Shown one piece after another: positions 1 through 64,000 of a DNA stretch of 64,000 nt. The notes below the pieces were generated by a model, which had not been told where the DNA came from, did no database searches, and saw only the letters and a list, made by a program, of their open reading frames with translations. The stretch's first letter is position 1, and each line of letters opens with the position of its first letter. Location: positions 592,149 to 656,148 of the forward strand of contig NZ_KI911559.1 in the NCBI RefSeq assembly GCF_000515255.1, given 5' to 3'. This DNA is from Rhodovibrio salinarum DSM 9154. GTDB lineage: Bacteria; Pseudomonadota; Alphaproteobacteria; Kiloniellales; Rhodovibrionaceae. Position numbers and translations under genes: made by a program.

Positions 1-1986
1 CATCATCTCCTGCGCTTGCTGGGCCTGTTGGCTCTGCTGTCCGGTCATCGGCTGGGCGTTGCGCAGATTCTCCAGCATGTTCTGCAATTGCGAGAGCATC
101 TGCTTGGCCGCATCGCGGGCCCCGGTTTCGGTCATCTCGCGCATCCGCTCGACCATGTTGCGCAGATCCTGGGAGTTCAGAATCTGCGCGTTTTCCGGGA
201 TCTGCTGCGGCTGTACGCCCTGTTCCAACTGGCGCTGCATCTTCTCGGTCATGGCTTGCAGGAAGCGGTCCATCGCCTGTTGCAGCTCATCCATCAGGCG
301 ATTCAGCTCTTCCTGCGTCGCCTCGGGGTCGTTCAGCGCCTCTTCCAGCGCCTGCTGCGCCCGGCGCAGGTCGCGTTCGGCGATCGACAGGTCGCCTTCC
401 TCCAGGCGCAGGGCCGTCTCCCAGAGAACCTCCTGCACCTCGGCAACGGCCCGATCCGTATCGTCGTAGATCAGCCGCCGCTCCGCCGTGCGGATCGCAA
501 GCGAAACCACGACGTCGCCATTGAACAGCCGGGGCCGTTGGCCGATCCCATTCAATTCCCGGATCACCGGATAGCGCTTGTCGGGGTTAAGGGTCAGCTG
601 CCGGCGCAGCTCGACCAGGCGTCTGGCCACGGGATGGGTGAAGGTCCGCTGCGGCAGCGTGACCTGGACGGCTTCACTGCTTGCCTGCTGCCCGCGCGCA
701 TCTTCGGCGAGCAAGGTCGCTTGGACCTGGGTTCCGGCCCAGGGGTGCGCGGTCAGATCGTGGTAGCTGGTGTTCTCCACCGTGCCCGGTTCGCCACCGG
801 CGAGCGGCAGGTCGATGGCGATCGCTTCCGGGGTCTGTTCGCTTCCGGGGTCATCGGCGGTGTCCGCCGAAGTCTCCGCGTCCCCGCTGCTGTCCGCCGG
901 ATCGTCTGCCGGACGGGTCAGGCGCAGGCGCACACGCTCGACGCCGTAATCGTCCGTAGCGCGGTAGGCCACCTTCAGCGCGTTGCGGTCGCTGCCCTGC
1001 GGCGGTTCCTTGAAGCGAACGCGGGGGGCGGCGTCGGGGGTCATCGACAGCTGCCAGCTGGCCAGCGTTTCCTCGTCCTGGCGGATCGCCAGCGCCGGTC
1101 CGGCGGCGGTCGACAGCTCGATCTCCGTCTTCCAGGCGCCCGCGGCCGCGCGTTCGAGTGGGACCGTGCGGTCGCCCAGTTCGAGCACGGGCTCCCCGGT
1201 GCCGCCGGAGACCTGCGCCAGCAGACGGCTGCCGTCGGGCAGGTTGACGCGCGCGGCCTTGTCCTCGCCCGCAGGTGCGAGATAACGCGGCGCTTGCCCG
1301 GTGTAGGCGGGCGGGTCGATCCAGACGTCGACCTGCGGAGCCGGCACGTCGGCGGTCGGATAGGCGGGCAGGGTCGCGCGCGCCAAGCGCTCCGGCGCGT
1401 TCGCGCCGGCGACGACCAGCCCGACCACGAGCAGCAGCACCGGCACGGCGCGCAGCCCGACGGGATCGACCTTGGCGAGCGAGCCGTGTGGCGGCTTCAC
1501 CCGCAGCCGGCGGATGGTCGCGCGCAGGCGGTGTAGGTGTGCCTGCCATAGGGCAGCGGTGGCCGGATCTTCCCCACCGGTGGCGAGCTGGTCGTCCAGC
1601 CCGGCGAGCGGGCGATGCGTGAAGCCGCTGTCGCGCTCCAGCCGGCGGCGGGCCTCGTCCGTGTTCGGTAACCGGATGCGCCGGAGGCCGCGCAGCAGCA
1701 GCCAGACAAACCCGACGGCAAAGGCGAGCAGCGCGAGGGAATGCAGCCAGAAGCCGAGCGCGGGCAGCGCACCGGTCAGCCCGGCGGCCAGGAACAGGGC
1801 GAGCAGTGCGGTGGCTGGCCAGACCTGCGGCCAGATCCGTTCCCAGGCGACCGCCAGGCGTGCAACAGAGAGCCGCCAGCCCAGGCCGGGCAGCAGATCG
1901 CTCACGCGATCGTGATCGCTGTTTTGCGAGGTGCGCGCGCTGCCACGGCGGCGGCGTGCGTTGCTGTCGGGCCGGTTCGTCGCCAT
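1..1986 (-). CDS. DUF4175 / TIGR02302 family membrane protein, 3' end outside window
   Basis: A minus-strand reading frame runs without a stop from an ATG at 1986 to the window edge (662 codons). The start has a GGGAGG-type ribosome site just upstream. The N-terminus is basic, then come two closely spaced hydrophobic segments at about residues 55-105, a third near residue 170, and a long periplasmic-type part. The visible C-terminal part is glutamine-rich and coiled-coil-like, typical of the TIGR02302 family, whose members are usually about 800-900 residues. The motif around SGFTHRPL after the first membrane segments also fits. The family's function is not established. Its place downstream of lysA is conserved in alphaproteobacteria and suggests read-through from the argH-lysA operon. 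Open frames on the opposite strand here are shadows. Confidence 0.8.
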   Translation of the reverse strand, partial: MATNRPDSNARRRRGSARTSQNSDHDRVSDLLPGLGWRLSVARLAVAWERIWPQVWPATALLALFLAAGLTGALPALGFWLHSLALLAFAVGFVWLLLRGLRRIRLPNTDEARRRLERDSGFTHRPLAGLDDQLATGGEDPATAALWQAHLHRLRATIRRLRVKPPHGSLAKVDPVGLRAVPVLLLVVGLVVAGANAPERLARATLPAYPTADVPAPQVDVWIDPPAYTGQAPRYLAPAGEDKAARVNLPDGSRLLAQVSGGTGEPVLELGDRTVPLERAAAGAWKTEIELSTAAGPALAIRQDEETLASWQLSMTPDAAPRVRFKEPPQGSDRNALKVAYRATDDYGVERVRLRLTRPADDPADSSGDAETSADTADDPGSEQTPEAIAIDLPLAGGEPGTVENTSYHDLTAHPWAGTQVQATLLAEDARGQQASSEAVQVTLPQRTFTHPVARRLVELRRQLTLNPDKRYPVIRELNGIGQRPRLFNGDVVVSLAIRTAERRLIYDDTDRAVAEVQEVLWETALRLEEGDLSIAERDLRRAQQALEEALNDPEATQEELNRLMDELQQAMDRFLQAMTEKMQRQLEQGVQPQQIPENAQILNSQDLRNMVERMREMTETGARDAAKQMLSQLQNMLENLRNAQPMTGQQSQQAQQAQEMM

Positions 1987-2118
1987 CGCGGCCTCCCTAT
2001 CGCCCGGGTCCGGGCCTGTCGCCATCGTACGCGATCGCGCCCGCGATGGCGATGTGCATCGCCTTTGGACCAGAAACGTTCGGCTGGGCCCGCGGGGTCC
2101 GCGGCGCGTGCCGCGGGC

Positions 2119-3450
2119 TCAGCCGGTCTTACGGGTGTCTTCGGTGGCGTCGGCGGCCTCGACATCCGCCGGGCGGCCCAACCAGCCGGGCACCTGCTCT
2201 GTACTCAGCACTTCCTGGAAGGTAGGGCGACGCCGCACGATGGCAAACTGATCGCCCTGGACCATCACCTCGGGGACCGGGAGCCTGCTATTGTAGCCGG
2301 AGGCCATGACCGCGCCATAGGCGCCGGCGGAGAAAAACGCCACCAGATCGCCGGCCTTGAGCGGCGGTAACGGACGCGCTCGGGCGAAGGTGTCGGCGGA
2401 TTCGCAGACCGGGCCGACCACGTCCATCTGCACGAGTTCGTCCTCGCGCCCTTCCCGGGCGACCGGCTTGAGGTCGTGCCAGGCTTCGTACAGCGCCGGA
2501 CGGATCAAGTCGTTCATTGCCGCGTCGACCACCAGGATCGGACGCACCCGGCCCTGTTTCAGATAGAGCGTGCGGGTGACGAGCACGCCTGCGTTGCCGA
2601 CCAGATGCCGGCCCGGCTCGAACGTGAGTTGCGCATCGGTCGTCTCCGCCACCGTTTCGCGGACCAGACGGGCATAGCCCTCGACGTCCGGGGCCGGCTC
2701 GTTGCGGTAGACGATGCCGAGCCCGCCGCCGAGGTCGATCCGCGACACCGGCCAGCCCTCGTCCTGCAGCCAGCGGTACAACTCCGCCATACGGGTGTAG
2801 GCTTGGCGGAACGGTTCCTCCTCGGTGACCTGGGAACCGATGTGGACGGCCAGACCCGTGAGTTGGATCGCGTCCAGCTGGCGCAGGCGTTCGGTTACCT
2901 CCGGCAACGCGTCGGCGTCGATGCCGAACTTGTCCTCCGCCCGGCCGGTCGTGATCTTATGGTGGGTGCGGGCGTCGACGTTGGGGTTGATGCGCAACGC
3001 GACCGGCGCGCGCACGCCCATCTCCCGCGCGACCGCATCGATCTGCTCCAACTCCGGCAGGGATTCGGCGTTGAACTGGTGGATGCCGGCTTGCAGTGCT
3101 GTGGCGATCTCCTGGCGTGTCTTGCCCACACCGGGGTAGACGATCCGGCTGGCGGGAATGCCGGCGGCCAGCGCGCGCAGCAACTCGCCCTCGCTGACGA
3201 TGTCCGCCCCCGCGCCCCGCGCGGCGAGCGCGGCCAGCACGCCGACGTTGGAATTCGCCTTCATGGCGTAGCACACCAGCGTGCGCTCAGCCCCCAGTTC
3301 GGCCGTCAGCGCATTCGCGAAGCGGTCGTAGGCCGCCTCGATTGCGCTTTGGGAGTAAACGTAGACCGGCGTGCCGACCTGCTCGGCGATCTCGGCCAGC
3401 GGGACGCTCTCGGCGCACAGCCCCTGGTCGTTGTAGGTGAAGGGGGTCAT
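2119..3450 (-). CDS. lysA: diaminopimelate decarboxylase
   Basis: A 443-residue PLP enzyme that decarboxylates meso-diaminopimelate to L-lysine, the last step of lysine synthesis in the cytosol. Family marks are visible. The PLP lysine lies in the stretch VCYAMKANSN near residue 64. HIGSQ, a glycine-rich GGGLG and the FEPGR motif of the barrel and beta domains follow. A conserved CESAD segment near the C-terminus supplies the active-site cysteine. The length is normal. The ATG start overlaps the stop of the upstream lipoprotein gene (ATGA), so the two are translationally coupled. The 132-base gap to the DUF4175 gene downstream shows no obvious terminator. Confidence 0.97.
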   Translation of the reverse strand: MTPFTYNDQGLCAESVPLAEIAEQVGTPVYVYSQSAIEAAYDRFANALTAELGAERTLVCYAMKANSNVGVLAALAARGAGADIVSEGELLRALAAGIPASRIVYPGVGKTRQEIATALQAGIHQFNAESLPELEQIDAVAREMGVRAPVALRINPNVDARTHHKITTGRAEDKFGIDADALPEVTERLRQLDAIQLTGLAVHIGSQVTEEEPFRQAYTRMAELYRWLQDEGWPVSRIDLGGGLGIVYRNEPAPDVEGYARLVRETVAETTDAQLTFEPGRHLVGNAGVLVTRTLYLKQGRVRPILVVDAAMNDLIRPALYEAWHDLKPVAREGREDELVQMDVVGPVCESADTFARARPLPPLKAGDLVAFFSAGAYGAVMASGYNSRLPVPEVMVQGDQFAIVRRRPTFQEVLSTEQVPGWLGRPADVEAADATEDTRKTG

Positions 3451-3701
3451 GGGCTGTCCTGCTCGGCCGGCTCGCCTTCTTGAGGCTCGGGCGGGTTGGG
3501 TGCGCGCCGGTTTTCCGGGACCACGCTTTCGGTGGGTGGGTAGCGTCGCGGATAGGCCGGATCGGCGTTTTCGGGCGCTTTGTTCGGTCCGCGGATGCCG
3601 CAGGCGGCGAGCGGCGCGGCGGCCAGCGTCGTCAGCAGCGCGCGGCGGGTCAGGGGGGCGCGGTCTGCGGTCATGCGGTTGCGGGCGGTGCGGTCACTCA
3701 C
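3447..3701 (-). CDS. lptM: small LptM-like lipoprotein
   Basis: An 84-residue lipoprotein. A GTG start at 3701 is preferred over the ATG at 3674. The sequence AAGGAG lies 8 bases before the GTG, and the GTG overlaps the argH stop (CTGTGAGTG). No ribosome site is seen before the inner ATG. A twin-arginine-like n-region (LTRRALLTT) leads into a lipobox LAAC followed by GIRGP and a proline-rich tail. This is the pattern of the short lipoproteins between argH and lysA in alphaproteobacteria. By similarity to YifL they are annotated as LptM, which helps mature the LptD/E lipopolysaccharide translocon. The function here is inferred from context and form only. Confidence 0.8.
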
Positions 3702-5167
3702 AGGAAGCGCTCCTTGGCGGCCTGGGCGGCGGCGCGCACGTTGTCTGGCGCGGTGCCGCCGTGGGAGGTGCGGCTGGCGGCGGCCTTGTCGACCGTGAGC
3801 ACGCCGAAGACGTCGTCGGTGATCCGGCTGTCGACGGCCTGCATCTCGTCCAACGACAGGTCGGGCAGGTCGCAGCCCCGGTCCTCGGCGATCTTCACCA
3901 GCCGGCCGACCACGTGGTGGGCATCTCGGAACGGCATGCCGGGCACGCGCACCAGCCAGTCGGCCAGGTCGGTCGCGGTGAGGAAGCCCTTCTGGGTCGC
4001 CGCGCGCAGGTTCTCCGCGTTCGGCTGCATGTCCTGGATCATGCCGGCGGTGCAGGCCAGGCACAGCTCCAGCGTGTCGCAGGCGTCGAACAGCGGCTCC
4101 TTGTCCTCCTGCATGTCCTTGCCGTAGGTCAGCGGCAGGCCCTTCATCACGGTGAACAGCGTGATCAGGGACCCGATCACCCGGCCGGACTTGGCGCGCA
4201 CCAGCTCCGCCCCGTCGGGGTTCTTCTTCTGCGGCATGATCGAGCTGCCGGTGGTGAAGGCGTCCGACAGCTCGACGAACGCGAAGCCCTCGTTGCACCA
4301 GAGGATCAGTTCCTCGCACAGACGCGACAGGTGCATCGCCAGCGTCGCGCCGGCGGACAGCACCTCCAGCGCGAAGTCGCGGTCGGCGACCGAATCCATC
4401 GAATTCGCGGTCGGCCGGTCGAAGCCGAGTTCGCGCGCGGTCATGTGACGGTCGATCGGGAATGACGTGCCGGCGAGCGCGGCCGCGCCCAGCGGGCATT
4501 CGTTGAGCCGCTTGCGCGCGTCCGCCAGGCGTCCGCGGTCGCGCCCGAACATCTCGACGTAGGCCAGCATGTGATGGCCGAAGGTCACCGGCTGGGCGGC
4601 CTGCAGGTGGGTGTAGCCGGGCATCACCAGGTCCGCGCCGGCGTCCGCCTGATCGATCAGCGCCGCTTGAACGGTGCGCAACTGCCCGTCCAGCCGGTCA
4701 ACGGCCGCACGGGTCCACAGGCGCAGGTCGGTGGCCACCTGGTCGTTGCGCGACCGGGCGGTGTGAAGGCGGCCGGCGGGCTCCCCGATCAACTCCTTCA
4801 GACGGGACTCCACGTTCATGTGAATGTCTTCGAGCGCCGACTTGAACGTGAAGCTGCCCTGCTCGATCTCCCGCTGCACGGCCTCTAGACCGTCGAGGAT
4901 CGCCTGCCCATCTGTTGACGAGACGATGCCGTGGTCGATCAGCATGCGGCAGTGGGCGCGCGAGGCCTGGATGTCCTCGGCATACAGGCGGCGGTCGAAG
5001 TCGATCGACGGGTTGATCGCCGCCATCGCCTCCGACGGGCCGCCGGCGAAGCGACCGCCCCACATGCTGTTGGCGGCGCTGGACGCGCCCGGTTGCGTCG
5101 CCGCGTCGCCTGTTTGGCGCGCGTTGTCGTTGCCGTTGCCGGCGTTATGCTGATCGGCCTGGGTCAT
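3698..5167 (-). CDS. argH: argininosuccinate lyase
   Basis: A 489-residue lyase that splits argininosuccinate into arginine and fumarate, the last step of arginine synthesis. The aspartase/fumarase superfamily signature [12 protein letters not shown] is present. [11 protein letters not shown] and the catalytic TGSS loop are also seen. The ATG at 5167 is chosen because the conserved [10 protein letters not shown] begins about 35 residues later. The 50 codons open upstream are not family sequence and would run into the divergent gene. The short N-terminal extension is rich in N, D and Q and poorly conserved. It is the first gene of the argH-lptM-lysA operon, with overlapping stop and start codons. 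Confidence 0.97.
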
Positions 5168-5193
5168 GATGGGTGCAAGGGATAGCGAAAGCG

Positions 5194-5823
5194 ATGCATC
5201 AAGGAAAGACCGCTGCCGCGCGCAGGTCCAGTTGGAGCGCGCGTTTACTCGCCCTGGCGGTCCTGCTCGCCGGTGCGGCCCTGTGGAGCGCGCCGGCGTT
5301 GGGCGCGGACGGGCCACCGCTTAAGGGGCAGTTCGCCGACCGCTTCGAGATGCCGGACCAGCCGCGCCCGGCCCCGGAGGTGACCTTCAAGACGCGCGAC
5401 GGCGAAACGGTGCGTCTGGCTGATTTCAAGGGTCAGGTCGTGCTGCTGAATTTCTGGGCGACTTGGTGCGCGCCCTGCGTGGAGGAGATGCCCACCCTGG
5501 ACGGGCTGCAGCATGCTTTGGGCGGCGAGGCGTTTCAGGTGCTGGCGGTCAGTCAGGAACGTGGCGGGCTCAGCACCGTCGAGCCGTTTCTGCGCGAGGA
5601 ACTGAACCTCCGGGACCTGGATATCTACCTCGACAGCGATGGCGCCTTGGCGCAGGCGTTCGGCCTGCGCGGGCTGCCCACCACCTATCTGCTGAACGCC
5701 CGGGGGCAGGTGGTCGGCGGCCTGGAAGGTGCTGCCGACTGGAACTCCGACGCCGCCCGCGCGCTGATGCAGCACTACATCGACCAGGGCCGTGAGGCCG
5801 GGGTGATCGAGACCGGCGGGTGA
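5194..5823 (+). CDS. tlpA: TlpA-like periplasmic thioredoxin
   Basis: A 209-residue membrane-anchored or secreted thiol-disulfide protein. The N-terminal hydrophobic stretch [20 protein letters not shown] is a signal or anchor. The thioredoxin fold carries the active-site motif WATWCAPC near residue 95 and the cis-proline GLPTTYLL further on. Such proteins reduce or isomerise periplasmic thiols, for example in cytochrome or copper-site maturation. The ATG at 5194 has AAGGGA upstream. An in-frame GTG at 5173 is a weaker alternative. It is divergent from argH with only 26 bases between the starts, an arrangement common in alphaproteobacteria. Confidence 0.85.
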
Positions 5824-6071
5824 AGGCGCCGCGTGGTCTGTCCGTCATCCCTGGATAAGAGGTGCGGCGGCAGGTCCTCTCCCGTTTCGTAGCCGGGGCG
5901 GGATAGGCTGACCCAATCGCACGGATGTGCTTGGCATGTCCTTGCCGGGTGCCGGTGGTTCGTCTGTCGTGCCGCGCTCCTCAGATCCTTTCGCTCGGAT
6001 GCGGAGGGATGGGGCATGCCGTGTCGAGGACCATGCGGGCCAATTCGTTTCATTATCGTAATGACGCAACT

Positions 6072-6914
6072 ATGCCTGTCTTGGTTCTGACCCTCGTTCT
6101 GGTGATCGCTGTATCTGCCGGGCTTATCGTATATGGACGCCGCCGTGGGCCCTCGCTGGACGGCGAGACCGCTTGGCGTTGGGCGCGGCGGCTGCGGGTC
6201 ATGCGCGGTCCGGGTGGGACGGCGCCGGCGGGACCGACGCGGGATACCGTGCTCGTCATGCCGGACATCAGTGGCTATACCCGCTTTCTGCACTTGAGCC
6301 GCTTTGCGGAAGCGCACGCCCAGCACATCGTGACCGAGCTTTTGCAGGCGATGATCGCCGGTGCGGCGCCGACCCTGACGGCGGCGAAGGTCGAAGGCGA
6401 TGCAGTGCTCCTGTACGCCCCGCTGGACGGGCCGAGCGCCCGGACACCGGCTGAGGTGGCGCAGGCCGTCGACGCGCTGATCCGGGCGTTCTACGCCCGC
6501 CTGGAAGCACTTGAGCGGTCGAACCTCTGTCGGTGCGACTGCTGCCGTCATATCGGCGACCTGGACATCAAGGCGGTCGTTCACCGCGGGCCGGTCACTG
6601 CCTATCGGTTGGGGCGGTTCACGGAACTGTCAGGCATGCCGGTGATCGTGACCCACCGGCTGCTCAAGAACTCCGCCCGGACGCCACGCTACGTGCTGGT
6701 CACCCACGCGGCCCGGGCGCTGGCACCTGGCATCGGCGGGGAGCAGCAGGAGACGGTGGAACGGTGTGCCGACGTGGGCGAGGTCGCCTGTACACGCTAC
6801 CCGTTCGAGCGTGCGGAGGTCCTACCGCAGACGGCTGACGGGGCGCGTCGGCTGCGGGATACCTTGAGCAAGCTGGCGACCAATCTGCGCGCGCTCTGGT
6901 CTTCGGGAGGCTGA
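6072..6914 (+). CDS. DUF2652 protein with N-terminal membrane anchor
   Basis: About 280 residues. The N-terminus is a single hydrophobic helix (PVLVLTLVLVIAVSAGLIVYG) followed by arginines, so the rest probably faces the cytosol. The main domain reads MPDISGYTRFL, KVEGDAVLLYA and a cysteine cluster CRCDCC before HIGDLDIKAVVHRG. This is the DUF2652 pattern, which is related in fold to class III nucleotide cyclases. Catalytic activity is not shown for the family and I do not claim it. The start is uncertain: in-frame ATGs at 6009 and 6033 also exist and none has a clean ribosome site. The 3' flank carries a tandem 13-base repeat. Confidence 0.7.
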   Translation: MPVLVLTLVLVIAVSAGLIVYGRRRGPSLDGETAWRWARRLRVMRGPGGTAPAGPTRDTVLVMPDISGYTRFLHLSRFAEAHAQHIVTELLQAMIAGAAPTLTAAKVEGDAVLLYAPLDGPSARTPAEVAQAVDALIRAFYARLEALERSNLCRCDCCRHIGDLDIKAVVHRGPVTAYRLGRFTELSGMPVIVTHRLLKNSARTPRYVLVTHAARALAPGIGGEQQETVERCADVGEVACTRYPFERAEVLPQTADGARRLRDTLSKLATNLRALWSSGG

Positions 6915-7153
6915 TCCGCATCGTTTGCAAGGCGGATATGCAAGGCGGATGCCGAAAAGAGCTGTGGCAAATTAGCACCAGTCACGGCGATTCAGTACTA
7001 CATTCATCTGGGTTTAACGCCTGACGCATTACATGAGGGTCGTGTCGCTTTCGAAGTCGACTCTCCCGTAACCGAAAACCTGATTTCTGCCTGTCCGGGC
7101 TGGCCTGCGAGATCTGCATGCCCGTCGGTTCGCGCTGTTGGAGTGCGCCGCCC

Positions 7154-8500
7154 ATGTTCATCGCGATCCGTTCGTCCTGGCCGCTGTTCCTGGGCGTTGC
7201 GCTGATGATGCTGGGCAGCGGTTTGCAGACCTCGCTGCTTGGCGTGCGCGCGGGGCTGGAGGCGTTCGACACCAGCGCGACCGGTCTCATCATGTCGATG
7301 TATTTCGTTGGTTTCCTGGCCGGGAGCCTGCTGGTTCCGAGGATGATCGGGCAGGTCGGCCATGTCCGTGTATTTGCCGCGCTGGCGTCGATCGCGTCCA
7401 CCGCGACACTGGTTCACGTCGTATTCGTCGAGCCGGTGACCTGGGCGGTCGTGCGCATGCTGACCGGCTTCGCTTTCGCCGGCCTGTTCATCGTCGCGGA
7501 AAGCTGGCTGAACGACCGGGCGACCAACCAGACGCGCGGCAGCCTGCTGGCCGTCTACATGGTGGTGATGCTGGGCGGCACGGCGGCCGGCCAACTGCTC
7601 CTGAACCTGGACGATCCGACCCGTTTCCAGTTGTTCGCGTTGGTCAGCGTGCTGATCTCCCTGTCCTTGGTGCCGCTGTTGTTGAGCGCGACGCCGGCGC
7701 CGGCCATCCAGGTTCCGGAGAAGGTTGGGGTCAGACAGCTCTATCGGGCGTCCCCGCTGGGGGTGGTCGGGTGTTTCGGCACCGGGATCGCGCACGGGGC
7801 GGCGCTTGGCATGGGCGCGGTCTACGCCGGCGCGGCCGGGTTCACGCTCGCCGAGATTTCCGCCTTCATGGGGGCGATCTACCTGGGCGGCATGCTGGCG
7901 CAGGCGCCGATCGGCGTGTTGTCGGACCGGTTCGATCGGCGTTTGGTGCTGACCGTCACGACGCTCGCGGCGGCAGCGGCGGCGGTTGCCGCGGGCTGGG
8001 GAATGGGCGTCTCCAACGCGGCCACGATCGGGCTGGCGGCGGTGCTCGGAGGTTTGACCCTGCCGCTCTACGCGCTCTGCGTGAGCCACACCAACGATTA
8101 CCTGACGCCGACCCAGATGCCGGCGGCAAGCGGGCGCTTGTATCTGGTGACCGGCGTTGGCGCCACGCTGGGCCCGCTGGCGGTGGCCTTGCTGATGGAT
8201 CTGCAGGGGCCGGTCGCCTACTTCGGCTTCCTGGCGGCGGTGCATCTGGCGATTGGGGTTTTCGCGTTGTGGCGTATGACCCGCCGCGCCGCCAAGCCGC
8301 TGGAGGAGCAGGGCCACTACGCCAGCCTGTCGTCGACCGCCACGCAGGTCGCCGCCGTGATGGTCGCTGAGGAGGCTGTCGAGCATCAGCCCGAGGAAGC
8401 GGAGACGGATTGGGTCACGGCCGGTGATGTGCTGAGTGCGGAGACGGCGGCCATGGACGCGGCAAACGACGACGAGACGCCAGCGGTGCGGGAAGCCTGA
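7154..8500 (+). CDS. MFS transporter
   Basis: A 448-residue integral membrane protein with about 12 hydrophobic helices. The linkers show the MFS signature in the form GVLSDRFDRRL between helices 8 and 9 and ESWLNDRATNQTRG after helix 4. The ESWLND pattern is typical of the YcaD-like MFS group. The tail after residue 395 is soluble and strongly acidic. The substrate cannot be told from sequence. The ATG at 7154 is preferred because TTGGAG lies 10 bases upstream. An ATG at 7118 would add 12 residues. Its 3' end converges with hbd. Confidence 0.85.
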   Translation: MFIAIRSSWPLFLGVALMMLGSGLQTSLLGVRAGLEAFDTSATGLIMSMYFVGFLAGSLLVPRMIGQVGHVRVFAALASIASTATLVHVVFVEPVTWAVVRMLTGFAFAGLFIVAESWLNDRATNQTRGSLLAVYMVVMLGGTAAGQLLLNLDDPTRFQLFALVSVLISLSLVPLLLSATPAPAIQVPEKVGVRQLYRASPLGVVGCFGTGIAHGAALGMGAVYAGAAGFTLAEISAFMGAIYLGGMLAQAPIGVLSDRFDRRLVLTVTTLAAAAAAVAAGWGMGVSNAATIGLAAVLGGLTLPLYALCVSHTNDYLTPTQMPAASGRLYLVTGVGATLGPLAVALLMDLQGPVAYFGFLAAVHLAIGVFALWRMTRRAAKPLEEQGHYASLSSTATQVAAVMVAEEAVEHQPEEAETDWVTAGDVLSAETAAMDAANDDETPAVREA

Positions 8501-8550
8501 CGCGTCTCGGGGTGCCGCAACGCTCAACGGGCAGCCACCCCCCCGGTACG

Positions 8551-8587
8551 AAAAAGGTGGATTGCCGCGGGCGCAGCAATCCACCTT
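8551..8587 (-). terminator. intrinsic terminator of the etfA-hbd operon
   Basis: A perfect 12-base-pair inverted repeat (AAGGTGGATTGC at 8554-8565 and its complement at 8576-8587) with a 10-base GC-rich loop. Read on the minus strand the stem is followed by a run of T, so it suits the hbd transcript. On the plus strand no T run follows, but the stem may also slow transcripts arriving from the MFS gene. Confidence 0.85.
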
Positions 8588-8622
8588 AACGAAAGAAAAC
8601 GGCAGTTAGGATCGCCGTGCGC

Positions 8623-9540
8623 TTAACGCGTCGGCACCGGCTTTTCGCTGGAGTAGTCGTAGAAGCCGCGGCCGGCCTTGCGCCCGACCCAGCCGGCCTC
8701 GACGTACTTCACCAGCAGCGGGCAGGGACGGTACTTGCTGTCCGCCAGGCCGTCGTAGAGCACGTGCATGACGGCAAGACAGGTGTCCAGGCCGATGAAG
8801 TCCGCCAGTTCCAACGGGCCCATCGGATGGTTGGCGCCCAGGCGCATCGCCGTGTCGATCGACTCGACGCCGCCCACGCCCTCGTACAGGACGTAGACCG
8901 CCTCGTTGATCATCGGCAGCAGGATGCGGTTGACGATGAACGCCGGGAAATCCTCGGCCACCGCCGGTGTCTTGTTCAGCGCCAGCGTGACGTCGCGCAC
9001 TGCCTGGAAGGTGTCTTCGTCGGTGGCGATGCCGCGGATCAGCTCGACCAGCTTCATCACCGGCACCGGGTTCATGAAGTGCATGCCCATGAACCGGCCC
9101 GGGCGATCGGTGATCGACGCCAAGCGCGTGATCGAGATCGACGAGGTGTTGGTCGCGATGATCGCGCCCGGCTTCATGTGCGGGACCAGCGCCTTGAGGA
9201 TCTTGCGCTTGATCTCCTCGTTCTCGGTCGCGGCCTCGATCACCAGTTCGCAGTTGTCGAAGATCTCGTAGTCGACGCCGATGGTGATCTTGTCCAGGGC
9301 GGCCTGCTTGGCATTTTCGTCCAGCTTGCCCCGCTGCACCGCGCGGTCGAGGTTCTTCTTGACCTTGTCCAGTCCCTTCTGCGCGGCCGCCTCGTCCACG
9401 TCGCTCAGAAACACGTCATAGCCAGCCTGGGCCATCGCCTGCACGATGCCGCTGCCCATCTGGCCTGCGCCGATCACGCCGACGCGTTCAATCGTGGGGA
9501 TGGGCGTGTCCGCGCCCGAGGTCAGAGGGTTCTGCGCCAT
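8623..9540 (-). CDS. hbd: 3-hydroxybutyryl-CoA dehydrogenase
   Basis: A 305-residue NAD(P)-dependent enzyme that interconverts 3-hydroxyacyl-CoA (typically 3-hydroxybutyryl-CoA) and the 3-oxo form. The Rossmann motif GVIGAGQMGSGI is near residue 24, followed by IEAATEN. The catalytic histidine lies in GMHFMNPVPVM, and the C-terminal all-helical domain has NHPMGPLELADFIGLD. The ATG at 9540 fits family starts; the frame is open upstream but unrelated. It lies 76 bases downstream of etfA on the same strand, the usual partner for fatty-acid or polyhydroxybutyrate metabolism. Confidence 0.95.
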   Translation of the reverse strand: MAQNPLTSGADTPIPTIERVGVIGAGQMGSGIVQAMAQAGYDVFLSDVDEAAAQKGLDKVKKNLDRAVQRGKLDENAKQAALDKITIGVDYEIFDNCELVIEAATENEEIKRKILKALVPHMKPGAIIATNTSSISITRLASITDRPGRFMGMHFMNPVPVMKLVELIRGIATDEDTFQAVRDVTLALNKTPAVAEDFPAFIVNRILLPMINEAVYVLYEGVGGVESIDTAMRLGANHPMGPLELADFIGLDTCLAVMHVLYDGLADSKYRPCPLLVKYVEAGWVGRKAGRGFYDYSSEKPVPTR

Positions 9541-9616
9541 GAATGAGATTGCCTTCGGTCGTGACTGCGAGGAGTGAACGCCGCACGCCAAGCGCGTTTC
9601 GGTTGGGCGCGTGCGG

Positions 9617-10561
9617 CTACTTCACCCGGTCGATTTCCTTCTCCAGCTCCGGCACCGCCTCGAACAGGTCTGCCACCAAGCCGTAGTCGGCGACCTGGAA
9701 GATCGGTGCCTCCTCGTCCTTGTTGATCGCGGCGATCACCTTGGAATCCTTCATGCCGGCCAGGTGCTGGATCGCGCCGGAAATGCCGACCGCGACATAC
9801 AGGTCCGGGGCGACCACCTTGCCGGTCTGGCCGACCTGATAGTCGTTCGGCACGAAGCCGGCGTCCACTGCCGCGCGGCTGGCGCCCACTGCAGCGCCCA
9901 GCTTGTCGGCGACCCGCTCCAGCAGTTGGAAGTTCTCGCCGCTTCCCAGGCCCCGGCCGCCGGAAATGACGATCTTGGCAGAGGCCAGCTCCGGCCGGTC
10001 GGAGTGCGTCAGTTCCTGGTCGACAAAGCTGCTCAGCCCCTTGTCGCCGGTGCCGGACAGTTCCTCGACACTGGCGCTGCCGCCGGTCTGCTCGGCATCC
10101 TCGAAAGCGGTCGGACGGACCGTGACGATCTTGATCGAGTCGCTGGTCTGCACCGTGGCGAAGGCGTTGCCGGCGTAGATCGGCCGGCGGAAGGTGTCCG
10201 GCCCTTCGACCCCGACGATGTCGGACACCGGCTGCACGTCCAGGAGCGCCGCCACCCGGGGCAGCACGTTCTTGCCGAAGGTCGAGGCAGCGCAGAACAC
10301 GTGGCTGTAGTTCTTCGCCAGGTCGACCAGCAGCGGGGTCACGTTCTCGGCGATCCGGTGATCGTATTCCGGCGCGTCGGCCAGCAGGACCTTGGTCACG
10401 CCGGGCAGCTTGGCTGCCGCGTCCGCGGCCTGCTTGCAGCCGTGGCCGACGACCAGGGCATGAATCTCGTCGTCGCCTAGCTGCTTCGCCGCGGTCAGCG
10501 TGCTCAGCGCGCCGGTGGTAAGCTCGGCGTTGTCGTGTTCGGTGATCACCAGGACGCTCAT
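9617..10561 (-). CDS. etfA: electron transfer flavoprotein alpha subunit
   Basis: A 314-residue ETF alpha subunit that carries FAD and passes electrons from acyl-CoA dehydrogenases to the ETF:quinone oxidoreductase. The N-terminal domain starts [11 protein letters not shown]. The FAD-binding C-terminal domain shows [32 protein letters not shown] and [12 protein letters not shown]. Its obligate partner etfB is normally directly upstream, but here the upstream 200 bases hold only a promoter, then the adenosyltransferase gene. EtfB must be encoded elsewhere. Confidence 0.95.
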
Positions 10562-10687
10562 GGACGCCACCTTTGAAGGCCAGAGGGAGGGATCGGGTGA
10601 GCGAAGCCGTGCCGGGCGTACCGATGGATCGAACCTGCCGCGTCGGCGGGTCGGATGCGCCGGGGAGCACGGGCGCTTTTGCGCGAC

Positions 10688-10716
10688 GCACAATAGAAAG
10701 GGGGCACCCCCCTGTC
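10688..10716 (-). promoter_or_regulatory. sigma-70 type promoter for etfA-hbd
   Basis: On the minus strand TTGACA (10716-10711) and TATTGT (10693-10688) are separated by exactly 17 bases. The spacer contains a run of five G and five C in dyad arrangement around two bases. The -35 is a perfect match and the -10 matches 4 of 6. It lies about 125 bases before the etfA start. Seen in sequence; activity is inferred. Confidence 0.6.
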
Positions 10717-10758
10717 AATCGCGCGACAGCGGCGGGAAATCGCCGAATTCCGCCGTAT

Positions 10759-11322
10759 TTAGCGGTTTTCGCCCGGCTTCCAGAGAACGTCGCCGTCGCC
10801 CTTGTCGTTGGCGTAGCGCGCCAGCACAAACAATAGATCGGATAGGCGGTTCAGGTAGCGCAGCGCTTCCTTGTTAACCGGCTCCGTCTCCATCAGCAGC
10901 GTGATCTCGCGCTCCGCCCGGCGGGCCACCGTGCGCGCCATGTGCAGGTAGGCGGAACTCGGGCTACCGCCCGGCAGGATGAACGACTTGAGCGGTTTGA
11001 GCTGCTGGTTCAGCTCGTCGATCCGCGCTTCCAGCCAGTCGACCTGTGGGGCGGTTACGCGCAACGGCGGGTAGGGCGGGTCTTCCTGCTCCGGCGTGCA
11101 CAGGTCGGCGCCGACGTCGAACAGATCGTTCTGCACCCGCTCCAGCAGCGGGTCGATCTCGTCGCTGACGTGCAGCCGGGCCACGCCCAGGACCGCGTTT
11201 GCCTCGTCGACCGTGCCGTAGGCGGCGACGCGCGGGTCGTGCTTGAGCACGCGCTTGCCGGTGCCAAGCGAGGTTTGTCCCTTGTCGCCGCCACGGGTGT
11301 AGATGCGGGTAAGCTGAACCAT
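10759..11322 (-). CDS. cob(I)alamin adenosyltransferase, PduO type
   Basis: A 187-residue ATP:cob(I)alamin adenosyltransferase that makes adenosylcobalamin. The N-terminal ATP-binding signature YTRGGDKGQTSLGTGKRV is at residues 7-24. The conserved RxxxRxxER-type helix (ARTVARRAERE) and RYLNRLSDLLFVLARY follow. The ATG at 11322 begins the family sequence; the open frame upstream of it does not match. It probably serves the AdoCbl-dependent ribonucleotide reductase encoded 8 kb away in this window. It is followed on the same strand by the etfA promoter, so it is probably a separate unit with the HIG1 gene. Confidence 0.93.
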   Translation of the reverse strand: MVQLTRIYTRGGDKGQTSLGTGKRVLKHDPRVAAYGTVDEANAVLGVARLHVSDEIDPLLERVQNDLFDVGADLCTPEQEDPPYPPLRVTAPQVDWLEARIDELNQQLKPLKSFILPGGSPSSAYLHMARTVARRAEREITLLMETEPVNKEALRYLNRLSDLLFVLARYANDKGDGDVLWKPGENR

Positions 11323-11481
11323 CCGGGATGCCGTCTCCGCGTTAAAAGGTCGTGTGCCGTCCTCAAGACGGGGCGCTTCGGTGCGCGACCGCACGCGCAC
11401 GTTCCCCGTGTCGGCCGGCCGATCCTTGGGTCGCTACGCGGCCGTCCGTCGGGTCAAGCGCCGGAAGCGGCGACGCGAAGG

Positions 11482-11685
11482 CTAGTCGGCGCCGGCGTTC
11501 AGCAGCATCGCCAGCGCGATCAGCGCCAGCGCGATGCCCTGGAACACGATGCGCCAGCGCATCAGCAGGTTGCCGTACTTCCGGTTGGTCTCGCCGCCGC
11601 GCGCCATGACGATCAGCCCGGAGAAGAGCACGCCGAGCGTCATCAGCATCGCGACGACGATCAGGATTGCGGTCAAGGTCGCCAT
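11482..11685 (-). CDS. HIG1-domain twin-transmembrane protein
   Basis: A 67-residue protein with two membrane helices, LTAILIVVAMLMTLGVLFSGLIV and a second near the C-terminus. Between them is the short loop ARGGETNRKYGNLLMRWRIVFQ. The NRK...LMRWR pattern is that of the HIG1 family, small proteins linked in mitochondria and bacteria to cytochrome oxidase assembly or stability. The ATG at 11685 is chosen because the family begins right at the first helix. It precedes the adenosyltransferase gene, a common alphaproteobacterial pairing. Confidence 0.8.
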   Translation of the reverse strand: MATLTAILIVVAMLMTLGVLFSGLIVMARGGETNRKYGNLLMRWRIVFQGIALALIALAMLLNAGAD

Positions 11686-11846
11686 GGCCGCGATATAGCC
11701 TTCCCGAGCGGCCATGGCCATAGCGAAGGTTAAGGTGGCCCTGCGCGCGCGGGTCTGCCAGACAGCGGTCACGGCGTCCGCGTGTTGAAGCCAGGCCGCG
11801 CTCATTGCAGGTGGTGACGCGAGCGACGATGAACACGGAGGTCGTC

Positions 11847-12104
11847 ATGACCCGATCTTCCCAGATCGCCCAAAATCCCCAGAGCCGCGTGTTGGGCACC
11901 GAGCGCCGCGGCCTGTTCTGGCTATGGGGCATCCTCGCCGGCATCGGCGTGGCGGTCGCTTTCCTGGGCGCGCCGCTGGCGGATTTCGCCGGCCTGCCGC
12001 CGGCGGCTATGGCCATCACCGTGGTCGGGGTCGAGATCCTGCTGCTCGTCGCCGGCCTGGGCTGGCTGGTGCGCGTGGTGATGCGGGCGCGCTCGCGCGC
12101 CTGA
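11847..12104 (+). CDS. small membrane protein of unknown function
   Basis: An 85-residue protein with two predicted membrane helices (about residues 26-48 and 53-77) and a short arginine-rich C-terminus. The ATG at 11847 has a strong ribosome site, GGAGG, 5 bases upstream. Codons further upstream (an ATG at 11829) are less likely. It is divergent from the HIG1 gene with 161 bases between the starts. I do not recognise a family. Coding is supported by the ribosome site and the membrane pattern only. Confidence 0.6.
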   Translation: MTRSSQIAQNPQSRVLGTERRGLFWLWGILAGIGVAVAFLGAPLADFAGLPPAAMAITVVGVEILLLVAGLGWLVRVVMRARSRA

Positions 12105-12282
12105 CCTCGCGCGACTGACAATGGCTGGCAGCGCTGCGCCGTGATCGTCAGGCGGTCGCGCGCCTGCGCAAAGGTGTTGACGCGCGGTGGCTCCTGTCCG
12201 TAATTTCCGCGCGCACAATCCGGCAAAGCTGCCTTCAGGCACCAGCTACCCATGGCCGTCCGTGAGAAGGACGGGGGAGCTC

Positions 12283-12312
12283 CGCCAGTCCGCGAGGTTT
12301 CGCGCACTGGCG
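12283..12312 (+). repeat. strong hairpin in the ffh leader
   Basis: Seven base pairs (CGCCAGT with ACTGGCG), one C-C mismatch, five more pairs (CGCGA with TCGCG) and a GGTT loop. It ends 78 bases before the ffh start and has no T run behind it. A weak promoter-like TTGACG (12177-12182) lies about 100 bases further upstream, so the hairpin would be in the ffh mRNA leader. Role unknown. Confidence 0.5.
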
Positions 12313-12390
12313 CGAACGTGTTTGGGCGCTTGACGGAAGCGGCCGTCGGAGACGGCGACCCGGTCACCCGCGAGCGGAAAGACACGCGCG

Positions 12391-13791
12391 ATGTTCGACA
12401 ATCTTCAGGAACGCCTGGGCAAGGTCTTCGAGGGCCTGACCAAGCGCGGCGCGCTGACGGAAGAGGACGTCGACGCCGCCCTGCGCGAGGTCCGGGTCGC
12501 GCTCCTGGAGGCCGACGTCGCGCTGCCCGTCGTCAAGCAGTTCATTGCCGACGTGCGCGAGCGTGCGGTTGGCCAGGAAGTGCTGCGCTCCGTCACGCCG
12601 GGCCAGCAGGTCGTCAAGGTGGTCAACGACCGCTTGGTCGAGATGCTGGGCGGCGAGCAGTCCGAGATCACGCTCAAGACCGAGCCGCCGACCCCGATCA
12701 TGCTGGTCGGTTTGCAGGGCTCGGGTAAGACGACGACCACCGGCAAGCTCGCCAAGCGGCTGAAGGAAAAGCAGAAGAAGCGCGTGCTGATGGCCTCGCT
12801 GGACGTCCAGCGCCCGGCCGCGCAGGACCAGTTGAAGCAGCTCGGCTGGCAGGTCGGCGTCGACACGCTGGACAACGTGCCCGGCGAGCCGCCCAAGGCG
12901 ATCGCCAAGCGCGCGCTGCAACAGGCCACGCTTGGTGGCTATGACGTCGTGCTGCTGGATACCGCCGGGCGGCTGGCGATCGACGACGAACTGATGCGCG
13001 AGGTCGCCGAGATCCGCGACGCGGCGCAGCCGACCGAGTCGCTCCTGGTTTGCGACGCCATGACCGGCCAGGACGCGGTGACGACGGCCGAGCGCTTCCG
13101 TGACGAGGTCGGTCTGACCGGCGTGGTGCTGACCCGTGTTGACGGCGATGCGCGCGGCGGTGCCGCGCTGTCGATGCGCCAGGTCACCGGCAAGCCGATC
13201 AAGCTGATCGGTACCGGCGAGAAGCTGGAGGAACTGGAGCCCTTCTACCCGGATCGGATCGCCAACCGGATTCTGGGCATGGGCGACGTCGTCTCGCTGG
13301 TCGAGAAGGCGCAGGAATCGATCGAGGAAGAAGACGCCCAGAAGCTCGAGAAGAAGCTTCAGAAGGGCCGCTTCGACCTCGATGACATGGCCCAGCAGTA
13401 CAAGCAGCTGCAGAAGATGGGCGGCATGTCGCAGCTGATGAACATGATGCCCGGCATGGGCAAGATGGGTAAGCAGCTGCAGAACGCGAAGTTCGACGAA
13501 AAGGCGCTGAACCGGCAGCTCGCGATCATCTCCTCGATGACCAAGGATGAGCGCAAGCGCCCCGAGTTGATCAAGGCGTCGCGCAAGCAGCGCATCGCCA
13601 AGGGCTCCGGCATGACCGTCCAGGACGTCAACAAGCTGCTGAAGCAGCATGCTGAAGCCCAGAAGATGATGAAGCGCGTCAAGAAGATGGGGAAGAAAGG
13701 CCTGCAGCGCCACGGCATGCCCGGCATGGACCAGCTGGGTGGCGGTGGTGGCGGCATGCCGCCCGGCGGCTTCCCCGGCGGCCGGCGGTAA
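12391..13791 (+). CDS. ffh: signal recognition particle protein Ffh
   Basis: A 466-residue SRP54 GTPase that binds signal sequences of nascent membrane proteins together with 4.5S RNA and delivers them to FtsY. The N domain is followed by the G domain with [15 protein letters not shown] (about residue 107), [25 protein letters not shown] and the specificity motif near [10 protein letters not shown]. The methionine-rich M domain ([17 protein letters not shown]) ends in a glycine/proline tail. Length is normal. It heads the rpsP-rimM-trmD-rplS region, as in most proteobacteria. Confidence 0.98.
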
Positions 13792-13892
13792 GAACGGCCG
13801 GCGCCAAGCCATGCCTCTTTGATTACACGGCCGCCGCGGCGGCCGCCAACGCCCGAGACACCCGTTTAAGAGAGACGAAAAGGACTTCGACC

Positions 13893-14288
13893 ATGGCTCT
13901 TGCGATCCGACTGCAGCGCGGCGGCGCCAAGAAGCGCCCGCACTTCCGCATCGTGGTGGCGGACAACCGCTCCCCGCGCGACGGCCGGTTCATCGAGACG
14001 CTTGGCTACTACAACCCGATGGTGGCGCCGGATCATCCGGACCGTCAGAAGGTGAAGACCGAGCGTGCCAAGTACTGGATCGACCAGGGCGCCAAGCCGT
14101 CGGACCGGGTGCACCGCATCCTCTCCCAGGCGCAGGTGGTGCCGGCGTTCGAGGTGCCGAAGAACCAGACCAAGAAGAACAAGCCGAAGGCCAAGGCGCA
14201 AGAGCGCATGGAAGAGGAGCGCAAGCGCCAGGAAGAGGCCGCCAAGCAGGCCGCGGAACCGGCCGACGAGGGCGAGAGCGCTAGCTAA
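13893..14288 (+). CDS. rpsP: 30S ribosomal protein S16
   Basis: A 131-residue S16. The conserved core [24 protein letters not shown] and [12 protein letters not shown] is at the start. The C-terminal 45 residues are a charged extension rich in K, E, Q and A that varies among alphaproteobacteria. AAAGGA lies 12 bases before the ATG. A perfect palindrome (GGCCGCCGCGGCGGCC, 13829-13844) lies in the 101-base gap after ffh and may end or attenuate ffh transcripts. Confidence 0.98.
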
Positions 14289-14318
14289 GGCCGGCGGTCT
14301 TCAGGCGGGAGCCGCGTC

Positions 14319-14906
14319 ATGGCCAAGCGCGCGCAGGACGACCAGCGGCTGTGCTTGGGCGTGGTCGTGGGCACCCACGGTGTCCGCGGGGTGGTGAAGA
14401 TCAAGCCCTTCACCGAAAACCCGCTGGATGTCGGCGCCTATGGCCCGCTGAGCGACGAGAGCGGCCAGCGCAGCTACCAGCTGACCGTCCACGGCGTGCA
14501 CAAGGGCAGCCTTCTGGCCGGCCTGTCCGGGGTCGACAACCGGGAGGCCGCGCAGGCGCTCAAGGGCTTGCGTCTGCACGTCGACCGCAGCGCCCTGCCG
14601 GCGATCGATGAGGAGGATGCCTTCTACTACGCCGACCTGCTGGGCCTGCGGGTAGAGGGCGCCGACGGCACCGCTTACGGCACCGTCACCCACGTCGACG
14701 ACCACGGCGCGGGTGACGTGATCGAGGTGACCGACGCCCGTGGCAAGATCCGCGTCTGGCCGTTCACCAAGGAGGTCGTGCCGACGGTCGATCTGGCGAA
14801 CGGGCGTTTGCTGGTCGACCCGCCGTCCGAAGTCGGCGAGCCCGAGCAGGGCGAGGCCGCCGAGATCGGGCCGGACGACCTGGAGACGGGCGGCAATACG
14901 GGCTAG
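14319..14906 (+). CDS. rimM: 16S rRNA processing protein RimM
   Basis: A 195-residue RimM that binds S19 and helps mature the 30S head. The N-terminal domain has CLGVVVGTHGVRGVVKIKPFT. The PRC-barrel part has YYADLLGLRV and a VWPFTKEVVPTVDL stretch. An acidic tail (residues 168-195) is extra to the core. It starts 30 bases after rpsP with GGGAG upstream and is surely in the same operon. Confidence 0.96.
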   Translation: MAKRAQDDQRLCLGVVVGTHGVRGVVKIKPFTENPLDVGAYGPLSDESGQRSYQLTVHGVHKGSLLAGLSGVDNREAAQALKGLRLHVDRSALPAIDEEDAFYYADLLGLRVEGADGTAYGTVTHVDDHGAGDVIEVTDARGKIRVWPFTKEVVPTVDLANGRLLVDPPSEVGEPEQGEAAEIGPDDLETGGNTG

Positions 14907-14996
14907 AGCGCTGCTGGCGCGCCGCCGGGCGCACCCCGGCGCGGGGGCTGGACAAAGCGGTTTGGAGCGGGCATACACCACGGCTTTGGAGCGCCG

Positions 14997-15794
14997 ATGA
15001 GCGCGCCGCAGCAAAACGGCGAAGCCGCGCAAGAGGCTGGCGCCCCCTGGACCGCGACGGTGCTGACGCTGTTTCCGGAGGTCTTTCCGGGGCCGCTCGG
15101 CGTTTCGCTGGCCGGCAAGGCGCTGCAGCGGGACCTCTGGCGGCTGGACGCCCGGAACATCCGGGACCATGCGCTCGACAAGCACCGCTCGGTCGACGAC
15201 ACGCCGTTCGGCGGCGGGGCTGGCATGGTGATGCGCCCGGACGTGGTCGACCGCGCCCTGGCAGACGTCGCCGACCGGCCGGGCCCGGTGGTCAACCTGT
15301 CGCCGCGCGGACGGCCGCTGGATCAGGCGGTGGTCCGCGATCTGGCGTCCGAGCCGGGGATCACGCTGCTGTGCGGGCGCTATGAAGGGATCGACGAGCG
15401 GGTCCTTGAGGCGCGCGGCGTGCAGGAGGTAAGCGTCGGTGACTTCGTGCTCTCGGGCGGCGAGGTGGCCGCGCTGGTCGTGCTGGATGCGGTCGTCCGT
15501 CTGCTGCCGGGCGTGATGGGCAACGTCGAGAGCGGCGGCGACGAAAGCTTCGAGCGGGACCTGCTGGAGTACCCGCAGTACACCCGCCCCGCCGACTGGA
15601 ATGGGCGCGAGGTGCCGGCGGTGCTGCAATCCGGCGATCACGCGCGCATCGCGCGCTGGCGTCGGGAGCAGGCGGAAGAGATTACCCGGGCGCGTCGCCC
15701 GGACCTCTGGGCGCGCTACCAGGCGGCGCAGGAGGTGCCGGCGGCGCCCCGGCGTCAGCGTCGGAGCCCCCGGCGCGGCGACGAGACGGACTGA
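14997..15794 (+). CDS. trmD: tRNA (guanine-N1-)-methyltransferase TrmD
   Basis: A 265-residue SPOUT methyltransferase that puts the m1G37 modification on tRNAs reading CNN codons, preventing frameshifting. Motifs seen are [39 protein letters not shown] and the trefoil-knot SAM site [11 protein letters not shown]. The C-terminal end (from about 245) is an arginine/proline-rich extension. A GGAG is placed well before the ATG. Confidence 0.97.
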
Positions 15795-15852
15795 TCCGGC
15801 GGCGCAGGCCGTCATCCACGGGCGGGCTTGTCCCGTCATTACAGACATGCCC

Positions 15853-15871
15853 TCGGGGGCGCGGCCCCCGA
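15853..15871 (+). repeat. GC hairpin between trmD and rplS
   Basis: A perfect 8-base-pair stem (TCGGGGGC and GCCCCCGA) with a three-base GCG loop, 42 bases before rplS. No T run follows, so it is more likely an mRNA-processing or attenuating element than an intrinsic terminator. Confidence 0.45.
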
Positions 15872-15913
15872 ACGGCCGACAACAGCGGACGAGATCAAGA
15901 AGGACCGAGAGCC

Positions 15914-16390
15914 ATGAGCGCGATCATCAAGGAACTCGAGCGGGAAGAAGTCGCGCGCCTGACCGAGGGCAAGAAGATCCCCGAGTTCGGCGCCGGCGAC
16001 ACGGTGCGCGTCAACGTCAAGGTCGTTGAGGGCAACCGCGAGCGCGTGCAGGCGTTCGACGGCATCTGCATCTCGCGCAAGGAAGGCGGCGTGAACAGCT
16101 CGTTCACGGTGCGCAAGGTTTCCTACGGCGAGGGTGTCGAACGGATTTTCCCGCTGTACTGCCCGCGCATCGACTCGATCGAGCTGCTGCGCCGCGGTGA
16201 CGTCCGCCGGGCCAAGCTGTACTACCTGCGCGGCCTGCGCGGTAAGGCGGCCCGGATCCCGGAGAAGACCACCGGCGAGGCCGCGAAGAAGGCCGCTCAG
16301 GAGCGCGCCGAGGCCCAGGCCGCCAAGGGCGAGGGCAAGGCCAAGCGCAGCAACAAGAAGAACAAGCCGCAGGCCAGCAAGCAGCAGTAG
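15914..16390 (+). CDS. rplS: 50S ribosomal protein L19
   Basis: A 158-residue L19. The conserved part covers [51 protein letters not shown] and [11 protein letters not shown] (the first and second given in part). A lysine/alanine/glutamine-rich tail from residue 117 is an alphaproteobacterial extension. AAGGACCGAGAGCC upstream of the ATG supplies the ribosome site. It is the last gene of the ribosomal group. Confidence 0.97.
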
Positions 16391-16716
16391 GGGATTCCCG
16401 AAGCGCTTGCTGCACCTCCAGCTGCGCCCGTCTTCCAACACGAGAAGGGCGGGCTGTCCTCCAGGGCCAGCCAGGGCCTGGGAGTGCGTGAAGCTGTACG
16501 GCGTTCTGCCTGCGAACCTCGGCCCGGCCGCCGTGCGACGGTGTGCCGGGCCGGTTTGCGTCGGGCCGACAGGAAGATGATGCCGGTCGCCTGCATGCCG
16601 GCATGCGTGTGCTGGCGTTGTGAGCGCCGCTTGCGCGTCCTATCTTCTTGCAGGACCGGCCGTAGCAGACGACGCGACCGACGACGCAACGACGAGCAGA
16701 CAAGAGCGAGACGACG
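16391..16716 (+). other. rplS-leuC intergenic region with terminator-like stem and leuC promoter
   Basis: No gene is seen in these 326 bases. A stem of 9 base pairs (CGGCCCGGC at 16520-16528 with 16545-16553) encloses a smaller hairpin and probably ends the ribosomal operon, though the T run is poor. A perfect 14-base palindrome, GCATGCCGGCATGC, is at 16593-16606. TTGTGA (16618-16623), 17 bases, then TATCTT (16641-16646) form a plausible promoter giving a leader of about 65 bases before leuC. No leucine-codon leader peptide was found. Confidence 0.5.
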
Positions 16717-18129
16717 ATGAGCCAGCAGCAGCCCCGTACGCTGTTCGATAAACTGTGGGAAAGTCACGTCGTGGAGCGGCAGGACGATGGAACCTGCCTG
16801 CTCTATATCGACCGGCACCTCGTTCACGAGGTGACCAGCCCGCAGGCGTTCGAGGGGCTCCGTCTTGCTGGCCGTCCGGTGCGTCGGCCGGAGGCGACGC
16901 TCGCGGTCTGCGACCACAACGTGCCGACCAGCGACCGCGCCAAGGGCATCGCGGAAGAGGACAGCCGCATCCAGGTCGAGACGCTGGCGCAGAATTGCCG
17001 CGACTTCGGGGTCGAGATGTACGGCATGGACGACCCCCGTCAGGGGATCGTGCACATCATCGGGCCAGAGCAGGGCCTAACCCAGCCCGGCATGACGATC
17101 GTCTGCGGTGACAGCCACACCGCCACGCACGGGGCGTTCGGCGCGCTGGCGTTCGGCATCGGCACGTCCGAGGTTGAGCACGTTCTGGCGACCCAGACGC
17201 TGCTGATGAAGCCGGCCAAAAACATGCGGATCACGGTCGACGGCCCACGCCCGGCCGGCACCACGGCGAAGGACCTGATCCTCGCCATCATCGCCAAGAT
17301 CGGCACGGCGGGCGGCACCGGCCACGTCATCGAGTACGCGGGCGAAGCGATCCGCGAGCTGTCGATGGAAGGCCGGATGACCATCTGCAACATGTCGATT
17401 GAGGCGGGCGCGCGCGCTGGCCTCATCGCCCCGGACGAGACCACCTTCGAGTACATCAAGGGCCGCACCTACGCCCCCAAAGGCGGGCAGTGGGAGCAGG
17501 CCGTTGAATACTGGAAGTCGCTACCCTCCGATGCGGGTGCGCAGTACGACACCGAGGTCGTGCTGGATGCCCGCGAGATCGCGCCGCAAGTCTCCTGGGG
17601 CACCAGTCCGCAGGACGTCGTGCCGATCGATGGCCGCGTGCCCGATCCGGCGCAGATCGCCGATGCGAGTCGCAAGCGCTCGATCGAGCGGGCGTTGGAG
17701 TACATGGACCTGAAACCGGGCACGCCGCTGATCGGCTTGCCGCTCGACAAGGTGTTCATCGGTTCCTGCACCAACGCCCGGATCGAGGACCTGCGCGAGG
17801 TCGCCAAGGTTGCCCAGGGCCGCAAGGTCGCCGACGGTCTGTATGCGATGATCGTGCCCGGCTCCGGGTTGGTGAAGGAGCAGGCCGAGGAAGAGGGCCT
17901 GGACGCCATCTTCAGGGAAGCCGGCTTCGACTGGCGCGAGCCCGGCTGCTCGATGTGCCTGGCGATGAACAGCGACCGGCTTTCGCCGGGCGAGCGTTGC
18001 GCCTCCACCTCGAACCGCAACTTCGAGGGCCGCCAGGGCCGCGGCGGCCGCACCCACCTGATGAGCCCCGCGATGGCCGCCGCCGCCGCGATCGAGGGCC
18101 GGATCACCGACATTCGGGATTACGCCTAG
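16717..18129 (+). CDS. leuC: 3-isopropylmalate dehydratase large subunit
   Basis: A 470-residue aconitase-family subunit that, with LeuD, isomerises 2- to 3-isopropylmalate in leucine synthesis. The [4Fe-4S] ligands lie in [13 protein letters not shown] and [30 protein letters not shown] (given in part by HTATHGAFG) and [18 protein letters not shown] ([11 protein letters not shown]) are present. Length matches the family. The stop is 14 bases before the leuD start. Confidence 0.98.
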
Positions 18130-18143
18130 GGAGCCGCGCTGAG

Positions 18144-18764
18144 ATGGATAAGTTTACGAGCCTCACGGGCGTTGCCGCGCCGGTCGACAGGGACAACGTC
18201 GACACGGACATGATCATCCCCAAGCAGTTCCTGAAGACGATCAAGCGCACGGGGCTGCGCGAGGGACTGTTCTACGAGTTGCGCTTCGACGCCGACGGCA
18301 ACCCGACCGACTTCGTCCTCGACAGGCCGGCTTACAAGGACGCGAAGATCCTGATCGCGGGCGATAACTTCGGCTGCGGCTCCTCGCGCGAGCACGCGCC
18401 CTGGGCGATCCTGGACAGCGGCATCCGCTGCGTGATCGCCGAAAGCTTTGCCGACATCTTCTACAACAACTGCTTCAAGAACGGCATCCTGCCGGTCGCC
18501 TTGCCGAAGGATCAGGTGCGCGCCCTGATGGAGCAGGCCCACAACGGCGCCAACGCGACCTTCACGATTGACCTGGAGAACCAGCAGGTGAGCGCGCCTG
18601 ATGGGTCGGTGTACGCCTTCGAGATCGAGCCGTTCCGTAAGCACTGCCTTTTGAACGGTTTGGACGATGTCGCGCTGACGCTGAAGAAGGCCGACGACAT
18701 CGGCGATTACGAACGCCAGAAGGCTCAGCAGGCCCCGTGGATGTTCAAGGACGTCGCGGGGTAG
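18144..18764 (+). CDS. leuD: 3-isopropylmalate dehydratase small subunit
   Basis: A 206-residue swivel domain subunit. [15 protein letters not shown] near the N-terminus and the [17 protein letters not shown] loop are diagnostic. The ATG at 18144 follows the leuC stop with AGGGAG between. An open frame extends upstream inside leuC but has no family sequence. It forms the heterodimer with LeuC. leuB and asd, the usual next genes, are not here. Confidence 0.98.
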
Positions 18765-18851
18765 GGCCACGCTTCGGACGCCTGGCGCGCTTGCCAAATG
18801 ATCTGGCCGGCTTGAACCTCTCTGGGCTAGGGCGACAGGTAGGAGGCAGGC

Positions 18852-19031
18852 ATGGCGAACACCAAGCTGAAGGGGCTTGCCAAGCAGGTGGTGGGCGATA
18901 TTCAGCAGGCGTTGGGCAAGCTGACCGGCCGCAAGACCGCGGTTGCCAAGGGCAAGGCCAAGACTGCTGCCGGCACGACCCAGCAGACCGCTGGCAAGAT
19001 TAAGAGCAAGGCGAAGAAGCTGGGGAAGTAG
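18852..19031 (+). CDS. CsbD-like small stress protein
   Basis: A 59-residue, very basic and hydrophilic protein. It consists of two amphipathic stretches, KLKGLAKQVVGDIQQALGKL and AKTAAGTTQQTAGKIKSKAKK in part. This resembles the CsbD family (KGxxKQxxGxxKExxGKLT). Such proteins are abundant under general stress but have no defined activity. AGGAGG sits 7 bases before the ATG, a strong ribosome site. GCTAG at 18826-18830 may be a -10 element, giving a very short leader. It converges on nrdJ. It is short enough to be missed by a 60-residue cutoff. Confidence 0.75.
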   Translation: MANTKLKGLAKQVVGDIQQALGKLTGRKTAVAKGKAKTAAGTTQQTAGKIKSKAKKLGK

Positions 19032-19131
19032 TGACCCTGCGAGGTTAACGTAAGATGGGGGGCCTCGCGATCGGTTTCCCCGTTACGGGTGTGCGGGCGC
19101 GTCCGCTTTAAAAGTCTCGTGCGCGGCCCGA

Positions 19132-21465
19132 TCATGTGCAGGTCGAGTGGCCGCAGGCGGTGCAGATCTCGCAGCCTTCCTGCTGTACCACAGCCGCTTG
19201 GCCGCAGCGTGGACACTGCCGGGGCGGGGCGGCGCCGACGGCCTGACGCAATGCCTGCTGAGCCTTTTCGCCGGTGATGTTTTGCCGGTCCGGCAGGAAG
19301 CCGATGTCGATCATGTGCTGTTCGATCACCTCGCCGATCGCCGCGAGCAGCGAGGGCTTGTAGCTGCCGTGCAGCCAGGCGCCGCCGCGCGGGTCGAACA
19401 CCGCCTTCAGTTCCTCGACCACGAACGAGACGTCGCCGCCGCGCCGGAATACCGCCGAGATCATCCGCGTCAGCGCCACCGTCCAGGCGTAGTGCTCCAT
19501 GTTCTTGGAGTTGATGAAGATCTCGAAGGGACGCCGGCGGCCGTCCTGCACCACGTCGTTCAGCGTGATGTAGAGTGCGTGGTCGCTTTCCGGCCATTTC
19601 AGCTTGTAGGTGCGCCCCGGCAGGACCTCCGGCCGGTCGAGCGGCTGGGTCATGTAGACGATTGACGGGTCGCCGCCGTCCGCCGCCGCCGGCTGACGCG
19701 CCGGTGCGGGCTCGTCGGCCGCTGGCGCCGCACCGTGGTGCCCGTCCGCCGGGGTCTGCTGGGGGGCGGACGTTTCCAGTACCGCGCCGGTCACCGGATT
19801 CGGGCGGTAGGTGGTGCAGCCCTTGCAGCCCATGTCGTAGGCCTGCAGGTAGACGTCCTTGAACGCCTCGAAGGCGATTTCCTCGGGCAGGTTGATCGTC
19901 TTGGACACCGAGCTGTCGACGTATTTCTGCACCGCCGCCTGCATCACCAAGTGCGCCGAGGGCGACAGCGTCTGCGCGTCGACGAAGCTGGCCGGCAGGT
20001 CGGCGTCTTCGCCATGCATCTGCCGGTAGAGGCGCACGGCGTAGTCCTGGACCGTCTCGCGCGTCCGGCTGCCGTCCGGCGCCAGGAGGTTGCGGGTGTA
20101 GGCGAAGGAGAAGATCGGCTCCAGCCCGCTGGAGACGTTGTCGGCGAACAGCGAGATCGTGCCCGTGGGCGCGACCGAGGTGACCAGGGCGTTGCGCATG
20201 CCCTGGTCCGCGATCGCCCGGCGCACGTCGGCGTCCAGCCCGCGGATCGTTTCGCCGGCCAGGTAGCGGTCGGCATCGAACAGTGGAAAGGCGCCCTTCT
20301 CCTGTGCGAGCTCGGTGGAAGCAAGGTAGGCGTGGCGCTGCAGCGTCGCCATCCAGCTCTCGGTCGCACTGACGGCGTCCTGCGCGCCGTAGGTCAGGCC
20401 GACCATTGCCAGCGCATCCGCCAATCCGGTCACGCCCAGGCCGATGCGGCGCTTGTCCTGGGCCTCCCGGCGCTGCGTCTCCAGCGGAAAGCGGGAGATG
20501 TCGATCGCGTTGTCCAGCATCCGCACGGCCGTGTGCGTCAGGTCTGCCAGCGCGTCCGTGTCCAGCCGCGCCTGCGCGGTGAACGGTCGTTCCACCAGCC
20601 GGGCCAGGTTGATCGACCCCAGCAGGCACGCGCCGTAGGGCGGCAACGGTTGTTCGCCGCAGGGATTGGTAGAAGATATCGTTTCCGCATACCACATATT
20701 GTTTTTTTGGTTGATGCGGTCGATGAAGATCACGCCCGGTTCGGCGGCTTGGTAGGTCGCGCGCATGATCCGGTCCCACAGCCGGCGTGCCTTGAGCGTG
20801 CGGTAGGTCTCGCCCTGGAAGACCAGCGGCCAGTCGGCGTCCTCCCGGACCGCCTGCATGAAGGCGTCGGTCGCCAGCACCGAGACGTTGAACATGCGCA
20901 GGCGCCCGGGCTCCTGCTTGGCGTCGACGAACTCCTCGATGTCCGGGTGGTCGCAGCGCAGGCAGCCCATCATCGCGCCGCGCCGGGAGCCCGCGGACAT
21001 GATCGTCCGGCACATGGCGTCCCAAACGTCCATGAACGAGACGGGGCCGCTGGCGTCGGAGCCGACGCCGCGCACCGGGGCCCCGCGCGGACGGATGGTG
21101 GAAAAGTCGTAGCCGATGCCGCCGCCCTGCTGCATCGTCAGCGCCGCTTCGCGCAGGTGGGAAAAGATGCCGTCCATCGTGTCCGGCACCGTCCCCATGA
21201 CGAAGCAGTTGAACAGCGTGACGTCCCGCGCCGACCCGGCACCGGCGACGATCCGGCCGGCGGGCATGACCCGGAAGTCCTGCAGCGCGGCGTAGAAAGC
21301 GCGTGCCCAGTCGTCCTGCACGTCCGCCTGTTCGGCCTCGGCGAGCGCCTTGGCGACGCGCATCCAGCTATCTTCCACCGATTCATCCACAGGCGTGCCG
21401 TCAGCCTGCTTCAGGCGGTACTTCATGTCCCAGATACGCTGGGAAATCGGCGCCAGGTCGACCAT
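19132..21465 (-). CDS. nrdJ: adenosylcobalamin-dependent ribonucleotide reductase, class II
   Basis: A 777-residue reductase that makes deoxyribonucleotides with AdoCbl as radical source, with no NrdB partner. Seen are the first active cysteine in LFNCFVMG and the SSTNPCGEQPLPPYGACLLG loop. SVAPTGTISLFADNVS and the long C-terminal part also match. The end has a CPRCG...CEICTACG zinc-finger-like tail with redox cysteines. The ATG at 21465 is chosen because GGAGG lies 8 bases upstream; a GTG at 21480 would place the ribosome site inside the gene. It depends on cofactor from the adenosyltransferase at 10.8-11.3 kb. Its upstream region carries DnaA boxes and GANTC sites. Confidence 0.96.
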   Translation of the reverse strand: MVDLAPISQRIWDMKYRLKQADGTPVDESVEDSWMRVAKALAEAEQADVQDDWARAFYAALQDFRVMPAGRIVAGAGSARDVTLFNCFVMGTVPDTMDGIFSHLREAALTMQQGGGIGYDFSTIRPRGAPVRGVGSDASGPVSFMDVWDAMCRTIMSAGSRRGAMMGCLRCDHPDIEEFVDAKQEPGRLRMFNVSVLATDAFMQAVREDADWPLVFQGETYRTLKARRLWDRIMRATYQAAEPGVIFIDRINQKNNMWYAETISSTNPCGEQPLPPYGACLLGSINLARLVERPFTAQARLDTDALADLTHTAVRMLDNAIDISRFPLETQRREAQDKRRIGLGVTGLADALAMVGLTYGAQDAVSATESWMATLQRHAYLASTELAQEKGAFPLFDADRYLAGETIRGLDADVRRAIADQGMRNALVTSVAPTGTISLFADNVSSGLEPIFSFAYTRNLLAPDGSRTRETVQDYAVRLYRQMHGEDADLPASFVDAQTLSPSAHLVMQAAVQKYVDSSVSKTINLPEEIAFEAFKDVYLQAYDMGCKGCTTYRPNPVTGAVLETSAPQQTPADGHHGAAPAADEPAPARQPAAADGGDPSIVYMTQPLDRPEVLPGRTYKLKWPESDHALYITLNDVVQDGRRRPFEIFINSKNMEHYAWTVALTRMISAVFRRGGDVSFVVEELKAVFDPRGGAWLHGSYKPSLLAAIGEVIEQHMIDIGFLPDRQNITGEKAQQALRQAVGAAPPRQCPRCGQAAVVQQEGCEICTACGHSTCT

Positions 21466-21666
21466 CCAGCTCGCCTCCACGCCTGCGTGGGATCGGTGGC
21501 ATTGCCGTCAAACACGCAGTTTCGTGCGGGTCTCGAAACTTTGAGCAGAGTTACCCGACGGCCAGGACGAGTCAAGTTGTGTTCTATAAACGTTCACGCA
21601 ATGGCGTACTTCAAGAGCACGCTTCAAGGCGCTGAGTCGAACAAACTTTTCCCTGATTCCACAAAG

Positions 21667-21699
21667 TTATCCACAGGGCGCCATCGCCCGCGTGGATAA
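21667..21699. promoter_or_regulatory. pair of DnaA boxes upstream of nrdJ
   Basis: TTATCCACA at 21667-21675 is a perfect DnaA box. TTATCCACG, one mismatch, is at 21691-21699 on the other strand. A third near-match (TCATCCACA, 21383-21391) lies inside the start of nrdJ. The pair lies about 200 bases before nrdJ and just after plsC ends. DnaA binding would fit replication-coupled control of nucleotide supply, known for nrdAB in E. coli. Binding here is inferred. Confidence 0.6.
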
Positions 21700-21720
21700 G
21701 GGGGCAAACCGTGTCGGCTG

Positions 21721-22458
21721 TCAGTGCACCCGGGGCGTGCGGTCGTCCTCCGCGCGCAAACGCTCGCTCGCCGCTTCCAGATCGTCGCCCAGGCGCTGCA
21801 TGAACGCCTTGCGGTCCATTCCAGGTGGGATCGGCGGCTGGAATTCCAGGCGGATCGTACCGGGCACCTTACGGAAGGCCCGGCGTCCCCAATGCCGGCC
21901 GCTGGTCAGCGCCACCGGGACGACTGGCAGCTTGAGCTCGCGGTACAGGGCGGCCACGCCGGGGTGGTAGGGCTTGCTGTCGCCGGGCGCCACACGCGTG
22001 CCTTCGGGGAAGATGATCAGCCGGCGCCCGGTCGCCGTGATCTGCTTGCTTTCGGCGACCATCTTGCGCAGCGTTTTGGCACCGCCGGCACGATCGATCG
22101 CCACGATCCCGTAACGCTGCAGGTACCAGCCGAAGAAGGGCAGGAACAGCAACTCCCGTTTCAGGACGAAACTGGGGTCGTCCAGGATCAGGTTGAAGAT
22201 CAGGGTGTCCCATGCCGATTGGTGCTTGGAGGCGATCAGGCATGGGCCATCCGGCAAGTTTTCCCGCCCGCGGATCTGGTAATCGATGCCGGCGACCCAG
22301 CGCAGCAGCAGCATCACCCCGCGGATCCAGAAGCGCCCGGCCACGATGATCCACCGCCGTGGGACGCCTGGGATCAGCAACACCAGCCCGGGCACATGGA
22401 TGCTCACCGTCCAGACCCAGAAGGCGACGTTGAACGCGAGCGAGCGCAGCAGGATCAT
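21721..22458 (-). CDS. plsC: 1-acyl-sn-glycerol-3-phosphate acyltransferase
   Basis: A 245-residue inner-membrane acyltransferase that converts lysophosphatidate to phosphatidate. The HX4D catalytic motif appears as KHQSAWDT near residue 77. The substrate motif FPEGTR and the PVVPVAL block are also in place. The N-terminus is hydrophobic (residues 2-35). The ATG at 22458 is preferred to a TTG at 22476. It is the last gene of the ftsE-ftsX-ydcF-plsC minus-strand group. Confidence 0.93.
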   Translation of the reverse strand: MILLRSLAFNVAFWVWTVSIHVPGLVLLIPGVPRRWIIVAGRFWIRGVMLLLRWVAGIDYQIRGRENLPDGPCLIASKHQSAWDTLIFNLILDDPSFVLKRELLFLPFFGWYLQRYGIVAIDRAGGAKTLRKMVAESKQITATGRRLIIFPEGTRVAPGDSKPYHPGVAALYRELKLPVVPVALTSGRHWGRRAFRKVPGTIRLEFQPPIPPGMDRKAFMQRLGDDLEAASERLRAEDDRTPRVH

Positions 22459-22510
22459 ATAGCGGGGTCCGGGCAATCGGGGCGGGGATCGACGTTCAGC
22501 CAGGCCCCAC

Positions 22511-23194
22511 CTAGCCGTTGACGCCTGCGGCCTGCAAGGGTCCGACGATCAAGGCGCGGACCCGGGCGACCAGATACTTGCCGTATTCGTCGATCAGCAG
22601 GTGCGCGCTGCCGGGCCAGCGCCACCATTCGTCCTGTTTGACGTGTTCCGGGAAGACCGGATGCGGCACAATCTCGACCTGCGGCATGCGCCGGCGGAAT
22701 TCCAGCAAACTGCGCGGCATGTGGTAGGCGGCCGTGACCAGCCGGACGGATTGGAAGTTCTGACTCTGCACCCAATGCGCGCTTTCCACCGCGTTGCCGG
22801 CCGTCGTCTCCGCCTCATAGCCCAGCGTCACGCAGCAGGTGAGCCAGCGCGGCGCCTGTTGCGAGACGCGCAGCAGTTCGCTCACGTCGACGCCCTTGTA
22901 GACACCGGAGACGAACAGCTTGCTCGCCCGGCCGCGTTCCAGCAGGCGCAGCCCGGTACTGACCCGGTCGCTGCCGCCGGTCAGCACGACGATCGCATCC
23001 GTTCGGCGCATCGGCTCGGCAACCTTGTCGGGTAGGTTGGTGACGAACCCGAGGAACCCGAGGACCAACGCGCCCAGAAGGACGCTCGCGCTCAGGGCGA
23101 CGGTCAGCAGGAGACGCCGCCGGCCCCGCGGCATGCGGCGGGGCAGCGATTCTGGCCCTTCCTGATGCTGTTCGTCGTCCAGCGTGCCCGCCAT
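22511..23194 (-). CDS. YdcF/ElyC-type DUF218 membrane protein
   Basis: A 227-residue protein with a basic N-terminus, one membrane helix (about residues 28-52) and a periplasmic DUF218 domain. The domain shows DAIVVLTGGSDRVSTGLRLL, LFVSGVYKGVD and VTAAYHMPRSLLEF (in part), the usual family pattern. Relatives such as ElyC and SanA act in envelope integrity; the chemistry is not settled. The ATG at 23194 is chosen; a GTG at 23224 would add 10 residues. Its place between ftsX and plsC supports an envelope role. Confidence 0.85.
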   Translation of the reverse strand: MAGTLDDEQHQEGPESLPRRMPRGRRRLLLTVALSASVLLGALVLGFLGFVTNLPDKVAEPMRRTDAIVVLTGGSDRVSTGLRLLERGRASKLFVSGVYKGVDVSELLRVSQQAPRWLTCCVTLGYEAETTAGNAVESAHWVQSQNFQSVRLVTAAYHMPRSLLEFRRRMPQVEIVPHPVFPEHVKQDEWWRWPGSAHLLIDEYGKYLVARVRALIVGPLQAAGVNG

Positions 23195-23257
23195 CGTCCT
23201 GTGCCTGCTGTCGGGAGTCGCCACAGTCTTGTCCCGACACCCTAACCCTGGAAACGC

Positions 23258-24151
23258 TTAACTAAGTTTAGCGAGTGTACGCAGCACCGTAACCCGGGCC
23301 GTGATCATCGCCACCCCGGTGGTCGCCAGCGGCACGCCGGCGAGTGCGAACCATTGCAGTTGGCTCAGCGTCAACTCGGGCACGATCGCGCCGGTTTCCT
23401 GCCCGACCCATTGGGCGAGCGCCCCCAGCGTCGCCGCCGCCAGGCCGAGGCCAACCAGCCCCCCGGTCAGCCCGAGGCGCAGCGCATGGCGCTGGAACTG
23501 TCGGGCGACGTAGGCATCGTGCGCGCCGATCAGGTGCAACAGCTCGATCACATTGCGGTGAATCGACAGGCCGGTGCGGGTAACGAACACGACCGTCACC
23601 ACTGCCGCCGCGCCGACCAACGCCACTACCAGCACCGCCAATAGCTGCAAGGTCCGCGCAACCTCCAGCAGCCGGCCCAGGGTGCGCTGGTGATCGTCGA
23701 CCCGCGTGCCGCTGGCGGCTTCCGCCAGGCGGCGTTGCAGCGTGGCAAGTTCGGGCGTCCGGTCGGGGGCCACCTCGACCGCGATCAGCGCGGGCAGAGG
23801 CAGATCGGTGCTGCTCGCCGCCTCACCCAGCCAGGGGGCGAGCAGTTCGGTCATCTCCGCGCGTCCCAGCTGCTCTGCGCTGCGCACGCCTGGCGTCTGG
23901 CGCAGAACGTCCAGCACGGCGTCGACCCGCGCGGTCTGGCCGCTAGCCGCCGAATCCGCAGGTGGCGGGGGGATCTGCACCGTCAGTTTGCCGGCGAGCG
24001 CGGTATCCCAGGCCTGGCTGACGTTGGATACGGCGATCGCCGCGGCCAAGGCCAGGGTCGCCAGATACACCATGAAGGCGATCAGCCAGGGCAGGAAACG
24101 GGCGCTGGCATCCTTATTCAGTGGGACGTCGCGTTGGCGGGCGAGGATCAC
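23258..24151 (-). CDS. ftsX: cell division protein FtsX
   Basis: A 297-residue permease-like partner of FtsE with four membrane helices: one near residue 25 and three in the C-terminal half. The periplasmic loop lies between the first and second helices. The pattern VDDHQRTLGRLLEVARTLQ and IHRNVIELLHLIGAHDAYVARQF (in part) fits FtsX. With FtsE it activates periplasmic peptidoglycan hydrolases during division. The start is GTG. It lies 41 bases after ftsE. The sequence is more diverged than FtsE, as is normal. Confidence 0.92.
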   Translation of the reverse strand: MILARQRDVPLNKDASARFLPWLIAFMVYLATLALAAAIAVSNVSQAWDTALAGKLTVQIPPPPADSAASGQTARVDAVLDVLRQTPGVRSAEQLGRAEMTELLAPWLGEAASSTDLPLPALIAVEVAPDRTPELATLQRRLAEAASGTRVDDHQRTLGRLLEVARTLQLLAVLVVALVGAAAVVTVVFVTRTGLSIHRNVIELLHLIGAHDAYVARQFQRHALRLGLTGGLVGLGLAAATLGALAQWVGQETGAIVPELTLSQLQWFALAGVPLATTGVAMITARVTVLRTLAKLS

Positions 24152-24192
24152 GGGGTGGGCCGGGCCTTTTCTGCGGAAGCGGGGTGACTGGG

Positions 24193-24894
24193 TTATGCGC
24201 CGACGCCCTGCGGCGTTTCGACGGGGGGGTGGGCGACCGCCGGATGGCGCGAGTCGCCGCCGGCCAGCCGGATCATCGGATGGCCGAAGCGCTCGATCAG
24301 GTTCTCGTTGTGGGTCGCGATCACCACCGTGGTGCCCATCTTGTTCAACTCCTCGAACAGATAGAGCAGGCGCAGCGCGATTCGGTCGTCGACGTTGCCG
24401 GTCGGCTCGTCGGCGAGCAGCAAACTGGGCCGCGCGATCACCGCGCGGGCGATCGCCACGCGTTGCTGCTGGCCGCCCGACAGGGTCGGGGGGAGTGCGT
24501 CCAGATAGTCGCCCAACCCGACCCAGGCGAGCAGCTCGCGCACGTGCTCGTCCAGGCCGCTGGTGTAGCGTCCGGCGACTCTAAGGGGCAGTGCCACGTT
24601 CTCGCGCGCGCTCAGGTGGTCGAGCAGACGAAAGTCCTGGAAGACCACGCCGATACGCCGGCGCATCAGGGCCTTGTCGCTTCGGCCAAGCTCCGAGATG
24701 TCACGGCCGAACAGGCTGATCCGTCCGCTGGTGGGCTTCTGCCACAGGTACATGAGCTGCAGCAGCGACGACTTGCCAGCTCCGGAGGCGCCGAGCACGA
24801 AATGGAAGGAGCCGGGCGGTAAGTTAAAGGTCGCGTCGCGTAGGACGGGCGCGTTCGGCCCGTAGCTGAAGCTGACCTGTTCGAAGCGGACCAA
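24193..24894 (-). CDS. ftsE: cell division ATP-binding protein FtsE
   Basis: A 233-residue ABC ATPase. Walker [14 protein letters not shown] is near residue 34, signature [14 protein letters not shown] near 138, Walker [13 protein letters not shown] and the switch histidine in [10 protein letters not shown] follow. The start is TTG with GGGGAG 10 bases upstream; family members begin with (M/V)xRFExVS. Forms FtsEX at the divisome. Confidence 0.95.
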
Positions 24895-25140
24895 CGCTTT
24901 CTACTCCCCGCGCGGCATGACGGCACCTTTGCTTGGGCGCGAGCATGCACGAGGGCTGGAACCGGCGTAAAGCGCGCCCGGCTGTTAGGAGGCTGTTCAC
25001 CATGGCGGGGTTAGCCTCGTCTAGACGGGGGGCATCCGCCCGGGCGCGAGACGGCTCCGTACCCTAGGCGGTCGCTTGCGCTCATCCGTATCGCGGGCCT
25101 ATAACACGAGACCTCCACGGATACGCAGTTGTTGTCCACG

Positions 25141-25977
25141 ATGATCCTTGCCTGCCCTTCCTGCGGCGCCAGCTTTCGAATCGATGCGGACAAACTGGGT
25201 GCGCGCGGCCGCACGGTGCGCTGCTCGAAGTGCAAGCACACCTGGCACGCCACGCCAGACGACGACCGCACGGAAGACACCGCGGCCTCCGAGCAGGCGG
25301 CGGACCGGCAACCGGAAGCGCCGAACCCGGCGCCCGATGGCGGGCCGGCGCCGATCGGCGGTGAAGGCCCTGAGCCGGGTGATGAGCGTGTGTTGCGTAC
25401 CCATGCCGCCTACGACGACGGGCGCGCGGACTCAGGCGCGGAAGCCAGTTTCGACAGCACCCTGCGGGCAAGTCGCTACCGCCCCTACGAGGACCCGCCG
25501 GAACCGGTCAGTCAGGGGCAGGGGGGGCGTGGAGGCCTTCTGCTTGGCTGGCTGCTGCTGGCGCTGGTGGTTGTTGGCGTGATCGCCGGTGGGTGGGCGT
25601 TCCGCGAACAGGTTGTGGCCCAGGTGCCGCAAGCCGCTCAGATCTATCGCCTGGCTGGCGTGGAGGTGCCCGCCCTGGGGGCCGGTCTGGAGTTGCGTGA
25701 CGTCACCCGTACGCGCCGACTGGTCGATGGCCGCAGCCTGCTGGTGATCGAAGGCCGCGTGGTCAACACGACGGATCGGGCCAAGCAACTGCCGCCCATG
25801 GAGGTCGTACTGTTCGATGCGGCGGGGGATGAGGTGGCGCGCTGGCGTGTGCGTGCCGACGTGGACCGGTTGGAGGGGCGAGAATCGACCCCGTTCGAAA
25901 CGCGTCGGGAAGACCCGCCACAGACGGCGCGGGAATTCGCATTATCTTTTACCGCGCCGGAGAGGGCTGTCGACTGA
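25141..25977 (+). CDS. zinc-ribbon and DUF3426 membrane protein
   Basis: A 278-residue protein. The N-terminus MILACPSCGASFRID and VRCSKCKHTWH form the MJ0042-type zinc ribbon (four cysteines, residues 5-36). A long acidic proline-rich linker, a membrane helix at about residues 137-160 and a C-terminal DUF3426 beta domain follow. Function is not established for the family. The ATG at 25141 is taken as start; an in-frame TTG is four codons upstream. It is divergent from ftsE across 246 bases in which I see no other gene. Confidence 0.85.
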   Translation: MILACPSCGASFRIDADKLGARGRTVRCSKCKHTWHATPDDDRTEDTAASEQAADRQPEAPNPAPDGGPAPIGGEGPEPGDERVLRTHAAYDDGRADSGAEASFDSTLRASRYRPYEDPPEPVSQGQGGRGGLLLGWLLLALVVVGVIAGGWAFREQVVAQVPQAAQIYRLAGVEVPALGAGLELRDVTRTRRLVDGRSLLVIEGRVVNTTDRAKQLPPMEVVLFDAAGDEVARWRVRADVDRLEGRESTPFETRREDPPQTAREFALSFTAPERAVD

Positions 25978-26071
25978 TTGGGGGCAGCCTGCGTGGTGCG
26001 TGGTGCATGCACTTGCACGGCCGCCCGGAGGGAAGGTTTATCCACTTAATGCAGGTTGCGCGCGCCACTTA

Positions 26072-26086
26072 TTAAGTGAACGTTAA
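26072..26086. promoter_or_regulatory. CtrA-type site TTAA-N7-TTAA upstream of cpdR
   Basis: TTAA (26072-26075), seven bases, TTAA (26083-26086): a perfect match to the CtrA consensus. It overlaps a 13-base palindrome CACTTATTAAGTG (26066-26078). A one-mismatch DnaA box (TTATCCACT, 26038-26046) and a GAGTC methylation site (26137-26141) are nearby. It lies 110 bases before cpdR. Binding is inferred. Confidence 0.65.
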
Positions 26087-26195
26087 ACCGCGCGGCTGCT
26101 TCATGGCCTATGTTGGGTTACGCAGACGCGGTGGCGGAGTCGTGGGAGCCTTCGGGGTGACCAGGCGTACGCGGTTCCGAGGGTAGTGGCGGCGA

Positions 26196-26588
26196 ATGGC
26201 ACGGATTCTGGTAGCCGAGGACGATGAAGCCGTGCGGACCTTCGTGGTGCGCGCGCTGGAGCATCGCGGCCATTCCGTGGAGCAGGTTGAGGACGGGCTC
26301 GAGGCGCTCGAGTTGTTGGACGCTGGCGCGCGGTACGACCTGCTGATCACCGACATCGTAATGCCGGGGCTGGATGGCATCGCGCTCGCGCTCAAGGTGG
26401 CGCGCGACGTGCCGGATCTGCCTGTGCTGTTGATGACCGGCTACTCCGCCGAACGCCAGCGGGCCCACAACCTGGATGAACTGATCTGTGAGGTGATCAC
26501 CAAGCCGTTCACGCTGAAGGCGATCTGCAAGACAGCGGAAGAAGTGATGCAGGGTCCGCCCGCCTCCGCAGGTCTGAAGAAAAGCTAG
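26196..26588 (+). CDS. cpdR: cell-cycle response regulator CpdR
   Basis: A 130-residue single-domain receiver. The acidic pocket is E8-D9-D10, the phospho-acceptor is D53 in LLITDIVMPGLDG, T81 in LLMTGYSAERQRAHNLD, and K103 in VITKPFTLKAIC. The ERQRAHNLDEL segment is typical of CpdR. In Caulobacter, unphosphorylated CpdR directs ClpXP to degrade CtrA and PdeA; phosphorylation by the CckA-ChpT relay blocks this. The CtrA-like site upstream would close a feedback loop. No alanine-pair degron is seen at the C-terminus (it ends LKKS). Confidence 0.93.
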   Translation: MARILVAEDDEAVRTFVVRALEHRGHSVEQVEDGLEALELLDAGARYDLLITDIVMPGLDGIALALKVARDVPDLPVLLMTGYSAERQRAHNLDELICEVITKPFTLKAICKTAEEVMQGPPASAGLKKS

Positions 26589-26748
26589 GGCGATTCCTTG
26601 CTTTGTCAGTCTTTTAAACTTTTTTCGGCCCTAATTCGCGTATCTCTTGCGCGGGGTGTGACTGCCGTCACGCCGATTCGATGCACGGCGGGCGCATATA
26701 GCCGTGCGACGGCTCCCATTTAATTGTACGAAGTGAAGGTCGACTCCG

Positions 26749-26892
26749 ATGCGCGCCCCTTCTCCAAAGCGCGATTCCAACGAGGCATCAAGCACACCCG
26801 CTTTGCCCTGGCCCGCGGTCGTTTTGGCGCTTGTGATCGGCGTCGGCGGTCTGGCCTTGTTGTCCTGGGTCGGCTCGAACCTCGTGGGGTGA
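26749..26892 (+). CDS. 47-residue single-helix membrane protein
   Basis: A short ORF with ATG at 26749 and GAAGGT about 10 bases upstream. The N-terminal 22 residues are polar and rich in S, P and charged residues. Residues 23-41 (AVVLALVIGVGGLALLSWV) form one membrane helix, ending in GSNLVG. I recognise no family. Context: between cpdR and the convergent NUDIX gene, after an AT-rich stretch that could hold a promoter. It could be a small regulator or a chance ORF. Confidence 0.45.
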   Translation: MRAPSPKRDSNEASSTPALPWPAVVLALVIGVGGLALLSWVGSNLVG

Positions 26893-26962
26893 GCCGGGTG
26901 GGGCGGCCTGCGGTTCCGGTCTGCGGTTAATGCCTGATCTTGCGCAATGGCGTGTGCCGCGT

Positions 26963-27811
26963 TCAGGCGTGCAGTTGCTGGACGATCGGCAGGTAGTCCG
27001 GCTCCACATCGGGGTCGAGCAGGCCGTGGCGCAGGAAGAAGTCGATCAGCACCGGTGCAACGTTGAACTTGAAGTCGTCGGTGTCGCGCACCCGGGCGAT
27101 CACCTCCTCGACCGGCCATAGCTCGAAGCCGGTCAGCTCGCCGTCGGTGTTGCGCGGGACGAAGTCCGCTGGCAGCTCCAGGTCGAAGGCGAACAGCGTA
27201 TCGTCGCGCAGGCCCTGTCCCAACTCGGTGACGTAGGTGAGCGCCCCGACCGGGCGTGCCTGTTCGGCCAGCGCGGCCGGCACATCCGCCTCTTCGGCGG
27301 CTTCTTTGACCACTGTCTGACGGGCCGAGTAGCCGTGAGCGAGGCCGCCGGCCACCATGTTGTCCAGCTTGTTCGGGGCGACACGCTTGTCCGGCGCCCG
27401 GCGGCCGACCCAAATCTTCAACCCGTCGTCGCTGCGCACGAAGCCGTTGACGTGCACGCCGTAAGACTTGGCGCCGAACATCGGCACCAGGCCGCGGTCC
27501 AGGCGCAGGCGGGTCGGTGCCGTCCAGCTTTCCGAAATACCGTAGGTCTCCCCGCGCGGCTTGCGGACATCGCCCCGGTCGGCAAGCTGGACGAGCACCG
27601 CATGCACCGCCTCAGACCGCGTGTCTACGTCTGCAAGCTCGGGATGCAGATCCACAGCCGTCTCGGTGACCTGAAAAACGGACGGAAATTCCGCCAGCAG
27701 CCGGGCGCTTGCCGTCGTCACACGGCCGAGTTGGATGCCGTCGATCCGAAACGATCGGTAGGCGTCGGGGGTCCAGGCGTGCAGAACCGCGATCCGGTCG
27801 AGAAAACTCAC
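26963..27811 (-). CDS. DUF4743 NUDIX hydrolase
   Basis: A 282-residue protein. The N-terminal half is the DUF4743 type, and the second half is a NUDIX fold with the box in a slightly degenerate form, GGLAHGYSARQTVVKEAAEE (KE in place of RE). Relatives include the NUDIX proteins often called thiamine pyrophosphokinase-related; some plant and yeast members hydrolyse damaged thiamine diphosphates. The bacterial substrate is not certain. The start is GTG at 27811, overlapping the upstream gene's stop (GTGA), so translation is coupled. Confidence 0.85.
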   Translation of the reverse strand: MSFLDRIAVLHAWTPDAYRSFRIDGIQLGRVTTASARLLAEFPSVFQVTETAVDLHPELADVDTRSEAVHAVLVQLADRGDVRKPRGETYGISESWTAPTRLRLDRGLVPMFGAKSYGVHVNGFVRSDDGLKIWVGRRAPDKRVAPNKLDNMVAGGLAHGYSARQTVVKEAAEEADVPAALAEQARPVGALTYVTELGQGLRDDTLFAFDLELPADFVPRNTDGELTGFELWPVEEVIARVRDTDDFKFNVAPVLIDFFLRHGLLDPDVEPDYLPIVQQLHA

Positions 27812-28128
27812 AGCGCCTTCTCGGACATCAGCACCGTTTGCACGCCGACGATCTGGCGCATGCAGGCGGCGATGAAACCGCCGGTGTGCGCGTCCAGACC
27901 GGCGACCTGCAGGTCGATTGATAGCTCGTCGCCGCCCATGCCGACCCGGTCGGCGTGTAGGCGTTCGGCGACCAAGTCGCGTTTGGCCAGCAGATGCAGA
28001 ACGCGCGGCATCAGGCCGGCATCCGCTTCCGCGCGGATGGAATAGCACACCACCCGTTCGGTCGTGCTGGCATCGGGCGTATCGGGATCGGTGTTTGTGA
28101 ACGTTTTAGCGAGTTGATCGACGGACAT
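27808..28128 (-). CDS. ACT-domain small protein
   Basis: A 106-residue protein. After about 25 polar residues there is one domain of ACT type: VVCYSIRAEADAGLMPRVLHLL, then DRVGMGGDELSIDLQVAGL, ending MRQIVGVQTVLM (in parts). It resembles the regulatory subunit fold of acetohydroxyacid synthase (IlvM/IlvN), but no catalytic subunit is nearby. It is coupled to the NUDIX gene. An ACT domain suggests sensing of an amino acid or related ligand; the target is unknown. The leader upstream has a long inverted repeat. Confidence 0.7.
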   Translation of the reverse strand: MSVDQLAKTFTNTDPDTPDASTTERVVCYSIRAEADAGLMPRVLHLLAKRDLVAERLHADRVGMGGDELSIDLQVAGLDAHTGGFIAACMRQIVGVQTVLMSEKAL

Positions 28129-28457
28129 CGGTCAGTCCCTGCAAAGCTTGCCATTCGAAGGAGCAACGACGGTCTCCCGGCGCCCCGGCGGGCACCGGGC
28201 CAGTAATTCGAATGGCCGTAGCTTGCAGGCGGAACGTCCACATGATGGCGGAACAATAGGAAGCTGCCGACTTTTGGTCAAGCGACGCCGCGCCGCGGGT
28301 GGGCGAGAGGCGGGTCATATGATCGCTTGGGTCGAAGCAGAAAGAAGGCTTTTCGGAGATCGTCGGAGTATGATCTTCGACGGGCAGATGCGTACGAAGA
28401 TCATGTAAGGGTGCGCTCCCGGTTGTCGGGCTTCCCGGTCGGTTGATGAGGCAGCCT
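28129..28457 (-). other. leader region with 10-base inverted repeat upstream of ACT gene
   Basis: No gene is visible in these 329 bases. GCCATTCGAA (28150-28159) and TTCGAATGGC (28207-28216) are perfect inverted copies flanking 47 bases that contain GC-rich sub-hairpins. On the minus strand this lies 22 bases before the ACT start, so it would fold in the mRNA leader next to the ribosome site. The rest, up to the 3' end of the MocR gene, shows nothing I can name. Confidence 0.45.
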
Positions 28458-29888
28458 CTAAGCCTTCGCTTGCGCAAGGAGGCCAATGGCGTGGCGTAGT
28501 TCGTTTTCGTTCAGGCTGGCGTAGCCGATTCGCAGCCCTTGCTGCGCCCGGTTTGGCGTGAGCGAAAACCGTCCACCTGGCATGATGGACAGTCCCTTCT
28601 GCGCGGCGTTTTCGACCCAAGCGCCGGTGTCCACTTCATCCTTCGCCTGAAACCAAGCGGCAAGGCCGCCTGCTGGCGCTGTGCACGTACCTGCATTGCC
28701 CAGTTTGTCCGTGATTGCCGCGATCAGGAGGTCGCGTCGTGCGCGATAGATGCGCCGGGCTTTTCTGGCGTGGCGGCCCAAGGTTCCATCGTCGATCAGT
28801 TGGGCGATCGCCTGTTCAAGCGGCTGATTGCCTTGTCGGTCGATCGCTTCCCGGCGCCTTGCCATCTCCTGCAGAAGAGGGGGCGGGGCAACGGCGTAGC
28901 CGACCCGCAGGCCCGGTGACAGCAATTTGGACAAGGACCCTATGTAGACGGTCGAGACGTCGACTTCGGCACGGGCTGCAAGAGGCAGGACGGGTCGGCT
29001 TTCAAATCGGTATTCGTGGTCGTAATCGTCTTCGATGAGTGTCAGACCGTAACGGGCCGCGAGGTCGAGCAGTTTCAGACGACGTCCGGCACCAAGCGTG
29101 ACCGTCGTCGGATATTGGTGGTGGGGGGTGACGTAGATCGCTTTCAAACGCGGCTCTGTTTCGGCCACCGCGGCGAGTCGGGTGACGTCGAGGCCGTTCG
29201 CATCGACGGGGATTCCCACGATTTTGGCGCCAGCTTCGCGGAAGGCCGACCAGGCGAGTGGGTATCCTGGATCTTCAACGGCGATGACCTGTCCTGGGGA
29301 GAGGACCGTTCTGGCCGCTACAAAAAGCGCCATTTGGCTGCCGTTGGTGACGAGGATGTCGTCTTCTGTCGTGGTCAGCCCACGCTCCGCCGTCAGATAG
29401 CGTCCGAGCGCCGAGCGGACCGCATGGCTTCCTCTCGGATCGCCATACCCCGGTGCCAGGGAGAGAGGCGTCGAGAGCGCGCGGCGAAAGGCACGGGACA
29501 GCTCGAGTCCGGGAAGTAGCCGCGGATCGGGCGTGCCGTCGGAGAATTGAAGGCGTGGCTCACGTGCAACGGGGGTGTCGGCTACCGGTTGGGAGATCTG
29601 GGGGGATCGTTGCGGATCCGCCTTTGGAGGGGAATCGGGCAGATCACGCGCGACGAACGTTCCCCGGGACGGGACGGACGCCAGCCATCCCTGCATGATG
29701 AGTTCCTGATAGGCGGCGTCGACCGTGTTGCGGTTGATCTGCAGCGTTTCCGCAAGGCCCCGGGTGCCCGGCAGGCGGTCACCGGGTTTCAGCCGTCCCC
29801 GTTCGATCTCCAGGAGAATGGACTCGGCGAGAGTCAGAAATACGGGCTTGCCCTTAGTTTCGGGCAATTCAAGCGTGATGCGCGCCAT
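28458..29888 (-). CDS. MocR-family transcriptional regulator
   Basis: A 476-residue fusion. Residues 1-80 are a GntR-type winged helix (LAESILLEIERGRLKPGDRL, PGTRGLAETLQINRNTVDAAY in part). The rest is an aminotransferase class I fold. The PLP lysine lies in SLSKLLSPGLRVGY, and DYDHEYRF carries the cofactor aspartate and tyrosine. Such regulators (PdxR, GabR, MocR) use PLP or an imine of it as effector. It is divergent from the amidotransferase gene with 113 bases between the starts, where repeated ACCGG motifs lie. It most likely controls that operon. The exact effector is unknown. Confidence 0.9.
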   Translation of the reverse strand: MARITLELPETKGKPVFLTLAESILLEIERGRLKPGDRLPGTRGLAETLQINRNTVDAAYQELIMQGWLASVPSRGTFVARDLPDSPPKADPQRSPQISQPVADTPVAREPRLQFSDGTPDPRLLPGLELSRAFRRALSTPLSLAPGYGDPRGSHAVRSALGRYLTAERGLTTTEDDILVTNGSQMALFVAARTVLSPGQVIAVEDPGYPLAWSAFREAGAKIVGIPVDANGLDVTRLAAVAETEPRLKAIYVTPHHQYPTTVTLGAGRRLKLLDLAARYGLTLIEDDYDHEYRFESRPVLPLAARAEVDVSTVYIGSLSKLLSPGLRVGYAVAPPPLLQEMARRREAIDRQGNQPLEQAIAQLIDDGTLGRHARKARRIYRARRDLLIAAITDKLGNAGTCTAPAGGLAAWFQAKDEVDTGAWVENAAQKGLSIMPGGRFSLTPNRAQQGLRIGYASLNENELRHAIGLLAQAKA

Positions 29889-29948
29889 ACCGGCCCACCC
29901 AATTTTTCAAAACCGGACCTTTTGAAGGAGCCGGCTGTCTTATACCGG
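29889..29948. promoter_or_regulatory. repeated ACCGG motifs in the divergent MocR promoter
   Basis: ACCGG occurs in the same orientation at 29889-29893, 29912-29916 and 29944-29948. The last two are embedded in similar A/T-flanked contexts (AAACCGGAC and ATACCGGAT) and are 32 bases apart, about three helical turns. Direct repeats are usual operators for MocR/GabR regulators. Inferred only. Confidence 0.35.
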
Positions 29949-30001
29949 ATGTGGCGGAGGTGCGGCGACCCTTGGCCGCGGCTGGTGTGGAGGTTGCGAC
30001 G

Positions 30002-30706
30002 ATGGATAAGGCCGTCATGGCCATCCGCCATGTCCATTTCGAGGATCTTGGAACTTTCGAGCCTGTCCTGTGCGACGCGGGCTATCGGATCGACTACTGC
30101 GACGTCGGGCGGTGCGATTTGAGCGCGCTCGATCCGCTTGAGCCGGATCTGCTTGTCGTGCTCGGGGGGCCGGTGGGCGTCCGCGACACACAAGCCTATC
30201 CCTTCCTGGCTGTTGAACAGGAGATGTTGAAGGCGCGGCTGGCCGCCAACCGTTCGACCTTCGGCGTTTGCCTTGGGGCGCAACAGATTGCCGCCACGTT
30301 GGGGGCGGAGGTGGCGGCAATGCCCGTCAAGGAGATCGGTTTCAGCCCTCTGACCGTCTCTGATGCCGGCCTGCGAACCCCGTTGCGCCATCTCGAAGAC
30401 GTCGCGGTTCTCCACTGGCATGGTGATGCGTGCGTGCTGTCCGAACGCGTGCCGGCTCTCGCCTCGACGCCTATGTGCAGCTCCCAGGCGTTTGCGTTGG
30501 GGGCCAATGTCATGGGCGTTCAGTTCCATCCGGAGGCGCGGGTGGAGGACCGCCTCGAGCATTGGTTGATCGGCCATGCCGCCGAGTTGGCAGCCAACGG
30601 GGTCGATCCGGCCGTGCTCCGGCAGCAGGCCGCGCGCCATGGGAAGGCTCTGCGGTGTGCGGGGCAGGCAATGTTTTCGGAGTGGCTCGCGGAGTTGCAG
30701 CTATGA
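30002..30706 (+). CDS. class I glutamine amidotransferase
   Basis: A 234-residue stand-alone GATase of GuaA N-domain type. The nucleophile C90 is in FGVCLGAQQIA, the oxyanion strand is VVLGGPVGV, and the catalytic His-Glu pair is in GVQFHPEA. All triad positions are present, so an active glutamine (or gamma-glutamyl) hydrolase is expected; a synthetase partner is not encoded nearby. The ATG at 30002 or 30017 may be the start. The stop overlaps the MOSC start (ATGA). It is divergent from the MocR regulator. Confidence 0.85.
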   Translation: MDKAVMAIRHVHFEDLGTFEPVLCDAGYRIDYCDVGRCDLSALDPLEPDLLVVLGGPVGVRDTQAYPFLAVEQEMLKARLAANRSTFGVCLGAQQIAATLGAEVAAMPVKEIGFSPLTVSDAGLRTPLRHLEDVAVLHWHGDACVLSERVPALASTPMCSSQAFALGANVMGVQFHPEARVEDRLEHWLIGHAAELAANGVDPAVLRQQAARHGKALRCAGQAMFSEWLAELQL

Positions 30707-31467
30707 CGGCAACGCTTGATCATCTTTTGATTGGCGCTGTTGCGCCGATTGGTTCTCGGGGCGTGCCAAGCGGCATCGACAAGCGATCGGTCGACGCGCG
30801 CATTTGGCTTGGCCGGGAAGGGTGCGAGGGCGATGCCCAGGGGGACCGCAAGCGCCATGGCGGGCCCGAGAAAGCGGTTCACCAGTATCCGGTTGATCAT
30901 TATGGGCTTTGGCAGGCCGATCTCGGGTCACTGGAATGCCTGTCTCGACCGGGGGCGTTCGGCGAGAACCTGTCGGTTGCCGGGCTGAGCGAAAGCGATG
31001 TCGCGGTTGGGGATGTCTATCGCCTGGGCCAAGCCCTGATCGAGGTGTCGCAGGGACGTCAGCCGTGTTGGAAACTCAACGTGCGGTTCGGGGTCCCCGA
31101 CATGGCGCTGCGTGTCCAGCGGTCGGGGCGGACAGGTTGGTACTACCGCGTGCTGGAAGCGGGGTATGTGCAGGCCGGCGACAGTCTGCAACTCGTCGAC
31201 CGTCGCGCGCCGGAATGGACGCTGCACCGTCTTTGGCGCGCCTTCTATGTCGACAAGCTGAATGGAGACGAACTGGCCGGGATTGCGGCGCTTGGAAGAC
31301 TGAGCGAGAGCTGGCGACACCTTGCCGAACGCCGTTTGGTGAACCGCAGCGTCGAGGATTGGTCCACGCGACTTTACGGCCCCGACCAAGATCGGGCCGG
31401 AGAGTCTGCTGATCGGACGCCTAGGGAAAATCAGGTCACCGGGCGCGCAGGCTCCGAGGACCGGTAA
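30703..31467 (+). CDS. MOSC and 3-alpha domain protein, YiiM-like
   Basis: A 254-residue protein. The MOSC domain (about residues 25-165) contains GDRKRHGGPEKAVHQYP, RPGAFGENLSV and the cysteine C122 in QGRQPCWKLN, the expected molybdenum ligand. A 3-alpha C-terminal region follows, then a charged tail of about 30 residues. E. coli YiiM with this layout reduces N-hydroxylated bases such as 6-hydroxylaminopurine. The substrate here is inferred. It is translationally coupled to the amidotransferase. Confidence 0.85.
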   Translation: MTATLDHLLIGAVAPIGSRGVPSGIDKRSVDARIWLGREGCEGDAQGDRKRHGGPEKAVHQYPVDHYGLWQADLGSLECLSRPGAFGENLSVAGLSESDVAVGDVYRLGQALIEVSQGRQPCWKLNVRFGVPDMALRVQRSGRTGWYYRVLEAGYVQAGDSLQLVDRRAPEWTLHRLWRAFYVDKLNGDELAGIAALGRLSESWRHLAERRLVNRSVEDWSTRLYGPDQDRAGESADRTPRENQVTGRAGSEDR

Positions 31468-31561
31468 GCCGCGGCCGCATCTGGGGCTGTGTAAGTGGGG
31501 CAAGCCATTCAAGAAGAAGCACCCCTGTCCTGCTTGCCAGCACGCTTGAAAGGGGAGCGTT

Positions 31562-31999
31562 ATGCGACCGAAAATTTGGGGATTTGTCGCCGCTGCTACA
31601 TTTGTTTCGTGTTGGCTGTTGTCCACTTCGGCGGCGGATGCAGACAGTGAAGCTCTCTTGAAGCTGTCGGAAGAGCAACTCAATCGAGAGGTTTGGGGCG
31701 GTGACGCATGTGCTGAGTGGGTGTTGCAGGCGGACGCTATCCACGGCGAGGTTCAGACCGCAAAGGCAGGGACACGCGACGATCAGCAGATTCGGGCGGA
31801 ACTCCGCGAGGTCAGCCTTCAAGGGGAGGCGCCGAGCAGCGCAGGGTACAAGATGACGGAATTTCTGATCGACAACGCCGTGAAGGGCATGACCCGAGCG
31901 GAGTTGCGCGCGGGGGTCTTAGGCATTTGCCGCCGGTACGCGCCAGGGAGTGTCCGGTTCGACGGCGTGTGGCAGCCCAATCCGGCTCAACGGGAATAG
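31562..31999 (+). CDS. secreted protein of unknown function
   Basis: A 145-residue protein with a signal peptide (MRPKIWGFVAAATFVSCWLL, likely cleaved after STSAADA). The mature part has two cysteines, in GDACAEWVL and GICRRYAPG, which could form a disulfide. The region YKMTEFLIDNAVKGMTRAEL is helical. GGGGAG lies 5 bases before the ATG. I recognise no family. It follows the MOSC gene by 94 bases and may or may not share its transcript. Confidence 0.6.
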   Translation: MRPKIWGFVAAATFVSCWLLSTSAADADSEALLKLSEEQLNREVWGGDACAEWVLQADAIHGEVQTAKAGTRDDQQIRAELREVSLQGEAPSSAGYKMTEFLIDNAVKGMTRAELRAGVLGICRRYAPGSVRFDGVWQPNPAQRE

Positions 32000-32571
32000 A
32001 TGGTGCGGAAGTGGCCTCGCGCGTCCAGGCGCTCGGGGCGATGACAGTCTGATGACATATTAGGCAGAGAGCGGACTCGCGCCCGGTTCTTTGCATCACA
32101 AGATTCATCCCCAGGGTTGTCCCCCGATTTTGTGAGTCCTTCCGGGGAAGAACGGCTTGGCCGCTTGGGGCGGTTCTATCCTGGTCCAACCTAGAAAGGT
32201 TGTTTTAAAACAGGTAGTTAACCGGCGCTTGCGAGGTGTGCGTTGCTACAGGTCGTTTTTGGTGTGGAATTCCCGCGGAGCTGAACCGACGCGCGAGGCG
32301 GGAAATGGTCCACAAGCGTGCGGACGCGCACAACTCCTGGGGTATCCCCTTGGTGCAGGCGGTCTTAACGAAATTATCGCTGGCCTGACGCCCAAGACAA
32401 GCGTATCACCGGACTCGTCCGCCTGACGTGTCGTAGCGTGCCTGCCGGTCGGTTCCGTACCGTCCGTCCGGAGTTCCGGAGACCATGAGGGCCGACGTCG
32501 TGCAATCGATTGTCCCGCACTGGCTGCCGGCCAGGGACATCGACCCTAGAGATGAGAGATTGGAAAGCATC
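32000..32571 (+). other. long intergenic region and leader upstream of the cold-shock gene
   Basis: No convincing gene in 572 bases. A stem CAACCT-AGAA-AGGTTG followed by TTTT (32187-32206) looks like a weak intrinsic terminator. It is followed by an A/T-richer stretch to about 32260 that may hold a promoter. CTTAACG and A/T-rich pieces recur near 32366. Cold-shock genes often have long structured leaders, so much of the last 200 bases may be mRNA leader. A small untranslated RNA ending at 32206 is also possible. Confidence 0.35.
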
Positions 32572-32775
32572 ATGGCGACCGGAACTGTTAAGTTCTTCAA
32601 CACCACCAAGGGCTACGGCTTCATCCAGCCGGATGATGGTGGCAAGGACGTGTTCGTGCACATCACTGCCGTTCAGGCGGCCGGCATGGACGGCCTGCGC
32701 GAAGGCCAGAAGGTTTCCTTCGAGATGGTGACCGAGCGCGGCAAAACCGCTGCCGGCAACCTCAAGGAGGTGTAA
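32572..32775 (+). CDS. cold-shock domain protein
   Basis: A 67-residue CSD protein that binds single-stranded RNA and DNA. RNP1 is [10 protein letters not shown] and RNP2 is VFVHITAV; the N-terminus [14 protein letters not shown] is typical. GGAAAG lies 8 bases before the ATG. The frame is open further upstream but without family sequence. A strong terminator follows 34 bases after the stop. Confidence 0.95.
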
Positions 32776-32809
32776 GCGCGCGGCTTTCCAGCCAAACGCA
32801 ATCACTGAA

Positions 32810-32840
32810 AGCGCCCGCCGGTTCCGGCGGGCGCTTTTTC
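32810..32840 (+). terminator. intrinsic terminator of the cold-shock gene
   Basis: A 12-base-pair GC-rich stem (AGCGCCCGCCGG, 32810-32821, with its complement at 32824-32835) closes directly into TTTTTC. A run of AAA precedes it, so it may also act on the convergent thiY-like transcript. Confidence 0.9.
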
Positions 32841-32858
32841 TTTGGGGTGACGCGTGGT

Positions 32859-33842
32859 TTACGGCGTTGCCGAGGCGTTGAGCGGCGGTAGCTCGACGGC
32901 GTACTGCGTGACCGGCGGCACCTCGTCGATCGTGTCGTGCTGCGCCAGGAACGTGGCGAACTGCTGGTAGCGGGCGGTGTCGAGAGCGGCCGGTCGGAGG
33001 GCGAAGCGTGGGATGGTGTCCGGAAAGGCCCGTTCGTTGAGCGCGTTCTGCACGTCCGGGCGGTCTTCGCGGAAGATATCCCAGCTCTTTTCGGGGTGGT
33101 TGATCAGGTACTGCGTCCCCCGCTCGATGGCGTTCAGGAAGCGGCGGAGCCGGGCGTCGTCCACCCGGTCGCGATGGGCGATGAAGATCAGTTCGTCATA
33201 GGCCGGCACGCCGTGCGCCTCGGGGTAGAAGACGCGGGCTTCGGCGCCCTCCAAAGCCAGTTGGTTGACTTCGAAGTTCCGGAAGCCGCCGACGATCGCG
33301 TCGACCCGGCCGCTCAGAAGCGACTGCGACAACGCGAAGTTGACGTTGACCATCTCGACCGAATTCGGGTCGATGCCCGCTTCTGTCAGCATCACCTGCA
33401 GCATGGTCTCCTCGAAACCGCCGACCGAGTAGCCGACCGTTTTGCCTTCCAGGTCGGCAAGGCTGTCGATCTGGCTGTCTTGCAGCGTGATCACGGTGTT
33501 GAGCGGCGTCGCCACCAGCGTGCCGACGCGCACCAGCGGCAGGCCCTGGTCGATCTGCATGTGCAGGTTGGGCTGGTAGGAGACGGCGAGATCCGCCTTG
33601 CCGGTGGCGACCAGTTTGGGCGGATTGCTCGGGTCCGCCGGCTCCTGCAGGGTCACCTCGAGTCCGGCATCGGCGAAGAAGCCGCGCTCCTGGGCGATCA
33701 CGATCGGGGCGTGATCGGGGTTCAGGAACCAGTCGAGCACGAGGGTCAGTTCCTCGCGCTCCGCTGCACGCGCCGGCAGGGCCAGCAGGGTCAGCGCAAG
33801 CACCGCTGTAAGACAGCGGATCGTCGATTGCATCAATGGCAT
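32859..33842 (-). CDS. ThiY-like thiamine-precursor binding protein
   Basis: A 327-residue periplasmic solute-binding protein of the NMT1/THI5 family. The signal peptide (TIRCLTAVLALTLLALPARA) is followed by LTLVLDWFLNPDHAPIVIAQERG in part, then KADLAVSYQPN and GKTVGYSVGGFEETM. Family relatives bind formyl-aminopyrimidine (ThiY) for thiamine salvage. GGAGGT is 8 bases before the ATG at 33842. A TPP riboswitch lies upstream, which strongly supports a thiamine role. No permease or ATPase gene lies beside it, which is unusual. Confidence 0.85.
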   Translation of the reverse strand: MPLMQSTIRCLTAVLALTLLALPARAAEREELTLVLDWFLNPDHAPIVIAQERGFFADAGLEVTLQEPADPSNPPKLVATGKADLAVSYQPNLHMQIDQGLPLVRVGTLVATPLNTVITLQDSQIDSLADLEGKTVGYSVGGFEETMLQVMLTEAGIDPNSVEMVNVNFALSQSLLSGRVDAIVGGFRNFEVNQLALEGAEARVFYPEAHGVPAYDELIFIAHRDRVDDARLRRFLNAIERGTQYLINHPEKSWDIFREDRPDVQNALNERAFPDTIPRFALRPAALDTARYQQFATFLAQHDTIDEVPPVTQYAVELPPLNASATP

Positions 33843-33997
33843 GGCACGGACCTCCGTTCGGGCGCGCCGCCGGAGCCTTGCCGGACGGCGCGGAAGTGGA
33901 CGGAAGATCCGGGATGAGACGCATGGCGCAACGCCGACCGGGGAGACAGGCGGGGTGTCAGACACGCCAAAACCCGCATACACGCCAGCCCCGGTCC

Positions 33998-34135
33998 GCA
34001 TTCCGTTCCCTAACGCCGGCATGACCCGGATCAGGTTCGAACGGTCACCGCCGTAACGAGGGTCGCCAGAATCGCTGGCGGCGCCCGCCCGGCCGGTTTC
34101 TCAGCCCCTTGTCACCGGGGCTCCCGTCGGAACGC
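33998..34135 (-). promoter_or_regulatory. TPP (THI-box) riboswitch
   Basis: On the minus strand the conserved core parts appear in order: GGGAGCCCC, GGGGCTGAGA, ACCCTCGTTA, GAACCTGATCCGGGTCATGC and CGTTAGGGAA. P1 is formed by GCGTTCCG (34135-34128) and CGGAATGC (34005-33998). All known landmarks of the thiamine pyrophosphate aptamer are there. The gene start is about 155 bases further on; a GC hairpin just before its ribosome site may be part of the expression platform. High TPP should lower expression. Confidence 0.95.
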
Positions 34136-34329
34136 TTCGTGACGCGCACGTTGGCCCGGTTGGGGCAGGCGGTCAAGCATCCCGCGCGAATTGCGGAGGC
34201 GGTGCGCAAACAGGACGTTCGGACTGGTTGTCGCCGCGCGACGCGCCCGCTAGGTTGCGCGCCATCCCGCCCGCGTCGGCGCGGCGCGGTACGGTCCCCG
34301 CTTCACGTGTCAACCACGGCGTCTGCGAC

Positions 34330-35283
34330 ATGCACTTCCTGGATTTCGAAAAACCGATCGCGGAACTCGAGGGTAAGATCGAGGAACTGCGTCACCTGAC
34401 CGACGATTCCGAGGTCAACATCCAGGAGGAGGTGCAGAAGCTGCAGGCCAAGGCCGAGCGGTTGCTGCGCCAGACCTACGCCCGTCTGACGCCCTGGCAG
34501 AAGACGCAGGTCGCCCGGCATCCCGAACGTCCGCACTTCGGCGATTACATCAGCCGGCTGGTCGACGATTTCCAGCCCTTGGCCGGTGATCGCGTATATG
34601 GCGAGGATTCGGCGATCCAGGGTGGTCTGGCGCGGTTCCGCGGCTATTCCAGCGTCTGGATCGGCCAGGAGAAGGGCCACGATACCGCCACCCGCGTGCG
34701 TCACAACTTCGGTATGGCCCGGCCCGAGGGCTATCGCAAGGCGCAGCGGCTGATGCGGTTGGCCGAACGCTTCCAGGTGCCGGTCTTCACCCTGGTCGAC
34801 ACGCCGGGCGCCTATCCCGGCGTCGGCGCGGAGGAGCGCGGCCAGGCGGAGGCGATCGCTCGGTCGATCGAGACCTGCCTGGACGTCAAGGTCCCGCTGA
34901 TCTCGGTGATCATTGGCGAGGGCGGTTCCGGCGGCGCGATCGCGCTGGCCAGTGCCAACAGCGTCTACATGCTGGAGCACTCGGTCTATTCGGTGATCTC
35001 GCCCGAGGGGTGCGCGTCGATCCTGTGGCGCAGCGGCGAGCACACCAAGGATGCCGCCGAGCAGCTGAAGCTGACCGCGCAGGACCTGCACAAGCTGCAG
35101 GTGATCGACCAGGTGATCGAGGAACCGCTGGGCGGCGCGCACCGCGACAAGGTGGCGACGATCGATTCCGTCGGCGATGTGCTGGAAGGTGAACTGCACC
35201 GCTTGCGCGGTTTCACCGGTGGCGCGTTGCAGCGCAAGCGCCGCGACAAGTACCTGGAGATGGGCCAGGTCGGCCTAAGTTAA
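34330..35283 (+). CDS. accA: acetyl-CoA carboxylase carboxyltransferase alpha subunit
   Basis: A 317-residue subunit that, with AccD, transfers carboxyl from biotin to acetyl-CoA to make malonyl-CoA. It starts [30 protein letters not shown] and [20 protein letters not shown] follow, as do the crotonase-like [12 protein letters not shown] and [12 protein letters not shown]. Length is normal. GCTAGGTT at 34249-34256 may be a -10 element about 75 bases upstream. Confidence 0.98.
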
Positions 35284-35309
35284 CGTCGTCGGTTGGTGCC
35301 TTTGCTGCA

Positions 35310-35615
35310 TCAACTGGCCATGGAGGCCGGCGCCGCCTGCGCGTCATCCGGCACGTAGGCGTCGATCTCGGCGAATGCGGTGGCGGCTTCGGTGTTGAGC
35401 GCGTCGATCAAGGGCCCGTGCTGGTCGCTATTCGGGGTGTTGCGCAACTGTTCGGCAACGCTCGCAAGCCGGTCGAACCCGTAGTTCGCCGCCGCGCCAC
35501 GCAAGGCGTGGGCTTGCTGTCGGATCGACTCTTTGCGCACCGTTTCATCGGCGATTTCGTCCACCGCGTTCAAGGCGTTCAGACAGGCTTGGGTGCCCTC
35601 AGGCCAGGCCCGCAA
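35310..35615 (-). CDS. Hpt phosphotransfer domain, out of frame with upstream kinase
   Basis: About 100 residues coding a histidine phosphotransfer domain: the phospho-histidine is in QQAHALRGAAANYGF (H36 if translation starts at the TTG at 35615). Upstream in the same frame the sequence continues VRDLLRAWPEG, which is the usual front of such a domain and has no good start codon. The frame overlaps the last 37 bases of the histidine kinase. It therefore looks like the C-terminal domain of that kinase, separated by a one-base shift near 35630-35645, rather than a separate gene. Confidence 0.6.
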   Translation of the reverse strand: MRAWPEGTQACLNALNAVDEIADETVRKESIRQQAHALRGAAANYGFDRLASVAEQLRNTPNSDQHGPLIDALNTEAATAFAEIDAYVPDDAQAAPASMAS

Positions 35616-37516
35616 CAGATCGCGAACCGCGACGCGCCGAGCGTGGTCTCCAGATCGGTACGGAAGCGGGCGTTCCAGACGGGCAGTTGCGGACCAGGGT
35701 CAACCGGTTCGGATGTTGGGGGCGCCGCCGCTGTGTTCGGGGCGCGGACGGGGCTCAGCGCCTGTGCGAGGGAAACCAGCCGTGACCAATCGACCGGCTT
35801 GGTCAGGAAACCGTCCAGGCCGCTGCTTTCGTACCCGGCCTGATTCTCCGGCGTGGCGTCGGCGGTTAGGGCGACGATCGGGGTGCGAGCCGGGGCGCCC
35901 GGCAAGGCCCGGATCGCACGCACCGCGCTCATGCCGTCCATCACGGGCATGTGCATGTCCATCAGCACCAGGGCGAATGTCTGCTCGCCGGCGGCCTGTA
36001 CCGCGTCGACCGCGGCCTGACCGTCGGCCACGGGCGTCACCTCCGCGCCCAGCGCGTGCAGCATGCCGGTCAGGATCGTCCGGTTGGCATCGACATCCTC
36101 CGCCAGCAGGATGCAGCGGCCCGCCAACGGCTGCTCGGTGACCAGTTCCTTGAGTGTGCCGTCTCCCGGCTGCGCCGGGACGTTCTCTGGGTCCGCGGCG
36201 ACCAGGGGCAGGCTGACAGCGAAGCAGGAGCCGACTCCATATGTGCTAGCCAGTGTGATGCCGCCACCCATCGCACGGGCCAGTTTGCGGCTGATTGCCA
36301 ATCCCAGTCCGGAGCCGCCGAATCGGCGCGCGGTCCCGGCCTCCGCCTGCTCGAACACGTCGAAGACCGCCTCCTGGCGGTCGGCCGGGATGCCGGGTCC
36401 GGTGTCGCGCACCTGGACGATGAGGTTCGGGCCATCCGCTGTGTCTGGGCCCAGGTCGACCGAAATCTCGATGAACCCGCGTTCGGTGAACTTGACTGCG
36501 TTGCCCATCAGGTTGTGCACGATCTGGCGCAGGCGCTTGGGGTCCGCCATCACCGCGGCCGGAACGTCCGGATCCCGGCGGCAGGTCACCTCCACGTTCG
36601 ATTGCGCGCGGCCTGTGAACAGGGAAACCGTATCGCCTAAAAGCGCGTCGAGATCGACCGGCTGGGGGTCGAGTGTGATCCGTCCCGATTCCACCCGGGA
36701 AAGGTCGAGCAGGTCGTTCAGCAGCTCGATCATGTTGTTCGCCGCACGGCGCGTCACGGTCACCAGACTGCGTTGGCCTTCCGGGATATTTTGGCTCGAC
36801 AGCAGCTCCAGCGAGCCTGTGATCGCCGCCATGGGGGTGCGCAGTTCGTGGCTGATCTGGGCCAGGAAGTTTGATTTTGCGGCATTCGCCTGCTCCGCGG
36901 CCTGGCGGGCGGCGACGAGTTGCGTTTCGATGTTGCGCCGCTGATCCTCGACCAGCAGCAGGAAGCCCAGGCCCACGCAACCGATCGTGTGGGTCAGCAT
37001 CAGTTCCAGGCCGATCGACTGGAAAAGCATGATCCCTCGGTCCAAGCCCAAAACCAACAGGCCCAGGAAGATCGGCACCATCGAGAGTACACCGGCGGCC
37101 CCCAGCGCCAGCATCTGCCAATGCTGCATACGTTGGCGCACATGCCAGAGCCCGATCGATAGAATCGTCGTGCCGATCAGGCTCAGGAGCGCCGGCTCAA
37201 CGCCGGTACCACCGATCAGGATGCGCACAGGCGCGATCACCGACGCGGCTATAATCGCGGCCCAGGGACCGCCGAAAGCGCCCGCCAGGATCAACGGCAC
37301 GCTGCGGACATCGATGATGATCCCAGGCGCCAAGGGGATTGCGATCATCATCGCAAGCGCGCCGGCCCCGCCGAACACCAGCCCGATTAGGATTCCCCTG
37401 ACGAAGGGGGGCGTCCGGGCGATGGGCCGGCTGCCCATCGAATAAGCCAGCGCCACCACGGCCATCAGACCAAGGTTCTGGAACAGGGCGAGGTGATGGG
37501 GCAGCAGGTTGGTCAT
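35579..37516 (-). CDS. hybrid histidine kinase with receiver domain
   Basis: A 645-residue protein. Six or so membrane helices at residues 10-190 resemble a 5TM-5TMR_LYT sensor. HisKA follows with H223 in FLAQISHELRTPM. The HATPase has N339-type NLMGNAVKF, DTGPGIP and GGSGLGLAIS. A receiver with D520 in LVLMDMHMPVMDG and K573 in FLTKPVDW is next. After this comes a linker, and the last 17 residues (from SRFAICCGPGL) look like out-of-frame translation of the Hpt domain. The signal is unknown. No output regulator is adjacent, so the phosphoryl group probably goes to a regulator elsewhere. It converges on accA. Confidence 0.85.
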   Translation of the reverse strand: MTNLLPHHLALFQNLGLMAVVALAYSMGSRPIARTPPFVRGILIGLVFGGAGALAMMIAIPLAPGIIIDVRSVPLILAGAFGGPWAAIIAASVIAPVRILIGGTGVEPALLSLIGTTILSIGLWHVRQRMQHWQMLALGAAGVLSMVPIFLGLLVLGLDRGIMLFQSIGLELMLTHTIGCVGLGFLLLVEDQRRNIETQLVAARQAAEQANAAKSNFLAQISHELRTPMAAITGSLELLSSQNIPEGQRSLVTVTRRAANNMIELLNDLLDLSRVESGRITLDPQPVDLDALLGDTVSLFTGRAQSNVEVTCRRDPDVPAAVMADPKRLRQIVHNLMGNAVKFTERGFIEISVDLGPDTADGPNLIVQVRDTGPGIPADRQEAVFDVFEQAEAGTARRFGGSGLGLAISRKLARAMGGGITLASTYGVGSCFAVSLPLVAADPENVPAQPGDGTLKELVTEQPLAGRCILLAEDVDANRTILTGMLHALGAEVTPVADGQAAVDAVQAAGEQTFALVLMDMHMPVMDGMSAVRAIRALPGAPARTPIVALTADATPENQAGYESSGLDGFLTKPVDWSRLVSLAQALSPVRAPNTAAAPPTSEPVDPGPQLPVWNARFRTDLETTLGASRFAICCGPGLRAPKPV

Positions 37517-37652
37517 GCGCGGGCCGAATCCCGGAGGCCAGAGAGACTACGGGCCGGCGATCCGGACACTGCGTTTGCCGCCCGGTCGGACAGCCTCCGT
37601 CAGGCTTAACGCGCAAACATTACTTTCGAGTAAAACCGGGTTGCGGAGCGTC

Positions 37653-40430
<2,778 letters not shown>

Positions 40431-40981
40431 GCGTGAGTCCTTGAAAGAGATGGCTTCAAATAGGGCCGCTCACGGCCCATTCGCCGGGGTCGCGCGGCGT
40501 CGCCTGACACTTAGGGAAGGCGCCATACAGTGTCAACGCTGCCCAGGGTCGCGGCTCCGGTGCCAAGCGCCTGTCGTGCGCAGCGGATTTGGCCTTTGTC
40601 GCCGGGCCGAACCTGTTGGCTGGGAACGCGGGTTGTGCCGGTGTGGGCGGGCGTGCATCAATGCCCACGGTGCCGCCGCATCCCGCGCTGCCAGGGCAGC
40701 CGCGGGTGGGTGCGGGTGGTCTAACGTCCCATCTTGCGTCCCATCCATGTGGCGGGCCGGTGCCGATGGGGATGGTCGTGCAGGCCGCCTGGGCGTCCGC
40801 GCGTCGGCGCGTACGAAAAATGAAGATTTCTTAACGGTGCGCACGCCGGTGCCTGGATCGGCTAGGCTCTTGCGCGAGCGCTTGCCCGCGCCGGCGTTGC
40901 CAGCCCCGAAGCCGGTTGAAAGACCGGCGTCCGACAGAGCAGACACTTGGAGACACGGTTAAAAGGAGGACCGATCCTGTG
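40431..40981. other. secA-ppiC divergent intergenic region
   Basis: 551 bases without a convincing gene. The secA promoter side carries TGACACT (40505-40511) and AGTGTCA (40529-40535), a perfect 7-base inverted repeat with a 17-base centre. On the minus strand its arms contain TTGACA and the -10 position. Toward ppiC, an A/T-rich patch (40813-40832) and GCTAGG at 40861 may be promoter parts. AAGGAGGA before 40979/40982 is the ppiC ribosome site. The middle 250 bases are GC-rich and featureless to me. Confidence 0.45.
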
Positions 40982-41905
40982 ATGAGCCCGCTGCGCACCC
41001 GCCTGACCGCGCTTGCGTGCGCCGCCGCCCTGGCCCTGCCGGGCATGGCCGCGGCGCAGGATTCCGACAACGACAGTGCCGCCGGCGATGGCCAGGACGC
41101 CAACCCCGTCGTCGCGATCGTGAACGGCGAGGAGATTCATTACGACCAGGTCGTGGAGTCCGCCAAGCAGCTGCCGCCGCAGTACCAGCAGCAGTTCGCC
41201 CGGATCTTCCCCGCGCTGCTCGACCGGATGGTCGACATGGAGCTGTTGGGTGCGGCCGCGCTCGATAGCGACGTCGAGCAGACGGAGGCGTTCCAGGAGC
41301 GCATGGCCGACGTGCGCGAGCAGGTCGCCCGCGAGGTTTGGCTGAATCAGAAGATCGACGCGTACATCACCGAGGAGCGCCTGCAGGCGGCCTACGAGGA
41401 GTACAAGCAGAACAACCCGCCGCAGCAGCAGATCAAGGCCAGCCACATCCTGGTCGAAGACAAGGCGCTTGCGGAGAAGCTGATCAAGCAGTTGGACGAG
41501 GGCGCGGACTTCGCCGAGCTGGCGGCCGAGCACTCCACCGGGCCGTCCGGCAAGCAAGGCGGCGACCTGGGCTTCTTCGGCAAGGGCGAGATGGTCGAGC
41601 CGTTCTCCGAGGCGGCCTTCGCGTTGGATAGCGGCGAGGTCGTCGACGCGCCGGTCAAGACGCAGTTCGGCTGGCACGTCATCAAGGTGACGGACAAGCG
41701 CACCAAGGACCCCAAGAGCTTCGAGGAGATGCAGGACCAGCTACGCCAGCAGGTTCGCCAGCAGGCGGTGCAGTCGCTGCTTTCCGATTTGCGCGAGGAT
41801 GCGGAGGTCGAGACCTTCCCCGAGCGCCGGAAGCAGGTTGAGGACAAGCCCGAGCTTGGTGGCGGCGCCCAGGGCGGCGGCGCGGTCATGCCGGGCGCGC
41901 AGTAA
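40982..41905 (+). CDS. periplasmic parvulin-type peptidyl-prolyl isomerase
   Basis: A 307-residue secreted foldase. The signal peptide is MSPLRTRLTALACAAALALP and further to MAAAQ. A SurA-like N-terminal helical part covers residues 35-140. The parvulin domain holds IKASHILVEDKALAEKL, GGDLGFFGKGEMVEPFSEAA and TQFGWHVIKV. A glycine-rich tail follows. AAGGAGGA is 8-11 bases upstream, so either GTG 40979 or ATG 40982 can be the start. It helps fold outer-membrane or periplasmic proteins delivered by Sec. Confidence 0.92.
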   Translation: MSPLRTRLTALACAAALALPGMAAAQDSDNDSAAGDGQDANPVVAIVNGEEIHYDQVVESAKQLPPQYQQQFARIFPALLDRMVDMELLGAAALDSDVEQTEAFQERMADVREQVAREVWLNQKIDAYITEERLQAAYEEYKQNNPPQQQIKASHILVEDKALAEKLIKQLDEGADFAELAAEHSTGPSGKQGGDLGFFGKGEMVEPFSEAAFALDSGEVVDAPVKTQFGWHVIKVTDKRTKDPKSFEEMQDQLRQQVRQQAVQSLLSDLREDAEVETFPERRKQVEDKPELGGGAQGGGAVMPGAQ

Positions 41906-42108
41906 GCGCCCACCGTCTCTGTCCTGGCCGTGTCGCCTCTGCGTGATACGGCCAGGACGCTGGCTCGTCCGTTGGCCTCTCTGCGAGACGGCCCTTCGGA
42001 TCTCAGGGTAAGATCGTTGGTTTTGAATCCGTAGCTTAGTTTCATGGTCGGGCGCGGCCGGCAGGCTGTGCCTCGGTTCCCTTTCTCCGGACGTCAGACA
42101 CAAAAGCC

Positions 42109-43347
42109 ATGCCTCCCATTTCCCCGCTCGCGCCTGATGCGTTTCCCGATTTGCCGGCGGTCGCCGGCGTGCGTGCCGCTGCCAAGGCCTGCGGCGTGCG
42201 CTATGCCACCGGCCGGTTGGACGTCACGTTGATCGAGCTGGCGCCGCATTCCAGCGTCGCCGGCGTGTTTACCCGCTCGTTGACGGCGAGCGCGCCGGTG
42301 GAATGGTGCCGGGAGGCCCTGGCGATGACCGGCGGGCGCGGCCGGGCGATCCTGGTCAACGCCGGCAATGCCAATGCCTTCACCGGCAAGCGCGGCCAGG
42401 AAACGGCGAGCGCGGAAGTGCGGGCGACCGCCAAGGCCCTGGGGTGCGGTAACCATGACGTGCTGCTCGCCTCCACCGGCGTGATCGGCGAACCGATGCC
42501 GGCCGAGCGGATCACCCGGCACCTGGAGGGTCTGGCAGACGAGCTGGCCGCCGGCGGTTGGGAGGCGGCAGCCCAGGCGATCATGACCACCGACACCTTT
42601 CCCAAGGGCGCGTGGGCCACGGCGGAGATCGACGGCACCACCGTCACGCTCGCCGGGATCGCCAAGGGGTCCGGCATGATCCAGCCGGACATGGCGACCA
42701 TGCTCGCGTTCGCCTTCACCGACGCCGATATCGCGCCGGAGGCGCTGCAGACCCTGCTGCGGGAGGTCAATGAGCAGACCTTCAACTGCATCACCGTCGA
42801 TGGCGATACCTCGACCAGCGACACGTTGCTCCTGGCCGCGACCGGCAAGGCCGGCAACGCCGCGATCATCGAGGCCGACGATCCGCGTCTGGCGGACTTC
42901 CGCCGGGCGCTCACCGAGGTGATGACCGACCTGGCCCAGCAGGTCGTGCGCGACGGCGAGGGAGCACAGAAGTTCGTCACGATCCGCGTACGCGGCGCGG
43001 CGAGCGATCCGGCGGCCAAGCGGATCGGTCTGGCGATCGGCAACTCGCCGCTGGTCAAGACCGCGATTGCGGGCGAGGACGCGAACTGGGGCCGGATCGT
43101 CATGGCGGTGGGCAAGGCTGGCGAGCGTGCTGACCGCGACCGCCTGTCGATCGCCATCGGCGGCATCGAGATCGCCCGCAACGGGGAAGCGGTGGCGGCC
43201 TACGACGAGACGCCGGTTGCCCAGCACATGCAGGGACGGGAGATCGAGATCGATGTCGACGTCGGGGTAGGTGGGGGGCAGGCCACGGTCTGGACCTGCG
43301 ACCTGACCCACGGCTACATCGATATCAACGCGGACTACCGCAGCTAG
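42109..43347 (+). CDS. argJ: bifunctional ornithine acetyltransferase / N-acetylglutamate synthase
   Basis: A 412-residue self-cleaving enzyme of the cyclic arginine route. The cleavage and nucleophile site is in KGSGMIQPDMATMLAF, with threonine following MA. NAGNANAFTGKRGQ, ASTGVIGEPMP and the C-terminal THGYIDINADYRS are family sequences. It transfers acetyl from acetylornithine to glutamate; whether it also uses acetyl-CoA cannot be told from sequence. Confidence 0.97.
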   Translation: MPPISPLAPDAFPDLPAVAGVRAAAKACGVRYATGRLDVTLIELAPHSSVAGVFTRSLTASAPVEWCREALAMTGGRGRAILVNAGNANAFTGKRGQETASAEVRATAKALGCGNHDVLLASTGVIGEPMPAERITRHLEGLADELAAGGWEAAAQAIMTTDTFPKGAWATAEIDGTTVTLAGIAKGSGMIQPDMATMLAFAFTDADIAPEALQTLLREVNEQTFNCITVDGDTSTSDTLLLAATGKAGNAAIIEADDPRLADFRRALTEVMTDLAQQVVRDGEGAQKFVTIRVRGAASDPAAKRIGLAIGNSPLVKTAIAGEDANWGRIVMAVGKAGERADRDRLSIAIGGIEIARNGEAVAAYDETPVAQHMQGREIEIDVDVGVGGGQATVWTCDLTHGYIDINADYRS

Positions 43348-43364
43348 GTCCAAGGACGGATACC

Positions 43365-43817
43365 GTGAGCGATAGCTTGAGTGGCTGCTGGCAGGCGGAC
43401 ACGCGATCGTCTGCGCCGGAGCGGATCGTGCTGGTGGCGGCGGCCGCGCTGATCGACCATGACGGCCGCGTCCTGATCGCCAAGCGGCCGGAAGGCAAGG
43501 CGATGGCGGGGCTGTGGGAATTTCCCGGCGGCAAGGTGAAGGACGGTGAAACGCCGGAGGCTGCGCTGATCCGCGAATTGTCGGAGGAACTCGGGATCGA
43601 TACGCGGGTCAGCTGCCTGGCTCCGATCGCCTTCGCCTCGCACAGCTACGATGATTTCCACCTGTTGATGCCGCTCTACGTTTGTCGGGTTTGGCAGGGC
43701 ACCCCGCAGGCGCTGGAGCATGCGGAGTTGAAGTGGGTCGCGCCGGTTCGGCTGCGCGACTACCCGATGCCCGAAGCGGATATCCCCCTGACCGCCCTGC
43801 TCCGCGACTTGTTGTAG
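43365..43817 (+). CDS. mutT: MutT-type NUDIX hydrolase
   Basis: A 150-residue (deoxy)nucleoside triphosphate pyrophosphohydrolase. The NUDIX box is complete: GGKVKDGETPEAALIREL, then SEELGI. Flanking KRPEGKAMAGLWEFPG is typical of 8-oxo-dGTP diphosphatases. The GTG start is 17 bases after argJ, so they share an operon. The final half has no fused TMP-synthase-like domain. Confidence 0.93.
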   Translation: MSDSLSGCWQADTRSSAPERIVLVAAAALIDHDGRVLIAKRPEGKAMAGLWEFPGGKVKDGETPEAALIRELSEELGIDTRVSCLAPIAFASHSYDDFHLLMPLYVCRVWQGTPQALEHAELKWVAPVRLRDYPMPEADIPLTALLRDLL

Positions 43818-44154
43818 CCGGCCGCGGGTATGAATTTTTTGATATTAACACGAATTTTACGTTTGTTTCATCGAGGCGCTTTTATACCCTAAAGGTGTAC
43901 AACCATTCTCATGGTTGTGCTGCGACTTACGGTTGTCTTAAATCGGCTCACGCAATCGTATGTCTGGTGTCGGGGTGTAAGGGGGATTTAGCGAAGGTGG
44001 ATGCCAAAGGGGCGATGTGGCCGGCGGGGCGGCGGGGCCCTTCAAGGTCGCAGCGAGAGGGAATGGGTCCGGCGTGGAGTGGCGGCCAGCCGGCCATTAT
44101 TGTGCAGAGCAAAACGGATGATGGCGCGCAATGGGCGTTTCGGAGTCCAGTGCT
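43818..44154 (+). other. AT-rich spacer with hairpin
   Basis: 337 bases without a gene. The first 130 are clearly A/T-richer than the rest of the window. An 8-base-pair stem ACAACCAT-TCTC-ATGGTTGT is at 43899-43918. TTAA-N7-TTTA near 43847 is one base off a CtrA site. No T run follows the stem. A short RNA or a promoter island for the next gene is possible. Confidence 0.35.
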
Positions 44155-44415
44155 ATGAGTACGCTGGTCTCGCGCAATGTGACGCTGGAAGGCCGGCGGA
44201 CCAGCTTGCGCCTGGAGCGCGCGATGTGGGACGCGCTCGAGGAAATCTGTCTGCGTGAGCATCAGTCGATGCACGACCTGTGTGCGCACGTCGATCGGAT
44301 CCGGGCGGAGCGGACGCTGACGGCCGGCATTCGTGTGTTCATCCTGGAATACTACCGCCGCGCGGCCACCGAGGACGGGCATATCGGTGCCGGCCACGGC
44401 ACGCTACCCGGCTGA
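44155..44415 (+). CDS. ribbon-helix-helix domain protein
   Basis: An 86-residue protein, with the RHH_4-type sequence SRNVTLEGRRTSLRLERAMWDALEEIC (in part) as DNA-binding ribbon and first helix, then REHQSMHDLCAHVDRIR. Such proteins occur throughout alphaproteobacteria, usually as short single-domain regulators. The ATG at 44155 has GGAG 10 bases upstream. Its target is unknown. It may regulate its own A/T-rich upstream region. Confidence 0.8.
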   Translation: MSTLVSRNVTLEGRRTSLRLERAMWDALEEICLREHQSMHDLCAHVDRIRAERTLTAGIRVFILEYYRRAATEDGHIGAGHGTLPG

Positions 44416-44482
44416 CCGGCCCGCGCCGTGGCGAGGGGCACGGGGTCCGGGTAAACCGCCCGGGACCCGCATGCCGGTCGGG

Positions 44483-45433
44483 CTAGCGTGGGCGCGCCTT
44501 GATTCCCGTTTCGACCTCTTCGGTGTCCAGGGCCTGTGCCAGACTGTTGTGCGCCTGCCCTGGGCGCAGGGGCAGCGGCTGGCTGGCTTCCGGCCGCCAG
44601 GCCGTCAGGTAGACCACCTCGAAGGTTGCGGGGATCGTGCCGTCGCCGTTGCCGAACTGCTCCTCGTACAGCTGTGCGGCGTGGACCAGTGTTTCCCGCC
44701 GCGTCCAGGACTTGCGCCGCTCGCGCACGGCGTTGCTTTCCCCCATGCCGCGCAGATCGTCCATCAGCTTCAGCGCGTCGGGATAGGTGACGGTGAGCGT
44801 GTCCACGTCGGTCACCGGGAGGGCGAAGCCGGCGCGCTGCAACAGCTCGGCCCCGTCTTGGTTCTGGGCGAACGGGCTGACCCGCGGGCCGGCACCGCCC
44901 TCGACCTCCTCCTCCGCCTGCATCAGGCACTGGCGCAGTTCGTACAGGGTCGCCCCGCCGAACATGGCTGCCAGGAACAGCCCATCGGGTTTGAGTGCGT
45001 GGTTGATCTGCAGCAGCGCCCCCGGCAGGTCGTTGGTCCAGTGCAGCGTCAGGTTCGAGAGCACCAGATCGAAGCTTTTCTCGGCGAACGGCAGAACCTC
45101 TTCGTCGGCGACCACGCGCGGACGCTGCAGTCCGGGGACCGGTCCCTCGGCCGCGTCACGCTCGGCGGCCGCCATGGCCATCGCGCCCGACAGCTCGCTT
45201 TCCACCAGCGTCTCGATTCCGCCGCGCCCCTGCAGGGTGCGCGCCAGCGTGCCGTCGCGCGCCCCCAGGTCGAGGGCGCACGGAAAGGCGCGGCGGACGT
45301 CGTCCAGACGGTCGGCCAGGCGGTCTGCCACCTCGCGTGTTATAAAGTCGTAGTGGGCGAAGCTGCGCGCCGCCCGATCACGGTGGCGGCGCACGTTCGT
45401 ACGGTCGAATACGCTAAGCGACTGATCGGTCAT
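44483..45433 (-). CDS. class I SAM methyltransferase, BioC/NDUFAF5-like
   Basis: A 316-residue methyltransferase. SAM motif I is ALDLGARDGTLARTL near residue 53. LVLSNLTLHWTNDLPGAL and LKPDGLFLAAMFGG are typical of the BioC/NDUFAF5 group. N-terminal VFDRTNVRRHRDRAA is a mark of the alphaproteobacterial NDUFAF5 relatives. The mitochondrial homologue hydroxylates an arginine of complex I. Biochemical role here is not certain. It is divergent from comF, a common pairing. Confidence 0.85.
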   Translation of the reverse strand: MTDQSLSVFDRTNVRRHRDRAARSFAHYDFITREVADRLADRLDDVRRAFPCALDLGARDGTLARTLQGRGGIETLVESELSGAMAMAAAERDAAEGPVPGLQRPRVVADEEVLPFAEKSFDLVLSNLTLHWTNDLPGALLQINHALKPDGLFLAAMFGGATLYELRQCLMQAEEEVEGGAGPRVSPFAQNQDGAELLQRAGFALPVTDVDTLTVTYPDALKLMDDLRGMGESNAVRERRKSWTRRETLVHAAQLYEEQFGNGDGTIPATFEVVYLTAWRPEASQPLPLRPGQAHNSLAQALDTEEVETGIKARPR

Positions 45434-45516
45434 GGCCGGCAATATGGGGACGTGATAGCGCCGGGGCAAAGGGCGACTCGCGCCGCGTGTTTCGACCCGG
45501 CCGGTCGTAGTGGCGG

Positions 45517-46302
45517 GTGGGGTTGGCGGTGACCGGGCCACGGGCGGCATCCGCCTGGTTCGTCGCGGCCGGGCGGTCGGTGCTGGACGCGCTGCTGCCG
45601 CCGCGCTGTCTGGCCTGCGGCGGTCCTGTCGGCGCGGCCGGAACGCTGTGTCCCGCCTGCTGGGAGGCGGTCACTTTCCTCGGCCCACCGATGTGCCGTT
45701 GCTGCGGCTTCCCGTTCGAACTGGCGCCGGAGGTCGATGCGGGGGAAAGCCTGTGCGCCGCCTGCCATGCGTCGCCGCCGCCCTATGCCCATGCACGGGC
45801 GGTGATGGCGTATGACGACGGGAGCCGCGGGCTGGTCCTGGGGTTTAAGCATGCCGACCGGAGTGAAGCCGCGCCCGCTTTCGCGCAGTGGATGGCGCGC
45901 GCCGGCCACGAGTTGCTGACGGAGGCGCAGGTGATCGTCCCGGTGCCGCTGCACCGTTGGCGCCTGTTTGCGCGGCGCTACAATCAATCGGCCCTGCTCG
46001 CTAACCAACTGGGGCGGCTATCGGGCGTGCCGGTGGTGCCGGACCTGCTCCGACGCCGGCGCAATACGCCCAGCCAAGGGCATCTGTCGCCGGCTGGACG
46101 CAGCCGGAACGTTGCCGGGGCCTTCGCGGTTCACCGCCGCTACGCGGAACGGGTGCGCGGGCGGAGTGTGTTGCTGGTCGACGACGTCCTGACCACCGGG
46201 GCGACTGTGGCGGCTTGCACCCGCGTGCTGAAGCGCGCCGGGGCGCGGCAGGTCGACGTGCTGACGCTGGCGCGCGTGGTTCGGCCGACCGCTCCGGACT
46301 AG
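45517..46302 (+). CDS. comF: ComF family phosphoribosyltransferase-like protein
   Basis: A 261-residue ComF/GntX type. The N-terminus has zinc-binding pairs CLACGG, CPACW, CRCCGF and CAAC. The C-terminal phosphoribosyltransferase fold shows YNQSALLA, and the PRPP loop is VLLVDDVLTTGATV. ComF relatives take part in DNA uptake in naturally competent bacteria; other roles are possible. The start is GTG; another GTG is 4 codons in. Confidence 0.88.
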   Translation: MGLAVTGPRAASAWFVAAGRSVLDALLPPRCLACGGPVGAAGTLCPACWEAVTFLGPPMCRCCGFPFELAPEVDAGESLCAACHASPPPYAHARAVMAYDDGSRGLVLGFKHADRSEAAPAFAQWMARAGHELLTEAQVIVPVPLHRWRLFARRYNQSALLANQLGRLSGVPVVPDLLRRRRNTPSQGHLSPAGRSRNVAGAFAVHRRYAERVRGRSVLLVDDVLTTGATVAACTRVLKRAGARQVDVLTLARVVRPTAPD

Positions 46303-46429
46303 TCTTGCCCGCCCCCATGATTTTTCGAGCTGCGGGCGCTAGAGTCTGGCGCCACACGAAACGAAGATGCGATGCCCGACGACGAACCGATACGCATCTG
46401 TAACGATTTTACGAACAAGCGAGGACGGG

Positions 46430-46696
46430 ATGGCGAACGTCACGATGTACACCAAGATGCTCTGCCCCTTCTGCAGTCGGGCGAAGAAGCTGTTGAACGA
46501 GAAGGGTGTGGAACAACTGAACGAGATCGACATCACCATGAGTTCCAAGCGCCGCTCGGAGATGATGGAACGCGCCGGCGGCGCCCACACCGTGCCGCAG
46601 ATCTTCATCGGCGACACCCACGTCGGCGGCTGTGACGAGCTCTACGAGATGGAGCGCCAGGGCAAGCTGGACGGCCTGCTGGCGGGCCAGACCTGA
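46430..46696 (+). CDS. grxC: glutaredoxin 3
   Basis: An 88-residue glutaredoxin. The redox motif is CPFC in YTKMLCPFCSRAKKLL, the cis-proline in TVPQIFIGD, and the glutathione site in VGGCDELYEME. It reduces protein disulfides and glutathione mixed disulfides. GAGGACGGG precedes the ATG. GCTAGAGTC at 46338-46346 may be a promoter -10. The stop is three bases from the next gene start. Confidence 0.97.
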   Translation: MANVTMYTKMLCPFCSRAKKLLNEKGVEQLNEIDITMSSKRRSEMMERAGGAHTVPQIFIGDTHVGGCDELYEMERQGKLDGLLAGQT

Positions 46697-46699
46697 GCC

Positions 46700-47590
46700 A
46701 TGGCAGAGGGGCACGCGATCGACCCGTCCGGCGGTGGCGGTCAGGCGTTCCGCGCGGGGCTGGTGCAGATGACCAGCGGCCCGGCGTTCGACGCCAACCT
46801 GGCGACGGCGGATCGGCTCGTCCGCCAAGCGGTCGCGGCTGGGGCGTCGTTCGTCGCCACGCCGGAAAACACGCCGATCCTGCAGCCCGACCACGCCAAG
46901 CTGCGGGAGGTCGTGCCCGGCGAGGGCGATCATCCGGCGGTGCGGGCCTTCGCCGATCTGGCGCGCGAACTGGGGGTGTGGCTGCTGCTCGGGTCGACGG
47001 CCGTGCGGGTGGCGGACGACGGCGCGGACGGTCGGCTGGCCAACCGCTCGATCCTGTTCGACGACCAGGGCCGGATTGCCGCCCGCTATGACAAGATTCA
47101 CATGTTCGACGTTGCCGTGCCGGACGGGCAAACCTACCGCGAATCCAAGGCCTTCCGGCCTGGCGGGCAGGCGGTCGTGGCCGACACGCCTTGGGCGCGG
47201 CTCGGGCTTACGGTGTGTTACGACGTGCGCTTCCCAGCGCTCTATCGTGCGCTGGCGCACGCCGGCGCTAGTGTGCTGACGGTTCCGGCGGCGTTCACGC
47301 AGGTCACCGGCCGGGCCCACTGGCATACGCTGCTGCGTGCCCGCGCGATTGAAACCGGTTGCTACGTGCTCGCCCCCGCCCAGGTTGGCGAGCATGCGGG
47401 CGGCCGGCGTACCTACGGCCATACACTCGCCGTCGCGCCTTGGGGTGAGGTGGTCGCCGACGCTGGCGACGAGGCCCCCGGCGTGGTCACCGTCGACATT
47501 GACCCCGCGTCCGTGCAGCAGGCTCGCAGTTGGGTCCCCGCGCTGCAGCACGACCGGGAGTTCGAGGTGGTGGTGCTGGGACCGCGATAA
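46700..47590 (+). CDS. carbon-nitrogen hydrolase, Nit1/Nit2 type
   Basis: A 296-residue nitrilase-superfamily amidase. The Glu-Lys-Cys triad is E56 (ATPENT), K132 (YDKIHMFD) and C173 (TVCYDVRFP). The family near this sequence includes deaminated-glutathione amidase and omega-amidase. Placement directly after grxC fits repair of a glutathione by-product. A DUF1178 gene, usual next in line, is absent. Confidence 0.9.
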   Translation: MAEGHAIDPSGGGGQAFRAGLVQMTSGPAFDANLATADRLVRQAVAAGASFVATPENTPILQPDHAKLREVVPGEGDHPAVRAFADLARELGVWLLLGSTAVRVADDGADGRLANRSILFDDQGRIAARYDKIHMFDVAVPDGQTYRESKAFRPGGQAVVADTPWARLGLTVCYDVRFPALYRALAHAGASVLTVPAAFTQVTGRAHWHTLLRARAIETGCYVLAPAQVGEHAGGRRTYGHTLAVAPWGEVVADAGDEAPGVVTVDIDPASVQQARSWVPALQHDREFEVVVLGPR

Positions 47591-47629
47591 CGAGGCTGCC
47601 GCGCCGCTGGCCGCCTTACAGGAGGCTGT

Positions 47630-48145
47630 TCAGTCTGTCGGCCGCACGGCGCACATCCGCTGCACGCGCGTTGGCTCGGGGCGATGAAGCGTGCGGTCTT
47701 CGTAGGCGACGACGGTGAGCGTGTCGCGCACTGCGTCCAGCAGTTCGCCGGGTTTCAACAGGAAGTCGGGATTGGTCGGCCGGCCCAGGCGTTCCTGGCC
47801 CTGGGCGAAGGTCTCATACAGCAGCACGCCGCCTGGCCGGACGGCGGTGATCAGCGCGGGCAGCAGCGGGCGATAGAGATAGTTGGTGACGACCACGCCC
47901 GCGAAGCCGCGTTCGGCCAGCGGGAAGGGGCGGCCGTCTTCCAGATCCGCCTCGATCGTCTCCACGCCGTCCTGACCGGCCAGGTCAGCGATCCCGGACA
48001 GGTCGCGGTCGACCAGCGTGATCGGATGGCCGCGGGCACGAAAAAGCCGCCCATGACGCCCCCGGCCGCAGGCAAGGTCGAGCACCGGTCCCGCCGGCAC
48101 GTGACCGGCGAAGCGGCTGACCCAATCCGACGGCAGGGACGGCAC
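47630..48145 (-). CDS. small SAM-dependent methyltransferase
   Basis: A 171-residue class I methyltransferase. Motif I is VLDLACGRGRHGRLF and the acidic D of motif II is in TLVDRDLSG. FAGVVVTNYLYRPLLPALI and RPGGVLLYETFA follow. It resembles TehB-like enzymes; the substrate is not known. The start is a GTG at 48145 with a poor ribosome site, so the true start may differ. It follows ialB by 45 bases on the same strand. Confidence 0.8.
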   Translation of the reverse strand: MPSLPSDWVSRFAGHVPAGPVLDLACGRGRHGRLFRARGHPITLVDRDLSGIADLAGQDGVETIEADLEDGRPFPLAERGFAGVVVTNYLYRPLLPALITAVRPGGVLLYETFAQGQERLGRPTNPDFLLKPGELLDAVRDTLTVVAYEDRTLHRPEPTRVQRMCAVRPTD

Positions 48146-48190
48146 GGGCGGCCTGCGCGAGTCTGACTCGGCGAAACGACGTTGACGACG

Positions 48191-48802
48191 TTACGACGAC
48201 AACGCGTTGTAGGCGTCGGTGAAGCCAAGCAGGCTGGCCGGGACGGTGCGTGTGTTGCCGCGTTGACCGGTCAGGGTGACCTGCAAGCGCCGGCCCTGCT
48301 TCATCGCGCTCAACATGCCGTCGGAAATTTGCATGCGGGCGACGCAGCCGCGCTGAACGCAGGAGACGTAGGCCGCTTGGCCCAGCTGGTTGCCGTCGAC
48401 CGCGACGGTCAGGGGCGCCTGCAGGTTGACGCCGAGCGGCACGATGAAGTTGACGATCGGCCCCTGCTGCGGCGTGCGGGCGACGATGACCTGCATGATC
48501 TCCTGCTGGTTCTCGCTGTTACGCACGCCCTGGCCCATTCGGCACGGCCCGGTCTGGCCGTTCTGTTGGCGGCACTGGACGACCCAGTCGTCGTAGCTCG
48601 TGCTTTCGATGTTGGGCTGCTGACCCTGTTGGCCCTGGGTTTGCCCTTGGTTCTGCTGGGTTTGCAGACCGCCGCCCTGCTGCTGGTCCAGCTGGGTTTC
48701 CAGTCCGCCATCCTGGGCGCTGGCGGTCGGGATGCCCATCGGCGTGGCGAGGGCGATGGCAAGCGCCGCCGCACAGCTTGCGAGCGTCTTGGTCAGCGAC
48801 AT
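48191..48802 (-). CDS. invasion-associated locus B (IalB) family protein
   Basis: A 203-residue secreted protein. Signal peptide: TLASCAAALAIALATPMG then a cleavage site near TASAQD. A glutamine/glycine-rich low-complexity part (residues 30-64) leads into the IalB domain, with DDWVVQCRQQ, PCRMGQGVRN and four cysteines that suggest two disulfides (CRQQ..CRMG and VSCVQRGCVARM). IalB was named in Bartonella, but the family is widespread in free-living alphaproteobacteria; no virulence role is implied. Confidence 0.88.
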   Translation of the reverse strand: MSLTKTLASCAAALAIALATPMGIPTASAQDGGLETQLDQQQGGGLQTQQNQGQTQGQQGQQPNIESTSYDDWVVQCRQQNGQTGPCRMGQGVRNSENQQEIMQVIVARTPQQGPIVNFIVPLGVNLQAPLTVAVDGNQLGQAAYVSCVQRGCVARMQISDGMLSAMKQGRRLQVTLTGQRGNTRTVPASLLGFTDAYNALSS

Positions 48803-48960
48803 GGTGTCCCTTCTCGGCTGTCTCTTCGCGGTTAGGTGTGTTGGTCCGTCGTGCCGACGCGGCCGGCTGATGAGCAGTCGCGGGCGTACGCGGCTTCGCG
48901 CCGTCGCCACACACTTTGTGTTGGCAGGCGCGGGAATCCAAGGGGCACGGGGCTGCCGCG

Positions 48961-49764
48961 TCAACCGCCGGCCGGTTTTTCGGCCAGGATCATGTAGTTG
49001 ACATCGCTATCCCGGGCCGTGTGCCAGCCTGTCAGCGGATCGAACGCGACGCCAGCCACCTCGGCCATCCGCAGGCCGCCGGCGCGCAGACCGCGGGCGG
49101 CTTCCGACGGTTTGACGAACCGCCGCCAATCGTGGGTGCCGCGCGGCAGCCAGCCCAGCAGGTATTCCGCGCCGACCTTGGCCAACAGGAAGGACTTCGC
49201 CGTGCGGTTGACGCTGGAGACGACGGCCAGTCCGCCAGGGCGTACCAACCGGCCGCAGGTCGCCAGGAAGGTGTCGACATCGGGCACATGCTCGATCACT
49301 TCCATGATCGTCACCGCGTCGAACTGCTGGCCGGTTTCGGCCAGGGCTTCCACCGTGCCGATCCGGTAGTCGATCGCCAGGCCCTGCATTTCCGCGTGCG
49401 CCTTGCCGGTCTTGACCGCTTCGGCCGATGCGTCGATGCCGGTGACCCGCGCGCCCAGGCGGGCCAGCGGCTCCGCCAGAAGCCCGGCGCCGCAGCCGAC
49501 GTCCAGGATAGAGATGCCTGCCAATGGCTGCAGCGATTCGCCCGGGGCTTGTGTCTGGGTCAACCGGGTGGCCAGTCGGTCGCGAATGTAGCCGACCCGC
49601 ACAGGGTTGAGGGCGTGCAGCGGTTTCATATCGCCCTCGGGGTCCCACCAGCTTTCCGCCATGCGGGCGAACTTGCCGATTTCTTGAGGGTCGACGCTGA
49701 CGCCTTCGACGCGCGCTGGCGGCGGTGTGGCGGGGTCGGCGGCCGCGGTAGGCGGCTGGTCCAT
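48961..49764 (-). CDS. ubiG: ubiquinone biosynthesis O-methyltransferase
   Basis: A 267-residue SAM enzyme that does the two O-methylations in ubiquinone synthesis. KFARMAESWWDPEGDMKPLH is the family's N-terminal signature. SAM motif I is ILDVGCGAGLLAEPLA. MEVIEHVPD and RGTHDWRRFVKPSE are also characteristic. The ATG at 49764 is preceded by a proline/alanine-rich short extension. It is divergent from lysC with 245 bases between, a conserved alphaproteobacterial arrangement. Confidence 0.96.
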   Translation of the reverse strand: MDQPPTAAADPATPPPARVEGVSVDPQEIGKFARMAESWWDPEGDMKPLHALNPVRVGYIRDRLATRLTQTQAPGESLQPLAGISILDVGCGAGLLAEPLARLGARVTGIDASAEAVKTGKAHAEMQGLAIDYRIGTVEALAETGQQFDAVTIMEVIEHVPDVDTFLATCGRLVRPGGLAVVSSVNRTAKSFLLAKVGAEYLLGWLPRGTHDWRRFVKPSEAARGLRAGGLRMAEVAGVAFDPLTGWHTARDSDVNYMILAEKPAGG

Positions 49765-50009
49765 GGACGCTTGGCTCCTTAGCGACGCGGGGAGAGATTT
49801 CGCGCAATGTGCGCGGACTGCGGCGCGATTTCTTGCGCTGCGAAGCGCGTGTAGAGTATGGGTGGCCGCTGTGCGAGGGGCAACCTCGGCGCGGCACCTG
49901 GCCGCTGCCATGCTCCTTGACCGCCCCGCCTTGAGCCATGGCGGCGCGCCTTTCGGCCGTCCGCCATCGCCCCACCGCCTCTAGATTCACCCCACGGCCA
50001 GGAGCGCCC

Positions 50010-51230
50010 ATGGCCCGCATCGTGATGAAGTTCGGCGGCACCTCCGTCGCCAATGTCGAGCGCATCAAGAAGGTCGCCGAGCGGGTCAAGGCGGAGGTCG
50101 ACGCGGGCAACGAGGTCGGTCTGGTCGTCTCCGCCATGTCCGGGGTCACCAACGAGCTGGTCGGCTACGTCCGCGACACCTCGAAGCTGTACGATGCCCG
50201 GGAGTACGATACGGTCGTCTCCGCGGGCGAGCAGATCACCTGCGGCTTGGCGGCGATCGCGCTGCAGGAAATCGGCGTTTCCGCGCGCTCCTGGCTGGGC
50301 TGGCAGGTGCCGATCCTGACCGACGATGCCCACGGCAGCGCGCGCATCCAACGCATCGAGGGCGAGGAGATCGTCCGCCGCATGGGCGAGGGTCAGGTGG
50401 CGGTCTTCGCCGGCTTCCAGGGCGTGGACGAGACCAACCGGATCGCGACCCTGGGGCGCGGCGGCTCCGACACGTCGGCCGTGGCGATCGCCGCTGCGCT
50501 GGGCGCGGAGCGCTGCGACATCTATACCGACGTCGACGGGATCTACACCACCGATCCGCGCATCGTGACCAAGGCGCGGAAGCTGGATAGGATCACCTAC
50601 GAGGAGATGCTGGAACTGGCCAGCCAGGGCGCGAAGGTGCTGCAGACCCGCGCCGTGGAAATGGCGATGAAGCACCATGTGCGCGTGCAGGTGCTCTCCA
50701 GCTTCGAAGACAAGCCGGGCTCTCTCATCGTGGACGAGGACGAGATCGTGGAACAGGAAGTCGTCAGCGGGATCGCCTACAGCCGGGACGAATCCAAGAT
50801 CACCCTGACCCGCGTTCCCGACGAGCCGGGCTCGGCGGCGCAGGTGTTCGGTTCGCTCGCCAAGCAGCACATCAACGTCGACATGATTGTCCAGAACGTG
50901 TCGCCCGAGGGCGGCTACACCGACCTCACCTTCACGGTGGGCAAGGACGATTATGATCGGACCATCAAGCTGCTGCAGGATAAGGATTCCGGGTTCGCCT
51001 ACGACGAGCTGGTGCCCGACACCAACGTGGTGAAGATTTCGGTGATCGGCGTGGGCATGCGTTCGCACGCCGGTGTCGCCAGCACCATGTTCGAGACGCT
51101 GTCGGAAAAGGGCATTAATATCCAAGTGATCTCGACATCCGAGATCAAGGTGTCCGTCTTGATCGCCGAGGAATACACCGAGCTCGCGTTGCGCGCGCTG
51201 CACACGGCCTATGGTCTGGACACCGAGTAA
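50010..51230 (+). CDS. lysC: aspartate kinase
   Basis: A 406-residue single-function kinase that makes aspartyl phosphate, the first step to lysine, threonine, methionine and diaminopimelate. It opens MARIVMKFGGTSVANVERI; FAGFQGVDETNRIATLGRGG (in part) and TDVDGIYTTDPRIV are family motifs. Two C-terminal ACT domains bind lysine/threonine (residues from about 260). CAGGAGCG is the ribosome site. CTAGATTC at 49981-49988 may be the promoter -10. Confidence 0.98.
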   Translation: MARIVMKFGGTSVANVERIKKVAERVKAEVDAGNEVGLVVSAMSGVTNELVGYVRDTSKLYDAREYDTVVSAGEQITCGLAAIALQEIGVSARSWLGWQVPILTDDAHGSARIQRIEGEEIVRRMGEGQVAVFAGFQGVDETNRIATLGRGGSDTSAVAIAAALGAERCDIYTDVDGIYTTDPRIVTKARKLDRITYEEMLELASQGAKVLQTRAVEMAMKHHVRVQVLSSFEDKPGSLIVDEDEIVEQEVVSGIAYSRDESKITLTRVPDEPGSAAQVFGSLAKQHINVDMIVQNVSPEGGYTDLTFTVGKDDYDRTIKLLQDKDSGFAYDELVPDTNVVKISVIGVGMRSHAGVASTMFETLSEKGINIQVISTSEIKVSVLIAEEYTELALRALHTAYGLDTE

Positions 51231-51293
51231 CCGCGAAGGCCTGGTGCAATGATCGGCTTTCCCTGCCACCCCGTTCCCACAGGCTAGTCTGGG

Positions 51294-53570
51294 ATGACGC
51301 AACAGGTCCTCGGCTGGGCCGGCTCCCGTCGGCTGCTGCGGGTCCTGCGCGACATCATGAAGGGCGGCGGCACGGCCCAGGAGCGCCTGGACCAAGTCGT
51401 CCGCTTGATCGCGCAGGACATGGTGGCCGAGGTGTGTTCGGTCTACGTCATGCGCGCGGGCGAGGTGTTGGAGCTATTCGGCACCGAAGGCCTGAAGCCG
51501 GAAGCGGTGCATACCACCCGCCTGCGCAACGGCGAGGGCCTGGTCGGCAACATCGCCTTGCACGCCCGGCCGTTACGCCTGGCCGACGCGCAGAACCATC
51601 CCGACTTCGCCTATCGCCCGGAAACCGGCGAGGACCCGTTCCAGTCCCTGATGGGCGTGCCCATCCTACGGGATGGCCGCGTGCTCGGCGTACTGGTGAT
51701 CCAGAACGTCACCCAGCGCAACTACGCCGAAGAAGAACTGGAGACCCTCGAGACGGTCGCCATGGTGCTGGCCGAGCTGGTCGCCTCCGGCGAGCTGGTG
51801 TCGACCGAGGAATCGCACTCGGACACCGCCGCGCTGCTGCCGGTGCGGTTGCCTGCGATCGTGCTCAACGAAGGGCTCGGGCTGGGGCGTGTGGTGCTGC
51901 ACGAGCGTGGCATCGTGATCCGCCAGACGGTCGCCGAGGACCCAGAGGCCGAGCACATCCGTCTGCGCGCGGCCGTGGCGGAGATGCACAGCGCGCTCGA
52001 CGAGCTGATGCGCCAGGCGAGCTTTGCCTCGACAGGCGGCGAGCACGAGGAGGTGCTCGCCAGCTACCGCATGTTTGCCGAGGACCGCGGCTGGCTGAAC
52101 CGAATCCGGGAGGCCGTCAACGGCGGCCTGACCGCCGAGGCCGCGGTGCAGAAGGTGCAGAACGACACCCGCGCCCGCATGGCGGAGGTCCGCGATCCCT
52201 ATATCCGTGAACGGCTGAGCGACCTGGACGACCTTGCCAACCGGTTGCTGCATCACCTGACCGGCGGCAATGACAGCGGCCCGCTGGGTGACCAGCTGCC
52301 GGACGATATCGTGCTGCTCGCGCGCACACTGGGCCCGGCGGAGCTGCTGGATTACGACCGCGAGCGGCTGCGGGCGGTGGTGCTGGAGGAGGGCTCGCCG
52401 ACCGCGCACGTGGCGGTTGTCGCGCGGGCGCTGGACATTCCGGTGCTGGGCCGTTGCCGGGGGGCGCTTGCGGAGGCCCGGGCGGGCGACGAGGCGCTGG
52501 TCGACGGCGATACCGGGCAGCTCCTGCTGCGTCCGGCGGAAAGCGTACGCGACACCTTCGCGGAGAGTATGGCTGCGCGCGCCCGGCGCAGCGCGCTCTA
52601 CGCCGAGACGCGTGATCTGCCGCCGGTGACCCGGGACGGCACGCGGATCAACCTGTTCATGAACGCCGGCTTGCTGGTCGACCTGCCGCAACTCGCGGAA
52701 TCGGGGGCCGATGGTATCGGCCTGTACCGCACCGAGGTCCCCTTCATGGTCCGCCGGGAGTTCCCGGACGTTGCCGCGCAGACCCGTCTGTATGGCCGGG
52801 TGCTGGAGCAGACCGGGGATAAGCCGGTGGTGTTCCGCACCCTTGATGTCGGCGGCGACAAGGCGCTGCCCTACTGGCGCGGCAACGACGAGGAAAATCC
52901 CGCCATGGGGTGGCGGGCGCTCCGCATCGGCTTGGATCGGCCCGTCATCCTGCGCCAGCAGCTGCGCGCGTTGATTCGCGCGGCCGCTGGCCGGGAGTTG
53001 CGCGTCATGTTCCCGATGGTGACCGCGGTCGCCGAGTTGGAGCGGGCGCGCGACCTGGTCGAGTTGGAGCGGGCGCGCGCCCAGAGCCTCGGCGAGGATT
53101 TGCCGAGCACGATCCGGGTCGGTGCGATGATGGAGGTGCCGGCCCTGCTCTGGCAGCTGCCACAGTTGTTGGCGGTGACGGACTTCATCGCGGTCGGCAG
53201 CAACGACCTGTTCCAGTACGTGTTTGCCAGCGATCGCGGCAACCCGAGGCTGGCGCGGCGATACGATCCGCTGTCGCCGCCGGGCTTGCGTTTGCTGTTG
53301 TCCCTGGCGGACGAAGCGCGCAAGGCTGGCGTCGACGTCTCTGTGTGCGGCGAAATGGCGGGGCAACCGCTGGACGCGTTGGCATTGATCGGCTGTGGGC
53401 TGCGCAACCTGTCGATGGCGCCGCGGGCGGTGCCGGCGGTGCGCGCGACCGTGCGCAGTGTCGATCTGCCGCCGCTTGCCCGGCTGATGCGGGAGTTGGC
53501 GGAGGCGCGCGATCACAGTGTGCGCGAGCGTCTGCGTGGTTACGCCCGCGACCGGGGGATTGCGATCTAA
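51294..53570 (+). CDS. ptsP: nitrogen-PTS phosphoenolpyruvate phosphotransferase (EI-Ntr)
   Basis: A 758-residue protein. An N-terminal GAF domain (residues 10-165) senses small molecules such as glutamine or 2-oxoglutarate in relatives. The EI part follows: PEP-utiliser N domain, the phospho-histidine H372 in EGSPTAHVAVVARAL, and the PEP-binding barrel with DGIGLYRTE, RTLDVGGDKALPY and SVCGEMAGQP. It starts the phosphorelay to NPr and EIIA-Ntr. A 9-residue in-frame duplication (ELERARDLV/ELERARAQS) lies near residue 585. It follows lysC by 63 bases. Confidence 0.96.
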   Translation: MTQQVLGWAGSRRLLRVLRDIMKGGGTAQERLDQVVRLIAQDMVAEVCSVYVMRAGEVLELFGTEGLKPEAVHTTRLRNGEGLVGNIALHARPLRLADAQNHPDFAYRPETGEDPFQSLMGVPILRDGRVLGVLVIQNVTQRNYAEEELETLETVAMVLAELVASGELVSTEESHSDTAALLPVRLPAIVLNEGLGLGRVVLHERGIVIRQTVAEDPEAEHIRLRAAVAEMHSALDELMRQASFASTGGEHEEVLASYRMFAEDRGWLNRIREAVNGGLTAEAAVQKVQNDTRARMAEVRDPYIRERLSDLDDLANRLLHHLTGGNDSGPLGDQLPDDIVLLARTLGPAELLDYDRERLRAVVLEEGSPTAHVAVVARALDIPVLGRCRGALAEARAGDEALVDGDTGQLLLRPAESVRDTFAESMAARARRSALYAETRDLPPVTRDGTRINLFMNAGLLVDLPQLAESGADGIGLYRTEVPFMVRREFPDVAAQTRLYGRVLEQTGDKPVVFRTLDVGGDKALPYWRGNDEENPAMGWRALRIGLDRPVILRQQLRALIRAAAGRELRVMFPMVTAVAELERARDLVELERARAQSLGEDLPSTIRVGAMMEVPALLWQLPQLLAVTDFIAVGSNDLFQYVFASDRGNPRLARRYDPLSPPGLRLLLSLADEARKAGVDVSVCGEMAGQPLDALALIGCGLRNLSMAPRAVPAVRATVRSVDLPPLARLMRELAEARDHSVRERLRGYARDRGIAI

Positions 53571-53893
53571 CGCTCTTGCACGCACCGCTGTCGCGACCGA
53601 CAACTAACTCTCGGCAGCAACCTCCCCGAAGGGGCACACCCCGTCGCTACGAGTGTAGGGAGCACAAGGGACTCGCGTTGAGCCGCTTAGAGGATTAGCT
53701 TTTGTGATGGTGGATCGAATGGATGAGCGTCGCGGTTCGGTCGTGCGTCCTGAGCTATGGTTACTTCTTTTTGTCGGTGTTAACGATTTTGCAGATAATC
53801 AGGCTTCATCGTGACAGTTGTGCATACTGTCTTGTGCATCTTGCGCGTAATCCGTATGTGCCTTGGAGGGCCGCCAAACGGCGGTGATATGCC
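53571..53893 (+). other. ptsP-PAS gene intergenic region
   Basis: 323 bases without a clear gene. A short stem CCCC-GAA-GGGG just after ptsP may help end transcription. Toward the PAS gene the DNA is A/T-richer. It holds two direct TTGTGCAT copies (53818-53825 and 53832-53839) and a stem GACAGT/ACTGTC (53813-53818 with 53826-53831). These could be operator or leader elements. Confidence 0.35.
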
Positions 53894-54364
53894 GTGATAC
53901 GTGCCGAGGTCCAGTCTGTGCGGACGATCCCCGATTTGAAGATGGATGGCCTCGCGTTTTTCGAGCGCTGGTGGCAGCGCGCACGGGGGCGCCGCCGTCT
54001 TCCACCGGTTTCCGCGATCGATCCGAGCAGCTTTCCCAAGGCCTTGCCGACGATCTTTCTGCTGGATGGCGAGACGGTGGAGACGCTCCGGGTTCGGCTT
54101 GCCGGAACCTTTTACCGAGAGCTGTACGACCGCGAGGTCACGGGCGAATATCTTGCCAGCCTGATTCCGTTCGCCGAGCGCCCCGATATCTACGATGAGT
54201 TCGATGCCTGTCTCCGCAAAGGCCGGCCAGCGTATCACGATGGGACGGTGACTTGGCGTGGTCACGGCGCCAAACTCGCCTATCGGCGGATTCTGCTGCC
54301 TTTCGGCGAGTCTGGGAAAGTCCGTCGGATCATGGGCTTCGCCGAATTCAAGATGGATACCTGA
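53894..54364 (+). CDS. PAS-domain (PAS_5-like) protein
   Basis: A 156-residue protein with a single PAS-like domain: WWQRARGRRRLPPVSAIDP, FLLDGETVETLRVRLAGT, GEYLASLIPFAER and YRRILLPFGESGKVRRIMGF. The form matches the alphaproteobacterial PAS_5 family (PF07310), with no linked output domain. The start is uncertain: GTG at 53894 or an ATG at 53942. Ligand and partner unknown. It stands alone between ptsP and a GNAT-like gene. Confidence 0.7.
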   Translation: MIRAEVQSVRTIPDLKMDGLAFFERWWQRARGRRRLPPVSAIDPSSFPKALPTIFLLDGETVETLRVRLAGTFYRELYDREVTGEYLASLIPFAERPDIYDEFDACLRKGRPAYHDGTVTWRGHGAKLAYRRILLPFGESGKVRRIMGFAEFKMDT

Positions 54365-54630
54365 GCGGCCGCGCCCAACGTCCCTAGCCTGAAATTTCTC
54401 TCGCTAAAACAGGCCAATAGCGACCTGCCGGCGCGGTCGTCGGTGTGTTGTGGCGAAGCCGTCGACAGCAATCCGAGCGGTGAGATCATGCAATTTAATG
54501 CACCCGCGTGGGTGTCTGATTCAGAACTGTAAGCGGCGACACGTATTATACTATCAAAAAGGTACTTTTATTAGATTCGCGAGGACAACAAAGCGACAAT
54601 CACGCCCTCAACCAACCTGTGAGGTGTGTG
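54365..54630 (+). promoter_or_regulatory. AT-rich promoter region of the GNAT-like gene
   Basis: The 266-base gap contains a stem CACCC-GCGT-GGGTG (54501-54514) and two overlapping -10-like hexamers, TATTAT (54544-54549) and TATACT (54547-54552). These are followed by an A/T-rich leader of about 80 bases. No good -35 was seen. A promoter here, perhaps activator-dependent, is likely. Confidence 0.4.
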
Positions 54631-55695
54631 ATGTCGCAAGAATTGTCTACACGGCCGATCGAAGACCTGTGGTTCGACGTTGGCGGATATACGGTCCGCC
54701 GGATGACGGCCGGTGAAGCCGGTGAATTGCCCGATGGCTTCCGGGCCGTCTACGGCGACGATTACCTGTCCGAAAAAGTTTACGACGCCGCGACCCTAGC
54801 CGAGACGGTCGCCTCCGGCGATCAGGTGTCGTACCTGGCCCGCGACCCTAAGGGACGGTTGGCCGGCCACATCGCGCTTGCGCGTTCGGCGCCCAACCGC
54901 GCGCTGTGGGAGATGGGGCAGGCGATCGTGCTGCCCGACCATCGCAAGGCCGGCATCTTCCGCTGGTTGTTCCAGGCGGCTTTGAGCCATGCCACGCGGG
55001 ATCCGGGGTGTGTCGGTGTGTTCGCCACCTCCCTGACGAACCATGTCGTCTCGCAGAAGGTCTGTTCGGAAGCGGGCTTTGCCGATGTCGGGCTGGAGAT
55101 CGATTACGTGCCCCGGCGCATGTTGTTGAAGGAAGGCGCGCGCGGGGCCATCGCCACCATCGTGCAGTACTTGCCGGTGCAGGAGGCCGCGCCGCAGGCC
55201 GCCCATGTGCCCATGGGCTATCGTGACTGGGCTGCCCGGCTGCTGACGGCGGTCGGGGAACGTGGGGCCGTGCAGGTGTCGCCTGGCGACGGCCGCTTCA
55301 CCCGCGGAGCTTCGGGCCTGGAGACGATCGACCTGCCGCGTTTCGACATGAGCCGCCTGACCCTCGCGCACGCGGGCGGCGACTTCGCCGAGCGGATCCG
55401 GGCGGAGGAAGAGGTGGCCGAGGCCGCCGGACGACGCACGGTGCAGGTATTGCTGCCGCTGGGTCGGCCCGACGGTGCGGCGGCGTTCGCTTATCTGCGC
55501 CGACGCGGCTACGGCTTCAGCGGTGTGTTGCCCCATTTCCTGGCCGATGGCGGGCATGCCGGTATGCTGTACCGGAGCTTCGACCAGCCGAACCTGGGCG
55601 AGATCCAGGTGTATAGCCCGCGCGCGCAGGTCCTGTTGTCGGATGTGCGGGCGGATTGGGCCGCTCGGGTGGAGCCGGCGATGGCGGCGGCCTGA
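54631..55695 (+). CDS. GNAT-like acyltransferase family protein
   Basis: A 354-residue protein. Residues 15-165 follow the GNAT fold: YTVRRMTAGEAGEL, GHIALARSAPNRALWEMGQA and the acetyl-CoA loop region AIVLPDHRKAGIFRWLFQAA, then SLTNHVVSQKVCSEAGF. The C-terminal half ends in a second GNAT-like piece, RRRGYGFSGVLPHFLADGG. Relatives are poorly characterised and often stand near anti-sigma or signalling genes. The ATG at 54631 has GAGG 8 bases upstream. Substrate unknown. Confidence 0.65.
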   Translation: MSQELSTRPIEDLWFDVGGYTVRRMTAGEAGELPDGFRAVYGDDYLSEKVYDAATLAETVASGDQVSYLARDPKGRLAGHIALARSAPNRALWEMGQAIVLPDHRKAGIFRWLFQAALSHATRDPGCVGVFATSLTNHVVSQKVCSEAGFADVGLEIDYVPRRMLLKEGARGAIATIVQYLPVQEAAPQAAHVPMGYRDWAARLLTAVGERGAVQVSPGDGRFTRGASGLETIDLPRFDMSRLTLAHAGGDFAERIRAEEEVAEAAGRRTVQVLLPLGRPDGAAAFAYLRRRGYGFSGVLPHFLADGGHAGMLYRSFDQPNLGEIQVYSPRAQVLLSDVRADWAARVEPAMAAA

Positions 55696-56054
55696 CGGCT
55701 ACTTGTTGCGCGATCCAAGGGCCGGTTCGATCCCGATTGTGGTCGGCCCCATCCAGCGATGGGTGGGGCCGCGCCGCACCGTCGAGAGCGCGCGGATCGC
55801 CGGCTGCCGGAGTAGGCGATAACATTTGGCGCGCTGTTCGGCCATTTGCTACAAGATGGCGGGCACGCGAGAGTGTGCGCAACGGGGTGGCAAGCGGACG
55901 TGGCGCGACGCCGGGGTCCCCTCCCGGCACGGCGGCTCGCAACACCCGCGAGATCACGCGCGATCGCTAATAAGCGGGCGCGTTCATCGTTTGCAAATCT
56001 ACGCCGCTGCAGGCTTGAGAAAACCGGGGCAGCATCGGGCGAACGTACATCCGC
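55696..56054 (+). other. intergenic region with terminator-like stem
   Basis: 359 bases without a convincing gene. GGCCCCATCC (55745-55754) pairs with GGGTGGGGCC (55761-55770), 10 pairs including one G-U, with a six-base loop; no T run follows. Further on, CGCTAATAAGCG (55966-55977) and an A/T-richer patch may belong to the rodZ promoter. Confidence 0.35.
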
Positions 56055-57461
56055 ATGGCCGACGATACGAAACGAGCATACGCACAATCCGCCCAGGGCG
56101 AACCGCACCCCGGATGGGGTGAGCCTAGCCTAGGCGGCGGCGGGCAGCGCGAGAGCGTGGGCGAGCGCTTGCGCCGCGAACGCGAGACCTACGGTCTGCA
56201 CCTGCGCGAGGTGTCCGAGAGTCTACGCATCCGTTATGCCTATCTGGATGCGATCGAGCGATCCGCATTCGACGAGTTGCCGGGGCCGACCTACGCCGTC
56301 GGCTTCGTGCGCGGCTACGCTCAATTCCTGGGGCTGGACGACGACCGGATCGTTCAGCGCTTCAAGGAAGAAAGCCAGGGCCTGAAACGCGATCAGGAGC
56401 TGCACTTCCCGGAGCCTGTGAACGAGGGCAAGATCCCCGGCGGCACCATCCTGGTGCTGTCGATCGTGCTGGTCGCGGTTGCGTACGGCGCCTGGGCCTA
56501 TCTGTCCGACGGCGAGCGCTCGGTCGCCGACCTCGTTCCCGAGGTGCCCGAGAGCCTGCAGCGCATGGTGGGGGCCACCGAGCAGCCGCCGGTGCCCGAG
56601 GCGACCGACCTTGGCAGCGATAGCGCCGACACGCCCGCCGCCGGGACCGAGGATCGTGGCCAGGATGGCCTGGAGACCGAGCAGGTGGCGGATCTGCCGG
56701 AGACCGCCCCCGAGCCGGACGTATCGGGCGAGCGGGCCAACGCCACGGCGGATGAGGCGCCGCTAGAGTCGCCTGATAGCGGTGGCGGTCGTTCCGAGGG
56801 CCGCGGGGCCAACGCGGCGGCCCCGTCGGAGGCGCCCGAGACGACGGGGGACGCCGCCGACGCGGCGGATGGCGGTAGCAGCCAGACGGCCTCCGAGACC
56901 GGTGAGGGCAGGACGATCCCACAGGCGCCGGACCAGACCGCATCGGCGGCGGGGGACTCCGGGGAGTCCGCGCCTGCTCTTGGAGGTGACGGCGAGATCG
57001 ATCTGCCTGACGCGCCATCGACGAATGGCGACACCGCGCAAGCCGCAGCCGATACGGCCAGCAGCAACCCGGCGCCGCCGGAGGTGCCGGAGATGCAGCA
57101 GGACGACAGCGGCATCCCGACCGCCCCGCAACAGACCCAGAGCGCCAGCGCGGACACCCAAGGCGACGACGGCCGCACGTTCGGCGCCAGCACCGCCAAC
57201 TCCCGCGTCACGTTGATCGCGACCGCCCGGTCCTGGGTCCAGGTGCGTGGTCCCGACGACAGCCTTGTGTTGACCCGTCTGCTGCGTCCGGGCGACCGCT
57301 ACAATGTCCCGGACCGTCCGGGGCTGACGCTGCACACGGGCAACGCGGGCGGTCTGCAGGTCATGGTCGACGGGCAGGAGATCGGCACGCTGGGCGTCGA
57401 TGGCGAGGTCCGTCGCGGCATCTTGCTGGAACCGCAGGCGCTGGGGACGACTGGCGGCTAA
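56055..57461 (+). CDS. rodZ: RodZ-like helix-turn-helix membrane protein
   Basis: A 468-residue protein. The HTH_25 domain (GERLRRERETYGLHLREVSE, LRIRYAYLDAIE) is at residues 35-110. One membrane helix follows at about 128-152 (GTILVLSIVLVAVAYGAWAY). A very long, acidic linker rich in D, E, P, T, A and S covers residues 165-370. A C-terminal DUF4115 beta domain has TARSWVQVRGPDDSLVL and GRRGI-type ends. RodZ links MreB to the envelope. The linker is unusually long and acidic. Confidence 0.88.
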   Translation: MADDTKRAYAQSAQGEPHPGWGEPSLGGGGQRESVGERLRRERETYGLHLREVSESLRIRYAYLDAIERSAFDELPGPTYAVGFVRGYAQFLGLDDDRIVQRFKEESQGLKRDQELHFPEPVNEGKIPGGTILVLSIVLVAVAYGAWAYLSDGERSVADLVPEVPESLQRMVGATEQPPVPEATDLGSDSADTPAAGTEDRGQDGLETEQVADLPETAPEPDVSGERANATADEAPLESPDSGGGRSEGRGANAAAPSEAPETTGDAADAADGGSSQTASETGEGRTIPQAPDQTASAAGDSGESAPALGGDGEIDLPDAPSTNGDTAQAAADTASSNPAPPEVPEMQQDDSGIPTAPQQTQSASADTQGDDGRTFGASTANSRVTLIATARSWVQVRGPDDSLVLTRLLRPGDRYNVPDRPGLTLHTGNAGGLQVMVDGQEIGTLGVDGEVRRGILLEPQALGTTGG

Positions 57462-57706
57462 GCGTCGCGCGTCGGTCGATCCTCTGGTCTGTGCCGGCAC
57501 GCGGGGCCATCTTCTTTGCTGGTAACGGTCAGGTCCGGCCTTCACCGAACTGTCATGGCCGTGCCCCTGCTGGCGTGGTTGCCGGCGATGGGCAGTCGCG
57601 TGTATCCCTGAGTCATAGAAGTCGCCTTTGCTAGGCGTCGTGACCGGGTTGGCGCGGTTCCGCCGTCAGCAGACCCGGACAAGGTCGAAAGACAAGAGCG
57701 AGTACC

Positions 57707-58867
57707 ATGAGCGTCCGCCCCTACCGCGACATTCACCGCCGTCAAAGTCGGCAAATCCACGTCGGCAACGTCCCCGTCGGCGGCGACGCGCCGATCACCG
57801 TGCAGTCGATGACCAATACCGACTGCGAGGACGTCCAGGGCACGGTGGAACAGATCAAGCGGCTGGAAGACGCCGGTTGCGACATCGTCCGCGTCTCCTG
57901 TCCGTCGGAAGAGAGCACGCAGGCGCTGGCGCAGATCGTGCCGCAGGTCGATATCCCGATCGTCGCGGACATCCACTTCCACTACAAGCGCGCGATCGAG
58001 GCGGCCCAGGCGGGCGCATCCTGCCTGCGCATCAACCCGGGCAACATCGGCTCCCGGGCGCGGGTGCAGGAAGTCGTCAAGGCCGCCAAGGACTACGGCT
58101 GCTCGATGCGCATCGGCGTCAACGCCGGCTCGCTGGAGCGCGATATCCTGGAGAAGTATGGCGAGCCCTGCCCGGACGCGATGGTGGAGAGCGCGCTGAC
58201 CCACGCGCGCATCCTGGAGGAGGAGGACTTCTACGAGTTCAAGATCTCGTGCAAGGCCTCCGACGTGTTCTTGGCCGTTGCGGCCTACATGCAGCTTGCT
58301 GACGCCTGCGACTATCCGCTGCACATCGGCATCACCGAGGCCGGCGGTCAGCGCTCCGGCACGATCAAGTCGTCGATCGGCCTGGGCAACCTGCTGTGGG
58401 CCGGGATTGGCGACACGGTGCGCGTGTCGCTGTCTTGCGACCCGGTGGAGGAAATCAAGGTCGGCTACGAGATCCTGAAGTCGCTCGGCCTGCGGCACCG
58501 CGGCGTCAACGTGGTCTCCTGTCCCTCCTGTGCACGCCAGCAGTTCGACGTGATCGAGACGGTGCGCACGTTGGAAGAGCGCCTGGAGCACATCTCCACG
58601 CCGCTGACCGTTTCGGTAATCGGCTGCGTCGTGAACGGCCCCGGCGAAGCGACCTTGACCGACGTCGGCTTCACCGGCGGTGGCCGCGGCACCCATCAGG
58701 TGTACGTCAACGGTCTGCCCAGCCACCGGCTGAAGGATGAGGACATCGTCGACCACCTGGTTAAGCAGGTCGAAGCCAAGGCGGCCGAGATCGAGGCCCA
58801 GAAGGACACGCAGCGTAAGGCCGAAGCCGAGGATACGGCGAGCGCCGGCCCGGCCGCGGCGGAGTAG
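57707..58867 (+). CDS. ispG: 4-hydroxy-3-methylbut-2-enyl diphosphate synthase
   Basis: A 386-residue [4Fe-4S] enzyme of the MEP isoprenoid pathway (converts MEcPP to HMBPP). Motifs are [19 protein letters not shown] in part, [16 protein letters not shown], and iron-sulphur ligands in [14 protein letters not shown] and [10 protein letters not shown]. The C-terminus is an alanine/glutamate-rich extension. CAAGAGCGAG lies before the ATG. Confidence 0.97.
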
Positions 58868-59070
58868 ACCGTCCAGGGCTGTCCACGAGCGTTCTGTCAG
58901 GTCCGGCGCCGGGACGGTGATCGATGGCGGTCGTGCGGACGTCACCGCCTGACCGTCCAACGCGCGGCAAGGCGTCCTCCTTCCACCCGGTTGCTTTTGC
59001 TAGGGCGCGCGCGGTAAGTGTCCGCGGCGCACCTGTGCCCCTTTTCCCAGTTATTGGGCGGAGATCCGAC

Positions 59071-60321
59071 TTGGCGAAACTGCAGCCGGTCCGCGGGACC
59101 CGCGATATCCTGCCGGAGGACATGCGTCGTCACCGCACGGTGATCGATGCCTGCCGCCGCTTGGCCGAGCGTTACGGCTATCACGAGATGGCCACGCCGG
59201 TGTTCGAGTTTACCGATGTCTTCAAGCGCACGCTGGGCGAAACCTCCGACATCGTGACCAAGGAAATGTACACCTTCCCGGTCTCGGAGGAGGGCGACAG
59301 CGTCACCTTGCGTCCGGAGGCGACGGCCGGCGTGGCGCGGGCGTTCATCACCAACGGGCTGCAGCAGGACCTGCCGGCGAAGCTCTTCTACACCGGCCCG
59401 ATGTTCCGCCACGAACGTCCGCAGAAGGGCCGGCTGCGGCAGTTCCATCAGGTCGATGTCGAGTTGCTCGGGGTCGCCCAGCCGGTTGGCGACGTCGAGA
59501 TGATCGCGCTTGCCCGGCACTTCCTGCAGGAGATCGGCCTCGACAGCGACCGGATCACGCTGGAGATCAACACGCTGGGCGATCTGGAAAGCCGGAAGGT
59601 CTACCGTCAGGCGCTGGTCGACTACTTCCAGCAGTACGAAGATCAGCTGTCCGACGACAGCCGCGCGCGGCTGCACCGCAACCCGCTGCGCATCCTGGAT
59701 TCCAAGGACGCCGGCGACCGCAAGCTGGTGGCCGATGCCCCGCAGTTCGACGACTACCTGAACCGCGAATCCAAGGACTTCTTCCGGCAGGTGCTGGACG
59801 GTCTGCGCACGCTCGGCATCTCTTATGAGATCAACCCGCGGCTGGTGCGCGGAATGGACTACTACACCCACACCTGCTTCGAGTTCACGACCGACCAGTT
59901 GGGGGCGCAGGGCACCGTGCTGGCGGGGGGGCGTTACGACGGCCTGATCGGGCAGATGGGGGGGGCGTCGACACCTGGCATCGGCTGGGCTGCAGGTGTC
60001 GAACGGCTGTCGATGCTCTTGGACCAAGAGCCGCAACCGCCGCGCCCGATCGCGGTGGTGCCCGCCGGTGAAGCGCAGGAAGCGATGGCTCTGGAGTTGA
60101 CGCAGAAGCTGCGCCACCAGGGCTTCGCCGTCGAGCTCGGCTATAGCGGCAACCTGCGCAAACGTCTCAAGCGCGCCGACCGGGTCAACGCCCGCGCCGC
60201 CGTCATCCTGGGCGAGGAGGAAGCCGCCAAGGGCAGCGCCACCGTTCGCGACCTGGACAGTGGCACACAGGAAACGGTGAGCCTGAACGCCCTGGGCGAG
60301 CGTCTCGCCCAGCTGAGCTAG
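59071..60321 (+). CDS. hisS: histidyl-tRNA synthetase
   Basis: A 416-residue class II synthetase. LQPVRGTRDILPEDM opens the protein. Motif 2 is FRHERPQKGRLRQFHQ, the histidine loop is RGMDYYTHTCFEF, and motif 3 is GIGWAAGVERLSM. A C-terminal anticodon-binding domain follows. The start is TTG at 59071, with GGAG 7 bases upstream; 49 more codons are open upstream but lack family sequence. Confidence 0.97.
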   Translation: MAKLQPVRGTRDILPEDMRRHRTVIDACRRLAERYGYHEMATPVFEFTDVFKRTLGETSDIVTKEMYTFPVSEEGDSVTLRPEATAGVARAFITNGLQQDLPAKLFYTGPMFRHERPQKGRLRQFHQVDVELLGVAQPVGDVEMIALARHFLQEIGLDSDRITLEINTLGDLESRKVYRQALVDYFQQYEDQLSDDSRARLHRNPLRILDSKDAGDRKLVADAPQFDDYLNRESKDFFRQVLDGLRTLGISYEINPRLVRGMDYYTHTCFEFTTDQLGAQGTVLAGGRYDGLIGQMGGASTPGIGWAAGVERLSMLLDQEPQPPRPIAVVPAGEAQEAMALELTQKLRHQGFAVELGYSGNLRKRLKRADRVNARAAVILGEEEAAKGSATVRDLDSGTQETVSLNALGERLAQLS

Positions 60322-60363
60322 CGAAGCGGACGGCCCGCGTTTCCCGCGCGCGGAGTGTAGCGT

Positions 60364-61659
60364 ATGTCCGGCGATCCGGCCGCCCATCTCGTCATCGTGG
60401 GCCTGTCCCACCGCAACGTCCCGGCGGGCGTGCGCGAAACCCTGTTCGTCGAGGACGTCGACCGTGCGCGCCTGTTGGCCGATTTGCGTGCGGCTGGGTT
60501 CGAGCAGGGCGTGGTGCTCGCGACGTGCGAGCGGGTCGAGGTTGCGACCTTGTCCGAAACGCCGAACAAGGTGGAGCTGACTGCCGCGCGTCTGCTTGCG
60601 GACTGGTCTGGCATGGATGGCGAGGAGGTTGGTCGGCTGCTGTCGATCCATCGGGGCCATGCCGCCTTGCGCCACCTGTTCGCCGTTGCCGCGGCGCTGG
60701 ACAGTCAGATGCTGGGCGAGCCGCAGGTACTGGGCCAGTTAAAGGACAGCCATCGGGTGGCGCAGGAGGCGGGGCTGGTCGCCGGCCGGCTGGAGGCGAT
60801 GCTGCAAAGCGCCTACACGGTCGCCAAGCGCGTGCGCTCGGAGACGGAGTTGGCCAGCCAGCCGGTGTCGATCGCCGCCGCGGCGATCAAGGTCGCCCGA
60901 CAGATTCACGGCGATCTTCGGCGCTGTAACGCCCTGATGCTGGGGCTGGGGGAGATGGGCGAGTTGATGGCCGCCCAGCTGAGAGACAGTGCGGTCGCGC
61001 GCCTGGTGCTGGCGCACCCGACCCAGCGCCGGGCGGAAACCGCGGCGCGCCGGCTCGCCTGCGATGTGCGCCCGTGGGAGGATCTCGACGCCGCGCTGGT
61101 CGATGCGGATATCGTCGTCGCGGGGTTGGGGCGGGGCGATTACGTGCTGGGGCGCCAGACGGTGCGCCGGGCGCTGAAACGCCGCCGGCAGCGTCCTATT
61201 TTCATCATGGATGCGGCTGTGCCGGCGGACGTCGAGCCGAAGGTGCACGACCTCGATTCGGCGTTCGTCTACGATCTGGGCGACCTGGAACGCGTCGCAC
61301 AGGAAGGCCGCGTGCAGCGCGAGCACGCCGCGCTCGACGCCTGGGCGATCGTGGACGCCGAACTGGACGCCTTCGCCAAGCGCGCGGCGGGCCGCGAGGC
61401 GGTGCCCTCCGTAACCGGGCTGCGCCAGCATTTCGAGACGGTCCGCGCGGAGGTGCTGGCGACCGGCAAGCTGGACGCGGAGGCCGCCACGCGCCTATTG
61501 GTCAACCGTCTGCTGCACGGTCCCACGCAGGCGCTGCGCGAGGCCGCTGGCGATGTCGAAACGCGCGCCGAGTTGGAACGCAGCCTGGCGCGGCTTTACG
61601 GTATCGATCCCCGTGAGGGGGGGCAGAGCGAGGACGATGCCGACGACGCGCAACGCTGA
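60364..61659 (+). CDS. hemA: glutamyl-tRNA reductase
   Basis: A 431-residue enzyme that reduces Glu-tRNA to glutamate-1-semialdehyde, the first step of the C5 heme route. The active cysteine is C55 in VLATCERVEV. The common form is STCNRTE, so N and T differ here. GEPQVLGQLKDSH is also present, as is the NADPH domain with GLGEMGELMAAQL. A dimerisation domain ends it. Many alphaproteobacteria make ALA through ALA synthase instead; a C5-type reductase is more restricted. Start ATG 60364 lies 42 bases after hisS. Confidence 0.93.
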   Translation: MSGDPAAHLVIVGLSHRNVPAGVRETLFVEDVDRARLLADLRAAGFEQGVVLATCERVEVATLSETPNKVELTAARLLADWSGMDGEEVGRLLSIHRGHAALRHLFAVAAALDSQMLGEPQVLGQLKDSHRVAQEAGLVAGRLEAMLQSAYTVAKRVRSETELASQPVSIAAAAIKVARQIHGDLRRCNALMLGLGEMGELMAAQLRDSAVARLVLAHPTQRRAETAARRLACDVRPWEDLDAALVDADIVVAGLGRGDYVLGRQTVRRALKRRRQRPIFIMDAAVPADVEPKVHDLDSAFVYDLGDLERVAQEGRVQREHAALDAWAIVDAELDAFAKRAAGREAVPSVTGLRQHFETVRAEVLATGKLDAEAATRLLVNRLLHGPTQALREAAGDVETRAELERSLARLYGIDPREGGQSEDDADDAQR

Positions 61660-61729
61660 GCTGCGCGGCGGCCCGTGATGGGCGCGGGGACCGTGACCCT
61701 GCTCGGAGGAACACAAGGAAGGACGTGCC

Positions 61730-62806
61730 GTGTCGCTGGAAGAGAATCTGGACGGGGTGGTGGCGCGTTACGAGGAGCTGCAGGCCCTGGTCGCGCGCCA
61801 CGAAAGCCCCGGCTCCTCCGACTACACTGATAAGCTGAAGGAGATTTCCGATCTCCAGCCGGTCGTCGACTCCATTCAGGCGCTGCGGGCCGCGCGCCAG
61901 GAGCGTGACGAGGCCAAGGCGATGATGGACGACCCCGACAGTGACGCGGAGATGCGCGAGCTGGCGGAGGAGGAATATTACCGCCTGCGCGATCGTTGCG
62001 ACGCGCTGGAGCACGACGTGAAGATGCGCCTCGTCCCGCGCGACAAGGACGACGAGAAGAACGCCATCCTGGAGGTCCGCGCGGGAACCGGCGGGCAGGA
62101 GGCGGCCCTGTTCGCCGCCGAGCTGTTCCGCATGTATCAGCGCTATGCCTCCGAGCAGGGCTGGAGCGTGGAGGTCCTGTCCTGGCAGGAAGCCGACCAG
62201 GGCGGCGCCAAGGAGGTCAGCGCCCTGGTTAAGGGTCGGGGCGTGTTCGCCAAGCTGAAGTACGAATCCGGCGTGCACCGCGTGCAGCGCGTGCCGCAGA
62301 CCGAAAGCCAGGGCCGGATTCACACCTCCGCCGCCACCGTCGCGGTGCTGCCGGAGGCGGAGGACGTCGACGTCGAGGTCGAGGACAAGGATCTGCGGAT
62401 CGATACCTTCCGCTCCCAGGGCGCTGGCGGGCAGCACGTCAACACCACCGACTCGGCCGTGCGGATTACCCACCTTCCGACCGGGGTGGTGGTGAGCTGC
62501 CAGGACAACAAGTCCCAGCACAAGAACCGCGCCCGGGCGATGCAGGTGCTGCGCGCCCGTTTGTACGACATGGAGCGGCAAAAGGTGGAGCAGGCGCGCG
62601 CCGACGACCGCAAGTCGCAGATCGGGAGTGGCGACCGCTCGGAGCGGATTCGCACCTATAACTTCCCGCAGGGCCGTGTGACCGACCACCGGATCGGCCT
62701 GACCCTCTATCAGCTGGAGAAGGTGATGAGCGGCGAGGGCCTGGATCAGGTGATCGATCCGCTGATCAACGAGGATCAGGCCGCCAAGCTGGCCGAGTTG
62801 CAGTGA
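61730..62806 (+). CDS. prfA: peptide chain release factor 1
   Basis: A 358-residue RF1 that ends translation at UAA and UAG. The stop-reading tripeptide is PQT in [14 protein letters not shown] (family PxT). The GGQ motif is in [12 protein letters not shown]. Length is normal. The start is GTG. GGAAGGA is the ribosome site. The stop overlaps the prmC start (GTGA). Confidence 0.98.
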
Positions 62807-63696
62807 GCACATCCGTGCCCGTCGATCCGGCCGCAGCAGTCTCCGCCGGCGCGTTGCTGGACATCGCGCAGCTTCGCCTGGCGGCGGCGGGCGTGGACGC
62901 GCCGCGGCGCGATGCGCGCCTGTTGCTGGCGGCGGCTATGGAGGTCGAGGAAGCGGCACTGCTTGCCGATCCGGGGCGCTGTGTCGCGGTTGAGGCGGCA
63001 CAGCGGTTCGCGGACTATCTTGAGCAGCGCGTGACGCGCCGACCGGTGTCCCGCATTCTGGGCGTGCGCGAATTCTGGAGCTTGACGTTCGAAATCGGCC
63101 CCGGCGTGCTCGACCCCCGGCCGGATACCGAAACATTGGTCGAAGCGGCGTTGGCCCACGTCGATGCGAGCGGCCATGGCCGGGAAGCGGCATGGCGCGT
63201 GCTGGACCTTGGTACCGGCAGCGGCTGTCTCCTGCTCGCACTGCTGTCCGAATTGCCGAACGCGACCGGCCTGGGGCTCGAACGTGACCCCGAGGCTGCG
63301 GCGATCGCCCGCGCCAACGCCGCGCGCCACGGTCTGGACACTCGGGCGCAGGTGCGCGCGGAGGCCTGGGAAGAGGTCGAGGGCGCGCAGGTCGACCTGA
63401 TCGTCAGTAATCCGCCTTATGTGCGTCGTGGGGAGATTCAGGACCTGGCGCCGGAAGTGACCCGGTATGACCCTTGGAGCGCACTCGACGGTGGGCCGGA
63501 CGGGCTGGACGCCTACCGCGATCTGGTGCCCCGGCTGGCCGGCTGGTTGGCGCCCGGCGGACAGGTGTTCCTGGAGGTCGGGCACGACCAGGGCGGCGAG
63601 GTACAGGCCCTGCTCCAGGGCGCGGGGTTGCGTACACCCGCCGGCGTGTGCGATTTGGCAGGCAATCTGCGTTGCGTGCGCGCGGCGGCGGCTTGA
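62803..63696 (+). CDS. prmC: release factor glutamine methyltransferase
   Basis: A 297-residue SAM enzyme that methylates the glutamine of the GGQ motif of release factors. [15 protein letters not shown] is motif I and the substrate motif is [10 protein letters not shown]. It is translationally coupled to prfA, which encodes its substrate. The N-terminal alpha domain carries the usual [13 protein letters not shown]. It ends in an alanine run. Confidence 0.97.
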
Positions 63697-63968
63697 TTCC
63701 CGCTGTCGCGGCGCACGCGGGCGAACCGCCCGGCACGGGTTCGAAAAACGGTTGGACGTGGCGCGGTTCGCCACTAGGGTAGATGCGTGGCGGTCGGGGG
63801 GCCGGCGGCAAACAGGCTTTTGCAAGGAAAGATGCGAAGGCCAGGGCCCCGACAGACGCAACGCGATCCCGATTAGCGAGCAGCTTCCGTGACGGCTGGC
63901 CCGGACCACGGGCGGGCAGCACGTGCGAAAGCGCGAGGATCGACCTTTTCCTGGGTGATACGGATACG

Positions 63969-64000
63969 ATGAAACAGGGTTCAAGCGGTGGTGGACGGCG
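63969..64000 (+). CDS. start of DUF4167 protein, cut by window edge
   Basis: Only the first ten codons are present (MKQGSSGGGR). The basic, glycine-rich start and the position after prmC match the DUF4167 family of alphaproteobacteria, whose members are basic and of unknown role. The 272-base gap before it has no other gene that I can support. Confidence 0.55.
   Translation, partial: MKQGSSGGGR

Follow-up and report, generated by a model that had tools for sequence, protein, structure and literature searches.

The gap of 240 bp (21481-21720) in front of nrdJ in Rhodovibrio salinarum DSM 9154 raises the question of whether a B12-dependent ribonucleotide reductase could be controlled by the replication initiator DnaA. 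An initial annotation of this stretch of 64,000 nucleotides, hereafter the window, pointed to DnaA boxes and GANTC sites around the start of the gene, and every one of them was found again (Table 1). From these and from the additional sites described below, we consider it fairly probable that the gap is a promoter region under two layers of control, by DnaA and by LexA.

Table 1. Genes and candidate regulatory sites at the nrdJ locus (window positions).
Feature	Position	Strand	Remarks
nrdJ, short class II (adenosylcobalamin-dependent) ribonucleotide reductase	19132..21480	-	782 aa as listed
DnaA-box near-copy TCATCCACA	21383..21391	+	lies in ORF 19132-21480
Putative weak -10 (TAACTC or AACTCT)	21547..21553	-	16-17 bases from -35; predicted by reading the sequence
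GANTC site (GAGTC)	21569..21573		
Putative -35 hexamer TTGACT	21570..21575	-	5 bases after operator
LexA-type (SOS) operator GAACGTTTATAGAAC = GTTC-N7-GTTC (GTTCTATAAACGTTC on plus strand)	21581..21595	-	pattern scan
GANTC site (GAGTC)	21634..21638		
Degenerate second DnaA box GATTCCACA	21655..21663	+	12-bp tandem register with exact box; CCACA core shared, rest not
GANTC site (GATTC)	21655..21659		inside degenerate tandem box
Exact DnaA box TTATCCACA (TGTGGATAA on nrdJ strand)	21667..21675	+	pattern scan
Inverted DnaA-like box TTATCCACG (CGTGGATAA on plus strand)	21691..21699	-	1 mismatch; pattern scan
plsC-like acyltransferase gene	21721..22476	-	PF01553; TIGR00530 below cut-off

In a profile search, the product of nrdJ scores 588.9 bits with TIGR02504 (NrdJ_Z; cut-off 399.95), which places it in the B12-dependent class II, and Pfam recognizes its barrel, all-alpha and TSCPD domains. 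The true start is likely the ATG at 21465-21463, codon 6 of the listed frame. This ATG was confirmed, and residue 6 is where many homolog matches begin. The intergenic region is bordered upstream by the end of the plsC-like gene and has a GC content of 55%, compared with 67% for the window. The genome carries two class II reductase genes and no detected class I gene, with no match to PF00268, the class I beta subunit. The DnaA-controlled reductases described so far are class I enzymes, to which nrdJ does not belong; control of a class II enzyme may thus be new. Since nrdJ is class II and the class I beta subunit was not found in this genome, the remark in the initial annotation that a B12-dependent reductase tied to replication start would be a novelty stands within the searchable papers: no mention of DnaA or LexA control of alphaproteobacterial nrdJ was found in the searchable literature, a scope outside which most subscription papers lie.

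Genes of the dnaA type, lexA and nrdR are all present in the genome. The NrdR box has the consensus ACACWATATWTWGTGT; the window contains 0 matches to it at up to 3 mismatches, and an NrdR box was rejected, or at least weakened, as a candidate on this count. A cobalamin riboswitch or another Rfam RNA was likewise rejected, a scan of 18900-24000 having detected none at E up to 1.

By chance, the exact DnaA box arose in 0.075% of 20000 Markov shuffles of the gap; its combination with two or more boxes of up to 1 mismatch arose in 0.005%. The exact 9-mer shows no enrichment genome-wide: the 4,176,524 bases hold 8 copies compared with 12 of a backwards control pattern. This lack of enrichment, with the gap's box being one of these 8 copies, would suit chance matching in an AT-richer gap; such an explanation is nevertheless very improbable, and for the promoter class as a whole it was rejected by comparative counts, since 37 of 113 deduplicated short-nrdJ loci carry the exact TTATCCACA in the 300 bp before the gene (shuffles: mean 0.16, maximum 1). 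The near-copy TCATCCACA, listed by the initial annotation as a third box, is present but lies inside the nrdJ coding sequence and probably represents just codons rather than a regulatory element.

The 113 upstreams remained after 7 of 120 were taken out as near-duplicates. Also left out were L071 and L103 (N-terminus missing), L070 and L023 (short upstream) and the short nrdJ of G016, whose start falls at a contig edge; the named loci are all alphaproteobacterial by title, that of L073 saying only Proteobacteria. With up to 1 mismatch allowed, a box precedes nrdJ in 54 of the 113 upstreams (300 bp) vs 3.98 in shuffles, the exact box is absent in 76, and 59 are without even a 1-mismatch box. 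All but one of the first positions listed for the exact box lie 110-270 bp before the nrdJ start. When the count at these loci was limited to intergenic gaps, as set by the predicted ORFs, with the Rhodobacterales group assigned from record titles, 13 exact boxes were found in 11,782 bp before nrdJ, compared with an exact box in 1 of the 145 gaps elsewhere (24,765 bp). The sites are thus not only present in the window but statistically enriched in the orthologous promoters.

The arrangement of the boxes recurs as well. TGTGG-N7-TGTGG, the 12-bp register, is found in 15 of the 113 upstreams, the window included, and each other spacing tried (3 to 11) in 0-2. The tandem half-box at 21655-21663, overlooked in the initial annotation, belongs to this arrangement common to relatives. 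As for the inverted pair, it could fold into a hairpin in the plsC RNA, terminating or protecting that transcript, and be no protein site at all: TTATCCAC and GTGGATAA pair perfectly, and both strands fold better than their shuffles (z -2.55 and -2.88). However, a T-run is absent, no terminator-like site was found in 21300-21900, and an inverted pair occurs in 2 of the 113 loci (the window and 1 other, by the pattern used) whereas the tandem occurs in 23. A hairpin terminator, whose arrangement is not common to other loci, was therefore rejected or at least weakened, and the hairpin reading as a whole is improbable.

The proposed link to DnaA is supported by this enrichment and by the tandem register, but the exact box is not clustered phylogenetically: on the NrdJ tree its state requires 26 changes (with shuffled labels 29.2 on average and at least 22), a near-random pattern of gain and loss, and exact boxes show fast turnover across relatives. 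Allowing up to 1 mismatch in the box gives a clustered state, with 25 changes compared with 33.8 on average and at least 27 in shuffles. Conservation among close relatives, on which the initial annotation had staked its proposal, is accordingly mixed. Short nrdJ lacks a preceding box of up to 1 mismatch in both of the family's other genomes, although in one of them the long nrdJ has an exact box upstream.

A second, phylum-wide draw gave an exact box in 5 of 36 alphaproteobacterial upstreams vs 0.02 in shuffles, with 25 of the 36 coming from one family, G006 being also in the earlier set and some overlap with the named genomes being possible. These 36 belong to the 41 matching alphaproteobacterial genomes; of the rest, the genome of the window and G004 were already counted, and G091, G134 and G198 were left out. 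Class II boxes outside Alphaproteobacteria were rejected as a candidate: 12 upstreams from 10 genomes, with roughly extrapolated starts, gave 0 exact boxes and 1 one-mismatch box vs 0.66 shuffled. Furthermore, reductase genes are not alone in having the exact box, since 3 of 31 lexA upstreams carry one.

The gap also contains a LexA-type operator, a site overlooked in the initial annotation. The alphaproteobacterial LexA consensus is the direct repeat GTTC-N7-GTTC, and the nrdJ gap resembles the alphaproteobacterial LexA regulon in carrying this pattern in a genome whose own lexA promoter shows the same (GAACCAAAGTAGAAC). The exact pattern is present in 28 of the 113 short-nrdJ upstreams vs 0.94 in shuffles; the positive control, lexA promoters, gave 26 of 31. 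Among GAACN7GAAC sites on the nrdJ strand of these upstreams, 18 of 23 are followed by TTGA within 14 bases, and a degenerate operator followed by TTGA occurs in 43 of the 113 (0.13 in shuffles). On the NrdJ tree, the LexA-type state needs 15 changes compared with a shuffled mean of 31.0, and it is better conserved than the DnaA boxes. Correlation of the DnaA and LexA states on this tree was dropped, informative pairs being too few.

The operator of the window itself is less typical. With a matrix derived from lexA promoters, 32 of the 113 nrdJ upstreams score at least 8 (0.6 in shuffles) and the lexA sites themselves 17.8 to 39.5, and the site at 21581-21595 reaches only 0.3 bits, a poor fit that falls short of the lexA promoter sites. 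The pattern would arise by chance in this gap with a probability of 1.6%, and it is not enriched genome-wide (105 vs 106 in the control). A simple scan detected no sigma-70 consensus promoter, and the position of the promoter is predicted from the putative hexamers of Table 1. The gap probably holds a docking site for LexA, the DNA-damage repressor, before nrdJ.

The GANTC sites raise another possibility, namely that GcrA and CcrM control the gene, with the methylation state of GANTC timing nrdJ transcription and the DnaA boxes being secondary. The genome encodes a GcrA homolog and a DNA methylase of the N6/N4 type (PF01555 with a RAMA domain), which looks CcrM-like by eye and for which we infer GANTC specificity. 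GANTC is rare, as the initial annotation expected, with 115 sites in the window vs 259 expected, and the coding parts of the relatives' loci contain 0.32 of the expected number. The nrdJ gap holds 3 compared with 0.74 expected from its composition (P = 0.039, 5000 shuffles). In the relatives, the observed/expected ratio is 1.22 before nrdJ vs 0.60 in the remaining gaps that lie 5' of an ORF, a comparison made after the fact; dividing the first ratio by the second gives about 2.0 for GANTC, and the same quotient lies between 0.6 and 1.1 for seven control motifs. The ratio is 1.30 in long-nrdJ upstreams and 0.74 in lexA upstreams.

On the other hand, the 113 short-nrdJ upstreams (300 bp) contain 129 GANTC vs 127.2 expected, and an absolute excess was rejected on this count, a verdict qualified by the general depletion elsewhere. 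Positions vary across loci and are fixed only within close roseobacters, and the state of at least two sites takes 21 changes on the tree (shuffled mean 26.0, minimum 20), within the range of the shuffles. The window's 24 gaps jointly hold 22 GANTC vs 14.3 expected, three gaps other than that of nrdJ having 3-4, so that these gaps are generally not depleted. What survives of the suggested link to adenine methylation is the weaker depletion before nrdJ than in neighbouring gaps of relatives, and methylation as the main timer of nrdJ appears doubtful, with a modest chance of being right.

Control by DnaA and LexA may extend to other reductase genes of Alphaproteobacteria. Upstream of class Ia nrdA in 20 genomes of the order, picked for spread from 45 with PF00268, the LexA pattern was found in 16 (shuffles 0.15), a DnaA box with no more than 1 mismatch in 14 and an exact box in 5 (shuffles 0.97 and 0.03). 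The region scanned ran from -300 to +60 relative to the farthest in-frame start, and at four of the 14 loci with a DnaA-like box the sole box lies 14-51 bases after that start and may be coding; nrdA was identified by roughly 30% matches, mostly beside a beta-chain gene, without a family scan. For long nrdJ, counted by genus, 7 of 9 without class I have a box at up to 1 mismatch vs 3 of 13 with class I (p = 0.027), and an exact box in 2 of 9 vs 0 of 13 (p = 0.16), which is suggestive of long-nrdJ boxes occurring mostly where class I is absent. This comparison covers 44 of 61 genomes, leaving out G041 (10 bp upstream only), G025 and G048 (no match), as well as G044 and G049, in which class I is present and which share a genus with six class-I-lacking genomes. 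A similar tie between the short-nrdJ box and class I absence was rejected, no association being seen (exact 2/7 vs 7/36).

These distributions bear on two further explanations of the boxes. The E. coli loci datA and DARS are DnaA titration or reservoir sites, and the boxes could represent such a site chancing to sit in the gap, with nrdJ unregulated by them. Inverted and tandem boxes within one short gap, about 240 kb from the presumed oriC, would be in keeping with a reservoir, but the exact box tracks nrdJ across loci rather than neighbouring gaps (1/145), and DnaA-like boxes recur before nrdA; since a reservoir has no need to track reductase genes, we regard it as unlikely. That DnaA boxes lie in a relatively AT-rich gap could also suggest a replication origin. 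The origin is presumably the gap between ppsR-like and hemE-like ORFs (names assigned by eye), the usual alphaproteobacterial context, at about 373.4-373.9 kb of contig C1, and this gap contains three 1-mismatch DnaA boxes. With the presumed origin elsewhere, an oriC at nrdJ was rejected, its probability being negligible.

We therefore return to dual control by DnaA and LexA as the preferred reading. DnaA would bind cooperatively at the exact and the degenerate tandem box, perhaps with the inverted one as well, linking nrdJ transcription, and with it a cell-cycle response, to the state of the initiator, as for E. coli nrdAB; the sign of this effect, like the binding itself, is a prediction. 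LexA, bound to GTTC-N7-GTTC against the -35 hexamer and downstream of the DnaA boxes, would repress the gene until DNA damage occurs. In this way, the B12-dependent supply of deoxynucleotides could be coupled to both replication start and repair in a genome without a detected class I enzyme.

Related systems are known. DnaA regulation of E. coli nrdAB, invoked by the initial annotation, is in print; its promoter has three boxes, one of them being specific for DnaA-ATP (PMC8203912). As in that system (PMC8203912), DnaA boxes precede a gene for the same reaction; unlike nrdAB, nrdJ is class II, its DnaA sites are predicted, comprising an exact, a degenerate tandem and an inverted box, and a LexA-type operator is added. 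DnaA regulation has been proposed for reductase genes of B. subtilis and Caulobacter (passages of PMC8203912 and PMC3193534), and nrdB of Caulobacter crescentus is named as a direct, activated DnaA target (passage of PMC3193534). The latter is likewise an alphaproteobacterial reductase gene but, in contrast to nrdJ, encodes a class I subunit. Caulobacter also has NrdJ, on which the passages of PMC6538847 contain no statement about DnaA. Joint control by DnaA and LexA is described for E. coli uvrB (PMC6015884). There, as predicted here, both kinds of site share one promoter region, whereas uvrB is a repair gene with overlapping DnaA and LexA boxes and those of nrdJ are about 60-70 bases apart. 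In its main text, the paper on LexA of D. shibae (PMC6473078) mentions no nrdJ, ribonucleotide or reductase, and PMC1839093 is equally silent on ribonucleotide or nrd. In passages of PMC4211646 the reductase appears only as the target of hydroxyurea, and those of PMC6472365 report anaerobic induction of nrdZ with no LexA link.

Collectively, the recurrence of these sites in many relatives suggests that the supply of DNA building blocks is tied to copying and repair. If the class II coupling is true, replication control, damage response and B12 supply would meet at one promoter in organisms without a class I enzyme, of which this appears to be one. More tentatively, and with the balance leaning somewhat against it, DnaA, together with LexA and possibly CcrM methylation, could constitute in Alphaproteobacteria a portable module placed at whichever reductase supplies replication: class Ia nrdA where it exists, class II too, and the otherwise box-poor long nrdJ once class I is lost. 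If so, control would follow the reaction and not the gene family, and comparing genomes with and without class I tests directly whether regulation tracks function from one reductase gene to another.

The gene concerned, read leftward, is nrdJ of the short type, a class II (B12-dependent) reductase gene as judged by its profile match to TIGR02504 (588.9 bits, cut-off 399.95). A plsC-like gene lies upstream, followed by a DUF218 gene and by FtsX-like and FtsE-like genes, the last two both under their NCBIfam cut-offs. The nrdJ gap has a GC content of 55%, against 67% for the window. A re-scan recovered all the DnaA boxes and GANTC sites of the initial annotation, and the leftmost box, listed there as an upstream site, falls within the nrdJ coding sequence. 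The exact box, TTATCCACA, occurs in 8 copies in the whole genome (a single contig of 4,176,524 bases). Elsewhere on this contig, a direct-repeat pair of exact boxes, 32 bp apart between two predicted ORF 3' ends, could act as a DnaA reservoir, and three one-mismatch boxes between ORFs recognised by eye as ppsR-like and hemE-like mark the presumed oriC.

Coordinates of the features (plain numbers, window; G000, genome of the window; C1, its contig; L numbers, fetched stretches)
Feature	Position	Strand	Remark
nrdJ start	about 21465 (or GTG 21480)	leftward (-)	ORF reading
nrdJ/plsC-like gap	21481-21720		240 bp
Exact DnaA box	21667-21675
Inverted box	21691-21699
Leftmost box copy	21383-21391
GANTC sites	21569, 21634, 21655
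GTTC-N7-GTTC	21581-21595
Hairpin	21665-21705	either
Long NrdJ	C1:2070252-2073957
Boxes before long nrdJ	G000:C1:2069817 and 2069879		L182
Direct-repeat boxes	G000:C1:3706223 and 3706255		L006
Presumed oriC boxes	G000:C1 about 373463-373655		L003

Short-nrdJ orthologues were collected from the order (61 genomes and further stretches) and from named genomes (best 80 of a longer list); upstream sequence of 250 bp or more was available for 120 of the loci, and 113 remained once near-duplicates were dropped. The exact box is present in 37/113 upstreams (shuffles: mean 0.16, maximum 1), a box with up to one mismatch in 54 (3.98 shuffled) and at least two such boxes in 11 (0.10). By source, exact boxes were found in 9/41 upstreams from the order and 28/72 from the named genomes, the latter comprising 11/28 Rhodobacterales (by record title) and 17/44 others. 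Between predicted ORFs of the same loci, 69 nrdJ gaps (11,782 bp) hold 13 exact boxes, whereas among the 145 gaps elsewhere in these loci, totalling 24,765 bp, just one contains the box. The rest of the 37 fall in sequence labelled coding by a crude ORF picker, such as the plsC end. A motif-free k-mer enrichment also placed pieces of the box among the top words upstream of nrdJ, the full word occurring in 36/100 upstreams versus 8/2264 background windows. In a second, phylum-wide draw, the exact box was found in 5/36 alphaproteobacterial upstreams (0.02 expected; one family supplies 25 of the 36) and in 0/12 outside the class, so it is a trait of alphaproteobacterial nrdJ promoters, patchily present. 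Conservation in relatives, a question raised by the initial annotation, is mixed on a FastTree tree of 100 NrdJ proteins: the up-to-one-mismatch state is clustered (25 changes vs 33.8 with shuffled labels, minimum 27), whereas the exact state is not (26 vs 29.2, minimum 22). Having some box is heritable to a degree, box exactness not.

The boxes also show a preferred arrangement. On the nrdJ strand, TGTGG-N7-TGTGG occurs in 15/113 upstreams, against 0 to 2 for every other spacing from 3 to 11, and the window carries this register as an exact box followed by a second TGTGG (TGTGGATAACTTTGTGG); in reverse orientation, the arrangement seen in roseobacters, there are 6 instances of CCACA-N6-CCACA. 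Such a tandem register suggests that two DnaA molecules could bind side by side. The inverted pair highlighted initially is indeed present in the window and is shared with just one other locus; it can form a stable hairpin on either strand (z -2.55, -2.88) without a T-run. In six Rhodobacterales loci (L082, L087, L093, L098, L109, L111), ATATTGTA words, possibly an NrdR site, stand shortly past DnaA-like boxes upstream of nrdJ.

The gap also contains a LexA-type motif, GTTC-N7-GTTC, absent from the initial annotation. The motif is common in the genome (105 copies vs 106 for the control), and its chance of occurring in this gap is 1.6%. It is clearly over-represented before nrdJ, in 28/113 upstreams versus 0.94 shuffled; on the nrdJ strand TTGA follows within 14 bases in 18/23 sites, and a degenerate operator with TTGA occurs in 43/113 upstreams versus 0.13. 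The pattern is inherited, requiring 15 changes on the NrdJ tree against 31.0 shuffled. The same motif is found in 26/31 lexA promoters, including that of the window's own genome; the window's site fits a lexA-derived matrix poorly (score 0.3). A LexA operator at this nrdJ promoter is probable, and we lean towards a LexA layer of control there. An exact DnaA box is present in three of the 31 lexA upstreams (L119-L148, L181), against 0.06 in shuffles, so DnaA may act on lexA too.

GANTC is rare, as initially supposed: the 64,000-base window has 115 against 259 expected, a more than twofold depletion. This is expected in a genome with CcrM-type methylation, and a GcrA homolog and a CcrM-looking methylase are present. 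In relatives' loci, observed/expected ratios are 0.32 in coding sequence, 0.56 in other gaps (0.60 if 5' of an ORF) and 1.22 to 1.34 in nrdJ gaps, a contrast that none of seven control motifs reproduces. On the other hand, the methylation reading of nrdJ control is weak, because the 300-bp nrdJ upstreams show no excess over composition alone (129 vs 127.2), the window's gaps are generally undepleted (22 vs 14.3 expected) and three others contain 3-4 sites each. In five roseobacters (L087, L093, L105, L111, L115) a GANTC lies exactly 20 bp past the box start, perhaps only through shared descent, since these sequences are related.

The genome has two large-chain reductase genes, short nrdJ and a long nrdJ; searches for a class I beta chain found none, either here or in the family's two other genomes. 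At the nrdA starts of 20 class-I-bearing genomes of the order, the LexA pattern occurs in 16 (shuffles 0.15) and a DnaA box in 14 with up to one mismatch, 5 exact (shuffles 0.97, 0.03); in four of the 14 (G003, G004, G009, G011) the sole box lies 14-51 bases past the most upstream candidate start, so that it may belong to the coding sequence. Before long nrdJ, the LexA pattern is absent in 44/44 genomes examined. The exact DnaA box is found there in 7/15 genomes without class I versus 0/29 with it, and a box with up to one mismatch in 12/15 versus 5/29. Six of the seven exact cases come from one genus, so counts were repeated by genus, giving 2/9 versus 0/13 exact (p = 0.16) and 7/9 versus 3/13 with up to one mismatch (p = 0.027). 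Because five of the 15 genomes are <90% complete, their class I absence may be a gap; limiting the class-I-lacking side to genera represented by a genome of 90% completeness or more gave 5/6 versus 3/13 (p = 0.041, up to one mismatch), with the 13 left unfiltered and counts entered by hand. An association of long-nrdJ boxes with class I absence is suggestive only; for the exact box of short nrdJ there is none (2/7 vs 7/36). In the window's genome, two one-mismatch boxes precede a small open reading frame and the long nrdJ; its family mate G059 carries one box with a single mismatch and one exact box in a comparable position (L290).

DnaA control is established for E. coli nrdAB and proposed for B. 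subtilis and Caulobacter reductase genes (PMC8203912), Caulobacter nrdB being named a direct DnaA target (PMC3193534). In a 2014 reductase review, the sole DnaA mention concerns E. coli class Ia (PMC4009431). DnaA and LexA are described at one promoter for uvrB (PMC6015884), and the main text of a D. shibae LexA paper leaves reductase genes unmentioned (PMC6473078). The searchable literature, which excludes most subscription papers, yielded no report of either DnaA or LexA acting on alphaproteobacterial nrdJ. Statistically, the sites are strongly supported for nrdJ promoters as a class and moderately for the window's own. Collectively, the sites suggest that the replication initiator would control a class II ribonucleotide reductase gene. 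Such control would resemble that of the known DnaA-controlled reductases but differ from it in the class of the gene and in a probable LexA operator.
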